Made by a program: the position numbers and the translations under genes. The notes below the pieces were generated by a model. The model did not search any database. It was given only the letters and a program-made list of their open reading frames with translations, and was not told where the DNA came from. From NCBI RefSeq assembly GCF_000203815.1, contig NW_004457695.1, positions 1,982,054-2,046,053 of the forward strand: a stretch of DNA of 64,000 nt, in the 5' to 3' direction. Below are positions 1-64,000 of this stretch, piece after piece (the first letter of the stretch is position 1; every line of letters starts with the position of its first letter). This DNA comes from Cavenderia fasciculata (taxonomy: Eukaryota; Evosea; Eumycetozoa; Acytosteliales; Cavenderiaceae).

Positions 1-1787
1 CGACAGTGTGTGCACCTAGATCTTCGAAATCGCACATGGTGTGATAGACCTTGTTTCTTCCATTGTCTGGATCTTGAGCAGTGTTTGGTGGTCTGATAAA
101 GGCACCGGATATGGCAACACGTTCATTTGGAAGAGGGAAAGCAAGCATACGCTTGTCCTTGGCAAATTGACGGAGTACCATTGCTGGGAAGACTGGTGGA
201 CGATTAGCAATGGTCGAGAATTGGTAGAGGGTGTATGATTCCTTGGTCTGTGGAACACGGTTTAAAATATATTGTCTAATATGCGATACAGTTGTGTTGG
301 GTGGTGTATTGGCATTGACAGTGTGTGAATGGTGGTAATCGAATGGATCAGCACCTACTACTAGATCATATCCAATCCTAGACCCAGTGTCCATGAATGA
401 TACTAATGCTTTTCCATCCTTGTTGTTGTTATTTTGTTGTTGTTGTGGTTGTTGTTCGATTGATCTTATCTTTTGTTTACGGATACGAACTGTTCCTTCT
501 CCTAATTGAGGGGTTTGGAGACACTCGGATAGAAGCGATTCGATTAATGCCGACTCGGTCATAGTGAATGGGAGGCGGATGGGAGAGTCACTTGGCGAAC
601 ACTTTTCATAGGCGAGTGATCCATACTTGTCTCCGTCTCTGCTGACCGTCAACTGGTTGTTGATATTGAATCCCTTTCGATGGATGTTATCAAAGACACC
701 GTATTTTTTGAGTATGGAAGCATTGCTGAAAGAAATAAAATAGCCTCTGTCCAATGACTGGAAAGTTGGTGTGTAACATGAAATGGCCGAAGAAGACGAT
801 GCCGATGATATAATTGGTTTGGTTTCAATCAATTCACTTGAAATTCCTTTTTTCTTTAAAAATAATGCTATATTATCCAAAAAAAAAAAAAATTAATTAA
901 TTGTTGTAAATTTAGAATCTTTAATGAAGATGTCATGTCATGTCAGTCACCCCTAACCCTAACTCTAACCATCAAATTTCCATTTCACATTTAATATATG
1001 AATCTGATTGACAATGATGATAGATTGGAATAGATTGGTTTTGATTGGATTTGATGATGTTCACATTAATCTTTGTCATTCCAAATGTAGATTGTTATGA
1101 CACAATATTGGATGGTTTGAAATGGAACTTTCCGTTCTTATTGCCAAATACTCATTAATCCAATCCAATTAGTCCAATCAGTCCATCTATCCAAACATGA
1201 TCTATAAATATCAATTGTCGGGGCATCATTTTACAAGTGAATGTAGAAGGGAGTGAGGAGGAGAAGGAGATGTAGGTTATGGGTGACAATTATGTATGTG
1301 TAAGAGTGTGAGCGAGTGATTGATACATACCTAAAGAAACACCTCCAACATCATTGCCATGGATTAATATTTTCTTATCCTTGTATCCTATATAAGCAGT
1401 ACTTGTGGTTGTTGCATGTGTTTGTTGTTGTTGTTGCTGCTTTTGATCAGAAATTGTATTATTTGAAGTGGTCGATGTTGATGATGCGTTTGGAGATGCA
1501 ATAGTGGAACTGCTAGTAGAAGCACCACTACTAAATGCTCTTTTGCTGCTTGTATTCAGTGTTAAACCACAGTCATAGGTTCTCTTTGAGTTTACTTGTA
1601 CAATGGTTCCAAAATTGTCAATCCTCGATCCTGTTTGGCGATGTCGTTGTACTGATGATGATGATAAAGTTGTGTCGATGGTCACCGCGGTAGTGGTGGT
1701 GGTGTAAAGATTACTAAAAGTAGGAATAGAACTTCTCCCAACTACTTTGGTGGTATTGTAAACCAATTGGTGTTGCACTCTTAACAT
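1..1787 (-). CDS. FAD-dependent monooxygenase-like protein, 3' end cut by window
   Basis: Exon 1 is 1787-1331 and exon 2 runs from 867 past the left edge; the intron 868-1330 has GTATGT at its 5' end and TATAG at its 3' end. Joining restores a Rossmann FAD-binding motif across the splice: KKILIHGNDVGGVSLA followed by LFLKKKGISSELIE. About 200 residues further on is a segment ending YDLVVGADPFD, which resembles the second FAD-contact motif (GD/VGADG type) of p-hydroxybenzoate-hydroxylase-like flavin monooxygenases. The first 130 residues are low complexity (Ser/Thr, a poly-Gln run) and begin MLRVQHQLVYNTTKVVG, which could be a mitochondrial presequence (inference). The substrate cannot be told. 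The family normally has about 400-500 residues, so the C-terminal part is missing here. The family is clear; the exact member is not. Confidence 0.72.
868..1330 (-). other. Long intron with TTAGGG-like motif
   Basis: This intron of the flavin monooxygenase-like gene is 463 nt, several times longer than the others in the window. It contains the run CCCTAACCCTAACTCTAACC on the + strand near 950-970, which reads as TTAGGG-like repeats on the coding strand. It also contains an ACCCATAA octamer on the minus strand near 1276-1283. I see no conserved RNA gene inside it. Confidence 0.5.
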
Positions 1788-4573
1788 GACTAATGAAATT
1801 GAATCAGTTCAATCAATCAATCAATCAATCAATCAGTTGCTACTGTTATTATCGACAATGAAGGAGATAGATGGAGGGAGTTGAGTTGAAGTTGTTGTTT
1901 TGAGGGGTGGTTCAGAATGAATCTACAAGTGACTAAAATAGGAATTAAGATAAGATAAAGATATAAGAATACATCACATCTTGATTGGTTGTTTGTTATC
2001 TTCACGATACCTACATAGACGTCTATGATGCTACCTGCAATGCAACGTTGCAAATTATGTCTCGAAAGAAAAGCAACTAAAGGCAAGTTGATTGACACAA
2101 ACAAAGGTTGGGGTTGGGGGGTTAATGAACTTGAACTGAATGATTGGGGTGCCATATGATCATTGTGTGTTTGATAAAAAAAAAAAAGAATTCAATTCGA
2201 TCTCGTGTGTAGCCATCTTTATTATTCCACACAACACACAAACAAACACACAACACACACAAAAAAAAAAGATAATAATGTGTTGATAGTGGTGGTTACA
2301 TGTACCCACTCTTATTTCAAAAATAGCAACAAATACTTCAAACAACAACAACAAAGAGACATATGGTGCAGATGCATACTAAAGAGTGGGAATGGTGGTT
2401 CCCCATCTAACAATTAGAGTAACCATCCTAATCTGGTACCAGCCTCAAACTACTACTCTGGCTGGCTGCTAGTGATGCTGCTGCTGCTGCTGCCACTAAC
2501 CATCGTTTCAAGAGAGAGAGAGCTACTTGCCATGGCAATCAATGAACGCATGGGTCATACTCTATCAACAAAGGTGGAACGGATAGTATGAATTGGTGTG
2601 AGAGATAGATATACTCTCAGCTACATCTTTTCTCTCTCTCTCTCTCTCTTTCTTACCCCTCCCACCAACTCTATCTTCTACATTCACTCATCCTCCTCAT
2701 CCTCCTCCTTCTCCTCCTCTGGTTGCAACCAACTTTAAATACTATATTGTTTGTGTTTGTTGTTGTTGTTGACAATCAATCAATCAATCAATCAACCAAC
2801 TATAACCAACCAATAATAAATCACCTCACTCTCCATAATCATCATCAATTTAATATTCAACCAACCAAGGTTCAACCAACCAATACCATTCCTTTCTTTA
2901 CAACCTACACCACAACATATATCTAGCAGAAGATTAAAAAAAGAATTAAAAGAAGGAGAAGGAGAAGAAGCAACACCTTCAATTCACTCTTTGGATCTCT
3001 TTATTGCTATCATTTCAGTAGCTACCTCCCACATACACACTCACTCATATACACCTACTACCAACTGCAACCTAGGTAGGTGGCGATCACTCTGTGAGGT
3101 AAGATTAGGAGCATCCTTTTATTTTAATACATTACTACTTTATTGGCCAGCTGCTGACATCAATTTAATTAATGATTGGATTGTCAATACTACTACTATA
3201 ATATATTATAATATACAGCAGCTGCTTCCTTTCCTTTTCAATCCTATCCACCAATACCACCAGCACCAGCACCACCAACTCACACACAGCGATAGCAACA
3301 ACGATAATAACAACATCGATAAGATAGCAACCATCACATCATTATCATCATCAGCATCCATCCATCTCTTTATCTATCTTCTATGTATGTTGTTGGTGCT
3401 CTCTCGAAAGAGGAGGAGAATTTATGAACACACTCTACCACTACTCTACTACTACTACTACTCCTACTATAACAGCAGCCAGTACCAGCAGCAGTAGCCA
3501 ACAACAGTAGCTACAATTCCAACAAAAACCACCTTGCAAGAGATAGAGATCAATAATAATAACATCAACCCCACCAACAACAACAACAACAAATATTAAT
3601 CCCAATATATATATATATTTGGTGGAGTTTGGGCAAACTCAACAACAACACCAAAAAACCATCAATAATATTATTATTATTATTATCATTATTATCATTA
3701 TTATTATTATTACCAATCATTACATTTGCTGTTGTTGTTGTTGTTGTTGTTGTGAAAATTATCATTTTCAGATGAGATATACACTTTTAAATTACTATTT
3801 CCTTCACTTCACCTAGCTACCTCACACCTCCCCACCCTTCATCTTCATCCTCCTCATCCATCAGTCCATCAATCCATCCATCCTCATTTCCATCTTGATC
3901 CAATTCATTCATCCATCAATCATACTAATATCCTATCCCTCTATATATATATATTATAAACTTCGATTATTTATTTCCCTTACAAACAAACAACCAATCT
4001 CATCTCTCACAACCACTACCCTACCATTACCACCTCCCACCATCTTAGGAAAAGAGAGAGATACTATTTAATCGTATCAAAAGTTGACAGTCGATCGGAA
4101 TCGTATTTGAATCATCATCATCAATCTTACGCTTGCTTCTCTTCTTGCCAAATCCGTAGAAAAAGATTAAATTCGAATCGATAAAGAGAGAGAGAGACAG
4201 AAAGAGAAAAACGGTACACCCACCACACTCGCAGCAAACCAACTCTAAACCAGTGCTGGCTATTTGCAGCATCTCTACCCTCCTCAATCCTTCCAACCAT
4301 CAACCATCAACCATCAAACCTCCTCCCTCATTGGATCGATCAATCAACCATCCTCCTCACCAGGTCGCACATTATTTATTTACCCGCCCACCATCTCAAC
4401 TTTAAAGCAACCAAACAAGACAGCAGCTGCAGCGACATCATCATAAAACTACATCGTCTCAAAAAAAATCGACATCACATCCACATATCATATCCACCAA
4501 TACAAAAAAAAAAAAAACTGGAAGGAAATCAACAAACTACAATCAACAAAACTAAAATCGCCAAATTAACACA
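1788..4573. other. Long repeat-rich intergenic region upstream of the GATA factor
   Basis: About 2.8 kb between the divergently transcribed flavoprotein and GATA-factor genes. It holds microsatellites: (AATC)n at about 1810-1834, CT-rich at 2630-2650, (ATT)n at 3665-3712, (TTG)n at 3728-3752, TA runs near 3610 and 3945. Open frames here (for example 2991-3497) are dominated by single-codon repeats and look like chance translations. The length and position fit a large upstream region or 5' leader of a developmental regulator (inference). Confidence 0.6.
3665..3752. repeat. ATT and TTG microsatellites
   Basis: An imperfect (ATT)n run at about 3665-3712 is followed by (TTG)n at 3728-3752. Both are non-coding in any convincing frame. 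Confidence 0.85.
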
Positions 4574-5794
4574 ATGATGGAGTATGTATATTATCAATTA
4601 TTATCAAATATTATCGAATATTATTATTATTATGTGTTTCGAAAGTCAGAAACACGTTATGTAGCTTGGTTTTTTGTCAATTATCAAATGTCGCGCAATT
4701 GATTTAAATTTGCGATGGCAATCGAAAATCAATCTTGTCAAACAATAATAATATTATATTATTTTTCTCCATCTTTTCATCTATCCTCACTCCCTCCTTT
4801 TTGTGATCACAACATCTTACCATTCATTCATTTCAAACAACACAATCAATTTTTAAATTTTTCCAAGTTTTTCTTAATATTTTTTTTCCTTTGCACTCTC
4901 TACATATATGGCAAGAAAACAACCATCTTAATTTGTGACTGGTCAATTTACATAAATCTTGATTCGTACTGGTTGCTAATCACAAATATTACTAAAAATA
5001 TCAACAAACACCTTATCAAAACCACAAACATCATCCCCACACCACCCACAAACACAACATCCATTTCCATCACAAATCAATCGATTGAATCTAACCATTG
5101 TTTGCTTGTTTTTTTTTTAACATAATTGGTATCTAAATATTTAAATACACGTTCACTTCGTTCCTCACTCCTCACTCCTCCTCCTCCTCTTATTTCTCAA
5201 ATTATTTTCCACAATTATATATTCATTTCGTAATTACACAACTCTCTTTCTTTCTTTCTCTCTGTCTCTTACTTTGTTTCTTTTTTTTTTTTGTGAATGA
5301 CAATTTTAAATAGAGAAAAATATAAAGTTCAACAACTTACTAATACAATACCAACTCAACTATTATTATTATCTAGTTACCATCATTTGACCAATTCATC
5401 ACCAACCCCTACTTCGCCAACTTCGACACCAATATTAACAACGGCATCTAAAAAACAATCATTGTCTATCCTCGCGGGCAGCAGTTCCAATCAGCAGCAG
5501 CAACAGCAGCAGCCGGGCTCTTCCACCTCCTCGACAGCCGGCGGCAACCAGATTCCGATGGGTCGCGGGTCTTCTCCCAACACATCGACCTATGCTCCCA
5601 TTGCACCCATGCCAAAACACAGCATCCCGTCAATGTCCCCGTCATCATCTGCAAGCTCACCCACCCCATCGTCCACATCATCTACTCCATCCTATATGCC
5701 TTCACCATCAATGATGACCAATCAAATCCTTGACCAACAATCTATTCCTCCCATTTCCAATAGTAATAGTAGTAATAGTAGTAGTAGTAATAGC

Positions 5795-5825
<31 letters not shown>

Positions 5826-7285
5826 GTGGGAAATTTTCGACATCCTCACATCCTTATTTACATCATCCCACTCACCATGGGACAAACCGATCACTTTCTC
5901 CCTCCCCACCACTTCCTACCCATCCTTTCAATGATAAGGCAACATCATCATCTCAACAACAACACCTCCATGGACATGGGCGTCAGTATCGGCAACATGC
6001 CACCATATCATCGCCACCCCAAAAATTCCAACTTCCCTCAATCGACCCATCAAATGATCACCCTAGAGGAAATAGCAGTAGTAGTAGTAGTAATAGTAGT
6101 ACTACTATGACAAACAATGGAAAACATTTTCAAAACGATAAGGAATCTTTTGGAAAAATGAATCATTATCAAAATCAATATGCACATCCGCATCAACACC
6201 ATCCTCATCAACAACAACAACAACAGTATCAACATCACCAAACATTGATTAGTAATGAAGAAGACAACGATGACGAGGTATCACATTTTTTACCTCCAGC
6301 AAGAGGATCTTCTTCATCAACATCAACATCGACCACTACTAATCCCATGGTGATGAGTCCTATTCCAAACAACAATAATAACAACAACATCAATATAAAT
6401 AGTGGTAGTGGAGGTAGTAGTAGAATTAGTTCACCTCCTCCATCGCCGTCGGTTGGCACCATCCACTCGTTACATACTTGGCAGAGCCATCCTCATCCAG
6501 GATCGCCACCCCCACCCGAAATGCCAACACCGCCAGCCGAAAAGAAAAAAAGGGGGAGACCGCCAATCCCCCGTATTCCAGAATGTGCCATGTGTCACCG
6601 AGGGCAAACACCCGAATGGAGACGTGGACCCAATGGAGAGAATCTTTGCAATGCATGTGGTTTACAAGAGTACAAAAAGAAAAAGAGTCAAAATCAAAAT
6701 AATAATAATAATAATAACTCTAATGATATTAATAATAATAATAATAACAACAGTACCTCAAGTAACAATAATGAAGAAAGAAAACCATCAAATAATAGAT
6801 TGAATAATAGTGGTAATAATATTCCTACTATAAATAATCTACATGATGGTCCATCATCTTCTACAACAACAACAACTACGAATCATCATCATCATCATAA
6901 TAATAATAATCATAATAATCATCAACATACTCTACCAATTGTAACAAATTTAAATAATAATAATAATAATGGTAGATTAATTAATAATAATAATAGGAAT
7001 AATAATAATAATAATAATTATGGAGTTGAGATGATTCAACCATCACATCATCAATCATCATCATCAAATCAACCACAAATATTACATCAGGCACCAGCAC
7101 CAACAACAGCTGCAGGAAGTGGTATGAGTAGCGGCTCTTACCATTTCCATAGTAGTAATTTTCATAATATTATAGACGACGATGATGATGATGATGAAGA
7201 TGAGTTTGTCCCTCCACTTCCTTCCCATCCTGTTCAAATGAAACGATCCGATGCCCATAAAATGGGTATTAAATTTCTAACCTAA
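4574..7285 (+). CDS. GATA zinc-finger transcription factor with AT-hook
   Basis: A single GATA finger, Cys-x2-Cys-x17-Cys-x2-Cys (core PEWRRGPNGENLCNACG), lies at about 6584-6658. It directly follows a basic AT-hook-like stretch (KKKRGRPP). This implies a nuclear protein binding GATA-type DNA sites. The rest is very low complexity: poly-Asn, poly-Gln, poly-His, Ser/Pro runs and an acidic DDDDDDDEDE block near the C-terminus. The main frame is open from 5297 to 7285 (662 residues, finger Cys at 430-454). However, ATGATGGA at 4574-4581 is followed by GTATGT, and an acceptor TAG at 5311-5313 joins in frame to give MMEEKYKVQQ; I prefer this two-exon model (intron 4582-5313) over a start at 5297. 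Dictyostelids have about two dozen gta genes; I cannot assign an orthologue. Confidence 0.85.
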
Positions 7286-8630
7286 GAGAAACAACAATAA
7301 GAACAAAAGTATAAAAAGGATTTGGTTTGACAAACAACAATAATAACGATAACAACAATAATTAAAACAAACAATAACTTTGAATTGAACACAACAATAA
7401 CAATTGGTTTGAAGTTCTATAAAATAATGGACCAAGTCAATTTTTTTAATCAACCACATAGAAATATACAAGGCAAACATGCACGACACCAATTTAAATA
7501 GAAACACAACATCGCCAGCCCCCCCATCGATTCACCAATGCACTCCCGAAACAATTATACCAAAGAATTCAATTCTCCATCGCAATCAATCACCTCAAAC
7601 ACCCATTCCAGCAAGCAATCAATCATACCTATTCAATCAAATTCCAAAACACTATCAAATAAAATTCAAATTACTCGAATCTATGACGGCAGTACCCCCC
7701 TTCTAAGCGGTCAATATATTGTTTGAGTTCAATTATGATGGAAGGATGATTAAAGTACCAAATTGTAAATGTTTAACACTTTCGACTTCTAATTATATCT
7801 ACTTTATTTATTTCCAGTGTCTCATGCAATATATTTATCTGCTTTTTGTTTATCAATCGATCGAAACTCGGTTCAATTCATGGAAAGCAATCATTGTGTG
7901 ATAGGATCTTCGCAAGGTGAGGTAAACCAAAATATCAGTCCATAGATTACCCCAACAACAACAAATGAAACTAGGTTTGAAAATTGATTGGCACTCTGAT
8001 ACCACATCCACTTGTGTACATATATAAATTACAGAACCTTTTAAGGGTGAATATATTGTTGTTTGAGTTCAATTGTGAAAGAAGGTTTAATTACAGGTTC
8101 ATCTGAGAATCTTAGAGAATATTGGTTCAGTGTGCATGCTCCTGTGGCATGACAATGAAAGATAGGTAGAACAATGCTAAATCCGATCTCTGATGTCAGC
8201 CATCATTGAACATTTACTACAAAAATACCATAATTGGTATCTCTATAATTGTTTATCTTTCAATTCTATTTTTTAAACTTAATTCGTGATTAACACCCAC
8301 TATCTTTTGTGGGTGTAAATTATTTATTTTTTTTGAATAGTATTTTTTAAAAAAAAAAAAGAATTTATTCTATTCCTTCCTTCACCCATACTTAAAGATC
8401 ATAGTTTTAGTTCTACTTCTTGATATATAATATTTTATATTCAATAGAGAAACTTAAAAAAGATTGACGATAACCCTTATTAGTTTACAAACAAGAGTTA
8501 TTCTTTGTTTTTATATATTCCCCTTTTAAATTGTACTTTATTCAACTATTCTATTTAATTCTTTCTCATTGTGTATCCACTACTTTAATCTTCAATTACA
8601 ATAGATATTATAATTCATTACTTTTTTAAT
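7286..8630. other. Intergenic region between GATA factor and Crinkler-like gene
   Basis: AT-rich spacer of 1.3 kb with no convincing gene. Two related segments of about 38 nt occur at 7710-7748 and 8048-8086, sharing AATATATTG and TTTGAGTTCAATT followed by GAAGG. A perfect 8-bp hairpin, ACACCCAC/GTGGGTGT with an 8-nt loop, lies at 8293-8316. The last 250 bases are AT-rich promoter-like DNA before the ATG at 8631. Confidence 0.55.
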
Positions 8631-10747
8631 ATGTCACACCCCAAACAAACATTTCAAAATACTGGTAAGTTCTCATTCTTCTCTTGTGATGTAAATAATA
8701 GTAATTTATTTTTTATACTTCTTTACTCAGCTCCAAAATATTGGACCATTGTTCAAACATCAGATTGGTTCGAAGATTTCAAGAAAAAGAGACCAGCAGC
8801 AAATGATTCGAAATACAAAGAGGGATTCACCAAAATTTTGTGTGAAGGTTCCCAACTTGTTCTTATGTCCAAAGAATCATTCATGTCGAAATTAGAGGAT
8901 TTTGGAATCGATTTATATGATATTCTAACTCTTTTGAAAAAAGGTATGTTATTTAAAACGACCAAAAAAAAAAAATCCTCACCCTTGTCTTTATAATAGA
9001 ATCTTCTAATACTGCTCCTGCTATTCTAATGTACCCAACTGGTATGAGTCCATCACTTGAACAACCTACTAGATACCTTGAGGCTCTCCCACACACCTTC
9101 ATCAGAGAAGCAAATACTGATCATTCATCTAGAAGAGGTGAAGGAATTCATTTGGGAGATTATTCAGTTGTTGATAGAAATCAGAAATTGGACATACTGA
9201 TGAGCGACCTCAAGAAACACAAAGTGATGGTTATTCGATGTCCTCCAGAGTCAGGAAAAACATCTTTTTGCCAACTGTTAGAACACCGTGCCCAACAAAC
9301 TTATGAAAAAATGGTTGTAAGAAGAGTTAGCATGTCATGGACAGGACCAAAGTCATTGAATGGAATGACTGAATTCGATTCATTTTGGACCTATTTCACA
9401 GGAGAAACTCTCAATGGGTTGATTGTCGCTTCGAGAGAGCAACCCGTATTGATCATCATTGACGAATGTCAATTATCTTATGACAATAGTCATTTTCAAT
9501 ATCCTATTTGGACAATGTTAAAATTCATATTGAACAACATGCCACATTTTCTTCATATATTATTTGTTGGTGCATATGGTTACGATAGAGTCCAGGGAGC
9601 CGGTACTCCTATTAGAGACCTTGAATCACTTGGTATTGAATTTTTAAATTTCGATGCAAAAGAGTTGGAACTGGTGTTTTCAAAATCAAAATATCAAATT
9701 TCTCTTGAAATTCAAGACTTGATCTGGAATTGGACACATGGTCATATAGGGGCAACCTATTTTTTCATCAAAAAGATCATTGCACAGTACCAGAACATGT
9801 TACATTTCATCTAGCAACTTTTATCGCGATTTTCAATCAATGACTAGATCATATACAGACCTTGGCTCTTTAGATGCCACAGATATGGAATTTATTCAAG
9901 TCTTGGTAGTAAATATGGTAAATGAAAATAGCGCCAATTTCGATGTGGAAATGTCAACACCAAAAGATAGAGCATCGCTTATCAAAGCAGTCAAGAATGT
10001 CATATTAGTCGTTAGAGATGATAGAATTGACATTTTTAAAGAAGACGGAACGGACAGGGACAAATACGAGGTCCAATTTAGCTCCCCTGTTTGCAAAACC
10101 TACTATATTATGCAGTGTTTGGAGTCTCCAAAAGAATTAAGAACAATGTACAAACCAAAAAATTTAGCAGACCTTCTCCATCACACTATATCCCGAATGA
10201 GACCATGGGTGTTACAACATTCAACCATTGGACCGAAAGTATTTTTTTTTATTAATTTCAATTTAGCTCCAGTCCAAAGTAACTTATTAATCCTTCTAGT
10301 GATGGGTTTCTCAACGAATCTGCCTGGTACATGGAGTTTTACTATTCTGCCTCATCTTTTATGAGTTGTTTTGTTCTCCCTTCGTATGGAAAGGGTAAGA
10401 TAGCTGGTTGCGTGGATTTATTTGTAAATGGAAAGTATCAATGGGCCATAGAATTCACATCTGAGGGTGAAAATGTCAAAAGACACAGAGATAGGTTTTT
10501 GGCACCAGAAAAAAACCCAAAGTACAAGGACCAAGGTGCCTACTACAATGTTGGTCTTGATTGGGTTGTAGTTGACTTTAGACACCCCAAGAAATCACTC
10601 CAAGTATCTTCTATGCACGACCATGTTTGGTATATCTTCTATTCAGATGATTACCAAACCTATACAGTCTTGGTAAAGAATCAAGACCCCACCCTTCCAC
10701 CCCACCAGTGGGAAATTAAATGTTCAAACAATCAACAAAGAATTTAA
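8631..10747 (+). CDS. Crinkler-type protein: P-loop NTPase plus REase-like nuclease domain (one junction unresolved)
   Basis: Exons 8631-8664, 8731-8943, 9000-9786, 9848-10238 and about 10300-10747. The first three introns restore the frame with GT-AG ends; the third (9787-9847, 61 nt, GTACCA donor) bypasses a stop at 9812-9814. A Walker A motif PPESGKTS is at about residues 164-171 and a Walker B motif LIIIDECQ at about 233-240. The C-terminal part carries SDGFLNESAWYMEFYYSA, then CVDLFVNGKYQWAIEF and WVVVDFR. This is the layout of Crinkler-family NTPase-nuclease proteins, where the restriction-like fold often has a degenerate E-x-K. The fourth intron 10239-10299 has good ends but leaves the frame off by one. 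The gene may therefore carry a frameshift, an assembly error, or another splice. In oomycetes and fungi such proteins act in host nuclei or in genome conflict; its role here is unknown. Confidence 0.68.
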
Positions 10748-10889
10748 ATAGCACAAGGAATCAACATGTTCTAAATATTGTTAAAATTTAATCATAATAA
10801 ATAAATCTATGAATCCAAATAATATAGTATAGTACATCAATGAAGAAACGAGATTTGGTCATTTTAATTACTTTTGATTTGTTTGGTTT

Positions 10890-13800
10890 TTAGTTATCAC
10901 GGAATGATTTTCTAATTTTACCCAATGAAACTGATGCTCTCTCTTTACGATACCTCATATGCATGGCTAGCCTCTTTCTATAATGATAAACTCCCCCTGC
11001 TATTGCTGCAAGTGACACGATCCCTACAACGACACCTACAATGACACCAGTCATTGTCTTTGACATTGATGAAGATGATTGACACTCTGACACCAAAACA
11101 GAGTACTTTGATCCACCCTTTTGACTTGATACCTTGCAATTTGGTTCATCATCTTCTTTACCAGTATCTGGATCATAAGTAATAATATTGATCTTTGAAA
11201 AATCACCATTTGATTGACCATAATTCATAACTGGAATATTAATTGGTTCATTCGATTCTGTTAAATTCTTTGCAACTCTAATTTCAATAGTTCCACTAAA
11301 GTTTGCATTATTACTTATATTCACTTGAGAAATAGAAATTAATAAATTTAGTATTATTAAAATTTCTATCTATCTATTTTTTACATACATTGAGAGAAAT
11401 CATCAATAGTATTAATTGTAACGATAATAGTTGAACTATTATTTTGTTCAAGACTACCATTAATATTTAATTTGTCGGAAGTTTGAGAAACTGTACCAAT
11501 AGAACCACCACTTTGTTGAATATCACCATTGATTTGACCTTGACCTTGAATGGCTCCACCTTGAATATCGATAGTGTTGTTGGATGACATGGATCCACCA
11601 CCAACAATGATAGAACCCTTCTTTTGGACCACCTTTGCAACTTTAATATTATTTCCTTTGACTTGGAGTTTACCTTGATTATTTAATTGAATACCAATTG
11701 AAATATCGGCTGTAGAATCAAGAGTACCACTGTTTGTTAATTCGAGTGGTGTATCTTGGATTCCCATAGCCGTCTTTTGTAATTGAACCTGACGATATTG
11801 TTCAAAGAGTGGATGTTGTACAGTTGGAATTTCAATATTTCTCGAGAGTGTAAAAGTACCTGCATTGGTAATCGAACTACCAGGGAATGTATAAATATCC
11901 GAGTCTGAAATGAGATTAGCTCCACTTTCAGTCTCTAAATAGGTGTCAATTAAAACGACACTTGAATCTGCAGAGTAGGTAAAACTACCACCTTGAACCA
12001 GAATACCACATCCACTACACGAGAAATTAGTTCCAGGAAGGATAATTAAATCCCCTGCAACTACTGCAATAGCTGAATCAATTCCAATAAATTGTCCTCC
12101 ATACTATAGTATAGAATAAATAATTAGTCCAACTTGAATATTATTATTTGTTTATAAGTTTATATTTATATTTACCTTCATAGATTCATGAGTACCAATA
12201 ACTGAAAGATTTAATTTTGTATAATTGATTGATATGAATACACCTGTTACGATGAGCCATGAATTAGCTTGTAAATCTACTACACCGTCACTAAATATAT
12301 CACCCATGACAGTGATGTTGGAGGCAGTGGCTGTAAGGAGAGATGATACTGCAATGGTACCTGGTACTTCGACGATGGTGGTGAGTAGGTTGATGGCAGT
12401 ATTGTCAAACAAATAAATGTCTCCAGTCACTGATAAATAGGAACCGATAACAGTGACGGTAGATTCATCGTACAATGACAAACCTTCCTCCACATAGAAT
12501 TCACTTTGAATCGATAGTACCTTTGTCTTGTTGTACATGATCAAAAGACCTTCAACATAGATAAAGGATTGTTGTTGGATGGTAATGGCAGAGTTATTGG
12601 TCATGAGCATATGTCCCTTTAAAAATACCGAAGAGTCATCCTCTATACTAATATCTGTGTTACCGGTAGCCAAACAACTACCAATCGTACCTTGAATATC
12701 CAAAACTGAATTGGTAGCTGCTCTAATCGATGAATTACCCATAGTAAATAAAATACCTCCACTTATCGTTACCCAAACATGATCAACAAATGTAAACCTT
12801 GAATCCTAAGAAAAATAAATAATTAATAGAAATTCTAGGGTTACTAGTTCCTTTTAACTTTCTTCTTTGTACATACAGATAAAAAGATATGACCATTTTT
12901 TAAATTAATATCTGAAAAGACATCTCTTGCAGACAAGACTGATCCATCGGTTACATTGATCGATGTACCAATAGAGTTGATAGCAGTATCATATAGGTAT
13001 AGACTAGATTTATCGGCAAGTTTAATAATACCAGAGTTCATATTAAACACTGATTTACCTGCTGGTGCAGGATCAGAAAGTGTCATATTCATAGTAGAAT
13101 TTAATAAATAGAAATTAATTCCAACTCCTGTAAGATTAGAATCAATCATATTTGAAAATGAATTCTAGAAAAAAAGAAATAAATAAATAAATATTTAGTT
13201 AACTCATTATTAAACTGATATTGAAATATTCATTTATCAATGTATATATTGATAATAATTATACTTACATTTAATACAACATGACTTGTCATTAAAAATG
13301 ATGATTCCAATATTCTTAAATAATTTGATATTCTTGATACCTACAATAAAAAGAATTTATAAAATTGATTAATATATATAAATATATATATATATATTAT
13401 TGTATTTAATAATATTAGAGTTTAACATACAGTAAAAACTTGATCATTTTTAAGAGTAACTTGTGAGATATTGATACTTAGGTAATTTGTATCAAAACTC
13501 CATATTTGACAAACCGATGAATTAAAAACATAAACGCCACCTACAGCATCGGGTACCGATACGATTCTATTGATATAGGCTCTATTTCCCATACCAAGAT
13601 AAATAATACCAGTAGTGTTTTGAGTGACAAGAGAATCATAGGCAGCTTCATAAATATATAAATGTCCCATTACATTGGTTCTATTTGCAAATGACCAATA
13701 CAACATACCAGAATTATGGTATAATGATGAGTTACTAATAAATAATAGATAAATCAAATAAGTAGGTAAGTATTAATTATTGATTGTTATTTTGAATTAA

Positions 13801-14169
13801 AAGATAACTTTACGGTCCAACAGTAACTTGAGTTATATTTCCTGTTTGAAAGAGGAACATTGTAGTTTGTTGATTTGCAATGTCTTGTGGACCACCACCA
13901 ATAGTTAATGTTTGCAATGCGATTTTACTGATTGAAGGTTCGGGTTGATACGTTGTTTTGACGGTAACAAGGCCTTGAATAAGTGCATTGTCTTGTTGGC
14001 CAGGTACAGATGCAGGATTCCAATTTGAGGCTAAATGCCAATTATCTGATGATTGACCTGCTGACCATACTATATCTGTTGCATTCACCGTTAACAATAA
14101 CGTTGACAATAACAACACAGACCATAAAAATAATAGTAATAGTCTTGTTGTTGTGGTGATCTTCATCAT
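10890..14169 (-). CDS. Type I membrane surface protein, tandem paralogue A
   Basis: Seven exons on the minus strand: 14169-13814, 13734-13431, 13340-13269, 13164-12877, 12805-12176, 12103-11389, 11323-10890. They encode 932 residues and all junctions are in frame with GT-AG ends. The protein starts with a hydrophobic signal peptide (LLLLFLWSVLLLSTLLL), then an adhesin-like segment NWHLASNWNPASVPG. A long ectodomain follows, rich in NST/NSS glycosylation sites and short beta-type repeats; the section GGAIQGQGQINGDIQQSGG suggests a beta-helix. It ends with one membrane helix (TGVIVGVVVGIVSLAAIAGG) and a basic tail of about 35 residues. This topology predicts a plasma-membrane adhesion or recognition protein (inference). 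The next gene on the same strand, 14722-17949, is a close paralogue. I recognise no named family. Confidence 0.85.
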
Positions 14170-14721
14170 TGAAAAAAAACTTAATTTCTTTTTTTTTTTT
14201 TGATTATTCTAAAAACTATTGTTATTTGTTGTGTTGTTATATCTCTCTCTCTCTCTTTCTTCCCCTTTTCACACAGCTAATAATTATCACTTGTTACATT
14301 GAAAGATTGATCAAAAAGGGAGGAGCATTGTTCAAACCCCGAAAAGTTTTTTTTAGGAAAGATCAGAAAACACGAGCCCTGCTTGATTTGTTTGTTGATC
14401 GAAACCGACCTTATTTCGAGCTAGGTACCACAAATCTTTGAAAAAAATTATAAAAATAATTTTTTGGGGGCGAATCGTGGTACATGCAAAATTCGCAAAG
14501 GGCAGATCCGATCTTGGTACCAAGATTTACATAGGAGGAGTATGTTTATTGGTACATTTAATCATTGTTCATTGTTTGTTATGATGATCATGATTGGTGA
14601 ATAAATAATATGTGGTATGGTTAGTTTGATATATTTATATATATATTTTTTTTTTTTTTTTTGGAAAATTGTGTGCGCGTTGCAATATAATTATGTTTTT
14701 GATTTTAAAAAAGAGACAGAT
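14170..14721. other. Spacer between the tandem surface-protein genes
   Basis: Promoter region of paralogue A and 3' flank of paralogue B. It contains a 16-bp perfect palindrome, ATCTTGGTACCAAGAT, at 14511-14526. It also has a looser inverted repeat GCGAAT...ATTCGC around 14470-14496 and a poly-T run near 14650. No gene is supported. Confidence 0.55.
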
Positions 14722-17700
14722 TTAAGGTGTTTGTGTAGAAGATGTTGATGATTTTCTTAAATTAGCCAATTTAGTTGAGAATTTGCCACTTTTGTATCTT
14801 GCAAATCTAGAAATTCTATGACGATAGTGTAATGAAATACCGACGACGACGGCAGCTGCAACAACACCTACAACGACACCTACAATGACACCAGTCATAC
14901 TCTTGGACATACCAGATGATTGACACTCTGATACCAAGACAGAGAATTTAGATCCACCCTTTTGACTTGATACCTTGCAACTTGGTTCATCATCTTCTTT
15001 ACCAGTCTCTGGATCATAAGTGATAATATTAATCTTTGAAAAATCACCATTTGATTGTGAGTAATTAATAATTGGAATTTCAACTTGACTAGATTCCGTC
15101 AAATTCTTTGCAACTCTTATTTCAATAGTTCCACTAAAATTTGCATTATTACTTATATTCACTTGAGAAATAGAAATAAATAAATAAATATAATTTGGAT
15201 TATTAAATTTCAATTTGTCTCTTTTTTTTTTTTACATACATTGAGAGAAATCATTAAAAGTATTAATTAAAATTAATATAGTTGAATTATTAGTTTGTTC
15301 AAGACTACCATTAATATTAAATTTATCGGATGATTGTGAACGTGATCCAATGGTACCACCACTTTGTTGAATATCACCATTGATTTGACCTTGACCTTGA
15401 ATGGCTCCACCTTGAATATCGATAGAGTTGTTGGACGATACTGATCCACCACCAACAGTCAATACACCACCACTTTGTACGTATTTGGCCATATTGATAT
15501 TTGTGCTGTTGACGATATGAAGGGTTCCTTGATTATTGAGTTGAACTTCGATTGAAATATCGGCATCTGATTGTATGGTACCATTATTTGAAAATTCAAT
15601 GTTTTGGGCATTGTTTGCATCGGTTGCACCACGTTGCGTATTGGAAGAGGCAATGAGAATATTCTTTGACAGCGTGAAATTACCATTGTTTGTAATGGAG
15701 CTGCCTGGGAACATCACCAAATCACTCTGAGCAACCAAACTACTACCATCATCATTGACAATGGCTGTATTGTTGAGTGTAATAATCGAATTTTCAGCAT
15801 ACACAAACTTGCCACCATAAATAAACAATCTACAATAGTTGCAAGTAAATGTAGTGTTTGGTAAAATCACCAAATCTCCATTTGCAACTCCAAGTGCTGA
15901 TAAATATCCATTAAATGTACCTCCATACTAAAAATAAATAAAATAGATAATTAATTAAAGGGGAACATAAATTTCTAATTGAGTGATTTAATTGTTGGTT
16001 TACATACAGTCATTTTACCATAAGATACAACAGCTGAACCTTGAGCAAGAATGGTAGAGTTGAGAGATTGGAGTTCACCAATACCCAACATGGATGAATT
16101 ATAAAATGCCATTTGACCAAGATCATTGAATACATTGCCAATGACAGTGACACTTGAATGTACAGCATTCAAAGTAGAGGACATAGTGATTGAACCTGGA
16201 ATCTCAACAATTGAATTGATAAAACTAATGGTAGAGTTATCGGCTGCTAATATTTGACCTTGTACGACCAAGTGAGAATCGGCAACTTCGCATCGACCAT
16301 TGTCCAACAAGATAAGAAACTTTTCAATCAAACTCTGGCTGTTTGCGTAGATACCGAAAACAGCATCTTCAGCAATACCCAATGTACCTCGAACATAGAT
16401 CGATGCATTATTGTATCCATAGACGGTAGCCTGATCACTAGCCATAAGATATCCCATAATGAAAATATTTGAATGACCATGAACAAAAATCTTTGAAGTA
16501 TTCAATGCCAAGAAATTTCCATTCGATGAACCACCTGCAATCACCAAAGATGAATTATTACTACCAATAATAGTTGAATTGTATAATAATGTTAATGATC
16601 CATTATTAATTCCAACTACACTTTTTTCAAATTTTAATGATGAATTCTATTTAAAAAATAGAAATAGAAAATATAGGTATATATATATTAGAATGTTGTT
16701 GTTTGAAATGATTGGTTTGGTTTATATGTATATCTATTTACCTTTAAAACAATTTGACCATATTCTAAAGATACAACAGAGTCTGTTAAAAATAGGTATG
16801 ATAATTCTTCAAGTAGGAAATTAAAGTTTGTGGTATGCATTTGAGTAGTTTGCATGTTTAGGAACGAAGCATTTCTAAGTAACAGGCCACCTTGGTCTCC
16901 TAAAAATTGGGGTAGGTTGGTTGGAGATGGATAAATGGTGGCTGATGAATTATATAATGCCATATATGAGTCTGTTACATTAATAATTGATCCATTTGAA
17001 TAAATAAAAGAGTCCTAAAAAAAAATTATAACAAAAAAAAAAAAGATTAGGTATAAACAATAAATTAATGGGAGAGAGAATGTGAGCCGGATGGATAGAT
17101 GGATATATACAGTAAATAATACATCTTGAAATGCAACGAAATAAGAGTCCTCTAATGAAAAGAAACCATGAATCTTTGATTCTTGTTGTGGCCATCTAAG
17201 AATCGAAAAATAAGATCCTTGTGCTGCAAGATAATCTGCATCGATATACAAAGTCTCTACTACTGCGTTTGAACAAAAAATGGTTCCTGTACTTATCATA
17301 ACTGTTATAAATGATGTTCCAGCTGAAAAAAAGGAATAATAATAAAAGGTTAGGTTTATAAGTTATATACAACAATGGATCAATGTTGATCCCTCCTCTG
17401 CTTGCTTGACATACCAAAAACCAAAGTTGCATCAACTCCAATATTGACAATTGAATCTACTCCAGCATTGATCATATATAATTCTCCACCAATAAATGTA
17501 TCATAAATAATTGATTCATAACTATTTGTTAAATAAACTGTTGATCCGCTATAAATTGAAAACAAAAAAAGATTAATAAATCATCAAGTATCAAAACTAT
17601 TTTTGTTTTTGAAAAACTTATAAACATACTAATAAACAGATAAATTTTGAGAAATAAATAATGGATTGGAAATAAGAACAGATGTAGTTTCTTCATTTAC

Positions 17701-17949
17701 TGAACCAACTTTCAATGAGGAGATATTAACTGGTACAATTGGACCTCCAAGTGTTGACACTTCTACACCTTGTCCATTGATAAACACATTGTCTCCAAAA
17801 GCTGGTAAAGATGATGGATTCCAATTACCTGCACTGTACCAAACATTTGTTGTAGTTCCTGCATTCCAAACTTTGTTTAAAGCATCAACTTGGTTTGTAG
17901 CAATAATCACCGCCACTAAAACTAATAATACAATTGAAATGATTCTCAT
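14722..17949 (-). CDS. Type I membrane surface protein, tandem paralogue B
   Basis: Seven exons on the minus strand: 17949-17630, 17548-17415, 17322-17111, 17014-16742, 16646-16008, 15927-15240, 15161-14722; 901 residues, all junctions in frame. It begins with a signal peptide (IVLLVLVAVIIATNQVDA) and then NVWYSAGNWNPSSLPAFGD, matching paralogue A. The ectodomain has many potential N-glycosylation sites. The C-terminus has a Cys-containing stalk (CKVSSQKGGSK, VLVSECQSS), a membrane helix (TGVIVGVVVGVVAAAVVVG) and a basic Ser/Thr-rich tail. Exon count and intron phases match paralogue A. N-terminal exons have diverged strongly while the last two are very similar, which points to conversion or constraint on the membrane-proximal part. 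A surface adhesion or recognition role is inferred from topology only. Confidence 0.85.
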
Positions 17950-18411
17950 CTCTTATTTCCTCTTTTCTCTTTTCTCTCTCTAATGATGATTATTTGCGTT
18001 ATAGAGGGATAGCCCTTTTGTTTAAATTGACTATTTCTATTCTATATATATTTGAAAAAGGAATAAAGGAGGAATGAATGAATGATTGTGAATGATGAGA
18101 AGAAGATGAGTTGAGGCGACAGTGAGTGTATTTATTGTTTGAATTATCGTTCGTGATCAGATGAATCAACGGAAAGGAGGAATTCTCGCCAAACAAACAA
18201 ATGTACTTTCAAAGGACATGGTGCCGAGGCCATCGTGCCACTGTTTTTATCAAAGAAAAAAGCAATTCTAAAAAAAACGAAATATCGTGATTCTCGCAGC
18301 CATCGTGTATCTTTTTAAACCGCACCTTTACCCAGTTTGTTTGTGTTGGTGTCCGCATATGGGCTGCAGGCATGTCTGAAAGAAAGAAAAGAAGTTCCAT
18401 CACATCACACA
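17950..18411. other. Intergenic region upstream of surface paralogue B
   Basis: About 460 bp between the start of paralogue B and the end of the MIP18-like gene, both on the minus strand. It has a somewhat higher GC patch at 18215-18370 in which GCCATCGTG occurs twice. I see no gene. Confidence 0.5.
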
Positions 18412-19076
18412 TCACTCTTCAATACATTCATTTACTAAATCAAATATCTCTCTTTGTTCTAATGCAGCCATTAATCTTTCTTTATCATTTATCTGTTTGT
18501 TTACTAGTAGAGAATAGAGTTGGTTAATATCATATGATACGTCATCATCTTATTATTATTATTACTATTACATACTATCGAATTCAGTTTGATGAGAACC
18601 AGGTTGAACATAGACAGTAACCTTTGATTGTTTTGGTAGAGATGTTTCAATTTTTTGCCTTAGACAAAGTGCAATAGTTGGTACTAGATGACAATGAGGT
18701 ACTGTAGGTCTAATATAAATGGTTATATTACAAACTTGTCCATTGTGTGCACCATTGTCATCAGTTGAAACAAGGTTATCTTCCACTGTTATATATTCTT
18801 CTTTTACAACATTCAATTCTTCCAATGTATTTGGGAATTCTGGATCTAAAATAGATACATAATATATAATAATCATCAAACATGTTAGTTCCTCTTTTCA
18901 TTCAGCAGTAATTCAACATTCATTTCATTTACCTTTAATTGATCTGATTATATCTAATGTACATAAATAAAAGAAGAATGAATATCAGCAAACAATGGTA
19001 TCTAATTCTCTTCTCTCTATTCTCTCTCATTCTTACCAAAGATATCAATTGCGTCTATTAAATTGTATTGCGTCAT
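18412..19076 (-). CDS. MIP18/CIAO2 family cytosolic Fe-S cluster assembly factor
   Basis: Four exons (19076-19037, 18953-18933, 18845-18576, 18503-18412) give a 140-residue protein. The second exon is a 21-nt microexon that supplies most of DIIRSIKD. Family signatures are clear: DIFDIIRSIKDPEFPNTLEE at the N-terminus, RPTVPHCHLVPTIALCLR with the conserved PHC cysteine, then YVQPGSHQTE and INKQINDKERLMAALEQ. CIAO2/FAM96 proteins act in the cytosolic iron-sulfur targeting complex with CIAO1 and MMS19, delivering clusters to DNA and RNA enzymes. The INKQINDKER and PTVPHC forms look closer to the CIAO2A branch than to CIAO2B (from recalled family features). Length is normal for the family. The upstream spacer to 19527 is TC-rich and AT-rich with no other gene. 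Confidence 0.93.
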
Positions 19077-19527
19077 AATGATGTTTTGTTATTGTTATCG
19101 ATAGATATATATATATATTGTTGTCTCTACTCTCTCTTTAGTTGTTATCATATGATTGTTTGTTTGATTTAATATTCCATTTGATATTGTTTCTCTCTCT
19201 CTTTCTCTTTCTCTTTCTCTTTTGTTTCTATGTATAAATGAATGAATGAATAAATGTATGATATATTGTGTATATCATTTAAATAATGAATGAATGAATG
19301 AAGATTTAAAACATGATCTTTCTTTTATAAAATTGATTATTTTTTGTAAATTTCATTAGTCAAAAGAGTAAAACAAAGATTTAGTTTGTTCATTTTTTAA
19401 ACTATGATTATTTGTTTATTTATTTGTATAATATATTTAAATATAAAATGGTGAAGAAGAAGTTGTAGTAGTTACTAAAGTACACTACACTATTAGATAT
19501 CAGATATCAGATATCTATCTATCTTTT
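19077..19527. other. Spacer between MIP18-like and SDR-like genes
   Basis: Non-coding AT-rich DNA with CTCTTT-type pyrimidine runs near 19120-19220 and AATG repeats near 19240-19300. It includes the MIP18-like promoter and the 3' flank of the dehydrogenase-like gene. Confidence 0.5.
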
Positions 19528-20552
19528 TTAGGCATGATTGTAATCATCATACTTGGCCTTTTCATTGGCCCAAGTTTGAAGATAGATCTTGGCATTCTCG
19601 ACGATTGGTAATTGCTTTGGATACCATCCGAGAACGTTGTGTGCCTTGGCTGAAGAGACCTTTTGGGAGATACCGACAAATTCAGAGAGGAGGTCTGCAG
19701 GCTTGACAAATTGAACCTTGGTGAGTGTCTGACCGAGACCTTGAGCCTTGGCAAACTCGAGTAGCAAGTCGGATACACTTTCATTGTAGGCATTGACGAT
19801 AAAGACTTGTCCTCTGACGGCATCGGTTCCATTCTTGGCTGCCAACACGTAAAAGTTGGCAAGATCTTGTGGATGGACGTATCCATGGTACTGGTTGACA
19901 GTACCTGATGTGGTGATGACACCGTCCTTGGCAGCAGAGATCAGTTGATTGTAGTAGGGTACGATACTTGGGGTGACAAACGATGGTTGGACAATAACGG
20001 CACCTAACTTTTCATAGTCACGTTGGAGACCTGCACGCTCAACAAGGAATGGGTGTGGATTGTAAGGAGTGTTTTCAGTGATGGCACCATCCAACACTTC
20101 ACCATAGACCGATGCACCAGAGGTGTAAAACACCAATTTAGAGTTCTTGGCACTCTTGTCAACAACAGTCTTGATGGCTTGGTACACTACAAACTGTGCC
20201 TTTTGGTCAGCAATCTCATTGACAGCTTCAACAATAATATCTACCTTTTCAGCGATCCCAGTCCATTTATCAGTTTCTTTAATATCACCTACAACAATTG
20301 GTGTGACTATGAAAAGAAAAGAAAAGTAAAATAAGAAAAAAAAAAAAAAGAATATTATAAGTAAGTATACAATCCAACAAACAAACAAACACATGTGGTG
20401 TGGTACCCAAACATACTTTGGTTAGAGAATAACAAGGCAGCTTTGGCTTGAGTTCTAGTTACACCGTATACTCTATACCCTTCCTTTACAAATGATGTGG
20501 CAACAGCCAAACCAACAGACCCAGTTGAACCTAATACAAGAACAGATGACAT
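19528..20552 (-). CDS. Extended SDR / NAD(P)-binding epimerase-like protein, catalytic Tyr-Lys not seen
   Basis: Two exons, 20552-20417 and 20306-19528, encode 304 residues. The N-terminus VLVLGSTGSVGLAVATSFVK carries the GxxGxxG dinucleotide-binding motif of extended short-chain dehydrogenases. A strand ending VFYTSGASVYG follows at the usual catalytic Ser position, and YHGYVHPQDLANFYVLAA matches the substrate-domain HVDDLA region. The usual YxxxK is not recognisable: after SGASVYGE the expected site reads PHPFLVERAGLQ. It may therefore bind dinucleotide without classic SDR catalysis, or have a shifted site. Relatives include NAD-dependent epimerases and NmrA-like regulators. A 110-nt intron separates the first Rossmann strand-helix from the rest. 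The substrate is unknown. Confidence 0.8.
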
Positions 20553-21093
20553 GATGATTATGATGATGATTAATTATTAACTTATTAAAATAGTTGATAT
20601 TATTATTATTATTATTGAATGATTTGATGAATGTTGGTAAATGATCATGGTTTAAATAGCCTTTGGTTTAATGATTCCAATGTTCAGAGCTGGAAGAGTT
20701 TATTAAAATAATATATTTAAAAGTGATTGGAATCATAAATGATATTTTTACTATTGCGTCCGAAAAATCACCCCAAATCTGCTATGGTCGTCTCAGCTCA
20801 ACTCAATAAAAATCGTCCCTGTTCTCGTCCTTGCTCAAAAAATAATCGTCCTGCTCGACCAAAATTGTGAACTTCCAAACAATTCCAAAACAATTCCAAC
20901 CAACAATGCAATATGTTTTTAAAAAAGGTAGTCGATGTGTAAGCAACTATTCGTTTATTATTTATTTATTTATTTGAAATTATACAGTAATTTATCTCTC
21001 TTTAGAAAGAATGGTGGGTGTTTTGTTTGTTTGTTTTAAAAAAAAAATGTACAATCAATTGGGTGATAGCTCTATTATTAGAGTATCAAACAA
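20553..21093. other. Spacer upstream of the SDR-like gene
   Basis: About 540 bp, AT-rich at both ends, with a less AT-rich core at 20755-20900 in which short words such as AATCGTCC and TCGTCC recur. No gene is recognised. Confidence 0.45.
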
Positions 21094-22536
21094 TTAATTA
21101 TTAAAACCACCTTTTGGTAATAAAGGATCAGTTGGAGAGGATGGGATTGGTTGAATGTAAGTAGCACCAGTGTAAAAGAGACCTGCTGCTGGTGGGCCTT
21201 GTGGCTTGCCTTCATTGACGAGTGGCTTTGGTGGTTGAACAGATGATCCAACAATTGGTTGAATGTATTGATATTGTGATTGTGGTGAATAGGCTGGTGG
21301 TGGAGCTGTTGGTTGTTGAGCAAATACTGATTGTTGTTGTTGTTGTGGTTGTTGTTGTTGTTGTTGTTGTGGTGGTGGATTAGTAAATGGATTATATGCA
21401 CTTAATGGATTAGTGTAAAATGGGTGTGATGTAATTTGACCATATGGATTAACAACATTATTAGAGTTGTTGGTAGCTTGTTGTTGTGGTTGTTGTTGTT
21501 GAATCAAATAAGATTGTTGTTGTTGTGGTTGTTGTGGTTGTTGATGTTGTAGATGTTGTTGACGTATTTGTTCAAGACTTTGTTGGATTTTTCTATTTTG
21601 TTCTTGACGATCAAGTTCTCTTTGAATCAAGTAGTGTTGTTGTGGTTGTGGTTGTGGCTGTGGTTGTGGTTGTGGTTGAACAATATTTGAAACATTAACA
21701 TATTTACTAAAATCTTTAAGGAGGTCTTGGAATTGAGCAGAGTTTGCAATTTCCTTTTTTTGTTGTTCATCCTTGGCAGTCAACTCTAAAAAGAGTCCGT
21801 TGATACGAGCAGCATACTCTTTCTTGAGTTGTTCGTCGAGTTGCTTCTTTTCCATTAGTTGGTCGAGACGGACGCGTTGCTCCTCTAGCATGATTTCGAG
21901 GTTCTTTTTCTCTTCCTCGAGGGCACGTGCACGGGCATCACGTTCGTTGGCTTCGGCGAGGATGGCACGTTGACGCTCTTGTTCGCGGGCTTGTGTGGCG
22001 AGGTATGAGTTGAGCTCCTCTTCACGCTTGCCCTTGAGAATCTTCTCTTCCTCTAGAGCTTTACGTTGTTCGTCGGCACGACGACGGATCTCGGCCTCTT
22101 GCTTGATACCTTCATCACGGATCTTTTGGAGACGTTCCTCTTCCACCGACTTTTTGTTGCGCAATTCTAGTTCTCTGAGGAAGTAGTTCATGGCATTCTC
22201 GCTGTTTTGACCAAAGTCGCGGAGGATCTTGGTGTAGTGTTCGTCCTTGAACGAGTCACCAAACACCTCTCTCAGCTCCTCGACCAGCTTGCGCTCTCGC
22301 TTTTTGGCGTCCTCTTCCTTTTTGCGTGCCTCCTTTTCAATCTCTATCTTCTTTTCCAACTGCTTTTGTTCATTCTCTAGTGTCACATGACGCTTTTGTA
22401 GAATGTCAACGGCCATGTTAATGTCCCAATTGTAACGATCCATCGTAGAGTATAGGAAATGGTCTCTTTGAAGCAATGGGAACATGCCAATCACCTGATC
22501 AACTATCTTTTTCTTATCTATTATATTAACACTCAT
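21094..22536 (-). CDS. Double CUE/UBA-like coiled-coil protein with Gln/Pro-rich tail
   Basis: Intronless, 480 residues. Residues 5-50 (VDQVIGMFPLLQRDHFLYST ending AVDILQKR) and 88-125 (LREVFGDSFKDEHYTKILRD ending NAMNYFLREL) both look like three-helix CUE/UBA ubiquitin-binding modules: hydrophobic-F-P or F-G-x-x near the start and a di-leucine-type helix at the end. Between and after them is a long charged coiled coil to about residue 265. Then come (QP)n repeats, poly-Gln runs and a Pro-rich C-terminus (residues 290-480) with no defined fold. This suggests a ubiquitin-reading scaffold (inference). The most confident part is the first CUE-like region. The central coil is encoded by GC-richer DNA than the tail. 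I know no named orthologue. Confidence 0.75.
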   Translation of the reverse strand: MSVNIIDKKKIVDQVIGMFPLLQRDHFLYSTMDRYNWDINMAVDILQKRHVTLENEQKQLEKKIEIEKEARKKEEDAKKRERKLVEELREVFGDSFKDEHYTKILRDFGQNSENAMNYFLRELELRNKKSVEEERLQKIRDEGIKQEAEIRRRADEQRKALEEEKILKGKREEELNSYLATQAREQERQRAILAEANERDARARALEEEKKNLEIMLEEQRVRLDQLMEKKQLDEQLKKEYAARINGLFLELTAKDEQQKKEIANSAQFQDLLKDFSKYVNVSNIVQPQPQPQPQPQPQQHYLIQRELDRQEQNRKIQQSLEQIRQQHLQHQQPQQPQQQQSYLIQQQQPQQQATNNSNNVVNPYGQITSHPFYTNPLSAYNPFTNPPPQQQQQQQPQQQQQSVFAQQPTAPPPAYSPQSQYQYIQPIVGSSVQPPKPLVNEGKPQGPPAAGLFYTGATYIQPIPSSPTDPLLPKGGFNN

Positions 22537-22830
22537 TGTATCTCTCTTATCTATCTACTATTTATCTATCTATCTGTATATATCTCTATGTCTATGTATA
22601 TAATTAGTGTAAAATATACAACTACAACAATAAAAATAAAAATGGATTAAATTGAAAGTTGTACTCAACCCTTTGCACCAAAATAAAATTGAATAAAACT
22701 AGAAATAGTCACGAACCCCATTCTTTGAGAATTTAAGCTGAACTGAAGTTCTTTGATTAGTGCGAACCATCTATCTTAAATCTCATTGTCCGTGTATATA
22801 TATATATATTGTACATATGTGTTAGATCGA
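22537..22830. promoter_or_regulatory. Divergent promoter region
   Basis: About 290 bp between two genes transcribed outward (CUE-like protein on minus, Cys-rich protein on plus). It is very AT-rich, with a TA run at 22796-22809 about 22 bp before the right-hand ATG. Confidence 0.5.
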
Positions 22831-23505
22831 ATGGAGTCTACATCGTCATCATCATCGAGTGAGAGATTAAGTACATTAATAGATTTAGCAAGATGTGGTA
22901 AACTTAGTAACCGTGATCGTAGTGATCTCATGTCACTCTATTCACTCAGTATGCAAGCTGCAATTCAAGGCGATAAAGATCAATTAGTACAATCATATAT
23001 TCAACAACAACAACAACAACAATCAAAAAGAAACAATCAAATTGTTGAACCAATAGAAGTAGTAGTAGTAGCAGAAGAGAAAGAAGTGGATGAGGATGTG
23101 GAGGAAGAGGAACAAGTTGTCGATCAAGACATCATCGATAAAGTTGATTCAATTCAAGTTTGTGATGATACCAACAACGACGACGAGAATCATAATCAAC
23201 AGGAGGAAGAAGAAATAATAAACCAAGAGGAGGAAGAGGAAGAGGAAAAGGTTCCAAAGAAGGAGTATATTTGTGATGGTTGTAATTGGTGTGTAGAGTT
23301 TATATCATCGTCAAAAAGTAATAATAATATAACTTCATCTTCTTCAACTACTTCTAAAACAAGTGATGTTTGTGCGAATTGCAAGTGCTCGCTCATTTAT
23401 CATATCACCATGGATTCAGATGACGATGTCGATGATGATAATAGAGAATACAATGAGGATTATGAAGAAGAGGAGGAGGATGATGAAGACGACAGTTCCT
23501 GTTAG
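22831..23505 (+). CDS. Small acidic protein with Cys-cluster (putative zinc-binding)
   Basis: I chose the ATG at 22831 (MESTSSSSSS) over an upstream in-frame start inside a TA repeat, giving 224 residues. The N-terminal 60 residues contain a helical-looking segment STLIDLARCGKLSNRDRSDL. A Gln run and a long Glu/Asp/Val-rich section follow. Near residue 150 a Cys cluster CDGCNWCVEF is followed about 35 residues later by CANCKCSLIYH. Together these give six Cys in CxxCxxC and CxxCxC spacing plus a His, which could hold zinc. The last 30 residues are almost purely Asp/Glu and end in SSC. I do not recognise the family. Confidence 0.75.
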   Translation: MESTSSSSSSERLSTLIDLARCGKLSNRDRSDLMSLYSLSMQAAIQGDKDQLVQSYIQQQQQQQSKRNNQIVEPIEVVVVAEEKEVDEDVEEEEQVVDQDIIDKVDSIQVCDDTNNDDENHNQQEEEEIINQEEEEEEEKVPKKEYICDGCNWCVEFISSSKSNNNITSSSSTTSKTSDVCANCKCSLIYHITMDSDDDVDDDNREYNEDYEEEEEDDEDDSSC

Positions 23506-25002
23506 AGATTTATATAACCACATTAACAACAAACCATCAAAAAAACAAAATATTAATAGAAACAAAAATTTAAAATAACATTAGAAGCGACAGTCAACAA
23601 CACAACATGCTTACCCATACAACAACAACAAAAACCTTCCATCTTAAATTTTAATTAACTCCATTAATGAGAGATCAAAAATTTTATATAGTCACAACTG
23701 CGTGTGATTGTGATAGTGGTTGATACACCCACCCACACTGCACTACCATTAAAAAAGATTTAAGATTGAAAAATCTATAAAGTGAAAGAGGGGGGGTGGT
23801 GTGAGATGGATGGGATTGGGAGAGAGTGGTGTTAAATCCTTTCTAGGGTTTCACCCTAAACAAGACCAACCCACCAACCCCCCATCTCTCGAACAAACAA
23901 CCAAGCAAGCAAACAAACCAACCAACCATCCCATCCATACACATGCATACACATTCATGCAACATCCATCAAATTATCCCTCTCTCTATCCCTCCCTATC
24001 CTATCCATAATCATCAACATCTTCGTTCTTAAAGTAGAGCTTGCAGGGAAAGGAAAGATAAGAAAAGGGAAGAAAGAGGAAAAGGATAATTCAGCCAGCC
24101 ATCCATCCATCCATCCATCCATCCAGCCAGCCAGCCAAGCAACCAAGCAGACAGACAAACAGACAGACCAGTGATAATGACAACAAGACAGACACAGACA
24201 TAGACACAAACAAAACAGATGAAAGAAGCACACCGATAAATAATAATAATAATATTATAAAACAGAGAACACACACAAAGAGAGAGAGAGAGAGATATAG
24301 ATAAGAGAATAAAAAAAAAAGAAAAAGAACCGATTCAAATAATTGTATTAAACACAATAAGTAGTAGTAGTATTAGTATCATCATCATAGGAAGGCATCG
24401 ATCAGGAACAACAACAACAACAACAACCAACAAACAACTGCAAACATCATTTTAAAACATTTTTTTTTTTTAAACAGTCAAACAACAAACAAACAAACAC
24501 TAGTTAGTATATTCACCATCATCACGCCCATCTTTAGCAATAACAGACATCAGTAGCAAGCACTGCTGTAGTTAGCTATTGATCTGATTGCCAGAATAGT
24601 ACTATTGATATATATATTCCAGATCAAACACCCCTTCAATCGATTGAATAGCAAGCAAAATAATTATCCACCCTGCTTATAATTAATTAATCAATTCAAT
24701 TCCAACCTCTTGATCAACAACAACAACAACAACAACAATCGAAAACAAAGGAAGGTTCAACAACAAAAAAAAACACTATAGCATTAATTTTTAATCCTTT
24801 CAGACAGTCTGATCACATATAACAAAATATCATACGACCACAACAACAATAATAGTCAACATCAATCATTAATATTATTACTATCCAAATCAACAACCAT
24901 AAATATTTATTATTATTTCCAACAACAATCAATCAATCAACCTAAATATTTGGAATAATTATCTTTACGAATTTGGACATATTCTATTCTCTCTAGGAGA
25001 AA
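23506..25002. other. Long upstream region of the histidine kinase gene
   Basis: 1.5 kb without a convincing gene. It holds a (CCAT)n tract at 24099-24124 bordered by GCCA and AGAC repeats, GA-rich DNA at 24280-24300, several CAA-repeat stretches (24403-24425, 24717-24738) and TA-rich DNA before the ATG. CAA-rich, AT-rich sequence just before 25003 resembles a long dictyostelid 5' leader. Confidence 0.55.
24099..24124. repeat. CCAT tetranucleotide repeat
   Basis: An uninterrupted CCAT microsatellite flanked on both sides by CAGCCAGCCA-type sequence. Confidence 0.85.
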
Positions 25003-28000
25003 ATGGATATTCCAAACAATGGTAATGGTGATCGATCACCACTACCATTGCAACAAAACAAACAACACTCTGTAGATATATTTAAATTAAAAAAGAAGAA
25101 AAAATCATCTCCTTGTAATAATAATAATAATAATAATAATAATCTTCACCAAAGTTTTAATAATAATAATAATAATAAGAAATGTCAATCGAATGGAGAA
25201 GAAAAGAAATATACATTTTTTCAAAAGGTTGGATTATTTTTTCAAGGAGTATTGAATGATTTCCTAATGCCAAATCCAAAATGTTTTAAAAAGACATCAA
25301 TTTATCGTCGAGCAAGATTATTGACCTATCTATGTATCATTTATTTTTTAATATTTGCCATTGGATTGGCAATGTTTGATCCACTCTATCCAATCTTTAT
25401 CTTTTCAGTGGTTGCCATGTTTGCCATCTACGTCTTGGCAATGCGATCCATTCGTTTTACAATGACCTGTCTATTGTATACTATTATCCAGATGATCATC
25501 TATATTGCCATTTGTGTCGTCTATTTTACTCGACTCAATGCCCAAAAACAAGAATCACTCATCTTTTACCACTATTTCAATCTATTTGATTTGGTTGGTG
25601 TATTGGTCACTTCTACCATCCTATTCCCCTCCTTTTGGTTTTGTGGTTCAATCCTACTAGTCATTAATCTTTTAAATTGCGCTTTAAATTTATTTATTCA
25701 TTATTATTTAATTGTTTCTCAATCAATGGCAAGAATTATAAATATCTATTTCTAAAATCCATTTTAATTAATTATTTTTTCTATTACTTTTTTAGATATT
25801 TCAAAATATTATAATATCAGTTGCAACATCATGTTTATTATTATTTTATTCTTATATTACATCTGTGGATTTAAAAGAAATTGAAGAAAGAGAAGAAAGA
25901 ATTAGAAGTTTATTTAATCTTAGTTCAGAAGCTTTGGTCATTCATAAAAATGGTATCATTGTAGATGCAAACTCTACCTTTGAAAATATGTTTCAAGTTA
26001 AATTGGATTCTATTTTACATCCAGTTGTATGTAAAAAGAAAAAAAAATGAAATAGAAAAGAAACAAAGATAATAGTATTATTAATATTTGTATTTTTCTT
26101 TATTTTTTTTAGGCAGCAGCAATTGGGGAATTTTTACCAAATATTGAACAATATTTAAACAAATCAATGATTGATATACATGATCAAGCATCATTTTCAT
26201 TGCTTGATAATAAAAAGATTATAGAGACTGTGGCCATAAACTCGTCCGGTGAAGAGTTTTCAGTCGAGGTTCGATCACAAAAGAAAGAGTTTTTGTCAAA
26301 TCCAGTTGACATTTTATCGATCATTGACACTAGTGCGAGACGGAAATTAATGGAAGCAGATACGGCACTTAGAAAAGCAGAGGCTGTCAATGAAGCAAAG
26401 ATTAATTTCCTCACCAATGTTAGTCACGAGGTGAGAACACCGATCAATGGTATATTGGCATCGGTCGATATTCTGGAAAAGACCAATTTGGATAATACAC
26501 AAGGTGACTTTTTAGTCTGTGTAAAGGATTCGGCCAACTATCTCTTGGATCTCATCACTGATATATTGGATTTCTCAAAGATTGAATCTGGAAAGATGCA
26601 ACTACAACCGGTTGAATTCAACATGATTACAATGCTTGAAGAGACAATGAACATTGTATACAGTACAACCAAAGAACGTGGATTGGAACTCATTCTGTTT
26701 GTTGATCCTGCCATTCCCATCATTGTAGTGGCCGATCATTATAGAATCAAACAAATTCTACTCAACTTTCTTTCAAACGCCATTAAATTCACTTCGACTG
26801 GACAAGTAGTCATTCGCGTCAATTTTGTATCATGTACACCGTCCGTAGCCAATCCATCAAGCACCGAATTCAAAATATCGTTCGAGGTGGAGGATTCTGG
26901 TATTGGGTTGAGACAAGAACAAATTGAAAAGTTGTTTACCGCCTTTTTACAATTTGATAACCACGGATCGAGAAACTTCCAGGGTACCGGTCTCGGTCTG
27001 AGCATCAGCAAGAAACTGTGTAATATGATGGGAGGAGAGATTACAGTCAAGAGTACGTATGGCAGTGGATCGACCTTTGGATTCTCGTGCAACGTGCTAT
27101 CGGCATCTGATTCGTGGACCTATGGATCATTGTCGAGTTCATTGTCTCTGCGATCGGATAACCATGCAATGATCCATACCAACAATGACAAGTTTAGTTG
27201 TTCAAAGATCAAGGGCTTTGTCGTGTACAATAACGATCAGTTGCGCAAGTCGGCCGTCCAACTATTCAGTATGTTGGATGTCGACCTGACACCCGTCGAC
27301 AATGAATCATCTCTACTGTCAGTGTTGCAGCCGGGTGGTCTGCTGGACAGCGGCGCCAAAAAGAGCAGTCACGGAGACACTGACACTTATTTAATATTGG
27401 TGCCAGAGTCATCTGGCAATCTCGACGAGTACAAGAGACTGTGTGGTGCGTGGAACGACACTAATTCAAATTCAGCAGCCATTCGATTACACTGGATTTT
27501 AATTAGCGAGAATACTCCCGACTACCTCGACCCCTTCTTTTCGTCGATTCTAAAGATGCCACTCCATCTCCCAACCGTCGTAGAGTCACTCTACTTTATT
27601 CAAAAGGTGCCTATTCCTTTGGACCTCTACTTTTTACTCACCAATTTCAAGGCCTCCAAGAACGACTCGCTTCGAAGCAGCCATGACAAAGACTCCAAGG
27701 CCACATGCACCAGTCTCTCGTCGTCGTCGACCAACAATACCTACTCGTCCTCTCTCACATCCAATCCATCGTCTACGTCGTTTGCAATGGACGACTACAA
27801 AACAGCAGAGAGAAGAAGACACCTAACACACCAAAGAAATTCAAGTTACAGTGACCACGTTGCCATCACTCGCGGTTTGGTCCAAGTCAATCGTAGTCCA
27901 CGTACCAACAGCGATAAAACCAATGAACCTCCAGTCACAATCATTGATCTATCTGGTAAAGAATCAACATCGGTTGGTCATCACCAACTTTTACATCATT

Positions 28001-29334
28001 CGAATCAAAATAACAATAGTAATAGCAACTATAGTAGTTCACTTCCTCCCATTTATATTAAACCTGCCGAAAATCATCGAATCAATTTACAACAACCACC
28101 GACTTCTCATCATCATAATCTTAATCATAATAATCATTTAAATTCATCCAATCAAACTACTCCATTATCATTCTCACCACCTCCACCTCCTCCACCAATA
28201 ACAGCCGCAACAACAACACAATCATCAAATTTATCAAATAATGTCGGTCATGGAAATGATGATTTGGAAATGAATAATAATAATAGTAGTAGTAGTAGTG
28301 GTGGTGGGGATGGAAATTCCCATTCTTCATCCAATTCAACTTCACCCATAACATCTCCACCTTTTACATCATCATCATCACCACCAACCATCAATGTATC
28401 TACTAGTCAACCAACACAACCACAACAACCAGTCCTAAAGGAACAAAGATTATCATTACAATCAACACCAAGAAGAAATAATAGTAATTTAAACGAAGAA
28501 ACGATTGGTGATAGTCGATCCTTGTCATACAGTTCATTCACATCCAACGTTTCCATTCCATCGCCATTGGAATCAACACCGTCGATGAATGGTGTACCCG
28601 TATCACCATTTATTCAATCACAACCGCAATCTCCTTATCAACCGCAACACCACCAAAAATCATCATCACAACCATCTTCACCAATTGTTATAAATAATGA
28701 CAACAACTGTAATATTCTCCAACTACCAGGTGTCGTTGGACAAAGATCACCTATTCTTTCACCACACCTAACAACATTGTCGCGAAGAGTCAGTATTCCC
28801 CAGTTGGACTTGGACTCTCAAAAACAAGAGTTTCATCGAAAGTCTCGCTCTACTCTGACCGGTAGTAACTCTACCATTAACGAATCACCACGTCTAACAA
28901 AACCATTCAAGATCCTACTCGTAGAAGATAATCTTGTCAATTGCAAAGTATTTACAAAGTTTCTTCGAGATGGTGGACACAGTGTTTCGCATGCCTGCAA
29001 CGGTATCGAAGCCATCAATGCCATCAAATCTGATTATTATCCAATTATTTTAATGGATTGTCAAATGCCATTAATGGGAGGTATCGAAGCAACTCGAGTC
29101 ATTCGAAAGTATGAAAAGGATAATTACTCGTCTGACAAGCGTTACAAGAAATGTTTTATCATTGCTCTGACTGCCAATGAAATATCGGAACGTGAAGAAT
29201 GTTTCGCTGCCGGTATGAATGATTTCATTCAAAAACCAGTCCGTGGATCATTACTCTTACTTTCTGCTATTGAAAAATATATTAAAAACTTTAGTGATGA
29301 AGATTTACAATATTTAAGTTCAATTAAAAAATAA
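25003..29334 (+). CDS. Membrane-bound hybrid histidine kinase (TM, PAS-like, HisKA, HATPase, REC)
   Basis: Three exons, 25003-25728, 25796-26026 and 26113-29334, give about 1392 residues. The first intron appears to be GC-AG (see findings). After a Lys- and Asn-rich cytosolic N-terminus, six hydrophobic segments span about residues 105-265. A PAS-like region follows (VIHKNGIIVDANSTFENMF). The HisKA H-box FLTNVSHEVRTPINGI places the phospho-acceptor His near 424. The N-box (IKQILLNFLSNAIKF) and G-boxes (VEDSGIGL, GTGLGLSI) are complete. A degenerate receiver-like region and a 350-residue Ser/Asn/Pro-rich linker precede the final receiver (KILLVEDN, LMDCQMP with Asp near 1301, and IQKPV Lys). 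It should autophosphorylate and pass phosphate to its receiver and then to an HPt such as RdeA. Dictyostelids have over a dozen such kinases (dhk); I cannot assign which. Confidence 0.93.
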
Positions 29335-29435
29335 ATAAACAAACGGACGGACGGATAAATAGATAGATAGATAGAGAATATTTATTTAATTTAATTAAAA
29401 TCTAATTACATTATTATTATTAATATTTTATTTAT

Positions 29436-31807
29436 TTATTTACAATGATCTAAAAATATTTGAATATTATCTTTCATATGATCAGTTGAAGCAGGAGATA
29501 CAGTGGTAACAGATGAAATTAAAGCTTTCATGGTTTGTATAAATGTTTTGGAATAGGGTTGTTCGATAATATCCAATACTTGATTTATAAAATATCTAAC
29601 AAGAGAAGGATCGATTTGATCCAATTTTGCCCAACTTTTAATACTATTTAATACTGGTATAACATGTCCCAAACTAAATAAAAATACTAAATTATCTATA
29701 ATTGTTTTTCTCATTTCAAGCTATAAACAAATAAATTAAATATTAATATTTAATTATTTCTTTTTTTTTTTTCTAATTTACTTACAGCAGTTAAAGAATC
29801 CAAATCAGTTTCCAATTCAAAATAATTGACAAGAGTATTTAAAACTAGTTGTCTATGAAGTGGATGTTTCATTGATATTTCTCTAAGAAATTCAAGGTAA
29901 ATGGGTGTACATAGTGTATTGGCGCTAAGGTTATTCGTGTTCATCAAATTATATTGAATCCATTGTAAAATACCCATTGATATGATTGGGTATGATATTC
30001 CTTCCTTTAAAATGGGATATACACCTTGTAATTCTGTACCAATTGGATTTGCTTGACATATAGCTTGTACTTTTTCAATTGCTCTCATTGTTTCATTCAT
30101 TTGTGCTTGATCTAATTGTTGTGTTTGAACTGGTGGTGGTTGTTGTTGTTGATTATCTGATTGTTGTTGTTGTTGTTGTACACTGGCAGCATATGAAATT
30201 AAATAAATCCATTTGGATTTGTGCGCATTTTGAATATTTTTTGATGGATTAAATAAATCATTTAATAATAATTCTAAATAAATAAAAAAAGATTAATAAA
30301 AAATAGGAAATAATAATAATAATTATTATTATTTCTTTGACATTACCTAATAAACTTGGAAATCTTAAAAAACTGACAGGTGGAGGATTTGGTTTTGTAT
30401 ATTCATTGTATAGTTTGATGATATCACCAGTTGATGCAGAGTTTGCTGTTAGGACAGAGGTGAGAGTTTCATAGATGACTGGATATTGAGAGACATTGTT
30501 GATCATCAATGATACCTTTCTTGCTATTTTACTCTTTTTATAGGCTTCGTCTTCCAAATCTTGTGAAATTCTTTTTAGATTCAATGCATTGGGATGTTTA
30601 TGAATCAAGTTTTGTAAAAATGATTGTGCATATAAATATGTATGTTGACTACTACAACATGATTTCTAAAATAGAAATTCAAAGTATTAATTAATACAAA
30701 AAGACATTATAAAGTATTATTATTTCTTTTGAAAATAATCTTTCTTACTTTAAATTCACCAATCGCATCTTGTAATTCAATTTCATCCAATTGTATTAAA
30801 TGAGTCAATGAATCTAAAAATACTTTGTTGAATACACTAAAATAGGTTGATGCAGTACTAAGTGATGCAATTTCATTTTGGTATCCTGCATCTGATATTT
30901 TCTAAACAAATTGTATTTAAAAAGGTTAATTTATATTCCAATCTAATACATCTCTGTTTACAACATACTTGAATGGCAAAATTCAACATTAAACAATTCT
31001 TGTGTACTTCTGACAAGTGATAGATTAATGATCTCCAATCTGCATCTGCAATCATTTCATCTAACCATTGTGGTGGTGACTAAAAATAAATAGATTGATT
31101 AGAAACGTATTGGGCATGATTGATGGTTCATTCATTCATTCATTCGTTCATTCATTCATTCATTCATTTCCAATTACCAACATACAGATAAAAAGATAGT
31201 ATCAGCCTTTTTAGGATCAAACTTATCAATGATAATATCCTTTAGATGTTTTTTAAACATTGCATTAACTTGATCTCTTGATACACCAGATACAGATAAC
31301 CAATTACAAAGTAGATTACACATTTGAGCATATCCTCTATAACTTTCTGATAGAAATCGAATAACATCCTATGATTGATTGATTGATTGATTGATTGAAA
31401 GAAGAATAGTTAATGAATTGTGAATATCAATCATACTACTACTACTATTAGTTGGTACATACAGGAGGAGATCCTCCATTGGTTATATAATCTTTCATGA
31501 CCTGAGCAATCTCTACGGTCATGATAGAGTCTGGTTGTTGTAGTTGATTCTCGCACTTTTTTCTAACCTGCTCGGGATCGTTTGGATCATAGTCTGGTAT
31601 TGAAGGAGGCGCTCTTCTAACAGATGCCGATAATGGTGTTAGAGGTGATTGACTAGGTGATTGAGGTGATGCATAGGACAATGAAGGTGATATAGGTGAT
31701 GATGATACATCTCCTCCTACTCCTCCTATACCACCAATATTAATTCTATGTGGTGGTGATATTGTATTGGGATTAGATGATGTTGTTGATGATGGTGAAG
31801 ACATCAT
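29436..31807 (-). CDS. Negative elongation factor subunit C/D (TH1)
   Basis: Seven exons (31807-31463, 31368-31186, 31079-30969, 30901-30749, 30665-30347, 30273-29786, 29720-29436) encode 627 residues. The match to NELF-C/D runs the full length: LSESYRGYAQMCNLLCNWL, DKFDPKKADTIF, SPPQWLDEMIADADWRSL, HKNCLMLNFAIQKISDAGYQ, NPPPVSFLRFPSLL, ISYPIISMGILQWIQYNL, and near the end HVIPVLNSIKSWAKLD followed by SLVRYFINQVLDII. NELF acts with DSIF to hold RNA polymerase II after initiation; C/D bridges NELF-A and NELF-B. The first 70 residues are a Ser/Pro/Gly-rich extension not found in animals, and a Gln-rich insert lies at about residues 400-425. All splice junctions keep frame. It shares a short divergent spacer (31808-32020) with the small gene at 32021. 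Confidence 0.95.
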
Positions 31808-32020
31808 AAATAGATTGATTGATTGCTCTTAACCCAATAAATTAAATTAAACTAAAAGTAAGAACTTCCTTCCCTCTTCTCTTCACAACGGATTTTTTAT
31901 TTTTCAAATTTAGAATGAACACTTTACTTTTGTTCGAGGTCAAACCAAACGGACATTTGTCCATTCCTCATTCTGATCATCACACAAGTACTTGCATAGC
32001 ATAGCACTCCACTCTTCATA

Positions 32021-32453
32021 TTGGAAAACCGATATCAGCTTACAAAGAAGAAGATGTCCACCTACAACGTGGGAGGATTACATGGGAAACTTGGTAGTGA
32101 GGATTCAATCATTTCCGAATCTCAAGTAAAGAAGTTGAACCTGTCTACTCTGCCATTCGAATCTAATCTTCGCCCTATCATCTCCAACAAGATAAACAGT
32201 CTTTTTACTACATGTCATATCTCAAACGTATTAGATGTTTCTCGTCGAATATGCAATGCAGATATCAACATGAATAAGCCAAGTGACAAGCGAATATATT
32301 ACATCAAGGAACACATCAAACAAAGGTAACTTTAATATAGATCAATCACAAACAACAAACTACCAAACTATGATACTCCATCCATCCGCACCCTACCCTC
32401 CTCATCTTTAACTACAATATTCTAGGTTTAAATCGGTGTTTTGTGGCCTTTGA
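32021..32453 (+). CDS. Small unrecognised protein, probably two exons
   Basis: The frame opens with ATG at 32021 (MENRYQLTKKK), with a second in-frame ATG at 32054 (MSTYNVGGLHGKLG). It is open to a TAA at 32327-32329. GTAACT directly after 32325 and TTCTAG before 32426 allow splicing to a short second exon ending TGA at 32453, adding FKSVFCGL in frame. The product would be about 99-110 residues, without long homopolymers and with balanced composition, unlike the chance frames nearby. I recognise no domain. It lies head to head with NELF-C/D. It could still be a spurious frame, so confidence is modest. Confidence 0.42.
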
Positions 32454-32571
32454 AAGATGATATTTGTTTCCCGTGGGTTGAAAAGGTCGCCACTCTACAA
32501 TGATTGGCTTATATACTTATCTTCTAGTTCTGAAAGTTTGTTCCTATTCTCAATTTCATTCGATAGCTTAT

Positions 32572-32649
32572 GTCAATGATTAGCCCCATGCTGCACATTG
32601 GTTGTATCCAATCTGATCAGATTCATGCACCATGGGGCTGATCATTGGC
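32572..32649. repeat. Cloverleaf-like nested inverted repeat
   Basis: The outer arms around CAATGATTAGCCCCATG and CATGGGGCTGATCATTG pair with one mismatch in 17, and partial pairing continues inward. Inside them are ATTGG-TTGTAT-CCAAT and the perfect palindrome AATCTGATCAGATT. The set could fold as a multi-branched RNA or a DNA cruciform. Confidence 0.75.
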
Positions 32650-32859
32650 ATTGGCTGGGGGTTGGACACAACAAAATCGTATTGGTATCCTCAATTGCCC
32701 TCCTCCCCTCCCCTCAACTCAAGGTGATGCCATTCGAATTTCAAGCAAGTTGGACACTCAAAAAGGTATGTATAACAATCAATCATATTTATTTACTTAA
32801 TTATTTTTAAACAATTAAATAGGCATGTTATAATGTATAGATAGATGGATAGATAAATA

Positions 32860-32901
32860 GATACCACAGTTGTTATCTCTGTTCATACTCATAAATATGA
32901 A
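32860..32901. repeat. 42-nt duplicate of the protease-gene coding sequence
   Basis: Identical to 33030-33071, in the same orientation, 170 bp away. The copied segment corresponds to the protease residues [14 protein letters not shown] and lies outside the protease coding region. Confidence 0.95.
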
Positions 32902-32999
32902 TCTACTTTGACCATAATCAAATATATATTTTGTTTTTTCTAAAAAGATGATGAAAATATATTTATTTAATTTATAATTATAGTTTTAGTTTAAAACTA

Positions 33000-34376
33000 C
33001 TAAACAATTGGATAGGAAGCAGAAGTAGCGATACCACAGTTGTTATCTCTGTTCATACTCATAAATATGAAACCGTGTGAGCCCCAGGTCGACCCCCACG
33101 AGTTCTTGACTATCCAGTAGTCACCGTTGGATGAAGGTGTCTTGACCATTCTGTTGTTGAATACAACCATCTTTGGTCCGGATCTACCACCAACGTTGTT
33201 TGCAAGTGATGATGGATCACCAGAACCATATCCAACTACCAATACACCATGATCAAGATTAACAGATGAACAATCCTTTTCATAATAGATTCCATGAGAA
33301 TAGAGTTGGAATGAACTAAAGTTAAAAAAAAAAAAAAATTATAAGTATATAAATTAATAATTATTATTTAAATTTATAACATACTTGTGACTAGCATCGA
33401 TAGCAACGGATACTGGACCAGCATTCTTTACAGCATCGGCCAAATTACTTTCATCACCAGAGGTAATATTCTTGTACGATGAGATGGTAGCACCAACATT
33501 GGTCTTGTTAAAGAGACACTTCTTTCCTGTTTCAGCACTGTATGGATATGAATCTTCGGTATCGATACCTTCATTTTTAATAATATAATCCTAATTAAAA
33601 AGTAAATTAAATAAATTAGTATTTAGTTTGTTAGTTTTGGAGTTCTTTTAGTTTAATACATACAAAAGCAAGATTCATTAAACCACCTTGACAACCCATA
33701 TTGCCTTCTGATCCACTGCAATCAACAAGGTTTTGTTCAGATAATGGTACCATCTTTCCAGTAGAGATGTAATGTGCCCCTTCGACAGATCCAGTTGTTG
33801 AGAATGACCAACATGAACCACACTATAAAGAAGAGAAAACAAAAAAAGAAATGAAAAGAAAAGAAAACGATAAATAAATAATCATTGATTTGATTGATTA
33901 AATAGTTTGATACTTACTTGACCTTGATTTTTAATTGGGGAAACAGCACCTTTAGCTCTCCAATCAACAGTAGCACCAGAACTATCGGAATCATCGTCAC
34001 CAAAGACTTTTCCGAAATTGTTTGACATTTCATGTGTACCTGGGGTTCCCAAAAGATGACGAGCATTGATACGAGTACCAAGGTAGAGTCTACGATACTC
34101 TTGATTGGTGATATCGGCGAATTGGTTCAACTCGAGGACAGTTGGCAGTTTCTTGGAGTTCCATTCATGGACATAATCCATATTGGTCTTGAATACAGCA
34201 AAACGTTGAAGGAAATCAAATGATTCATAACTTTTTTCAAATCTATGAATCCATCCTTCAAACTCTTTTCTGTATTCCTCCTCTTCAAAAAAGATTCCTC
34301 CTCCACTACCACCTCCCTTTACAACCGATATAATTAAAATTAGACCAAGTAAAATTAATTCACCTTTTCTATACAT
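33000..34376 (-). CDS. Papain-family (C1A) cysteine protease precursor
   Basis: Four exons (34376-33918, 33822-33664, 33590-33385, 33315-33000) encode a 379-residue pre-pro-enzyme. It has a signal peptide ([17 protein letters not shown]), an inhibitor-I29-type propeptide ([20 protein letters not shown] to [13 protein letters not shown]), and a mature domain beginning near [17 protein letters not shown]. The first intron splits NQGQ from CGSCWSF, so the active-site Cys is at about 157. The catalytic His is in [11 protein letters not shown] (about 297) and the Asn in [12 protein letters not shown] (about 346). An insert of about 30 residues ([14 protein letters not shown] and following) lies between His and Asn. 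Dictyostelid lysosomal cysteine proteinases often carry low-complexity inserts at about this place. It is expected in lysosomes or secreted. Confidence 0.95.
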
Positions 34377-35223
34377 TTTTGAGAAAATTTAAAAAGAATA
34401 ATTGATAGATAAAATTATTATTATTATTTAAAAAATATTTATATTTGATTGATATTGATTTTGATTTTGATTGAAAAAAATTATATAAATAATAATAACT
34501 CTAGAGATAGATAGAGAAAAGACGAAAAATAGATAAAACAACAAGAGACAGACAGTAGGGATAGGATATTGGTAACAAGTAGAAAAAAAAAGAAATGTAA
34601 ATTTAATAAATAAATAAAATTCCTCTTCCTCTTCCTCTTCATCCTTCCTTGTTTTTTTGAACCTACAAATTCAAATATGGAAGCTCAATATTTTTCAATC
34701 CGATCCTACCCTATCGTATACTATTAATACTACCTCCTACACTATGTATTCTTTCTTCAAAATAATCACACCTGATAAATAATCACCATCCTACTGAGTA
34801 GATTGAAAAAAACCACCAATCAACTTTGATTTTCACTCTTCTTTACCACCCCACCCACCCACCAACCTAACCTATCAAACAAACACCCAATTGTGTGTGG
34901 GTGGTTAGTGAACCTACAGACAACAAGCCATTAGGAAAAGGAAAAAGAAACTTCCAAATCATAATTTTGATTCCTTGGAATCAAGAAGTACATCTTTCAT
35001 TCATTGCCAAGCTGCTCAAGTCAGAAGAAGTGTGCTGTTAAACAAATATTATTATTCTGTACAAACTCGAATTTTTTTAATTTTTGAAAATGAGACAAAA
35101 AAACGAACGAAAGTCATTGCGAGAAATGTGTAGTAATTTAGTGAGAGGAGAAGATAGTTTAGTTGTTAGTGTGATATATATATAGAAAGAGAGATATATA
35201 TATATATATAGTATTATATAAAG
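34377..35223. other. Divergent intergenic region
   Basis: About 850 bp between the protease and the PELP1-like gene, transcribed outward. It has TTA runs near 34420, CTCTTCC repeats near 34622, a CCACCC-rich stretch near 34850, and a TA run at 35173-35208 just before the right-hand ATG. No gene seen. Confidence 0.5.
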
Positions 35224-37907
35224 ATGGCACCAACAGCAACAAAGAAACAACAACAAAATAATGCTAATAATAATAATAAAAACAAGAGACCTGTAGAAAC
35301 AACACCAACTATTAATAAGGTTAAAAAGGTTAAATCATCAAATACATCTACATCTACATCTACAAAAACTACAACATTTGATCAAATACCAAAGATTCAA
35401 AATAATTTAGAGATTATTAAAGATATCATTGATCAATATTTTGAATCATCACAACAACAATCAATTTCTATTACAAAAGATATTGAATCAACCATAGTAC
35501 AATTATTACATCATAATCAATGTTTATGTAAAGTATTAAATGTAAAGGAGAATAACAAGATTGCATTGAAATGGGTTCAATCGATTGCATCGATGATTCG
35601 TAACAAGGAAGACAAGAACGTTTCGTTGTTTGGTTTGACCATGTTGGTAGAGACCATTCGTATTGCAAACTATGAACTCATGGTGGAATACCAAAACCAA
35701 TGGTGTACATTGTTGACCGAAGCAGCTACCGATGCCACTCGTAAAGGTACTGCTGCCGCTGACAAGTACCAACTTGTTATGGTTGCCATGTCACTCTTGG
35801 TTGACAAGTCTGCCCTATGGAATGATACACGTCGTTCAATCACCTCCAACAATACCATCAACTCTTTTATTACTTCTGCAACTGCTCCATTTACCAATAC
35901 AACAAACGCAACAAATACAACTAATACTACTTCATCATCAAATGCTGAAAAACTATCAGGAGTGTTGGCAATTTGTTCATTTATTGATTCATTGGATGCA
36001 TCGATTAAACCATTTGTAGGACGTCTTGAAGTGATTGCCTATTCTTTGTTGTTTGGTTCGGACTCACAATTGTCAGAGGCTGCTACATCGCTCATCTCAC
36101 GTCTGCCAAAATGTATTGGTGTGTCGGCTGCCGATATTTACTGGGGTGTCTCTTTGAACAAGATTATCACTTCGATGGATGTGTCGGTCGATCGTCTATT
36201 CAAGGGTATTCCATCGGACAAGAGTAACCTCGTCCAGTCACGTGTCGTCCTCCTCCCCAAGAACGCTGCCACCGGTGCCATCGAGGGTAACGATCAACTC
36301 AACGCTCATCTCACCCATCTCATCAACATTGCCACGCCAGCACTCCCAACCACCCCCTCTCAAATAACCGAACAAGAAACAAGATCATTCCAAAACCTCA
36401 CCTCTTGTCTATCAAGTATTCTCACCACCTCTACTTTGACAGCTTGTCAACTTCCAATTGACCGTATCATCAAATTAATCTCGCGTATCTTAAATATCGG
36501 GTTTACTCAAATCTCTTCAAATCCTTACAATGTAACTATATCAAATCAAATCAAAACAAACAATATTATATAATATTATACTTACCCTTTCTTTTTTATT
36601 TTATTTTTTTGAAGGACTTTACATTAATTCAACAAGTATCGATTATAACTAAATTACATTGTTCAAGTTATCAATTATTATCTATTTTATTCAAGGTATT
36701 GAGAAAGGCAATGGTACCATTTATCAAGACATTGTCATCTACATTGTTGAGACCACTACGTGTCATGGAATCATACACCAATCTCAAGATTCAAAAGGAT
36801 TTGTTTGAAACGATCAAAGACGCGATTGAAGCAATCGGAGCCAGTTGCAGCGACAGTCTTGCCGTCCCCTTGGTACCCATCCTCTTGAAACAAATCCTTC
36901 CATACATCCCTGAACAACAACAAGCAGCCATCCAAGAGAAAAAAACTAAAAAGAAGGGTGCTCAACCCGAGGCTCAAATGACTGGTCCCGCCCAACAACA
37001 AACCGTAGGAAATGTAGATGCCACCAAGATTCATGATGGATCTGACCACCAACTTCGTGTGTCTGCCCTCCAAGTACTCGAATCTCTCCTCATCAATGCC
37101 GGTTCCTTATTGGGTAGCAGTGTTCGTACACAAATCGATAGTACCATTGTCTCACTCGTCATGCATTGTCAAACTCTACTTGTCAAGAAACTCATCTTTG
37201 TCAATAGTTCTTACCAATGTGATACCTATCGTTCACTGTTGTACAGTTGTATGCTCCAACTTGCTATCAAGCCAATCAGTGGTATTCCACCTGTCCTCCC
37301 ATACACCATCCGTCTCATGTCCAATGGTGCCAGTACCGACAACTCTCCACAAGTCCGTTCAACTTGTATCCAAGGTGTCTCTATCTGTGAATCAATCATC
37401 CATCCACAATGTCCAAATCTTCAAGCTCCAACCATCCATTCAAATCTATCATCTTTAAAGAAATCAATTAATCAATATCAATTAGAAAATAACAACAGTA
37501 ATAATAATAATAATCATTTTTTTAATCAACAACAACAAGAACAAGAAATAGATCAAGTTGAACAAGATGAACAAGAATCAGGATCAGATGAAGAATCAGG
37601 ATCTGTATCAGATGATGATGAAAAATTAGATATCTCTTTAAATGATATAGATGATGAAGATGAAGAAGATGAAGAAGAAGAAGAAGAGACAATTATTTCG
37701 ACCACCAGTAAAACAACAACAACAACAACCTCTGGAATGAAGAGTGGATTATTTAATGATTTAAGTTTTAATTCCGCCACCTCTGCTTCTTCAAAAAATA
37801 ATAATAATAAGAAACAACAACAACAACAACAAGACATAAGTGAAGATGAAGATGAAGATCTTGACTTTGACATTGTTGATGAATCACCATCTGAAGATGA
37901 AAATTAA
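35224..37907 (+). CDS. PELP1/Rix1-like ribosome-assembly protein
   Basis: Two exons, 35224-36531 and 36615-37907, encode 866 residues. A basic N-terminus (KNKRPVETTPTINKVKKVK) looks like a nuclear or nucleolar signal. Residues about 80-620 are helical-repeat-like, with KWVQSIASMIRNKEDKNVSL and LFGLTMLVETIRIANYELM resembling the RIX1 N-terminal domain of PELP1. The C-terminal third ends in Asn/Gln runs and strongly acidic tracts (DDIDDEDEEDEEEEEE, SEDEDEDLDFD), which also fits PELP1, whose tail is Glu-rich. Rix1/PELP1 works with TEX10/Ipi1 and WDR18/Ipi3 in 60S ribosome maturation. The match rests on general layout and a few motifs rather than strong signature residues. An alternative is another HEAT-type nucleolar protein. 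Confidence 0.6.
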
Positions 37908-38534
37908 ATAAATCAAAATAAATCAAAATAATTAAATCATTTACATCTCGATTATTTCGTTGTCACCGATTTAAAATCCCCATTATCCACACCCACCACC
38001 ACAACCACAATTGTAATTTATAAATAAATATATATTATATTTTAAATCGTTGTAGGGACAAACCAAAAACAACAACAATTAAACTGGTACGGTCATGACA
38101 AGCTAACTGACAAACTTGAACAGTCTCCTCCCTCTCCCAACGATTGACAACGTCGTTTGGATTCTATTATTAATAAAAGGGATTTTGGATGGGATAGAAG
38201 AAGAGGGTTGGGATTACATTAATGTAAAAGGTAGTTGGATTACCCTCATCATCTAACCAACCAACAATTCTCAAGATACTTTACTTGCTTTGCTTAGCAG
38301 ATATCTAGTTTGCTCAATAATTTTTGAGTTTTTCAAAGAACGTTGGTCAGCCACCCACCGTAAAATCCAATTTGTAGTTGAAAAAAAATTATTGTCTTTA
38401 AAAAAAAATTATTGTCTTTAAAAAAATTCGAGTGAGCTCCTATAGATTCCACAAAGACACTTACATATCATTCACATTTTTCACATCTTTTTTTTAAAAC
38501 AAATAAATAATAAACAAGCATCACACAAGATAAA
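37908..38534. other. Intergenic region upstream of abpB
   Basis: About 630 bp between two genes on the same strand. A 20-nt direct repeat built on AAAAAAAATTATTGTCTTTA occurs twice in tandem at 38381-38420. Pyrimidine-rich DNA and a CA-rich leader precede the ATG at 38535. Confidence 0.5.
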
Positions 38535-39809
38535 ATGGCTGAAGTCAAGAAGGGTTTACAATTGGAAGGCATCCGTATGTATATTATATATAAACCAACT
38601 GCGACATATCTAATATATATTAATTCCATACAATCCGATATACAACAACAATTGTTGGGAATTGTGTTTATATCGATCGGGGAATAAACATATCAGATGT
38701 AATTTAAACATATTCATATCTCTAACATTCCTATCCCCTCCCCTAATTACTTAATTACAATACTTCTTCTTGTAGAAACCAACCAACACAAGTCTGGTAC
38801 CTCTTTCACTGAAAAGTTGAGCGGTGAAGCTCTTGCTTTCTTCTGTGAGATCGCTGCCAAGCCATTCTCTGAACAAGCTGTTGCTTTCCTCAACGCTTAC
38901 TGGTTCGAAGTCCATGACCAAGCTGAATTCATCTACTCGTAAGTCTTTATATATATATGTTACTTATCCTATATCAGAGTTTTAGGTGGTTGGTAGTTAT
39001 AGTACTTGCCAACCAAAAAAAATCTGTTTTTTGGGGGTTCTGTCAGATTCATGTAAAAAAAACCGATTTTTTTTCTAACCCAACTTTTTTTTTTTTTTTT
39101 TTCCCATTTTAGAGTTGCATGGGATATTATCAAGTACGCTGATATGCATTGCAAGGGTATCCAACTCGTTTACAAGTATGATGAAGGTAACGATTTGGAC
39201 TTTGATATTGGTCTCTACTTTTATGAACAACTCTGCAAGTTCTGCGAAGACTCAAAGAACCAAGCCAAGTTTGGTGCTGAATACAACCGTTCCAAGCCAG
39301 AGATGTTGACTGCCCTCAAGCGTAAGCAAGAGCTCAGAGACAAGGTCGATGTCAACTTTGATGGTCGTGTCTCCTTTTTGGAGTTCCTCCTCTACCAATA
39401 CCGTGATGTAGCCAATCCAGCTGATTTCTGCTCACGTTCAATGGGTCACGACGAACATCCAGAGATCAAGAAGGCTCGTTTGGCTCTTGAAGAAGTCAAC
39501 AAGCGTATTCGTGCCTACGAAGAAGAAAAGGCCCGTCTCACCCAAGACGCTGCCGGTACTGGTGTCAAGGCCCTCGGTGCCAAGAACATGTTGGCCCAAA
39601 TCGAGTCATCCCCACTCAAGGAAGAACTCAACAAGGCCCTCATCACTGCCGAAGCTGCCGTCCGTATTGCTTGCAAGAAGTACGGAGGTGTCGCTTTCAA
39701 CGGTGCCGGTGGCAAGGGTGGTCAACACTCTTCCGAAGGTGCTCTCTGGTGGTTGAACCGTGATTTGACTGAAAAGAAGCTCCGTTACGGTCCATCAAAG
39801 GCCCAGTAA
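38535..39809 (+). CDS. abpB: Calcium-regulated actin-bundling protein ABP34 (30-kDa protein)
   Basis: Three exons (38535-38574, 38776-38938, 39113-39809) encode 299 residues, close to the D. discoideum protein (295). Recognised by long shared segments: TSFTEKLSGEALAFFCEIAA, VAFLNAYWFEVHDQAEFIYS, IIKYADMHCKGIQLVYKYDE, FYEQLCKFCED and LTALKRKQELRDKVDVNFDG. The EF-hand-like loop DVNFDGRVSFLE is kept, followed by the helical ARLALEEVNKRIRAYEEEKA. The protein cross-links actin filaments in filopodia and the cortex, and calcium inhibits bundling. Codon use is strongly biased to C-ending codons (AAG, CTC, GTC, CGT), as expected for a highly expressed gene. The first intron (201 nt) splits the codon after GI, and the second (174 nt) contains T/A homopolymers. 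The product is expected in the cytoplasm. Confidence 0.97.
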
Positions 39810-40065
39810 ATTGTTATCATCCCCAAATCACTCTGCTGTGTGTCCCCCCAAAGACTCTTGTAAAGAAGAAAAAAAAAAAGAAAATTATTTATTTGTTTCA
39901 TATAAAACTACACACCCAACTTTAAAAATCCTTTTCTACACACAAAACATATTTTATTAAACAACAATAATAAAACTTTTGTCGTACAAAAGGTTGTATC
40001 AAAAAATAAAAAATTAATTGTAAAACAATAACTTAAACATAAACATAATTAGATAGATAGAATAT

Positions 40066-42920
40066 TTAGTTATTTTTTATTTTACTTGCAAGATTATTTT
40101 GATTTTGGAAATAAAAAAAGAAGAAAAGAATAAATAAATTTGAAATGAAATAAATCCAAGTGCAAAATATTTCCAAGACAAGTGATGGAAAGAATCTAAA
40201 TGTTGTTTCATGGATTATAAATAATAGGATGGTATAGAGATATGGCATACCAATCATATGTGTAATGATTGGTAGTGTATAGAAATACCAACATAGAAAT
40301 GGTGAATATAATCCTCTTGCAAAAATAATTGCAATAAAATTTGTAAATAATAATTTAAATATTCTTGACCTATTATTATTAGTGTTAATATTATTATTCC
40401 TACTATTCTTTAAAAAAAAGAATAAGATTGAAAAGATTAAAATAGATAATAAAAATAGATTAAAATAATTTGATTGATAAATGATACGACCAACAAATTT
40501 AAAGTTTCTTGTTTTTTCCCATAGTAGTGTTCTGGAAAAATCGTATGCCAAGGTTAGATAGCCAACCCAATTGGTTAGGAGGAATGGTAGTCCAATGAGT
40601 AATTGTATAAATCCCATCCAAATGATAAAGAGACTAGTCTTGACAAGACTGTATTGTTCTAGTAGGAGAACTAAAAGTGCTGGTGCAAAGAATACTGTGT
40701 GCAACTTTAGTGATACCACACAAGAATAGATTGTACAAAATATAAATAATTTATATTTCCCATTCTTAGAATTAGATATAAGTGCTAATAATCCAATATG
40801 AAGTAATAGTGTTGATGGGAAATCATTAATGACAACTCGTACATTATACAAATGTAATCGATTAGAGAGTACCGGTAAGAATGCTAAAATAGTTGGTAGT
40901 TGTAATCTAGTGCACAGTCTTTTAATGACTAAAAAATTGATAGTCTCCATCACTGTCCAAACTATTTGGTATCTTGATAATGACTGATTTGTAAGATAAT
41001 TGAAAAATGAATACAAATAGATAAATCCACTTGGGTATGTACAAGGTCCATGATAATGCATAAATTGATTATAATCAAAATTATATCCTTTACCATTATC
41101 ATTAAATTGTTTCAAATGATGAATATGAGCAGGCCAATCATTAACATAGGTTGGTTGATATTTGATTTCATAAATTGATAACATTAGAATCACCAATACA
41201 GATATATAAAATATAATCTCTTGAATTAAATGACGACGATGTGATGGAATGGGAATATGTGATATTACGAATCTCTCCAATTGAAATATTCTTGGTGTCA
41301 TTAAATATAGACATATTACAATTGAAATGGATAAAACAATCCACCACCAAGGTAACAAGATTAAACCATATCTTTCCAAACCAATTGTTTCTTCTTGGGT
41401 TGGAGGTGGTGGTAGATAATAACTAGATATTCTAGTCATTGAATCACATTCTGGTGCTGTCATTAATGACTCTCTAAAAAATAATAATCTATCATTATTT
41501 ACACTTGCAACAAAATAATAATATTTTAAATTAAATATTTCAATTGTTTGAATAGTTTGATTTAATTTAATTATACTATGATTTCTAAAAATAAATAAAT
41601 AAATTAATTAATAAATGAAAATAGTAATGGGATGTCATTGTGGATGTACATACTGGTATAGATTATTTGTAAAATTAAAACAATAAATATCATTATTATT
41701 AATAGTTGGGTATATAATAATTAATAATTTTGAATCAATTGATAATTTCATGGTTGCTCTTTTTGAATTGTCATGTTGATTGGAGGGAGGATTGATTAAT
41801 TGTAAAATATTAAAATCAATTTGATTCTTTTCAAATGATATGATTGTAATGTATAAATGGTTATTCATGACTGTTACTATTATTGGATGATTGCATTGAT
41901 TGGTTGAATATGATTGATAATGTTGATTGGTTGATAAATGTATAAATCGAGTATCAAATGATTCAGAGATTAAAACCTCTTTAACCATTTCTAATCGATG
42001 ATTAAATAGAGTGATTCTATCAGGTTGACAAATTAAAATGGATTGATGACCAATATTTACAATACCAATAATATTTGAATTAAATTCTTTTTTCTCCCAG
42101 ACCTTATTATTATTGATTTGTTGAAAATAAATATTATTGTCAATTGATAATATAATTGATTGATCTCTTGTCATTATTAAAGTTGGATTTATATTACTAT
42201 TACTATTTTTCTTTTCAAGATGAATAGTTGAATATCTTGTTAAAACAGAGTTTGGTAAATCTTGATTCATCCATATATCATTATAATTATCTTCTGGAAA
42301 TACAATATTAAATCTACTATGATTTGATACATTTTTGTTGTTGGTTTCTAGTTTAATATGTTGGTAAATATCCAATTGATAAAATGTTGGTGATTCCATC
42401 AATACAAGCAATTCTTTATGATTATCTGTCAATATACAATCAATGACATTGCTATTGTTGTTACCAAGATTCAAATCCAATGATCCATAATATAAATGAG
42501 TCCAACTTGGATAATGATTTGGATACATCAATATCCTATAAAATCTTGCAACATTATTTGAACAAGATACTATATACTCTAAATTATTTGATATCGATAT
42601 TGATGACAATGTCTGTGTATAGTAATCATTATCATCATTATCATCATTGTCACCAAGTCCAATATCAACTGATTTATTCCTTGTCACTATCAATAAAGAA
42701 GTTAACTTTAATTACTCGACACGATCAATATTCTTCATTCAGAATACATACATATCCATTCTTTGACAGGACTATAATCAATAGGTGACAATAGTTTATT
42801 AATTGATAAACCATTTACTTTTGAAGAATGGTCCAACCATTCTAATAGAATAAAAAAGATAAAGAGGAAGATATATTTATTGTAAGTAATCATGATTATC
42901 ATTAAAATTGAATCAATCAA
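40066..42920 (-). CDS. ALG3-type mannosyltransferase with N-terminal secreted propeller-like domain (apparent fusion)
   Basis: Three exons, 42920-42752, 42686-41654 and 41584-40066, encode 906 residues; both 65-69-nt introns have GTATGT donors and keep frame. Residues about 1-30 are a signal peptide or anchor (YIFLFIFFILLEW). About 50-450 are beta-rich, with blade-like units (SISNNLEYIVSCSNNVARFY, SILICQPDRITLFNHRLEM) ending in YYYFVASVNNDRLLFF. After a helix (GLILLPWWWIVLSISIVICL) comes a complete ALG3/Not56 domain: NDWPAHIHHLKQF, YHGPCTYPSGFIYLYSFFNY, SNRLHLYNVRVVINDFPSTL, VVSLKLHTVFFAPALLVLLL, GLPFLLTNWVGYL, LLFTNFIAIIFARGLYSPFL, CWYFYTLPI. ALG3 adds the first Dol-P-Man-derived alpha-1,3 mannose to Man5GlcNAc2-PP-dolichol in the ER lumen. 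If translation starts at the internal ATG 41463, ALG3 would be a separate product of 465 residues. Confidence 0.82.
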
Positions 42921-43452
42921 TCAATCATTCATTTCTTACCTACCTTTTATAATTAGTGGTTAAATGTAATCAATCATTTAACGTTTACGTCTACTTTCTA
43001 TTTTAAAAGTTATAGATCCTTTTACAAATATCATATGATTTTGAATTAATTAATTTGTGTGTTGTTGTTGTGATTGTTGTCTCTATCTGAAAATATTAAA
43101 TTACTTTGATCATCATGCAAGTCGGTGGATATTAGATAATCACTATAGTAGTGGTAGGAGTCATCAATCGTAATAGTGTATCTTAGTGGTTTCTTGTTTT
43201 AGAACATGTTGCAAAGAACCCTATAATTATTAATTTCTTTGGTAAAAATTTGAGAAAATCCTCAAAGATTCCTATTTTAACCTTCTTCCTAAGCTCATTT
43301 TCTAATTATTATTGTTATTATTATCTTTCACATTTATATATACTCTAACTAACTATCTATATGGATATCATTATTATTCATATTCCTATTACTATTAATA
43401 TAACCCATAATTATTTTTAATACATTATATATATATACAAAAACACCCAAAA
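42921..43452. other. Divergent promoter region (ALG3 fusion and RNA ligase)
   Basis: About 530 bp between genes transcribed outward. It contains ATT/TTA-rich DNA at 43300-43390, a TA run at 43428-43437, and the octamer-like AACCCATAA at about 43400-43408. No other gene seen. Confidence 0.5.
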
Positions 43453-44881
43453 ATGATAACCGATGTTAATATAACAAACCTTACAATCACAGAATCAACT
43501 CCAGATACAACCAATACTATCACTACTACTACGACAACAACATCTGGAGTAGTAACAACCGATACTTCTTCTTCTTCTTCTGTTTCAAACAAGGAGGAAA
43601 CAATCACTACAACAACTACTTCTTCTACTACTGAAGTTGATGGAGAAGACAATGAAGATTTATTAGAAGTATCTGATAGACAGTTGGCATATGTTCACAA
43701 GATCATTGACTTGGAACCTATTGTTGGTGCAGATGTTATTGAAATTGCTACTGTACTTGGGTGGCGTGTCATTGTCAAGAAGGGGTTATACAAGGTTGGT
43801 GATTTAGTCGTTTACGTTGAAATTGACTCTCTCCTTCCACCATGGAACTACTTTATCTCTGATCGACTTGATAAATGTAATTTTAAAATTAAAACTATTA
43901 AAATGCGTGGACAATTATCTCAAGGTAAACAAGATAAATAGATAAAGATATAATGTAATCATTCTAACATAGTTATTTGTTTTTAATTTAGGATATTGTA
44001 TTCCAATTAAAGAATTATTAAATCATCCACATAAACAATTAAAAGCTGTATATCATGAAGAAGAGAATATTGATAGTGGAGTAAAGGAGATTCACCGAGT
44101 TGATCGTGAAGAGACTGTATTAAAGATTGAGATTGGATCGAATGTGACCGAGTTTATTGGCATTAAAAAGATTCAGGATCATCATGGAGGTGGAGGTGGT
44201 GGCAACAACATCTTTAAGCGAATCAAGAGCAATGGGATGTCACCATTCCCCAGCTTTTTGGTAAAGTCTGATCAACCACGTATCCAAAACCTGCCACACT
44301 ACATGGAGACCTACGAAGACGTTGAATTCGAGGTGACCGAGAAACTCGAAGGATCAAGTATCACAGCCTACCACAACAACGGAAAGACTGGTATATGCTC
44401 TCGAAACTATGAACTCAAGCACACAACAGAGACGGCTGAATCTGAAATATTTACAACTCTTGTTGGACGACTGGATATTCTCAAACGTTTGGAAGAGGCC
44501 AAGATCAATGTCGCCCTGCAGGGTGAAATCATCGGACCAAAGATCCAAGGTAATATCTATGGTCTCCCCGAGACACAGTACAAGGTCTATGATATTTATT
44601 TGATTGATAGTAATAGATATGCCACACAACCAGAACGTGTCGATATCATGAACACGATCGGACTCAAATGGGACGACCACGGTGTTCCATTCCTCGGTGT
44701 CCACAAAATCGGTGGCAAGAAACTATCCGATATTTTAGATATGGCCAATGGATTCTCCCAACTCAAAGGTTCCAAACCAAAAGTATTACGTGAAGGTATT
44801 GTATTTAAATCAAATACTCTCAGACATGATAGAGTCATTCATTTTAAATCAATTTCAAATCAATATTTATTAAAAAAATAA
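43453..44881 (+). CDS. RNA ligase of the DRB0094 (DraRnl) type
   Basis: Two exons, 43453-43924 and 43992-44881, encode 453 residues. A Thr/Ser-rich N-terminal 75 residues is followed by an OB-like module typical of Deinococcus RNA ligase (IVGADVIEIATVLGWRVIVK, YKVGDLVVYVEIDSLLP). The nucleotidyltransferase domain has motif I EKLEGSS with the adenylated Lys at about 275, motif Ia/III elements (ICSRNYELK, YKVYDIYLID), motif IV EGIVFK and motif V VIHFKSISNQYL. Members use ATP to seal 3'-OH/5'-phosphate ends and prefer a 3'-OH RNA strand at nicks. All catalytic motifs are present, so it should be active. A His/Gly linker (HHGGGGGGNN) sits between the two modules. Role is probably RNA or mixed-strand repair (inference). 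Confidence 0.9.
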
Positions 44882-45358
44882 TTAAAAATAATTAAATATA
44901 TAAATATAAATATAAATGATACATATAAATAAATAAATAATAAATAATGTACATGAATAAAAAAAGATAAATTAATTTAAAAGATATATTCTTATCTTTA
45001 TTTTCAATTTTAAAAAAAAAGTCAAACTCTGGTCAAACAATTAATTCCTTTTTTCTCAAGTCTTCACTTCTTTACCTCTATTTCTCTCTCTCTTTCTTTC
45101 TCCCTCTCTCTCTTTGAGAGAAAGTTGTAGAATGACTCATTAAAATAGTTGGACAGTCAATTCCCACATCACCAAAGGTAGGTTCGTTTCGTTTGGTTGG
45201 GGAGAGTGGGAACTTTACAAAAATAAATTTATTATTATTATTTTTTAATTTATATTTTTACAAAAGAAGACAAGGAGAGAGGAAGATTCACCAAACAAAT
45301 CATAGTTTTTGAATCGAAGAAGAAATACAACAACAACAACAAAGACAAAGACATTAAG
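44882..45358. other. Intergenic region upstream of sey1
   Basis: About 480 bp, AT-rich, with a CT-rich run near 45080-45113 and CAA repeats in the last 40 bases before the ATG at 45359. No gene seen. Confidence 0.5.
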
Positions 45359-48300
45359 ATGACTTCAGGTGGAGAAGATATCACTGAGGAACAATTCACA
45401 GAGATTGTTCAATTCATTGATCACAACGGTGATATAGTGTAAGACGACAAATACAAAACAAAGTGAACATCACATCAATGATGATGTATTGTATGATTGA
45501 ATTCAATATTTGATACTAATAATATCTATGATATGATATCACTACTACTACTACGACTACTACTACTACTACTACTACTTTATAAACTAAATATTTAGTA
45601 ATGAAGAGAATGATAACAAGAAATCATTCCTATCATGTTTATCATCAAAGACAGACTTTTTAGAAAAGGGTTTTGATTACTCGGTTATTGCTATCTTGGG
45701 TCCTCAAAGTAGTGGAAAGAGTAAGAATCGATATATCTATAAGAGAGAGAGAGAGAAAGAAGAAAAGAGTCGTTAGTTATATTAATAACCAATGATTCGT
45801 TCGTTTGTATTTGTTTATACATATTTTAGGTACATTATTAAATATATTGTTTAATACAAAGTTTGCAGTAATGGATAGTCATACTGGTAGAAAACAAACG
45901 ACTCAAGGTGTATGGATGGGTATTGCCAACGTTGAATCACCAGAGACTTTTCTTATTCTCGATGTTGAGGGTACTGATGGTCGTGAGCGTGGTGAAGACG
46001 AAAAGGCATTTGAAAGAAAGACTTCACTCTTTTCACTTGTCCTCTCTTCTGTTTTAATCATCAATATGTGGGCTCATGATATCGGTCGTTACAATGCTGC
46101 CAATATTGGTTTATTAAAGACTGTCTTTGAATTAAATTTACAATTATTCCAAAAGTCAAGGTAAAAAGAAAAAAAGAAAAGAAAATTGAAACAAACATAC
46201 AATACTTATTTACTTATTCTATTTATTTAAATATTCTATAGTACACATAAAACTTTATTATTATTTATTATTAGAGATCATGATGGAGAAACTCCATTGG
46301 AAAAATTAAGAAATACAATTCTTGAAGATATCAAAAATATTTGGAATGAATTAACAAAGGTTCGTCGAAACCTTATTAAATTAATTTATATCATTCAAGA
46401 TTGATATTAATTCTTTTCTTTCCTTTTCAATTTTAGCCAAAAGATTTTGTAAATTCAACAGCACATGATTTCTTTAATTTTGAATTCACATCACTTCCAC
46501 ACAAAGTGTATAGCAAGGATAATTTTAAATTGGAAGCAGAAGTATTGAAAAAGAAGTTTTTGGATCCTACCAATGCCGATTTTATCCCCAAGAAGGAGTA
46601 TCGTAACGATATTCCAGCCGATGGTTTTTACAAGTTCTCCAACAATGTCTGGGAGACGATCAAGGCCAACAGAGATCTTGACTTGCCATCACAAAAGGAA
46701 ATGTTGGCATTGTTCCGTTGTGACGAGTTTGTCGATCAATCGTTTGCACAGTTTTCCGTCGACATTGCTCCATTGAAGGAAAAGATTGAAAAGGGACGTA
46801 TTGTTGACAACTTTGGTGAGAGCACTAAAAAGATGGTTGCTGCCTGTCTCGAACGTTATGATGTGCCATCTGCACGTTACCACTCTGAAACAGTGTCCAA
46901 GAAGCGTCAGACACTCGACAGTCGTCTCATGGAGATGATCAAGACACTGTTTGACAAGCAGATTGAAAAGCTCTATGAAAAGTCGGTCGAATTTTACAAG
47001 AACCTCGTCCAAGAGTCATCCAACATTAAAAAGGTGTCTGCAGCATCTGAGAAACAGTCGCTTGAAAGTCAATTGATCCCTCACTTTTCAGTGTGGTCAC
47101 GAAACATCCGTCAAAACACACTCGACTACTTTGAAAAGATTGCCATCGAGACTGTCTACCCAGAGTCTGGCTGGTCATTCATCTCGGTGCAACAAGAACT
47201 CGATGATTTCATTGCCAAGGAGATATCAGTACTCAAAGAGAACCAACTCAACAAACTCTCCAAGTTTATGAAGGATGGTTTCTTCCAACAAATCACACCC
47301 AATCTTACAAAGATCACTGAACACGCTCAAGATGATATGTGGAAGAAAATTACAAACCTCTTTAATGAAAATTTATTCAAATTTGAAACTACTTATAGAA
47401 AGAGACTTACTGGTAAGAAAGAAAAAAGATAGATAGAAAAAAAAAAGAGATATTAAAATATTTTAATTAATTATTTATTAATTTTTTTTTTTAATTAGAT
47501 TTTGATACAAAAGAATCAGACGCAGAAGACACAATTGAAATGTGGAAATTAAATACAAAGGAGCAATTAAAAGAAAAAATAAGAGACAGAGCTCAATTAT
47601 TACCATTAAGATTGAAAAAGCGTTTCGAAGAAGGTTTTACCCTTGACTCTAGAGGATTACCAAGAAAATGGTCAAAGACTGATGATATTGATTCAATTTA
47701 TCAAGAAGCAATGTTTAATGTATGAGAGAAATAGAAAAAAAAGAAAAAAAAGATTAATTTATTAATTTATATTTTTCTATTTCTTTTTAGGCAGAAAAAT
47801 TGGTAGATTTATTCTCTTATATGAGATTACAAGAAGAGGAATTTGAATTAACATTCTACAGTAAAGATACTCAACCAGATGATGACGATTCATTGTATCT
47901 TACTTCATTGAAATCACCAACCAAATATCCAGTCAATTACACCAATATTGTTTTACAAAACGATCAATGTAATCAAATTATTGATGATTTTAGAAAGGAT
48001 ACAAAGACTGATTTAATTAATGCTCGTCATGAACAAGTAAGCTAAATCAACAAATAATAATATCTATTTATATATATATATATATTCCAATTCTAATTTA
48101 TTTTTTAATTTTCTTTCTAGTCGAGAACATCATCAGTTGGAGGAGTACCACCATATATGATTTTACTTCTTTGCGTATTAGGTTTCAATGAGTTTATTGC
48201 CATTCTTACCAACCCATTATTATTCTTTTTAGTGGTGTTGTTGGGTGTTGGTTTCTTTGTACTACATAAACTCAATCTTAGTGGACCATTTATTGATTTC

Positions 48301-48417
48301 AGTAGCACTTTATTGGTATCGTTTATGAACAAGATCAAGGATGTTGTTTTACAAGTCGAACATCTCTCGGCCAATCATCCAGAATCTTCTGATGCTGCCA
48401 AAAAGAAAAAGGATTAA
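45359..48417 (+). CDS. sey1: Sey1 / atlastin-like ER-fusion dynamin GTPase
   Basis: Eight exons: 45359-45438, 45599-45720, 45830-46160, 46242-46359, 46437-47412, 47499-47719, 47791-48036, 48121-48417; 796 residues, all in frame. The GTPase domain has G1 [10 protein letters not shown] (split by the second intron), G2 Thr in [11 protein letters not shown]3 [20 protein letters not shown] and G4-like [11 protein letters not shown] long helical-bundle region follows (residues about 250-660). Near the C-terminus two hydrophobic hairpin segments ([17 protein letters not shown] and [17 protein letters not shown]) anchor it in the ER. The tail is short and Lys-rich (AAKKKKD). RHD3/Sey1 proteins tether and fuse ER tubules. 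The donor of intron 4 is GTTCGT rather than GTATGT or GTAAGT. The G1 and G3 motifs and the overall layout leave little doubt. Confidence 0.95.
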
Positions 48418-48701
48418 ATTAAATTAATCAACACTAAAAATAACATCCACTAACCCAAATACTAGTAACAACAAAAATAAAAAGCAAAAGATTGATATGA
48501 TCAAAAAAAAAAAAAAAAAAAAGAAAATTCTTTTTTTCCATACATATAAAAACCTGAGATCAACTCATTTATCACTAAATTTAAAGTTTTAAAACAATTA
48601 ATTAATTGCACAAGTGGAATGTATGTTTTGAGATATACTTTTAATATCAAACTATAAAAAATGAATTTTTGATATAATCTTCATTCAATTCATCTTATTC
48701 A
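48418..48701. other. Spacer between sey1 and the F-box/LRR array
   Basis: About 280 bp, AT-rich, with a poly-A run near 48504-48521. Nothing else seen. Confidence 0.5.
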
Positions 48702-49552
48702 ATGATGGCACATCTATTACAATTATCTAATCTATTACTATTACATATTATATCAGATATTGACAGTAATGGAGATATAGTATGTTTGTTGTTAACTTGT
48801 AAAAAGTTGTATAGTAACAGTAGTTTAAGAAGATTGATTCAGTTTAAAGGAATAGTACATATCACTGACAATGGAAAGATATCAGAGCAGTTTAAAGCAA
48901 CAGCTACTCAATTCAAACTATTATCATTTAAAGATATCTTGGAGAATAGTATATCTGATCATCAAGTTGTACTATCTGATCAAATCAATTACCAACACTA
49001 TCCTCAATGGATAAAACAACGTATCACTTCAACAGACAGAGTCGATAAGAGTAACATTACAACAGCATTGGTAACAGATTATAACCAACAAACACCAAAG
49101 TTACTCTATGACTTACCATCTCTCGAGACACTATTCATCAATCGTCAAAAGGAGCTAGATGACTATACCTCGGGACATCACAAAACTAAACAAATGTTGG
49201 TTGATGATCCAATGGATCTTGGTTCCATCTCATTGTTACCCAATCTACAACGACTTGAAATTCGCTCATTGGATTTGAAGCTAGGTACACACACAACACT
49301 CAAGTCTCTGAAACTCAATATCTATAAATCCAAATACCCCCTCGTCGACTTGCAACTCAACCAATTCGTATCACTGACAGAGTTGACCTTTGAGAGTTTC
49401 TGTGTGCGTGGATTTGGAGCAGGTCTGTTGCCAAGTAGTCTGAAATCGCTCACTATCAAACTGAAAAAGATACCACCAGATACATTCCTTTCATTGACAT
49501 CGCTAGTCAACCTCAAGATCTACCTTCAGAATAAAGAGCACAAGAAAAAAAT

Positions 49553-49613
<61 letters not shown>

Positions 49614-50705
49614 CCATTCATCAATCTCGAGAGTCTGTGCAACCTAGAGGTACTAAAGTTGTATTACAAAAACTACCGAGACGGCTATGGTCTAGAGGTG
49701 AATGTCCCTCCCTCAATCAAGATTCTTGGTCTCTGGTCCAATTGCGTAAAAATAGAATCACAATATACCATGCCACTGTTGGAGAGATTGTATGTGCAAC
49801 AAAACATATTGGTTAAAGGATGGATCAGTCTATTGTCATCACCATTGCTCAAGAAACTCTGTATTAATGAATGCGACAAAGTGATGCCAGCCAACATCAT
49901 CCCATCAACTCTAGAAAAGCTTACAATCCATAAATACCAAAGCACTTCAAAAGATATACTTGGACAGGTTGTATTACCGCCATCACTCACTCATCTATCC
50001 TTCAAAGACAACAAATACGAACCTATCAAACTACCAGAATCACTCGTCAAACTCAAGAACATAGATAAAGCTCCAGTGACTCCAATTCCTAGACATTTGA
50101 AAAAACTGGTTTGGTCAACTTACAGGTCCAACACGGAAATCTTGACCAATTTTGATTTCTCCTCCTATGCACCTAATCTTGAAACTCTTAATCTCCCCCA
50201 AATAGAATATGCTCAAAGCTTTCCCACCAACATATCACCAACTATCAAATATCTATCAATATCATTTGGAAATGTTCCCCAACCTTTGTTTCCAGGATCC
50301 TTTTCAATCAAATCCATTTTATCTAAAAACATAGTCTCTCAACAGCAATGGCTACCACACAATACAACCCATCTAACTTGTACAACACGATCAGAGAGAA
50401 GTTTGCCTTTTAGATTAGATGAAGTCATTGACCACACCAATGTTAGATATTTAACAATCATTGTTATAGACTGTGGAAGAAGTTGCTCTGGTCCCATCAT
50501 ATCTCGGTCTCCTTCTACCTTTGAATTTTCAATTCAAAGATTAGACAATCTAAATGTATTGGTATTGGAAACAAAGACACTTCAAGGTGGAATCATTACA
50601 CGACAACAAAAAACAAATATTTATTTAAATACTTATCCATTTAGATTGAGTTGGAAGGGTCCTGAATATCAATACTACAGGAGGAAATCAACCTCGATAC
50701 GTTGA
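48702..50705 (+). CDS. F-box/LRR-like family protein, array copy 1 (poly-Gln insert)
   Basis: Intronless, 667 residues. The N-terminus (LLQLSNLLLLHIISDIDSNG, then DIVCLLLTCKKLYSNSSLRR) has the L-P/S-x-L-L...C-K-x-L pattern of a short F-box-like helix bundle. The rest is a chain of LRR-type units, such as ISLLPNLQRLEIRSLDL, TTLKSLKLNI, LPSSLKSLTIKL, TMPLLERLYV, IIPSTLEKLTIHKY, LPPSLTHLSF and LPESLVKLK. The end carries the family block FRLDEVIDHTNVRYLTI and LNVLVLETKTLQGGIITR. A poly-Gln run of about 20 residues interrupts the LRR region at about residues 284-305. By analogy with other dictyostelid F-box/LRR and FNIP proteins it may pick substrates for a cullin ligase, but that is inference. 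It is separated from the other copies by the gene on the minus strand. Confidence 0.85.
49553..49613 (+). repeat. CAA trinucleotide repeat (poly-Gln) inside copy 1
   Basis: About 20 uninterrupted CAA codons, in frame. None of the other array members has a tract at this place. Confidence 0.95.
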
Positions 50706-50757
50706 ACTGTAAAAAACAATAATAATAATACATTAAACTATTTATTATTATTATTTA

Positions 50758-51502
50758 TTATTTAAATAAAATACTATCACTATTCCACCTTGTTGCTGCT
50801 GTACATCCATTAATAGTACTATTATTATTCGTATTATTATTAATATTATTAATATTATTATTATTAGATTCTATTAAATGACCAGTACTTAGAATTCTTC
50901 TAATATTAGTTGAAGAAAGAGTACCAACATTTGGGGTTTGAATTTCTGGGATTGCGTGTAAAGAGAATGGTTGTAGTGATCTTTGTTGTCGTATTTCATT
51001 GATTTTGCTGCCTGATTCCAAGAGGTGAAAGGGTAGTATGAGAGCATCGTGTTCTGTTGCAATCACAGTCATTGGACAGTTTGCAATGTTGGAGCATCGT
51101 TCATTTCGCTGTATCTCTAGATTGGCATGATTAGGTGCAAATATCGACAAAAAGTCACGTACACCCTTTTCTCTTTGATCGGGAGATTGTCCAAATGAAT
51201 GTAGTTGTTTAGAAGGTGCTTTGCAGGGTGACTGAGGTGCTGATGGTTCCAATACAGCCACTAAAAATCCTTTACCACTCGTTATTGCTCCAATCGATAA
51301 TATGAATCGATGTCCATTGTGAAGATGGTCAAAATGACCACCAGTAAATACATTATCGTACAATTGAATAGATGTACAAGTTGAAATGGGTTTTGCCAAT
51401 GATGAATAACAAGATGATGATGGTTTACTTTGATGAAGAAGTGTAGGAGGTGTAGATGGTGGTGTTTTATCTTCTTCATCATCTGTTGTTGTAGTTGTAT
51501 CA

Positions 51503-51551
<49 letters not shown>

Positions 51552-52199
51552 TTTCATCAATAAATGTTGAAATGTCTGTGAGTGGAATGATTGATTGAAA
51601 TGGGTCTTGCCGACTCTTTACAATTGATTCATTCAATTGGGATAGAGTATTTGATGAAAAGATATGTTTTACGGGTCCGATATGTGATTGTATTCGATCG
51701 ATGATTGATTGTATTTCTTTTGGTCCAGTTACACTAAACCCATTCATAATCTTTGACTTGTTGTTGTTGTTGTCACTCGAGTACAACTGAGGTAGTAATA
51801 CCATTGTTTTGACTCGTAGTATAAAGCTTTGTTTTTCATATACAACATTTGATAGTATTGAATAATATCGTTTCAAGTCATCGGTAACTTGAATAATCTA
51901 AATAAAGAAGAAGAAACAATATGTTAGAGAAACTATAGATAGTATCAATCGAATCAGCAGAGATAGAGAGAGAGATTGAGAGAGACACATACATTATAAA
52001 TAGGTAACCCTATTAGACATATATACACATTCAATAGATCAAAGGTATTGTTACAATGACTGTCATAAGACCTCTGTATTATATTTTTGATCATCAAGTA
52101 TATATCTCGATCATTATCAATTTCATGATCTAATAATACAATGATATTACTATTACTATTACTACTACAACTGCTGCTATATGATGATGTTAATGACAT
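50758..52199 (-). CDS. Phosphopantetheine adenylyltransferase (CoA synthesis)
   Basis: Two exons, 52199-51993 and 51897-50758, encode 448 residues. The nucleotidyltransferase signature is clear: VFTGGHFDHLHNGHRFIL with the catalytic HNGH motif, and near the end GTLSSTNIRRILSTGHL, corresponding to the SSTxIR motif. This enzyme transfers AMP from ATP to 4'-phosphopantetheine, the penultimate step of coenzyme A synthesis. There is no dephospho-CoA kinase P-loop domain, unlike animal bifunctional CoA synthase. The N-terminal half (about 250 residues) has a Ser/Asn start, a possible propeptide-like alpha/beta region (TGPKEIQSIIDRIQSHIG) and a poly-Asn/poly-Thr/Asp stretch. A further Asn-rich run lies near the C-terminus. 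The gene sits between F-box/LRR array members in the opposite orientation. Confidence 0.9.
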
Positions 52200-52452
52200 C
52201 TTTAAATATAAATATATACAATTTAAAACAAATAAATAAATAGTAAATCAATAAATTAAATTAAAGAACAAAACGAATGAACACAGCACAGATATCTGTG
52301 ACTTTGTGCGCGCAAAGAAGGAAATGAGTCAGAATTGGTGGGGTCGATCCCTTGACTCATCAAAGATTTTTTGCTGCTTTTATTTAATATACAAAATAAT
52401 GATGTCTTCTTCTATTTTATCTGTATCTTGTAGAGATAGATAGATAGGTTGA
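52200..52452. other. Spacer beside the PPAT gene
   Basis: AT-rich on both sides, with a GC-richer patch at 52300-52350. The patch has a near-palindrome CTTTGTGCGCGCAAAG and TGGGGTCGATCCC. No gene recognised. Confidence 0.4.
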
Positions 52453-53237
52453 ACTTCATCTAATCTATTACTATTACATATTATAGCAGAGATTGATGGT
52501 AGTATTGGAGATTGTAAACATGTAAAAAGTTATACAGTAATAGTGGTTTAAGAAGATTATGGCGGTAATACAACATCTTCAGTTTAAAGGAATAGAAGTT
52601 TTTGATGGCTATGGACACATAACACAAGAGTTTAAATCAGAAACTACTCTATTCAAACTCAACTCTTTTAAAGATATATTGCAGAATACTATACCTGATC
52701 ATTAGGTGATATTAGTGTCTGATCAACATATCGATGTCAATTATACCAGCCAATTTCATCCCGTCGACAGTCAAATATCTTACCATAATCTATGATTAAG
52801 TGATAAAACCTATACAAGTTGTATTCCCACCATCTCTCACTCGTCTGACCATATTAGGAGAATACGAACCTATCCAACTACCACCAACCATCAAATATTT
52901 ATCAACAACCTTGGAATCACACCGTCTAAGGTATCCAGATATATTGTCCACCAATTTGTGGTTAAGATTAGATGAAGTAATCAACCACACCAATGTTAGA
53001 TATTTAACAATCATCATTGACGAGACTATCTTTCAATTTTCTATTCAAAGATTAGACAATATAAATGTATTGGTATTGGAAACAGAATCACTTCAAGGTG
53101 GAATAATCACCCAAAGGGAATCAATCAAAACTCAACAACAACAACTATATGAACCCTTATATTTAATTTTGGAATACCCATCTGGACTGTATTGGAGTTT
53201 CGATGATGACGATCCCAGTTCTTGGGATTTAAATTAA
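52453..53237 (+). pseudogene. Decayed F-box/LRR family copy with internal deletion
   Basis: From about 52453 the DNA matches the start of the neighbours (CATCTAATCTATTACTATTA and following), but the DIVCLLLTCKK region is shortened and frameshifted and an insert breaks the next part. At 52703-52705 a TAG replaces the CAG codon of the DHQV block. About 1 kb corresponding to the central LRR units is then missing. From about 52800 an open stretch gives VVFPPSLTRLTI, then joins directly to the C-terminal blocks (LDEVINHTNVRYLTI, FSIQRLDNINVLVLETESLQ, GGIITQ) up to a TAA at 53235-53237. It lies in the same orientation as the intact copies. A short chimeric product from 52800 is possible but lacks the F-box. 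Confidence 0.88.
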
Positions 53238-53574
53238 TAAATTCCCAAGGTGAAAAAGGTTCAATAATCGTCTAATCTATCTTATTTAGAATTACTAAAT
53301 TTATGCATATGATAGATATCCAACTACGAATCATTTAATGTTTAAAGTGACGGTGTGATGATGTAAAAAATAGTGATGAAGAAAATGATTAGGATGATTC
53401 TCTATATTAAATAATCCACTCTTTCTTTTCTCTCTCTCTCTATCTTTTACATCGAGTAAACATTGATCAAAAGATCTCTCTTTTTTGTAAAACTTGAAAA
53501 TATCTTTTTAATTTCTATTTCGAGGTCATGTCATGAAGATATCATATGCTCACCATATTTTTACTTTATTCAAT

Positions 53575-53614
<40 letters not shown>
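53238..53614. promoter_or_regulatory. Upstream region of array copy 2
   Basis: AT-rich spacer with a CT run near 53430 and a TA dinucleotide repeat at about 53585-53613 that ends directly before the chosen ATG. An in-frame upstream ATG at 53546 would add 23 residues, mostly encoded by the TA repeat; I rejected it. Confidence 0.55.
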
Positions 53615-53616
<2 letters not shown>

Positions 53617-55750
53617 GACTAGTCATCTATTACAGTTATCTAATTTATTATTATTATATATTTTATCAGAGAGTGACAGTAATGCAGATATAATATGTTT
53701 GTTGCTGACATGTAAAAAGTTGTATCATAACAGCAGTTTAAAAAGATCGATTCAGTTTAAAGGAATAGAAGCTTTTACAGACAAGGGAAAGATATCAAGA
53801 CAATTTAAAGCAACAGCTACTCTATTCAACATCACCTCATTTAAAGATATATTGCAGAATAGTATATCAGATAGTCAAGTTATATTATCAAGAGGTAACT
53901 TTCAAAACTACCCAGAATGGATACAACAACGTATATCTGCAGACAACAGAGTTGATAATAATAATAAGAGTAGTATTACAACAGCATTGGTGAATGATTA
54001 TTACCAACCACCACTCGAGACACTATACTCTGTACCGTCGATCGAGGCAATATTCATTCACCAATACAGAGATGATCGATTAGATCTTAATCATATCTCA
54101 CGCTTACCCAATCTACAACGACTATCAGTTAGCACAAACAAGTCGATCAGTATTGGTAAACATACAACACTCAAGTCACTGACACTTGATGCTCAGGGCA
54201 GCTACACACTGTCAGTTGCTGACCTGGGTCTCACTAAACTAGAATCGCTGACAGAGTTACACCTCAGTAGAGAATGTGTCTTTACAATTGGACCAGGTGT
54301 ATTTCCAAGTAGTCTGACATCACTCACTCTTTCACCGATAGAGATACCGCCAAGAGACACATTCATTTCGTTGAGGTCACTTGTCTACCTCAAGGTTTTC
54401 CTGCATCAACCCACAACAAAGAAAGAGAGTTCAAAGGACAACAACAACAACAGCAACAAGAAAAAGGTGGTGGTTGTGATGGAACAACTATTCATTGATC
54501 TAGATACTCTAGTCAACCTCAAGACACTCGATATTGGTGGATCGGTCAGTGACAAAAAGTACAACATCACGACGAGTGTACCACCCTCCATCAGGATTCT
54601 TACTCTCTTCACTGACGGCTTACAAATACCTACCCGATGTACTATGCCTCTGTTGGAGAAACTAAATGTGCAAAGTTCTATTCTAATTGGTGGAAGAATC
54701 AGTCTACTGTCATCACCATTGATAAAGAAACTGTGTATGACCTATTGCAATAAAGTCATTCCATCCAACATCATCCCATCAACCCTCGAAAAACTGACAA
54801 TCTATAAATACGGATCAAAACCTGTTCTTCATCAAGTTGTATTCCCACCATCACTCCTTCATCTAACTATCAATGGGGACTATGAACCTGTCAAACTACC
54901 AGACTCACTAGTCAAACTAAAACAGTTGGTCAACATTCCTCCAGCGTCACTCCCACAACAATTAAAAACACTCACCTATTCAATGGATTTTTCAACAGAG
55001 TTGACTCACTTTGTATTCCCATCCCCTTATCCACCTCATCTTGAAACACTCAACTTTGACCTCGAAATTGATGGTGAATTTACAATCGACATACCACCAA
55101 TCACCAAATACCTATCTATCACTTTGGAGTCAGATCCTCTCAGACGCCCAAATAAATACTTTTCAATCAGTTCAAGGTTATCGAAAAGTATCATCACCCA
55201 ACAACAACAATGGTTACCATCCAATACAACTCATCTAACTTGCAAGACTGCCATTTATATCTCAACCAATGGATCGTTTAGATTAGACGAAATAATCAAT
55301 CATACCAATGTTAGATATCTGTCTCTTTATGTTTCCGATAATACATCCTACGAATCAGATACACTATTTCAATTTTCAATTCAAAGATTGGACTCTGAAA
55401 ATAATAATGTATTAGTATTGGAAACACAATCACTTCAAGGTGGAATAATCACTCAAAGAAAGAAAATTAATAACACTCAACAACAACAACGACATCCTTA
55501 TCAACAATATGAACCCATTTATTTAAGGTTTGATTTTGGTTCTTCCAATCCATTTGGATTGAATTGGAGATTTGCCAATGCTGAAGATGATGTTAAAGAA
55601 GATGGAGATGAAGGAGATGATAGTGATAGCGATGATAGTGATTATGATATGAACGATGACGATGAAAATGATGATGATGAAAGCAATGACAATGACAATG
55701 ACGATGACGACAGCGATGACAACGACGATGAAGGTGATGATAGTAATTAA
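53615..55750 (+). CDS. F-box/LRR-like family protein, array copy 2 (acidic tail)
   Basis: I chose the ATG at 53615 (MTSHLLQLSNLLLLYILSES), giving 711 residues without introns. The N-terminal F-box-like block (ADIICLLLTCKKLYHNSSLK) and the LRR-type units follow the family order, including FPSSLTSLTLSPIEIPPRDT, TMPLLEKLNVQSSILIGGRI, NIIPSTLEKLTIYKYGS and FPPSLLHLTINGDYEPVKLP. The C-terminal block FRLDEIINHTNVRYLSL and NNVLVLETQSLQGGIITQ is intact. Unlike copies 1 and 5, it ends with about 55 residues of almost pure Asp/Glu/Asn/Ser (for example DDDSDDNDDEGDDS). A Lys/Asn insert (KESSKDNNNNSNKKK) occurs at the same LRR position where copy 1 has its poly-Gln. Confidence 0.87.
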
Positions 55751-55893
55751 TAAATAATACTATTGAAAAACAAGATCCTCTATTTGAGGATCAATCGAAA
55801 TCCTATCTTTTTTTAAATCTCTTTTTCGTTTTTTTTTTTTGGTTCGAATATCATGATGATCTTCAATTCATTCTTTGTCTTGTTCATTCAATA

Positions 55894-57899
55894 ATGACAC
55901 ATCTATTACAGTTATCTAATCTATTACTATTACATATAATAGCAGATATTAACAGTAATGGAGATATAGTATGTTTGTTGTTGACTTGTAAAAAGTTGTA
56001 CAGCAATAGTAGTAACATTGGTGGTTTAAAAAGATTGATTAGGTTTAAAGGAATAGAAGTGATAGATAACTATGGACGCATAACACAAGAGTTTAAATCA
56101 GCAACTACCCAATTCAAACTCAACTCTTTCAAAGATATATTGGTGAATAGTATATCTGATCATCAAGTTGTACTATCTGATCAAGTCAATAATCTTCCAG
56201 ACTATCCCCAATGGGTACGCCAACGAGTCACAAAAGAGAACAGAGTCGATGATAGTGTTATTACAACAGTTTCGCCGATATATTATTCAGAAGAGACGCT
56301 CTACTCTGTACCATCTATCGAGACTCTATTCATCATCTATCCATCCCAACTTGATAATACTAGTAAGATGGATCTTCGCTCCATCTCGCGCTTGCCTATT
56401 CTACAAAGACTTGAAATTCGTACGGGTCAGTCTTTTCCTGGTCCACACCCAACACTAAAGTCTCTGACACTCGGCCTTTCCACCTCCTACCCAGTCATCG
56501 ACCTGCAACTCACCAAATTCGTATCGTTGACAAAGTTGACCTTTGAGAGTGCCTATGCGAAAGATATTGGACCTGGTCTCTTTCCAAGTAGTCTTACATC
56601 ACTCACTCTGAGACTGGAAGAGATACCTCCAAGAGATACATTCCTTTCTTTGACTTTGTTGGAGACTCTCAAAATCGATCTGCAAACTATTTCAACGGAT
56701 ATGATCGGGAAACCATTCATCGATCTTGATAGTCTGGTGAACCTCAAAACACTCATTATTAGTAGTGATGGATCAGTAAAGAATAGTAGCATCTCGATTA
56801 GTATCCCTCCTTCAATCAAGATTCTTGACCTCAAATTTATATTGGTACAAATCCCACCTGATTGTACAATGTCACAGTTGGAAAGGTTGGATGTGAAACA
56901 AAGCGTGTTGAATGGTGGAAACATCAATCTATTGTCACAGTGTCCATCTCTCAAGAAACTAGTTATCTACGATTGCAAAGAATCCATTCCATCCAATATC
57001 ATCCCATCAACACTTGAAAAGCTTACAATCTATAAATCGACTATATCGGGAGAAGATATACTTGGGCAAGTTGTATTCCCACCATCTCTCACTTCTCTAA
57101 CTATCAATGGAGACGACCAAGAGGTCCCTCAGCTCCCAGATACAATAGTCAGCCTCAAACATTGGGTCCTAGATGCTCCACTGTCACTTCCTCAAGATTT
57201 GAAAAACCTGACCTATATTATGGATTGGAGAACCAGCATGGAGCATTTCGAGTTTCCAACACCGTATCCACCTCATCTTGAATCACTCAATCTTGACCTC
57301 CAAGATATTCATTACTTTACTGTCCAAGTACCACCAACCATCAAATATCTATCAATAACCTTGGAATCTGGATCTCGCAAACGTCCAAATAGATTGTTTA
57401 CAATCAGCTCTAGGCTCCCGAAAACATCACCTCCCAACAACAATGGCTACCACACAATACAACTCATCTAACTTGCAACTCTTCCGTTGGTACCTCAGAA
57501 CAGGTCTCGTTTAGGTTGGATGAAATAATCAACCATACCAACGTTAGATATTTAACTCTCTGTATTTTTGAAAATCAAACTTTACAATTCTTAATTCAAA
57601 GATTAGACAAGGACAATCTAAATGTATTGGTATTGGAAACAAACACACTTCAAGGTGGAATAATCACCCAACAACAACAATCTCATGAACAATATGTACC
57701 AATTTATTTACATTTAAATACAAACTCTTCCAATCCATTCGAAATTAAATGGAGTTTTGAACAAGATTGTGATTACAACGAAGATAGTGACAATGAAGAT
57801 AGTGAAGACTATGACAACCAAGATAGTGACATTGACGATGGATCGGTTGATTTCGATGATGAATCGTTTTTCGCCATCTTGGCTGGTGGTCGTGACTAA
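55894..57899 (+). CDS. F-box/LRR-like family protein, array copy 3, with one-base frameshift near 57420
   Basis: Starts MTHLLQLSNLLLLHIIADIN and follows the family order through FPPSLTSLTINGDDQEVPQL to RLFTISSRLPK. Then the frame breaks: the A-run at 57420-57423 is one base shorter than needed. The first frame ends at 57471, while the expected continuation (QQQWLPHNTTHLTC, then FRLDEIINHTNVRYLTLCIF and LNVLVLETNTLQGGIITQ) is found one frame over and runs to 57899. The acidic tail (EDSDNEDSEDYDNQDSDIDD) is also in that frame. With one extra A the protein would be about 668 residues, like its neighbours. It is a sequencing or assembly error in a homopolymer, or a recent pseudogene; downstream conservation argues the loss is recent or artefactual. 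Confidence 0.8.
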
Positions 57900-58024
57900 C
57901 TGAATCAGAGCTCTGATTAAAAAATTAATAAATAAAAAAAAATAATAATAAAAAACCACAAACTTTTTTGTTTAAAAACCACAAACTTTTTTTTTTTTGA
58001 TGATCTTTGTTATTCATTCATCAC

Positions 58025-60010
58025 ATGATGACTAATCTCTTAAAGTTATCTCATTTAATATTATTACAAATCATAACAGATATAGACAGTAATGCAGATA
58101 TAATATGTTTGTTGTTGACTTGTAAAAAGCTGTACAGTAATAGTAGTTTAAGAAGATCGATTCAGTTTAAAGGAATAGTAGAACCTTTTTTTGATGTCAG
58201 CCAGAGAATAGTATCTCATCAGTTTAAAGCAACAGCTACTCAATTCAAGCTCTTATCATTTCAAGATATCTATGAGAATAGTATATCGGATCATCAGGTT
58301 GTACTGACTGATCGTAAACATCACAAAAACTATCCTCAATGGATAAAACAACGCATCACTACAGACAACAGAGTTGATAAGAGTAACATTACAACTGCAT
58401 TTGTATCATATGGTTACCAAGTAATATCACCTCAGTCGCTCTACTCGATGCCATCACTCGAGACACTCTTCATTTACCAGGGTGGTGCTCAAGTGGATCT
58501 TGGTTCCATCTCATTGTTACCCAATCTACAACAACTTGAAGTTTGTGCAAAAAGGCTTATTCTTGGTACACACACAACACTCAAGTCTCTGAAACTAGAT
58601 ATCGATACCAAATACAGTCTCATCGACCTGCAACTTACCAAACTCGTATCGTTGACAGAACTGACCTATAACGACAATTATTTCGATTCAGGGATTGGAA
58701 CAGGTGTATTTCCAAGTAGTCTGACATCACTCTATCTGACACTGCAAAATACACCGCCAAGAGATACATTCCTTTCATTGACATCGTTGGTGAATCTCGA
58801 GATCCACCAGAGAGGGCATGTTGATCATGAAGAGGAGCATAAACAACACAAATACATCGATCTAGAGACTCTCTGCAACCTCAAGTCACTCACTTTTAGA
58901 GACTATAGAAGTGGAAAAAGGTTCATCTCACTCAACGTACCTCCTTCAATCAAGACTCTTGTCATCAAAGATTTTAGCATCTATGGTGAATGCGTAGAAA
59001 TTCCACACCGATGTACTATGCCAATGTTGGAGAAATTGAAAATTAGAATGAAATTATTGACTGAAGGTAGAATCAGTCTAATGTCATCACCATCAATCAA
59101 GAAACTCTCTATTTACAATTACAAAAATAATGTTATTCCGGCCATCCCATCGACTCTCGAAAAGCTTAAAATCGAGAAATCCTATGGGATATTACTTGGA
59201 CAAACAGTATTACCACCTTTTCTCAAACATCTATCTGTCATTGGTGGAGAATATGATCCTATTCGACTCCCGGAATCACTTGTCAAACTCAATCAGAAAA
59301 TTGATGATGAAAATGTTCCAGTGTCGCTTCCTCAACATTTGAAATCACTCACCTTTACAATGGAAGTAGTACGACCTACAAACTTTGTATTTCCATCCAA
59401 CTATCCACCTCATCTTGAAACACTCAACTTTGACCTTTCAGTTGAGCAGGATCAAAAATTTAAGATATTCGATATACCTTTATCTATCAAATACCTTTCA
59501 GTTACCTTGGAACCATACATATATAGGTCAGGTTACTTTTTTTCAATCAGTACTAGGATTCCCAAAAGCATTATCACCCAACGACAACAATGGTTACCAT
59601 CCAACACTATTGATTTAACTTGCCAACTCCTTATTTTAGATTCAAAAAAAGCTAATTTTAGATTAGATCAAGTGATCAACCATACCAATGTTAGATATTT
59701 AAATATCTATCTCGATCAGAATAATGACAACACACTATTTCAATTTTCAATTCAAAGATTAGACCCAAACAACAACAATGTATTGGTATTGGAAACACAA
59801 TCACTTCAAGGTGGAATAATCCCTCAACAAAGAAAATCAATCAACACTCATCAACATGATGATCCTATTCATTCTCCGCAATTTAAATGTATTTATTTAC
59901 ATTTTGATGTTTATGATACATTTGAAGTGAATTGGAGTTTTGGTCATGACAACGAGGATGATGGTGATGATGAAAGTGTAGATGATAGCTGTTCTAGTAA
60001 TTATGATTAG
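58025..60010 (+). CDS. F-box/LRR-like family protein, array copy 4
   Basis: Starts at the ATG pair 58025-58030 (MMTNLLKLSHLILLQIITDI) and gives 661 residues without introns. Family blocks in order: ADIICLLLTCKKLYSNSSLR, SISLLPNLQQLEV, FPSSLTSLYLTLQNTPPRDT, TMPMLEKLKIRMKLLTEGRI, IPSTLEKLKIEKSYG, LPPFLKHLSVIGGEYDPIRL, and finally FRLDQVINHTNVRYLNIY and NNVLVLETQSLQGGIIPQ. It ends with a shorter acidic tail (DNEDDGDDESVDDS). It is closest to copies 1 and 2 in the N-terminal third, judging by shared words such as QFKATATQFKLLSF. The same inferred role applies: substrate recognition by an F-box-type protein. Confidence 0.87.
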   Translation: MMTNLLKLSHLILLQIITDIDSNADIICLLLTCKKLYSNSSLRRSIQFKGIVEPFFDVSQRIVSHQFKATATQFKLLSFQDIYENSISDHQVVLTDRKHHKNYPQWIKQRITTDNRVDKSNITTAFVSYGYQVISPQSLYSMPSLETLFIYQGGAQVDLGSISLLPNLQQLEVCAKRLILGTHTTLKSLKLDIDTKYSLIDLQLTKLVSLTELTYNDNYFDSGIGTGVFPSSLTSLYLTLQNTPPRDTFLSLTSLVNLEIHQRGHVDHEEEHKQHKYIDLETLCNLKSLTFRDYRSGKRFISLNVPPSIKTLVIKDFSIYGECVEIPHRCTMPMLEKLKIRMKLLTEGRISLMSSPSIKKLSIYNYKNNVIPAIPSTLEKLKIEKSYGILLGQTVLPPFLKHLSVIGGEYDPIRLPESLVKLNQKIDDENVPVSLPQHLKSLTFTMEVVRPTNFVFPSNYPPHLETLNFDLSVEQDQKFKIFDIPLSIKYLSVTLEPYIYRSGYFFSISTRIPKSIITQRQQWLPSNTIDLTCQLLILDSKKANFRLDQVINHTNVRYLNIYLDQNNDNTLFQFSIQRLDPNNNNVLVLETQSLQGGIIPQQRKSINTHQHDDPIHSPQFKCIYLHFDVYDTFEVNWSFGHDNEDDGDDESVDDSCSSNYD

Positions 60011-60215
60011 AAGATTGATCAAATAATCAAAATGATTTTGATTTTAACAAAAATTTAATTACTCCATTAATAAAATAATCAAATCAAATCTGATTTCGAT
60101 GAAAAAAAGAAAGAAGAATATTTCCAGCCCTGGGACAAGAAATGAACATCATTTTTTAAAGTTGTTTTACAAATCGGACCAGGCTTTTTTCAAGTTCATT
60201 TACATTTATTTAAAC

Positions 60216-62090
60216 ATGTTTGAAAAGTTATCTAATCTATTATTATTACAAATCATATCATCTATTGATGATAATGGAGATATAGTATGTTTGTTGTTGA
60301 CTTGTAAAAAGTTGTACAGTAATAGTGCTTTAAGAAAGTCGATTCAGTTTAAAGGAATACAACCAATCAATGATAAAGGAGAGTTATCATATCAGTTTAT
60401 AGCAACAGCTACTCTATTTAAACTCAACTCTTTCAAAGATATCTTAAAGAATAGTATATCGGATCATCAGGTTGTACTAGTTGACAGAGACAATCGGTAT
60501 CAAAATTGGATACAACAACGTGTCTCTACAAATAGAACGAGTGGTAAAAGTAACATTACAACTGCTTTGGTAATGCATAGCTCTCAACCAACAATGATAG
60601 AGTCATTATATGCCATCCCATCAATCGATACACTATTCATTAACCATCATCATAAAACAGTTGATCTTGGTGCCATTGCACTACTACCTCGTTTACAACG
60701 ACTATCAGTTCGTGCACACAAGTTGGTTAGTATCGGTCAACACACAACACTCAAGTCTCTAAAGATTGGTATTGTCACTAAATACCCACTCGCCGACTTG
60801 GGACTCAACAAATTCGTGTCATTGACAGAGCTGACCTTTTCCAATTATTTTATGACTGGAATTGGACCTGACCTACTGCCAAGCAGTCTGACATCACTCT
60901 CTCTTAGATCAAGGGAGATACCACCAAGAGACACATTCCTTTCTTTAATATCGTTGGTGACTCTAGAGATTGAGATGGAAAGGTTTGACACAGACATGAT
61001 TGCTGCATTCATGCCCGAGCAACTACTCATCGATCTCGAGAGTCTACCCAACCTCAAGAAATTCACTTTTAGTGACAGTCTTGATCACATTACAAAGGAC
61101 CTATGTAATCTAGAGATTAGTGTACCTCCTACACTCACTATTCTCACCATCTGCTCATTGTTTGCTAGTATCGCTCCTAGATGTACACTGCCAAAGTTGG
61201 AGAAATTATATGTTAAACAAAGTACATTGATTGATGGAAGAGTCAGTCTATTGTCATGCCCATCGATAAAGAAACTATGTATTTATGATTCATGTGAAGT
61301 GATGCCATCCAATATCAATATACCATCGACTCTTGAAAAGCTTAAAATCTATAAATACACTTCAAAAGAAGATATACTTGGACAAGTTGTATTACCACCA
61401 TTACTCAAACATCTAACTATTATGGGGAATAACTTTCAAGTTGCCAAACTCCCAGACTCACTAGTTAAACTAAAACTGAGGGTTGACAAGATACCAATAT
61501 CACTCCCACAACATTTAAAAAAACTATCCCTTTCAATGGCGTCGAGATCCAATCCAAAGATTGTGTTGCCGTCTCCTTATCCACCTAATCTTGAAACATT
61601 GGACTTACTCCTAATCGAAGGTGACTTTGTTATCGAACATATGCCACCAATCACCAAATATCTATTAATACCTTTGAACTCTTACCAATACGACACTCCA
61701 GTATATTCAATAAGTTCTATATTAACCAAACGCATCACTTCCCAACAACAACAATGGCTACCACAGAATACCACTCATCTAACTTGCCAACTAATGTGTT
61801 TTTCTCCAACCAAGGTGTCATTTAGATTGGATGAAGTAATCAACCACACCAATGTTAGGTATCTATCGATCATTGCTTTTGATGCCACATTTCAATTTTC
61901 AATTCAAAGATTGGACTCTGACACTCTAAATGTATTGGTATTAGAAACAAAGTCACTTCAAGGTGGAATCATCACTCAACAAAGAAATTCAAAAAACAAT
62001 AATCAACAACAACAACAACAACAATATGATCCAATTTATTTATCTAACCCAAATTCTCCATTGGAACTGAATTGGAGATTTTCAAAGTAA
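60216..62090 (+). CDS. F-box/LRR-like family protein, array copy 5
   Basis: I chose ATG 60216 (MFEKLSNLLLLQIISSIDDN), because the upstream in-frame extension from 60099 is not shared with any other copy; 624 residues, no intron. Blocks: GDIVCLLLTCKKLYSNSALR, IALLPRLQRLSVRAHKLVSI, LPSSLTSLSLRSREIPPRDT, TLPKLEKLYVKQSTLIDGRV, IPSTLEKLKIYKYTS, LPPLLKHLTIMGNNFQVAKL and QQQQWLPQNTTHLTCQLMCF, followed by FRLDEVINHTNVRYLSII. There is no acidic tail; the end is a Gln run followed by YDPIYLSNPNSPLELNWRFS. This split into acidic-tailed and plain members recurs across the array. Confidence 0.87.
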   Translation: MFEKLSNLLLLQIISSIDDNGDIVCLLLTCKKLYSNSALRKSIQFKGIQPINDKGELSYQFIATATLFKLNSFKDILKNSISDHQVVLVDRDNRYQNWIQQRVSTNRTSGKSNITTALVMHSSQPTMIESLYAIPSIDTLFINHHHKTVDLGAIALLPRLQRLSVRAHKLVSIGQHTTLKSLKIGIVTKYPLADLGLNKFVSLTELTFSNYFMTGIGPDLLPSSLTSLSLRSREIPPRDTFLSLISLVTLEIEMERFDTDMIAAFMPEQLLIDLESLPNLKKFTFSDSLDHITKDLCNLEISVPPTLTILTICSLFASIAPRCTLPKLEKLYVKQSTLIDGRVSLLSCPSIKKLCIYDSCEVMPSNINIPSTLEKLKIYKYTSKEDILGQVVLPPLLKHLTIMGNNFQVAKLPDSLVKLKLRVDKIPISLPQHLKKLSLSMASRSNPKIVLPSPYPPNLETLDLLLIEGDFVIEHMPPITKYLLIPLNSYQYDTPVYSISSILTKRITSQQQQWLPQNTTHLTCQLMCFSPTKVSFRLDEVINHTNVRYLSIIAFDATFQFSIQRLDSDTLNVLVLETKSLQGGIITQQRNSKNNNQQQQQQQYDPIYLSNPNSPLELNWRFSK

Positions 62091-62277
62091 TCATTAATAA
62101 ATATTATATTGTTGTTATTATTATTAATACTCAAGATCATTGGTTCTCTTGAACCATCCAGATTTAATGTGTACTTATTGGACGCCTTTTTGCAATGGTT
62201 CATCATCAGATTATTGCATTTTTTTTTTTTGTGACACGTAAATGATCATCAGGGTTAGGTTTGAGCATTAGTATCAC

Positions 62278-64000
62278 ATGATGTCTCTACTATTACAGTT
62301 ATCTAATCTATTACTATTACAAATCATATCAGATATTGATGATAATGGAGATATAGTATGTTTGTTGTTGACTTGTAAAAAGTTGTACAATAATAGTAGT
62401 TTAAAAAGATCGATTCGGTTTAAAGGAATAGAAGTTATCAGTGGTTATGGAGAGATATCAAAAAAGCTTAAAGCAACAGCTACTCAATTCAAACTCTTAT
62501 CATTTAAAGATATCTACGAGAATAGTATACCCTATCATCATGTGATACTGCCTGCAGACCACCAATCAGACAATCAAAATGATAGCTTGGTTGAGTATCC
62601 TCAATGGATACAACAACGCATCTCTATAGCAGACAGAGTCGATAAGAGTAACATTACAAATGTATTGGTGAGAGATTATCAAGCAAAATCAATTCAATCA
62701 CTCTACGACGAGATACCATCGATCGAAACACTATTGTTTAATAAGCCCAATCAGACACAATTATTACTGGATCTTGGTTCCATTTCACTATTGCCTCGTC
62801 TCCAACGACTTGGAGTTTATGCACACGATGCGATTATTGGTCCTCATCCAACACTCAAGTCACTTGACCTATATATAGATACCAAACACAGTCTCATCGA
62901 CTTACAACTCACCAAACTAGTATCACTGAAACAGTTGACCCTAACCGATGCTGTGTCTGGGATAGGAAATGGTCTCTTTCCAAGTAGTCTGACGTCACTC
63001 ACTCTGACACTAACAGAGTTGCCTCCAAGAGATACATTCTATTCATTAAAGTCTCTTGTAACCCTCTATTTCCGCATGGACAGGAATTTAACCGACACAG
63101 AGGTTGAACATCCATTCATCGATCTAGAGAATCTATCCACACTCAAGACACTCAGTATCAGTGACAGTAATCACTCCACACAAGTTGTCAAGTCCTACAT
63201 CTCGATTAGTGTCCCCCCTTCAATCAAATTTCTAAACTTTTGGTCAATATGCTTAAAAATAATGCCAACCCAATCCACAACTGCTACTACAACTATCTTG
63301 ATGCCACAATTGGAGACATTGTATGTACAACAAAGATCATTGATTGAAGATAATATCTGTCTAGGGTCATGCCCATCTCTCAAGAAAATAGTTATTGGCA
63401 ATTGCTTCAAACCCATGCCATCCAATATCATCTTCCCATCAACTATCGAAAGAATTGGCATAGATAAACAGTGTGAACAAGAATGTACAATACTTGGACA
63501 AGTTGTATTCCCACCATCTCTCACTCATCTAACTATCTTTGGTATGAGCTGCGAGTCTGTCCAGAAGCTCCCTGAATCACTCGTTAATCTAAAACAGATG
63601 ATCAACCAATCACCTGAATCACTTCCTCGAGATTTGAAAAAACTTATGTTGGAAGTGGAATGGAGAGCCCCACTTGAACATTTGGAGTTGCCATCCTCAT
63701 GTCCACCTAATCTTGAAACACTCGACCTCCTCCAAATCAAAGGTAATATTACCATTAACAAAATACCACCAACCATCAAATATCTATCGATTGTATTGCC
63801 AACAAAGCTTAATATAGGGTTAAATACCAGCCCAGTCTATTCAATCAGCTCAAAGATAACCAGTATCGATATCACCCAACCACAATGGCTACCACAAAAT
63901 ACAACTCATCTAACTATCAATGTAAATAATGCTACAAAATATCCATTATTGTTTAGATTAGATCAAGTAATCAACCACACCAATGTGAGATATTTATCTA
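62278..64000 (+). CDS. F-box/LRR-like family protein, array copy 6, cut by right edge
   Basis: Starts at the ATG pair 62278-62283 (MMSLLLLQLSNLLLLQIISD) and stays open to the end of the window (about 574 codons). All family blocks except the last are present: DIVCLLLTCKKLYNNSSLKR, SISLLPRLQRLGVYA, FPSSLTSLTLTLTELPPRDT, LMPQLETLYVQQRSLIED, IIFPSTIERIGIDK, FPPSLTHLTIFGM, and WLPQNTTHLTINVNN, ending in FRLDQVINHTNVRYLS at the edge. The remaining 50-120 residues, including any acidic tail, lie outside. The array therefore probably continues to the right. Confidence 0.87.
   Translation, partial: MMSLLLQLSNLLLLQIISDIDDNGDIVCLLLTCKKLYNNSSLKRSIRFKGIEVISGYGEISKKLKATATQFKLLSFKDIYENSIPYHHVILPADHQSDNQNDSLVEYPQWIQQRISIADRVDKSNITNVLVRDYQAKSIQSLYDEIPSIETLLFNKPNQTQLLLDLGSISLLPRLQRLGVYAHDAIIGPHPTLKSLDLYIDTKHSLIDLQLTKLVSLKQLTLTDAVSGIGNGLFPSSLTSLTLTLTELPPRDTFYSLKSLVTLYFRMDRNLTDTEVEHPFIDLENLSTLKTLSISDSNHSTQVVKSYISISVPPSIKFLNFWSICLKIMPTQSTTATTTILMPQLETLYVQQRSLIEDNICLGSCPSLKKIVIGNCFKPMPSNIIFPSTIERIGIDKQCEQECTILGQVVFPPSLTHLTIFGMSCESVQKLPESLVNLKQMINQSPESLPRDLKKLMLEVEWRAPLEHLELPSSCPPNLETLDLLQIKGNITINKIPPTIKYLSIVLPTKLNIGLNTSPVYSISSKITSIDITQPQWLPQNTTHLTINVNNATKYPLLFRLDQVINHTNVRYLS

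What the first reader, a model, noticed from the sequence alone, without database searches (positions are those of the whole stretch)
40066..42920. Secreted propeller-like domain fused to ALG3 mannosyltransferase
Seen directly: three exons with clean GTATGT...AG introns join in one frame. They give a signal peptide, about 400 beta-rich residues, an extra membrane helix and then a full ALG3 domain with no stop between. Known: ALG3 normally begins just before its first membrane helix, with no large lumenal extension. The phase match at both introns makes chance joining unlikely. A lumenal propeller could sense lipid-linked glycan or bind an ER partner.
Basis: partly seen in the sequence, partly recalled or inferred. 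Interest (0 to 1): 0.78.

Follow-up and report, generated by a model that had tools for sequence, protein, structure and literature searches.

The report
Propeller-fused second ALG3-type mannosyltransferase
A slime-mould gene really does join a secreted propeller-shaped domain to a sugar-transferring membrane enzyme of the ALG3 type; it is a second copy beside the ordinary ALG3, the fusion is old and conserved, and it probably adds mannose to something other than the usual target.

Summary
The fusion is real. The gene (Cavenderia fasciculata DFA_08406) encodes 900 residues: signal peptide, a predicted WD40-type propeller, an extra membrane helix, and an ALG3-type (GT58) GT-C domain. Exon 3 alone carries the last propeller strands, the extra helix and the whole enzyme, so the fusion does not rest on splicing. 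All 12 family proteins found carry at least part of it: six dictyostelids, the metamonad Anaeramoeba, and five records without organism names, one an assembled transcript.

The claim that this is ALG3 with an extension must change. The genome also has an ordinary 437-residue ALG3 without a propeller. The propeller proteins form a separate, well-supported group that keeps the presumed catalytic Asp but changes ALG3 signature motifs. D. discoideum makes the standard Glc3Man9GlcNAc2 precursor (PMC11795075, passages).

Best reading: an active Dol-P-Man-dependent mannosyltransferase whose lumenal propeller captures a different acceptor. Activity, donor and acceptor are inferred, not shown. One published table counts two Alg3 in D. 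discoideum; nine library searches listed no report of the fusion. New variant of a known kind.

The parts
42752..42902 (-). exon 1: start codon, signal peptide (MIIMITYNKYIFLFIFFILL...), start of mature protein
   Evidence: hydrophobic start in the window protein and clearly so in 6 of the 12 family records (P0002, P0004, P0005, P0007, P0008, P0010); P0001 is the NCBI model of this same gene and lacks it
42687..42751 (-). intron 1, 65 nt, GTATGT...GATAG
   Evidence: other acceptor and donor pairs are also open here, this one matches relatives
41654..42686 (-). exon 2: most of the propeller
42484..42528 (-). most conserved stretch of the extension, MYPNHYPSWTHLYYG (loop and strand in an early blade)
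   Evidence: alignments; strands
41585..41653 (-). intron 2, 69 nt, GTATGT...TTTAG, inside the propeller-coding part
40066..41584 (-). exon 3: last propeller strands, juxtamembrane motif (SSYYLPPPP), extra membrane helix and entire ALG3-type domain, stop codon
41461..42764 (-). span of the predicted WD40-type propeller (about residues 47-436), interrupted by both introns
   Evidence: second family member
41260..41346 (-). extra membrane helix (TM0), about residues 475-503
40183..41196 (-). ALG3-type (PF05208, GT58) GT-C domain, residues 525-862
41137..41139 (-). Asp codon of the NDWP motif, aligned with the conserved Asp of ALG3 (presumed catalytic base)
   Evidence: NDWP in 12 of 12 family records; catalytic role inferred

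Best explanation
The gene encodes a secretory-pathway membrane enzyme: an ALG3-type GT-C mannosyltransferase core preceded by a lumenal WD40-type propeller that is tethered by one extra membrane helix. It is a paralogue of the ordinary ALG3, separated from it before the dictyostelids diversified. Most likely it takes mannose from dolichyl-phosphate-mannose with the conserved Asp as base and passes it to an acceptor other than Man5GlcNAc2-PP-dolichol, with the propeller recruiting or positioning that acceptor, most probably a protein or protein-bound glycan, over the active site. Shown here: one fused reading unit, the conserved architecture, the two folds by prediction, the paralogy, the retained core residues and the altered signature motifs. 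Inferred: lumenal placing of the propeller (from membrane-helix parity, charge and signal peptide), activity, donor, acceptor and the propeller's task.
Against: No activity, localisation or transcript data for this gene. Only three canonical ALG3 sequences were compared, one of them (9s6r) probably an engineered Asp-to-Asn version (inferred from the Asn in its sequence, not read), so some motif changes may look cleaner than they are. A changed acceptor is read from motif swaps without a contact map. The precursor data are from D. discoideum, not C. fasciculata. The models have moderate confidence (mean pLDDT 65.7 and 69.3) and rest on 10 and 12 sequences. The tree has long end branches, two of 11 inner branches starred, and rows of unlike composition. 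The Anaeramoeba record (P0011) shows no signal-peptide-like start (0.81) and a net positive (+5) stretch before the extra helix, against the topology argument in that member.
Confidence: 0.52

Rival explanations
1. An ALG3 isoenzyme: it makes the same alpha-1,3 addition to Man5GlcNAc2-PP-dolichol, and the propeller only regulates it or docks it to other ER machinery.
For: Strong match to the ALG3 family and fold over the whole domain; presumed catalytic Asp kept.
Against: An ordinary ALG3 is present in the same genome; ALG3 signature motifs are replaced; the two lie on opposite sides of a 100/100 branch; the standard precursor of D. discoideum needs no second enzyme.
Confidence: 0.2
2. A non-catalytic sensor or scaffold: a former glycosyltransferase whose membrane core binds a dolichol-linked lipid while the propeller binds a partner.
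For: Altered motifs; WD40-type propellers, which fill the fold lists, mostly serve binding (general knowledge).
Against: The presumed catalytic Asp stays in 12 of 12 very divergent members, and SNRLH and RTLLW[ED]K in 11 of 11 rows that cover them, which suggests catalysis is under selection.
Confidence: 0.18
3. Two neighbouring genes fused only by a wrong gene model.
For: No cDNA of this species was available; exon 3 contains a Met codon at 41463, near the end of the last blade.
Against: Exon 3 runs without a stop from the propeller into the enzyme; the 12 family records show at least the end of the propeller joined to the enzyme or its start, including one named as a Trinity transcript and one from Anaeramoeba; the propeller was found nowhere else in this genome.
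Confidence: 0.02

Closest known systems
ALG3 (Dol-P-Man:Man5GlcNAc2-PP-Dol alpha-1,3-mannosyltransferase, CAZy GT58, PF05208; yeast structure 9s6r)
   Same: Same Pfam family and GT-C fold over the full membrane domain; presumed catalytic Asp kept.
   Different: N-terminal propeller, signal peptide and extra helix; altered signature motifs; separate clade; an ordinary ALG3 is also present.
GT-C mannosyltransferases with lumenal domains that act on proteins (PMT with MIR, TMTC, TMEM260; recalled; only PMT PF02366 was tested)
   Same: Works-like comparison only: GT-C membrane core plus a soluble lumenal domain.
   Different: No PMT family match in this protein or found in the genome; propeller instead of MIR or TPR.
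WD40-type propellers (RbBP5, WDR5, PREB and others in the fold lists)
   Different: 6-12% identity in those lists; here apparently in the secretory pathway and fused to a membrane enzyme, whereas most WD40 proteins are cytosolic or nuclear (general knowledge).

Membership tests
GT58 / PF05208 superfamily | Match above the Pfam cut-off over the whole domain | tested here: met
   162.5 bits, cut-off 23.6, profile 8-353 of 358; 9 of 9 members of alignment A1 match at E <= 1
GT58 / PF05208 superfamily | GT-C fold of ALG3 | tested here: met
GT58 / PF05208 superfamily | Conserved Asp in first lumenal loop | tested here: met
   NDWP in 12 of 12, aligned with IDW and IDF of two canonical ALG3; the 9s6r chain has Asn next to it (IN-Y); catalytic role inferred
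ALG3 orthologues | Groups with canonical ALG3 | tested here: not met
   separated by a 100/100 branch, 11 family rows against 3 canonical
ALG3 orthologues | Signature motifs such as [AS]RSLHYQF and W[ST][IV]NW | tested here: not met
   three canonical sequences compared
ALG3 orthologues | Short protein without a large soluble domain | tested here: not met
   900 aa with propeller against 437 aa for the ordinary copy; [quoted passage not shown]
ALG3 orthologues | alpha-1,3-mannosylation of Man5GlcNAc2-PP-Dol | not testable with these tools
   needs an enzyme assay or complementation
WD40 beta-propeller | WD40-type propeller fold | tested here: met
WD40 beta-propeller | WD40 repeat profile match | tested here: inconclusive
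   3 of 9 members at E <= 1, best 0.00081; none for the window protein
PMT protein O-mannosyltransferases | PF02366 match | tested here: not met
   no match at E <= 10 for this protein; not found in the genome either, controls rang in 7 of 14

The most novel reading that the evidence does not exclude
A new class of protein (or protein-glycan) mannosyltransferase: an ALG3-type core rewired to take its acceptor from a lumenal WD40-type propeller, old enough to be shared by Amoebozoa and Anaeramoeba (or passed between them), doing in dictyostelids, where PMTs were not found in the one genome searched, some of what PMT-like enzymes do elsewhere.
Probability: 0.2. Interest if true: 0.8.

Novelty: new variant of a known kind. 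Interest (0 to 1): 0.6.

Why it matters
[quoted passage not shown] Here one has a whole propeller at its front and keeps it across distant eukaryotes, next to an ordinary ALG3. It points to an unassigned mannosylation step in the secretory pathway, and D. discoideum, which has the gene (P0005), is a tractable organism in which to test it. It also shows how an enzyme of lipid-linked glycan assembly might be re-aimed at another acceptor.

Tried and rejected
Chance joining or two genes: rejected by the stop-free exon 3 and by relatives. Propeller as a separate gene elsewhere in the genome: only this copy found. Gap-filling for a missing mannose step: of the families searched in the genome, ALG3, PIGM-type, PIGV-type and Glyco_transf_22 are present; the Glyco_transf_22 places were not assigned to enzymes. 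ALG6/8 and DPY19 gave no match, but no control genome rang either, so nothing is concluded. PMT gave no match while 7 of 14 controls rang, but exon-split genes can be missed. Position of Anaeramoeba in the family (descent or transfer): the trees leave it open, with long branches. Papers: nine searches listed none whose title or abstract start concerns this fusion. Lombard 2016 (PMC4973528, passages) marks two Alg3 for D. discoideum and P. pallidum in Table 1; the passages seen do not say which proteins these are, and 'fusion' occurs twice in its text, the one passage seen being about Alg13/14. No paper for 9s6r was found in the library. The viral fold search gave only propellers or other proteins of no evident bearing. 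The NCBIfam scan gave only hits at E 0.01 or above. The bacterial promoter scan has no bearing on this gene.

Limits: the protein searches scored only about 8,000 candidates each under length limits; the profile search returned just three proteins and missed known members, so the true spread of the family is probably wider, and members without a propeller and shorter than about 460 residues would have been missed. P0010 (cut inside the enzyme) was dropped from the enzyme tree; P0009 and P0012, which lack most of the propeller, were left out of the propeller tree and profile test; invariant columns were judged without P0004 and P0010.

Full report
Observation. On the minus strand, three exons (42902..42752, 42686..41654, 41584..40066) join across two GTATGT...AG introns of 65 and 69 nt into a 900-residue protein. 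Other open combinations exist (104 with more than 700 codons); this one has the GTATGT donors and agrees with relatives at both junctions. Pfam finds one domain, ALG3, at residues 525-862 with 162.5 bits against a cut-off of 23.6 and no other family at E <= 10. The same protein is in NCBI as DFA_08406 of Cavenderia fasciculata (P0001), on a contig of 3,468,650 bases, the length of contig C14 in which the window lies.

Relatives. The length-matched search found nine proteins, P0001 included; a profile search added P0010; a search with the enzyme half of P0008 added Anaeramoeba flamelloides (P0011), a fragment (P0012) and one canonical ALG3 (P0013). The 12 family proteins are from six named dictyostelids (C. 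fasciculata, Heterostelium album, Acytostelium subglobosum, Polysphondylium violaceum, Dictyostelium discoideum, D. purpureum), from Anaeramoeba, a metamonad, and from five records without an organism name here. P0008 bears the name of a Trinity transcript, so in that organism the fusion is on an assembled mRNA (meaning of the name recalled). P0009 and P0012 are cut short but still begin in the last blade. P0010 ends inside the enzyme. A profile of the extension from the six named dictyostelids plus P0010 finds that of Anaeramoeba over residues 35-537 with E 2e-41, P0008 with 3.7e-18 (mainly one stretch, residues 35-85) and P0007 with 2.5e-5; the best of 500 shuffled extensions has E 0.4. The stretch MYPNxYPxWTHLYYG is the best-kept part of the extension.

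Topology. [quoted passage not shown] If the first ALG3 loop is lumenal, the loop before its first helix is cytosolic and the segment before the extra helix is lumenal again. Charges agree: the presumed cytosolic loop is net positive in 10 of 12 and neutral in 2, the segment before the extra helix net negative in 11 of 12, with Anaeramoeba (+5) the exception. The propeller is therefore probably lumenal. This is inference, not measurement.

Not the ordinary ALG3. A search of the same genome with PF05208 finds a second gene on contig C20. Spliced, it gives 437 residues with no extension and the usual motifs. In a tree of the enzyme domain, 11 family rows and three canonical ALG3 (the ordinary C. 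fasciculata copy, the yeast 9s6r stretch, P0013) are split by a branch with 100/100 support; within the family most branches are open and several rows are long. The alignment shows what is kept and what is changed. Kept: the Asp of [IN]D[WF], the Arg of S-x-R, N-D, K-[LM]-[NH], the Arg of [SGK]R before the changed motif, R-x-L, and W-Y near the C terminus (P0004 has a gap at N-D and K). Changed: [WYF][KEV][AT]Y to WP[AC]H; TGP to HG[PDH]; [VS]LRLFND to VR[VI][VL]xND; F[ML][YF][QK]W[ST][IV]NW to LLW[ED]K[ST][RK]; [AS]RSLHYQF to [AS]R[GA]LY[TS]PF. The 9s6r chain reads Asn where the two other canonical rows have the Asp, which I take for an engineered trap (inferred; no paper seen).

Function. 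D. discoideum makes the standard Glc3Man9GlcNAc2 precursor (PMC11795075 passages; PMC3188802 section 23), and C. fasciculata has the ordinary ALG3, PIGM-type and PIGV-type genes and at least four Glyco_transf_22 places. Among the mannose families searched I found no gap for the paralogue to fill, and PMT-type genes were not found (controls rang in 7 of 14 genomes, but exon-split genes can be missed). The most economical reading is a mannosyltransferase with a changed acceptor and a propeller that presents it. Rivals are an isoenzyme with the old acceptor and a non-catalytic receptor.

Prior knowledge. Lombard 2016 (PMC4973528, passages) marks two Alg3 proteins each for D. discoideum and P. pallidum in Table 1, so the paralogy has probably been tabulated. 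Nine searches of the paper library listed nothing evidently on a propeller fusion; [quoted passage not shown] Most subscription journals are outside this library.

Verdict. The architecture is uncommon and conserved; the function is open and testable in D. discoideum.

Noticed in passing
window 42902-43299 (-): The NCBI model DFA_08406 starts with MSLGRSDYLISTDLHDDQK and so misses the signal peptide that the ATG at 42902 gives; the public N terminus is probably wrong.
   Followed up: yes
window 43973-44878 (+): The divergently transcribed neighbour encodes an RNA ligase domain (PF09414, E 2.9e-23).
   Followed up: partly
window 39057-39806 (+): The convergent neighbour encodes an F-actin bundling C-terminal domain (PF18060, E 3.2e-21).
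   Followed up: partly
P0004 (Polysphondylium violaceum CYY_009094): The predicted protein lacks the INDFPST...SLK stretch that the other members with this part have, probably a gene-model error.
   Followed up: no
L001 (G000:C20), ordinary ALG3: The ordinary C. fasciculata ALG3 has TNIDW where the yeast chain has TEIN and P0013 TEID, and in the splice I chose uses a GTTTGT donor in its first intron.
   Followed up: no
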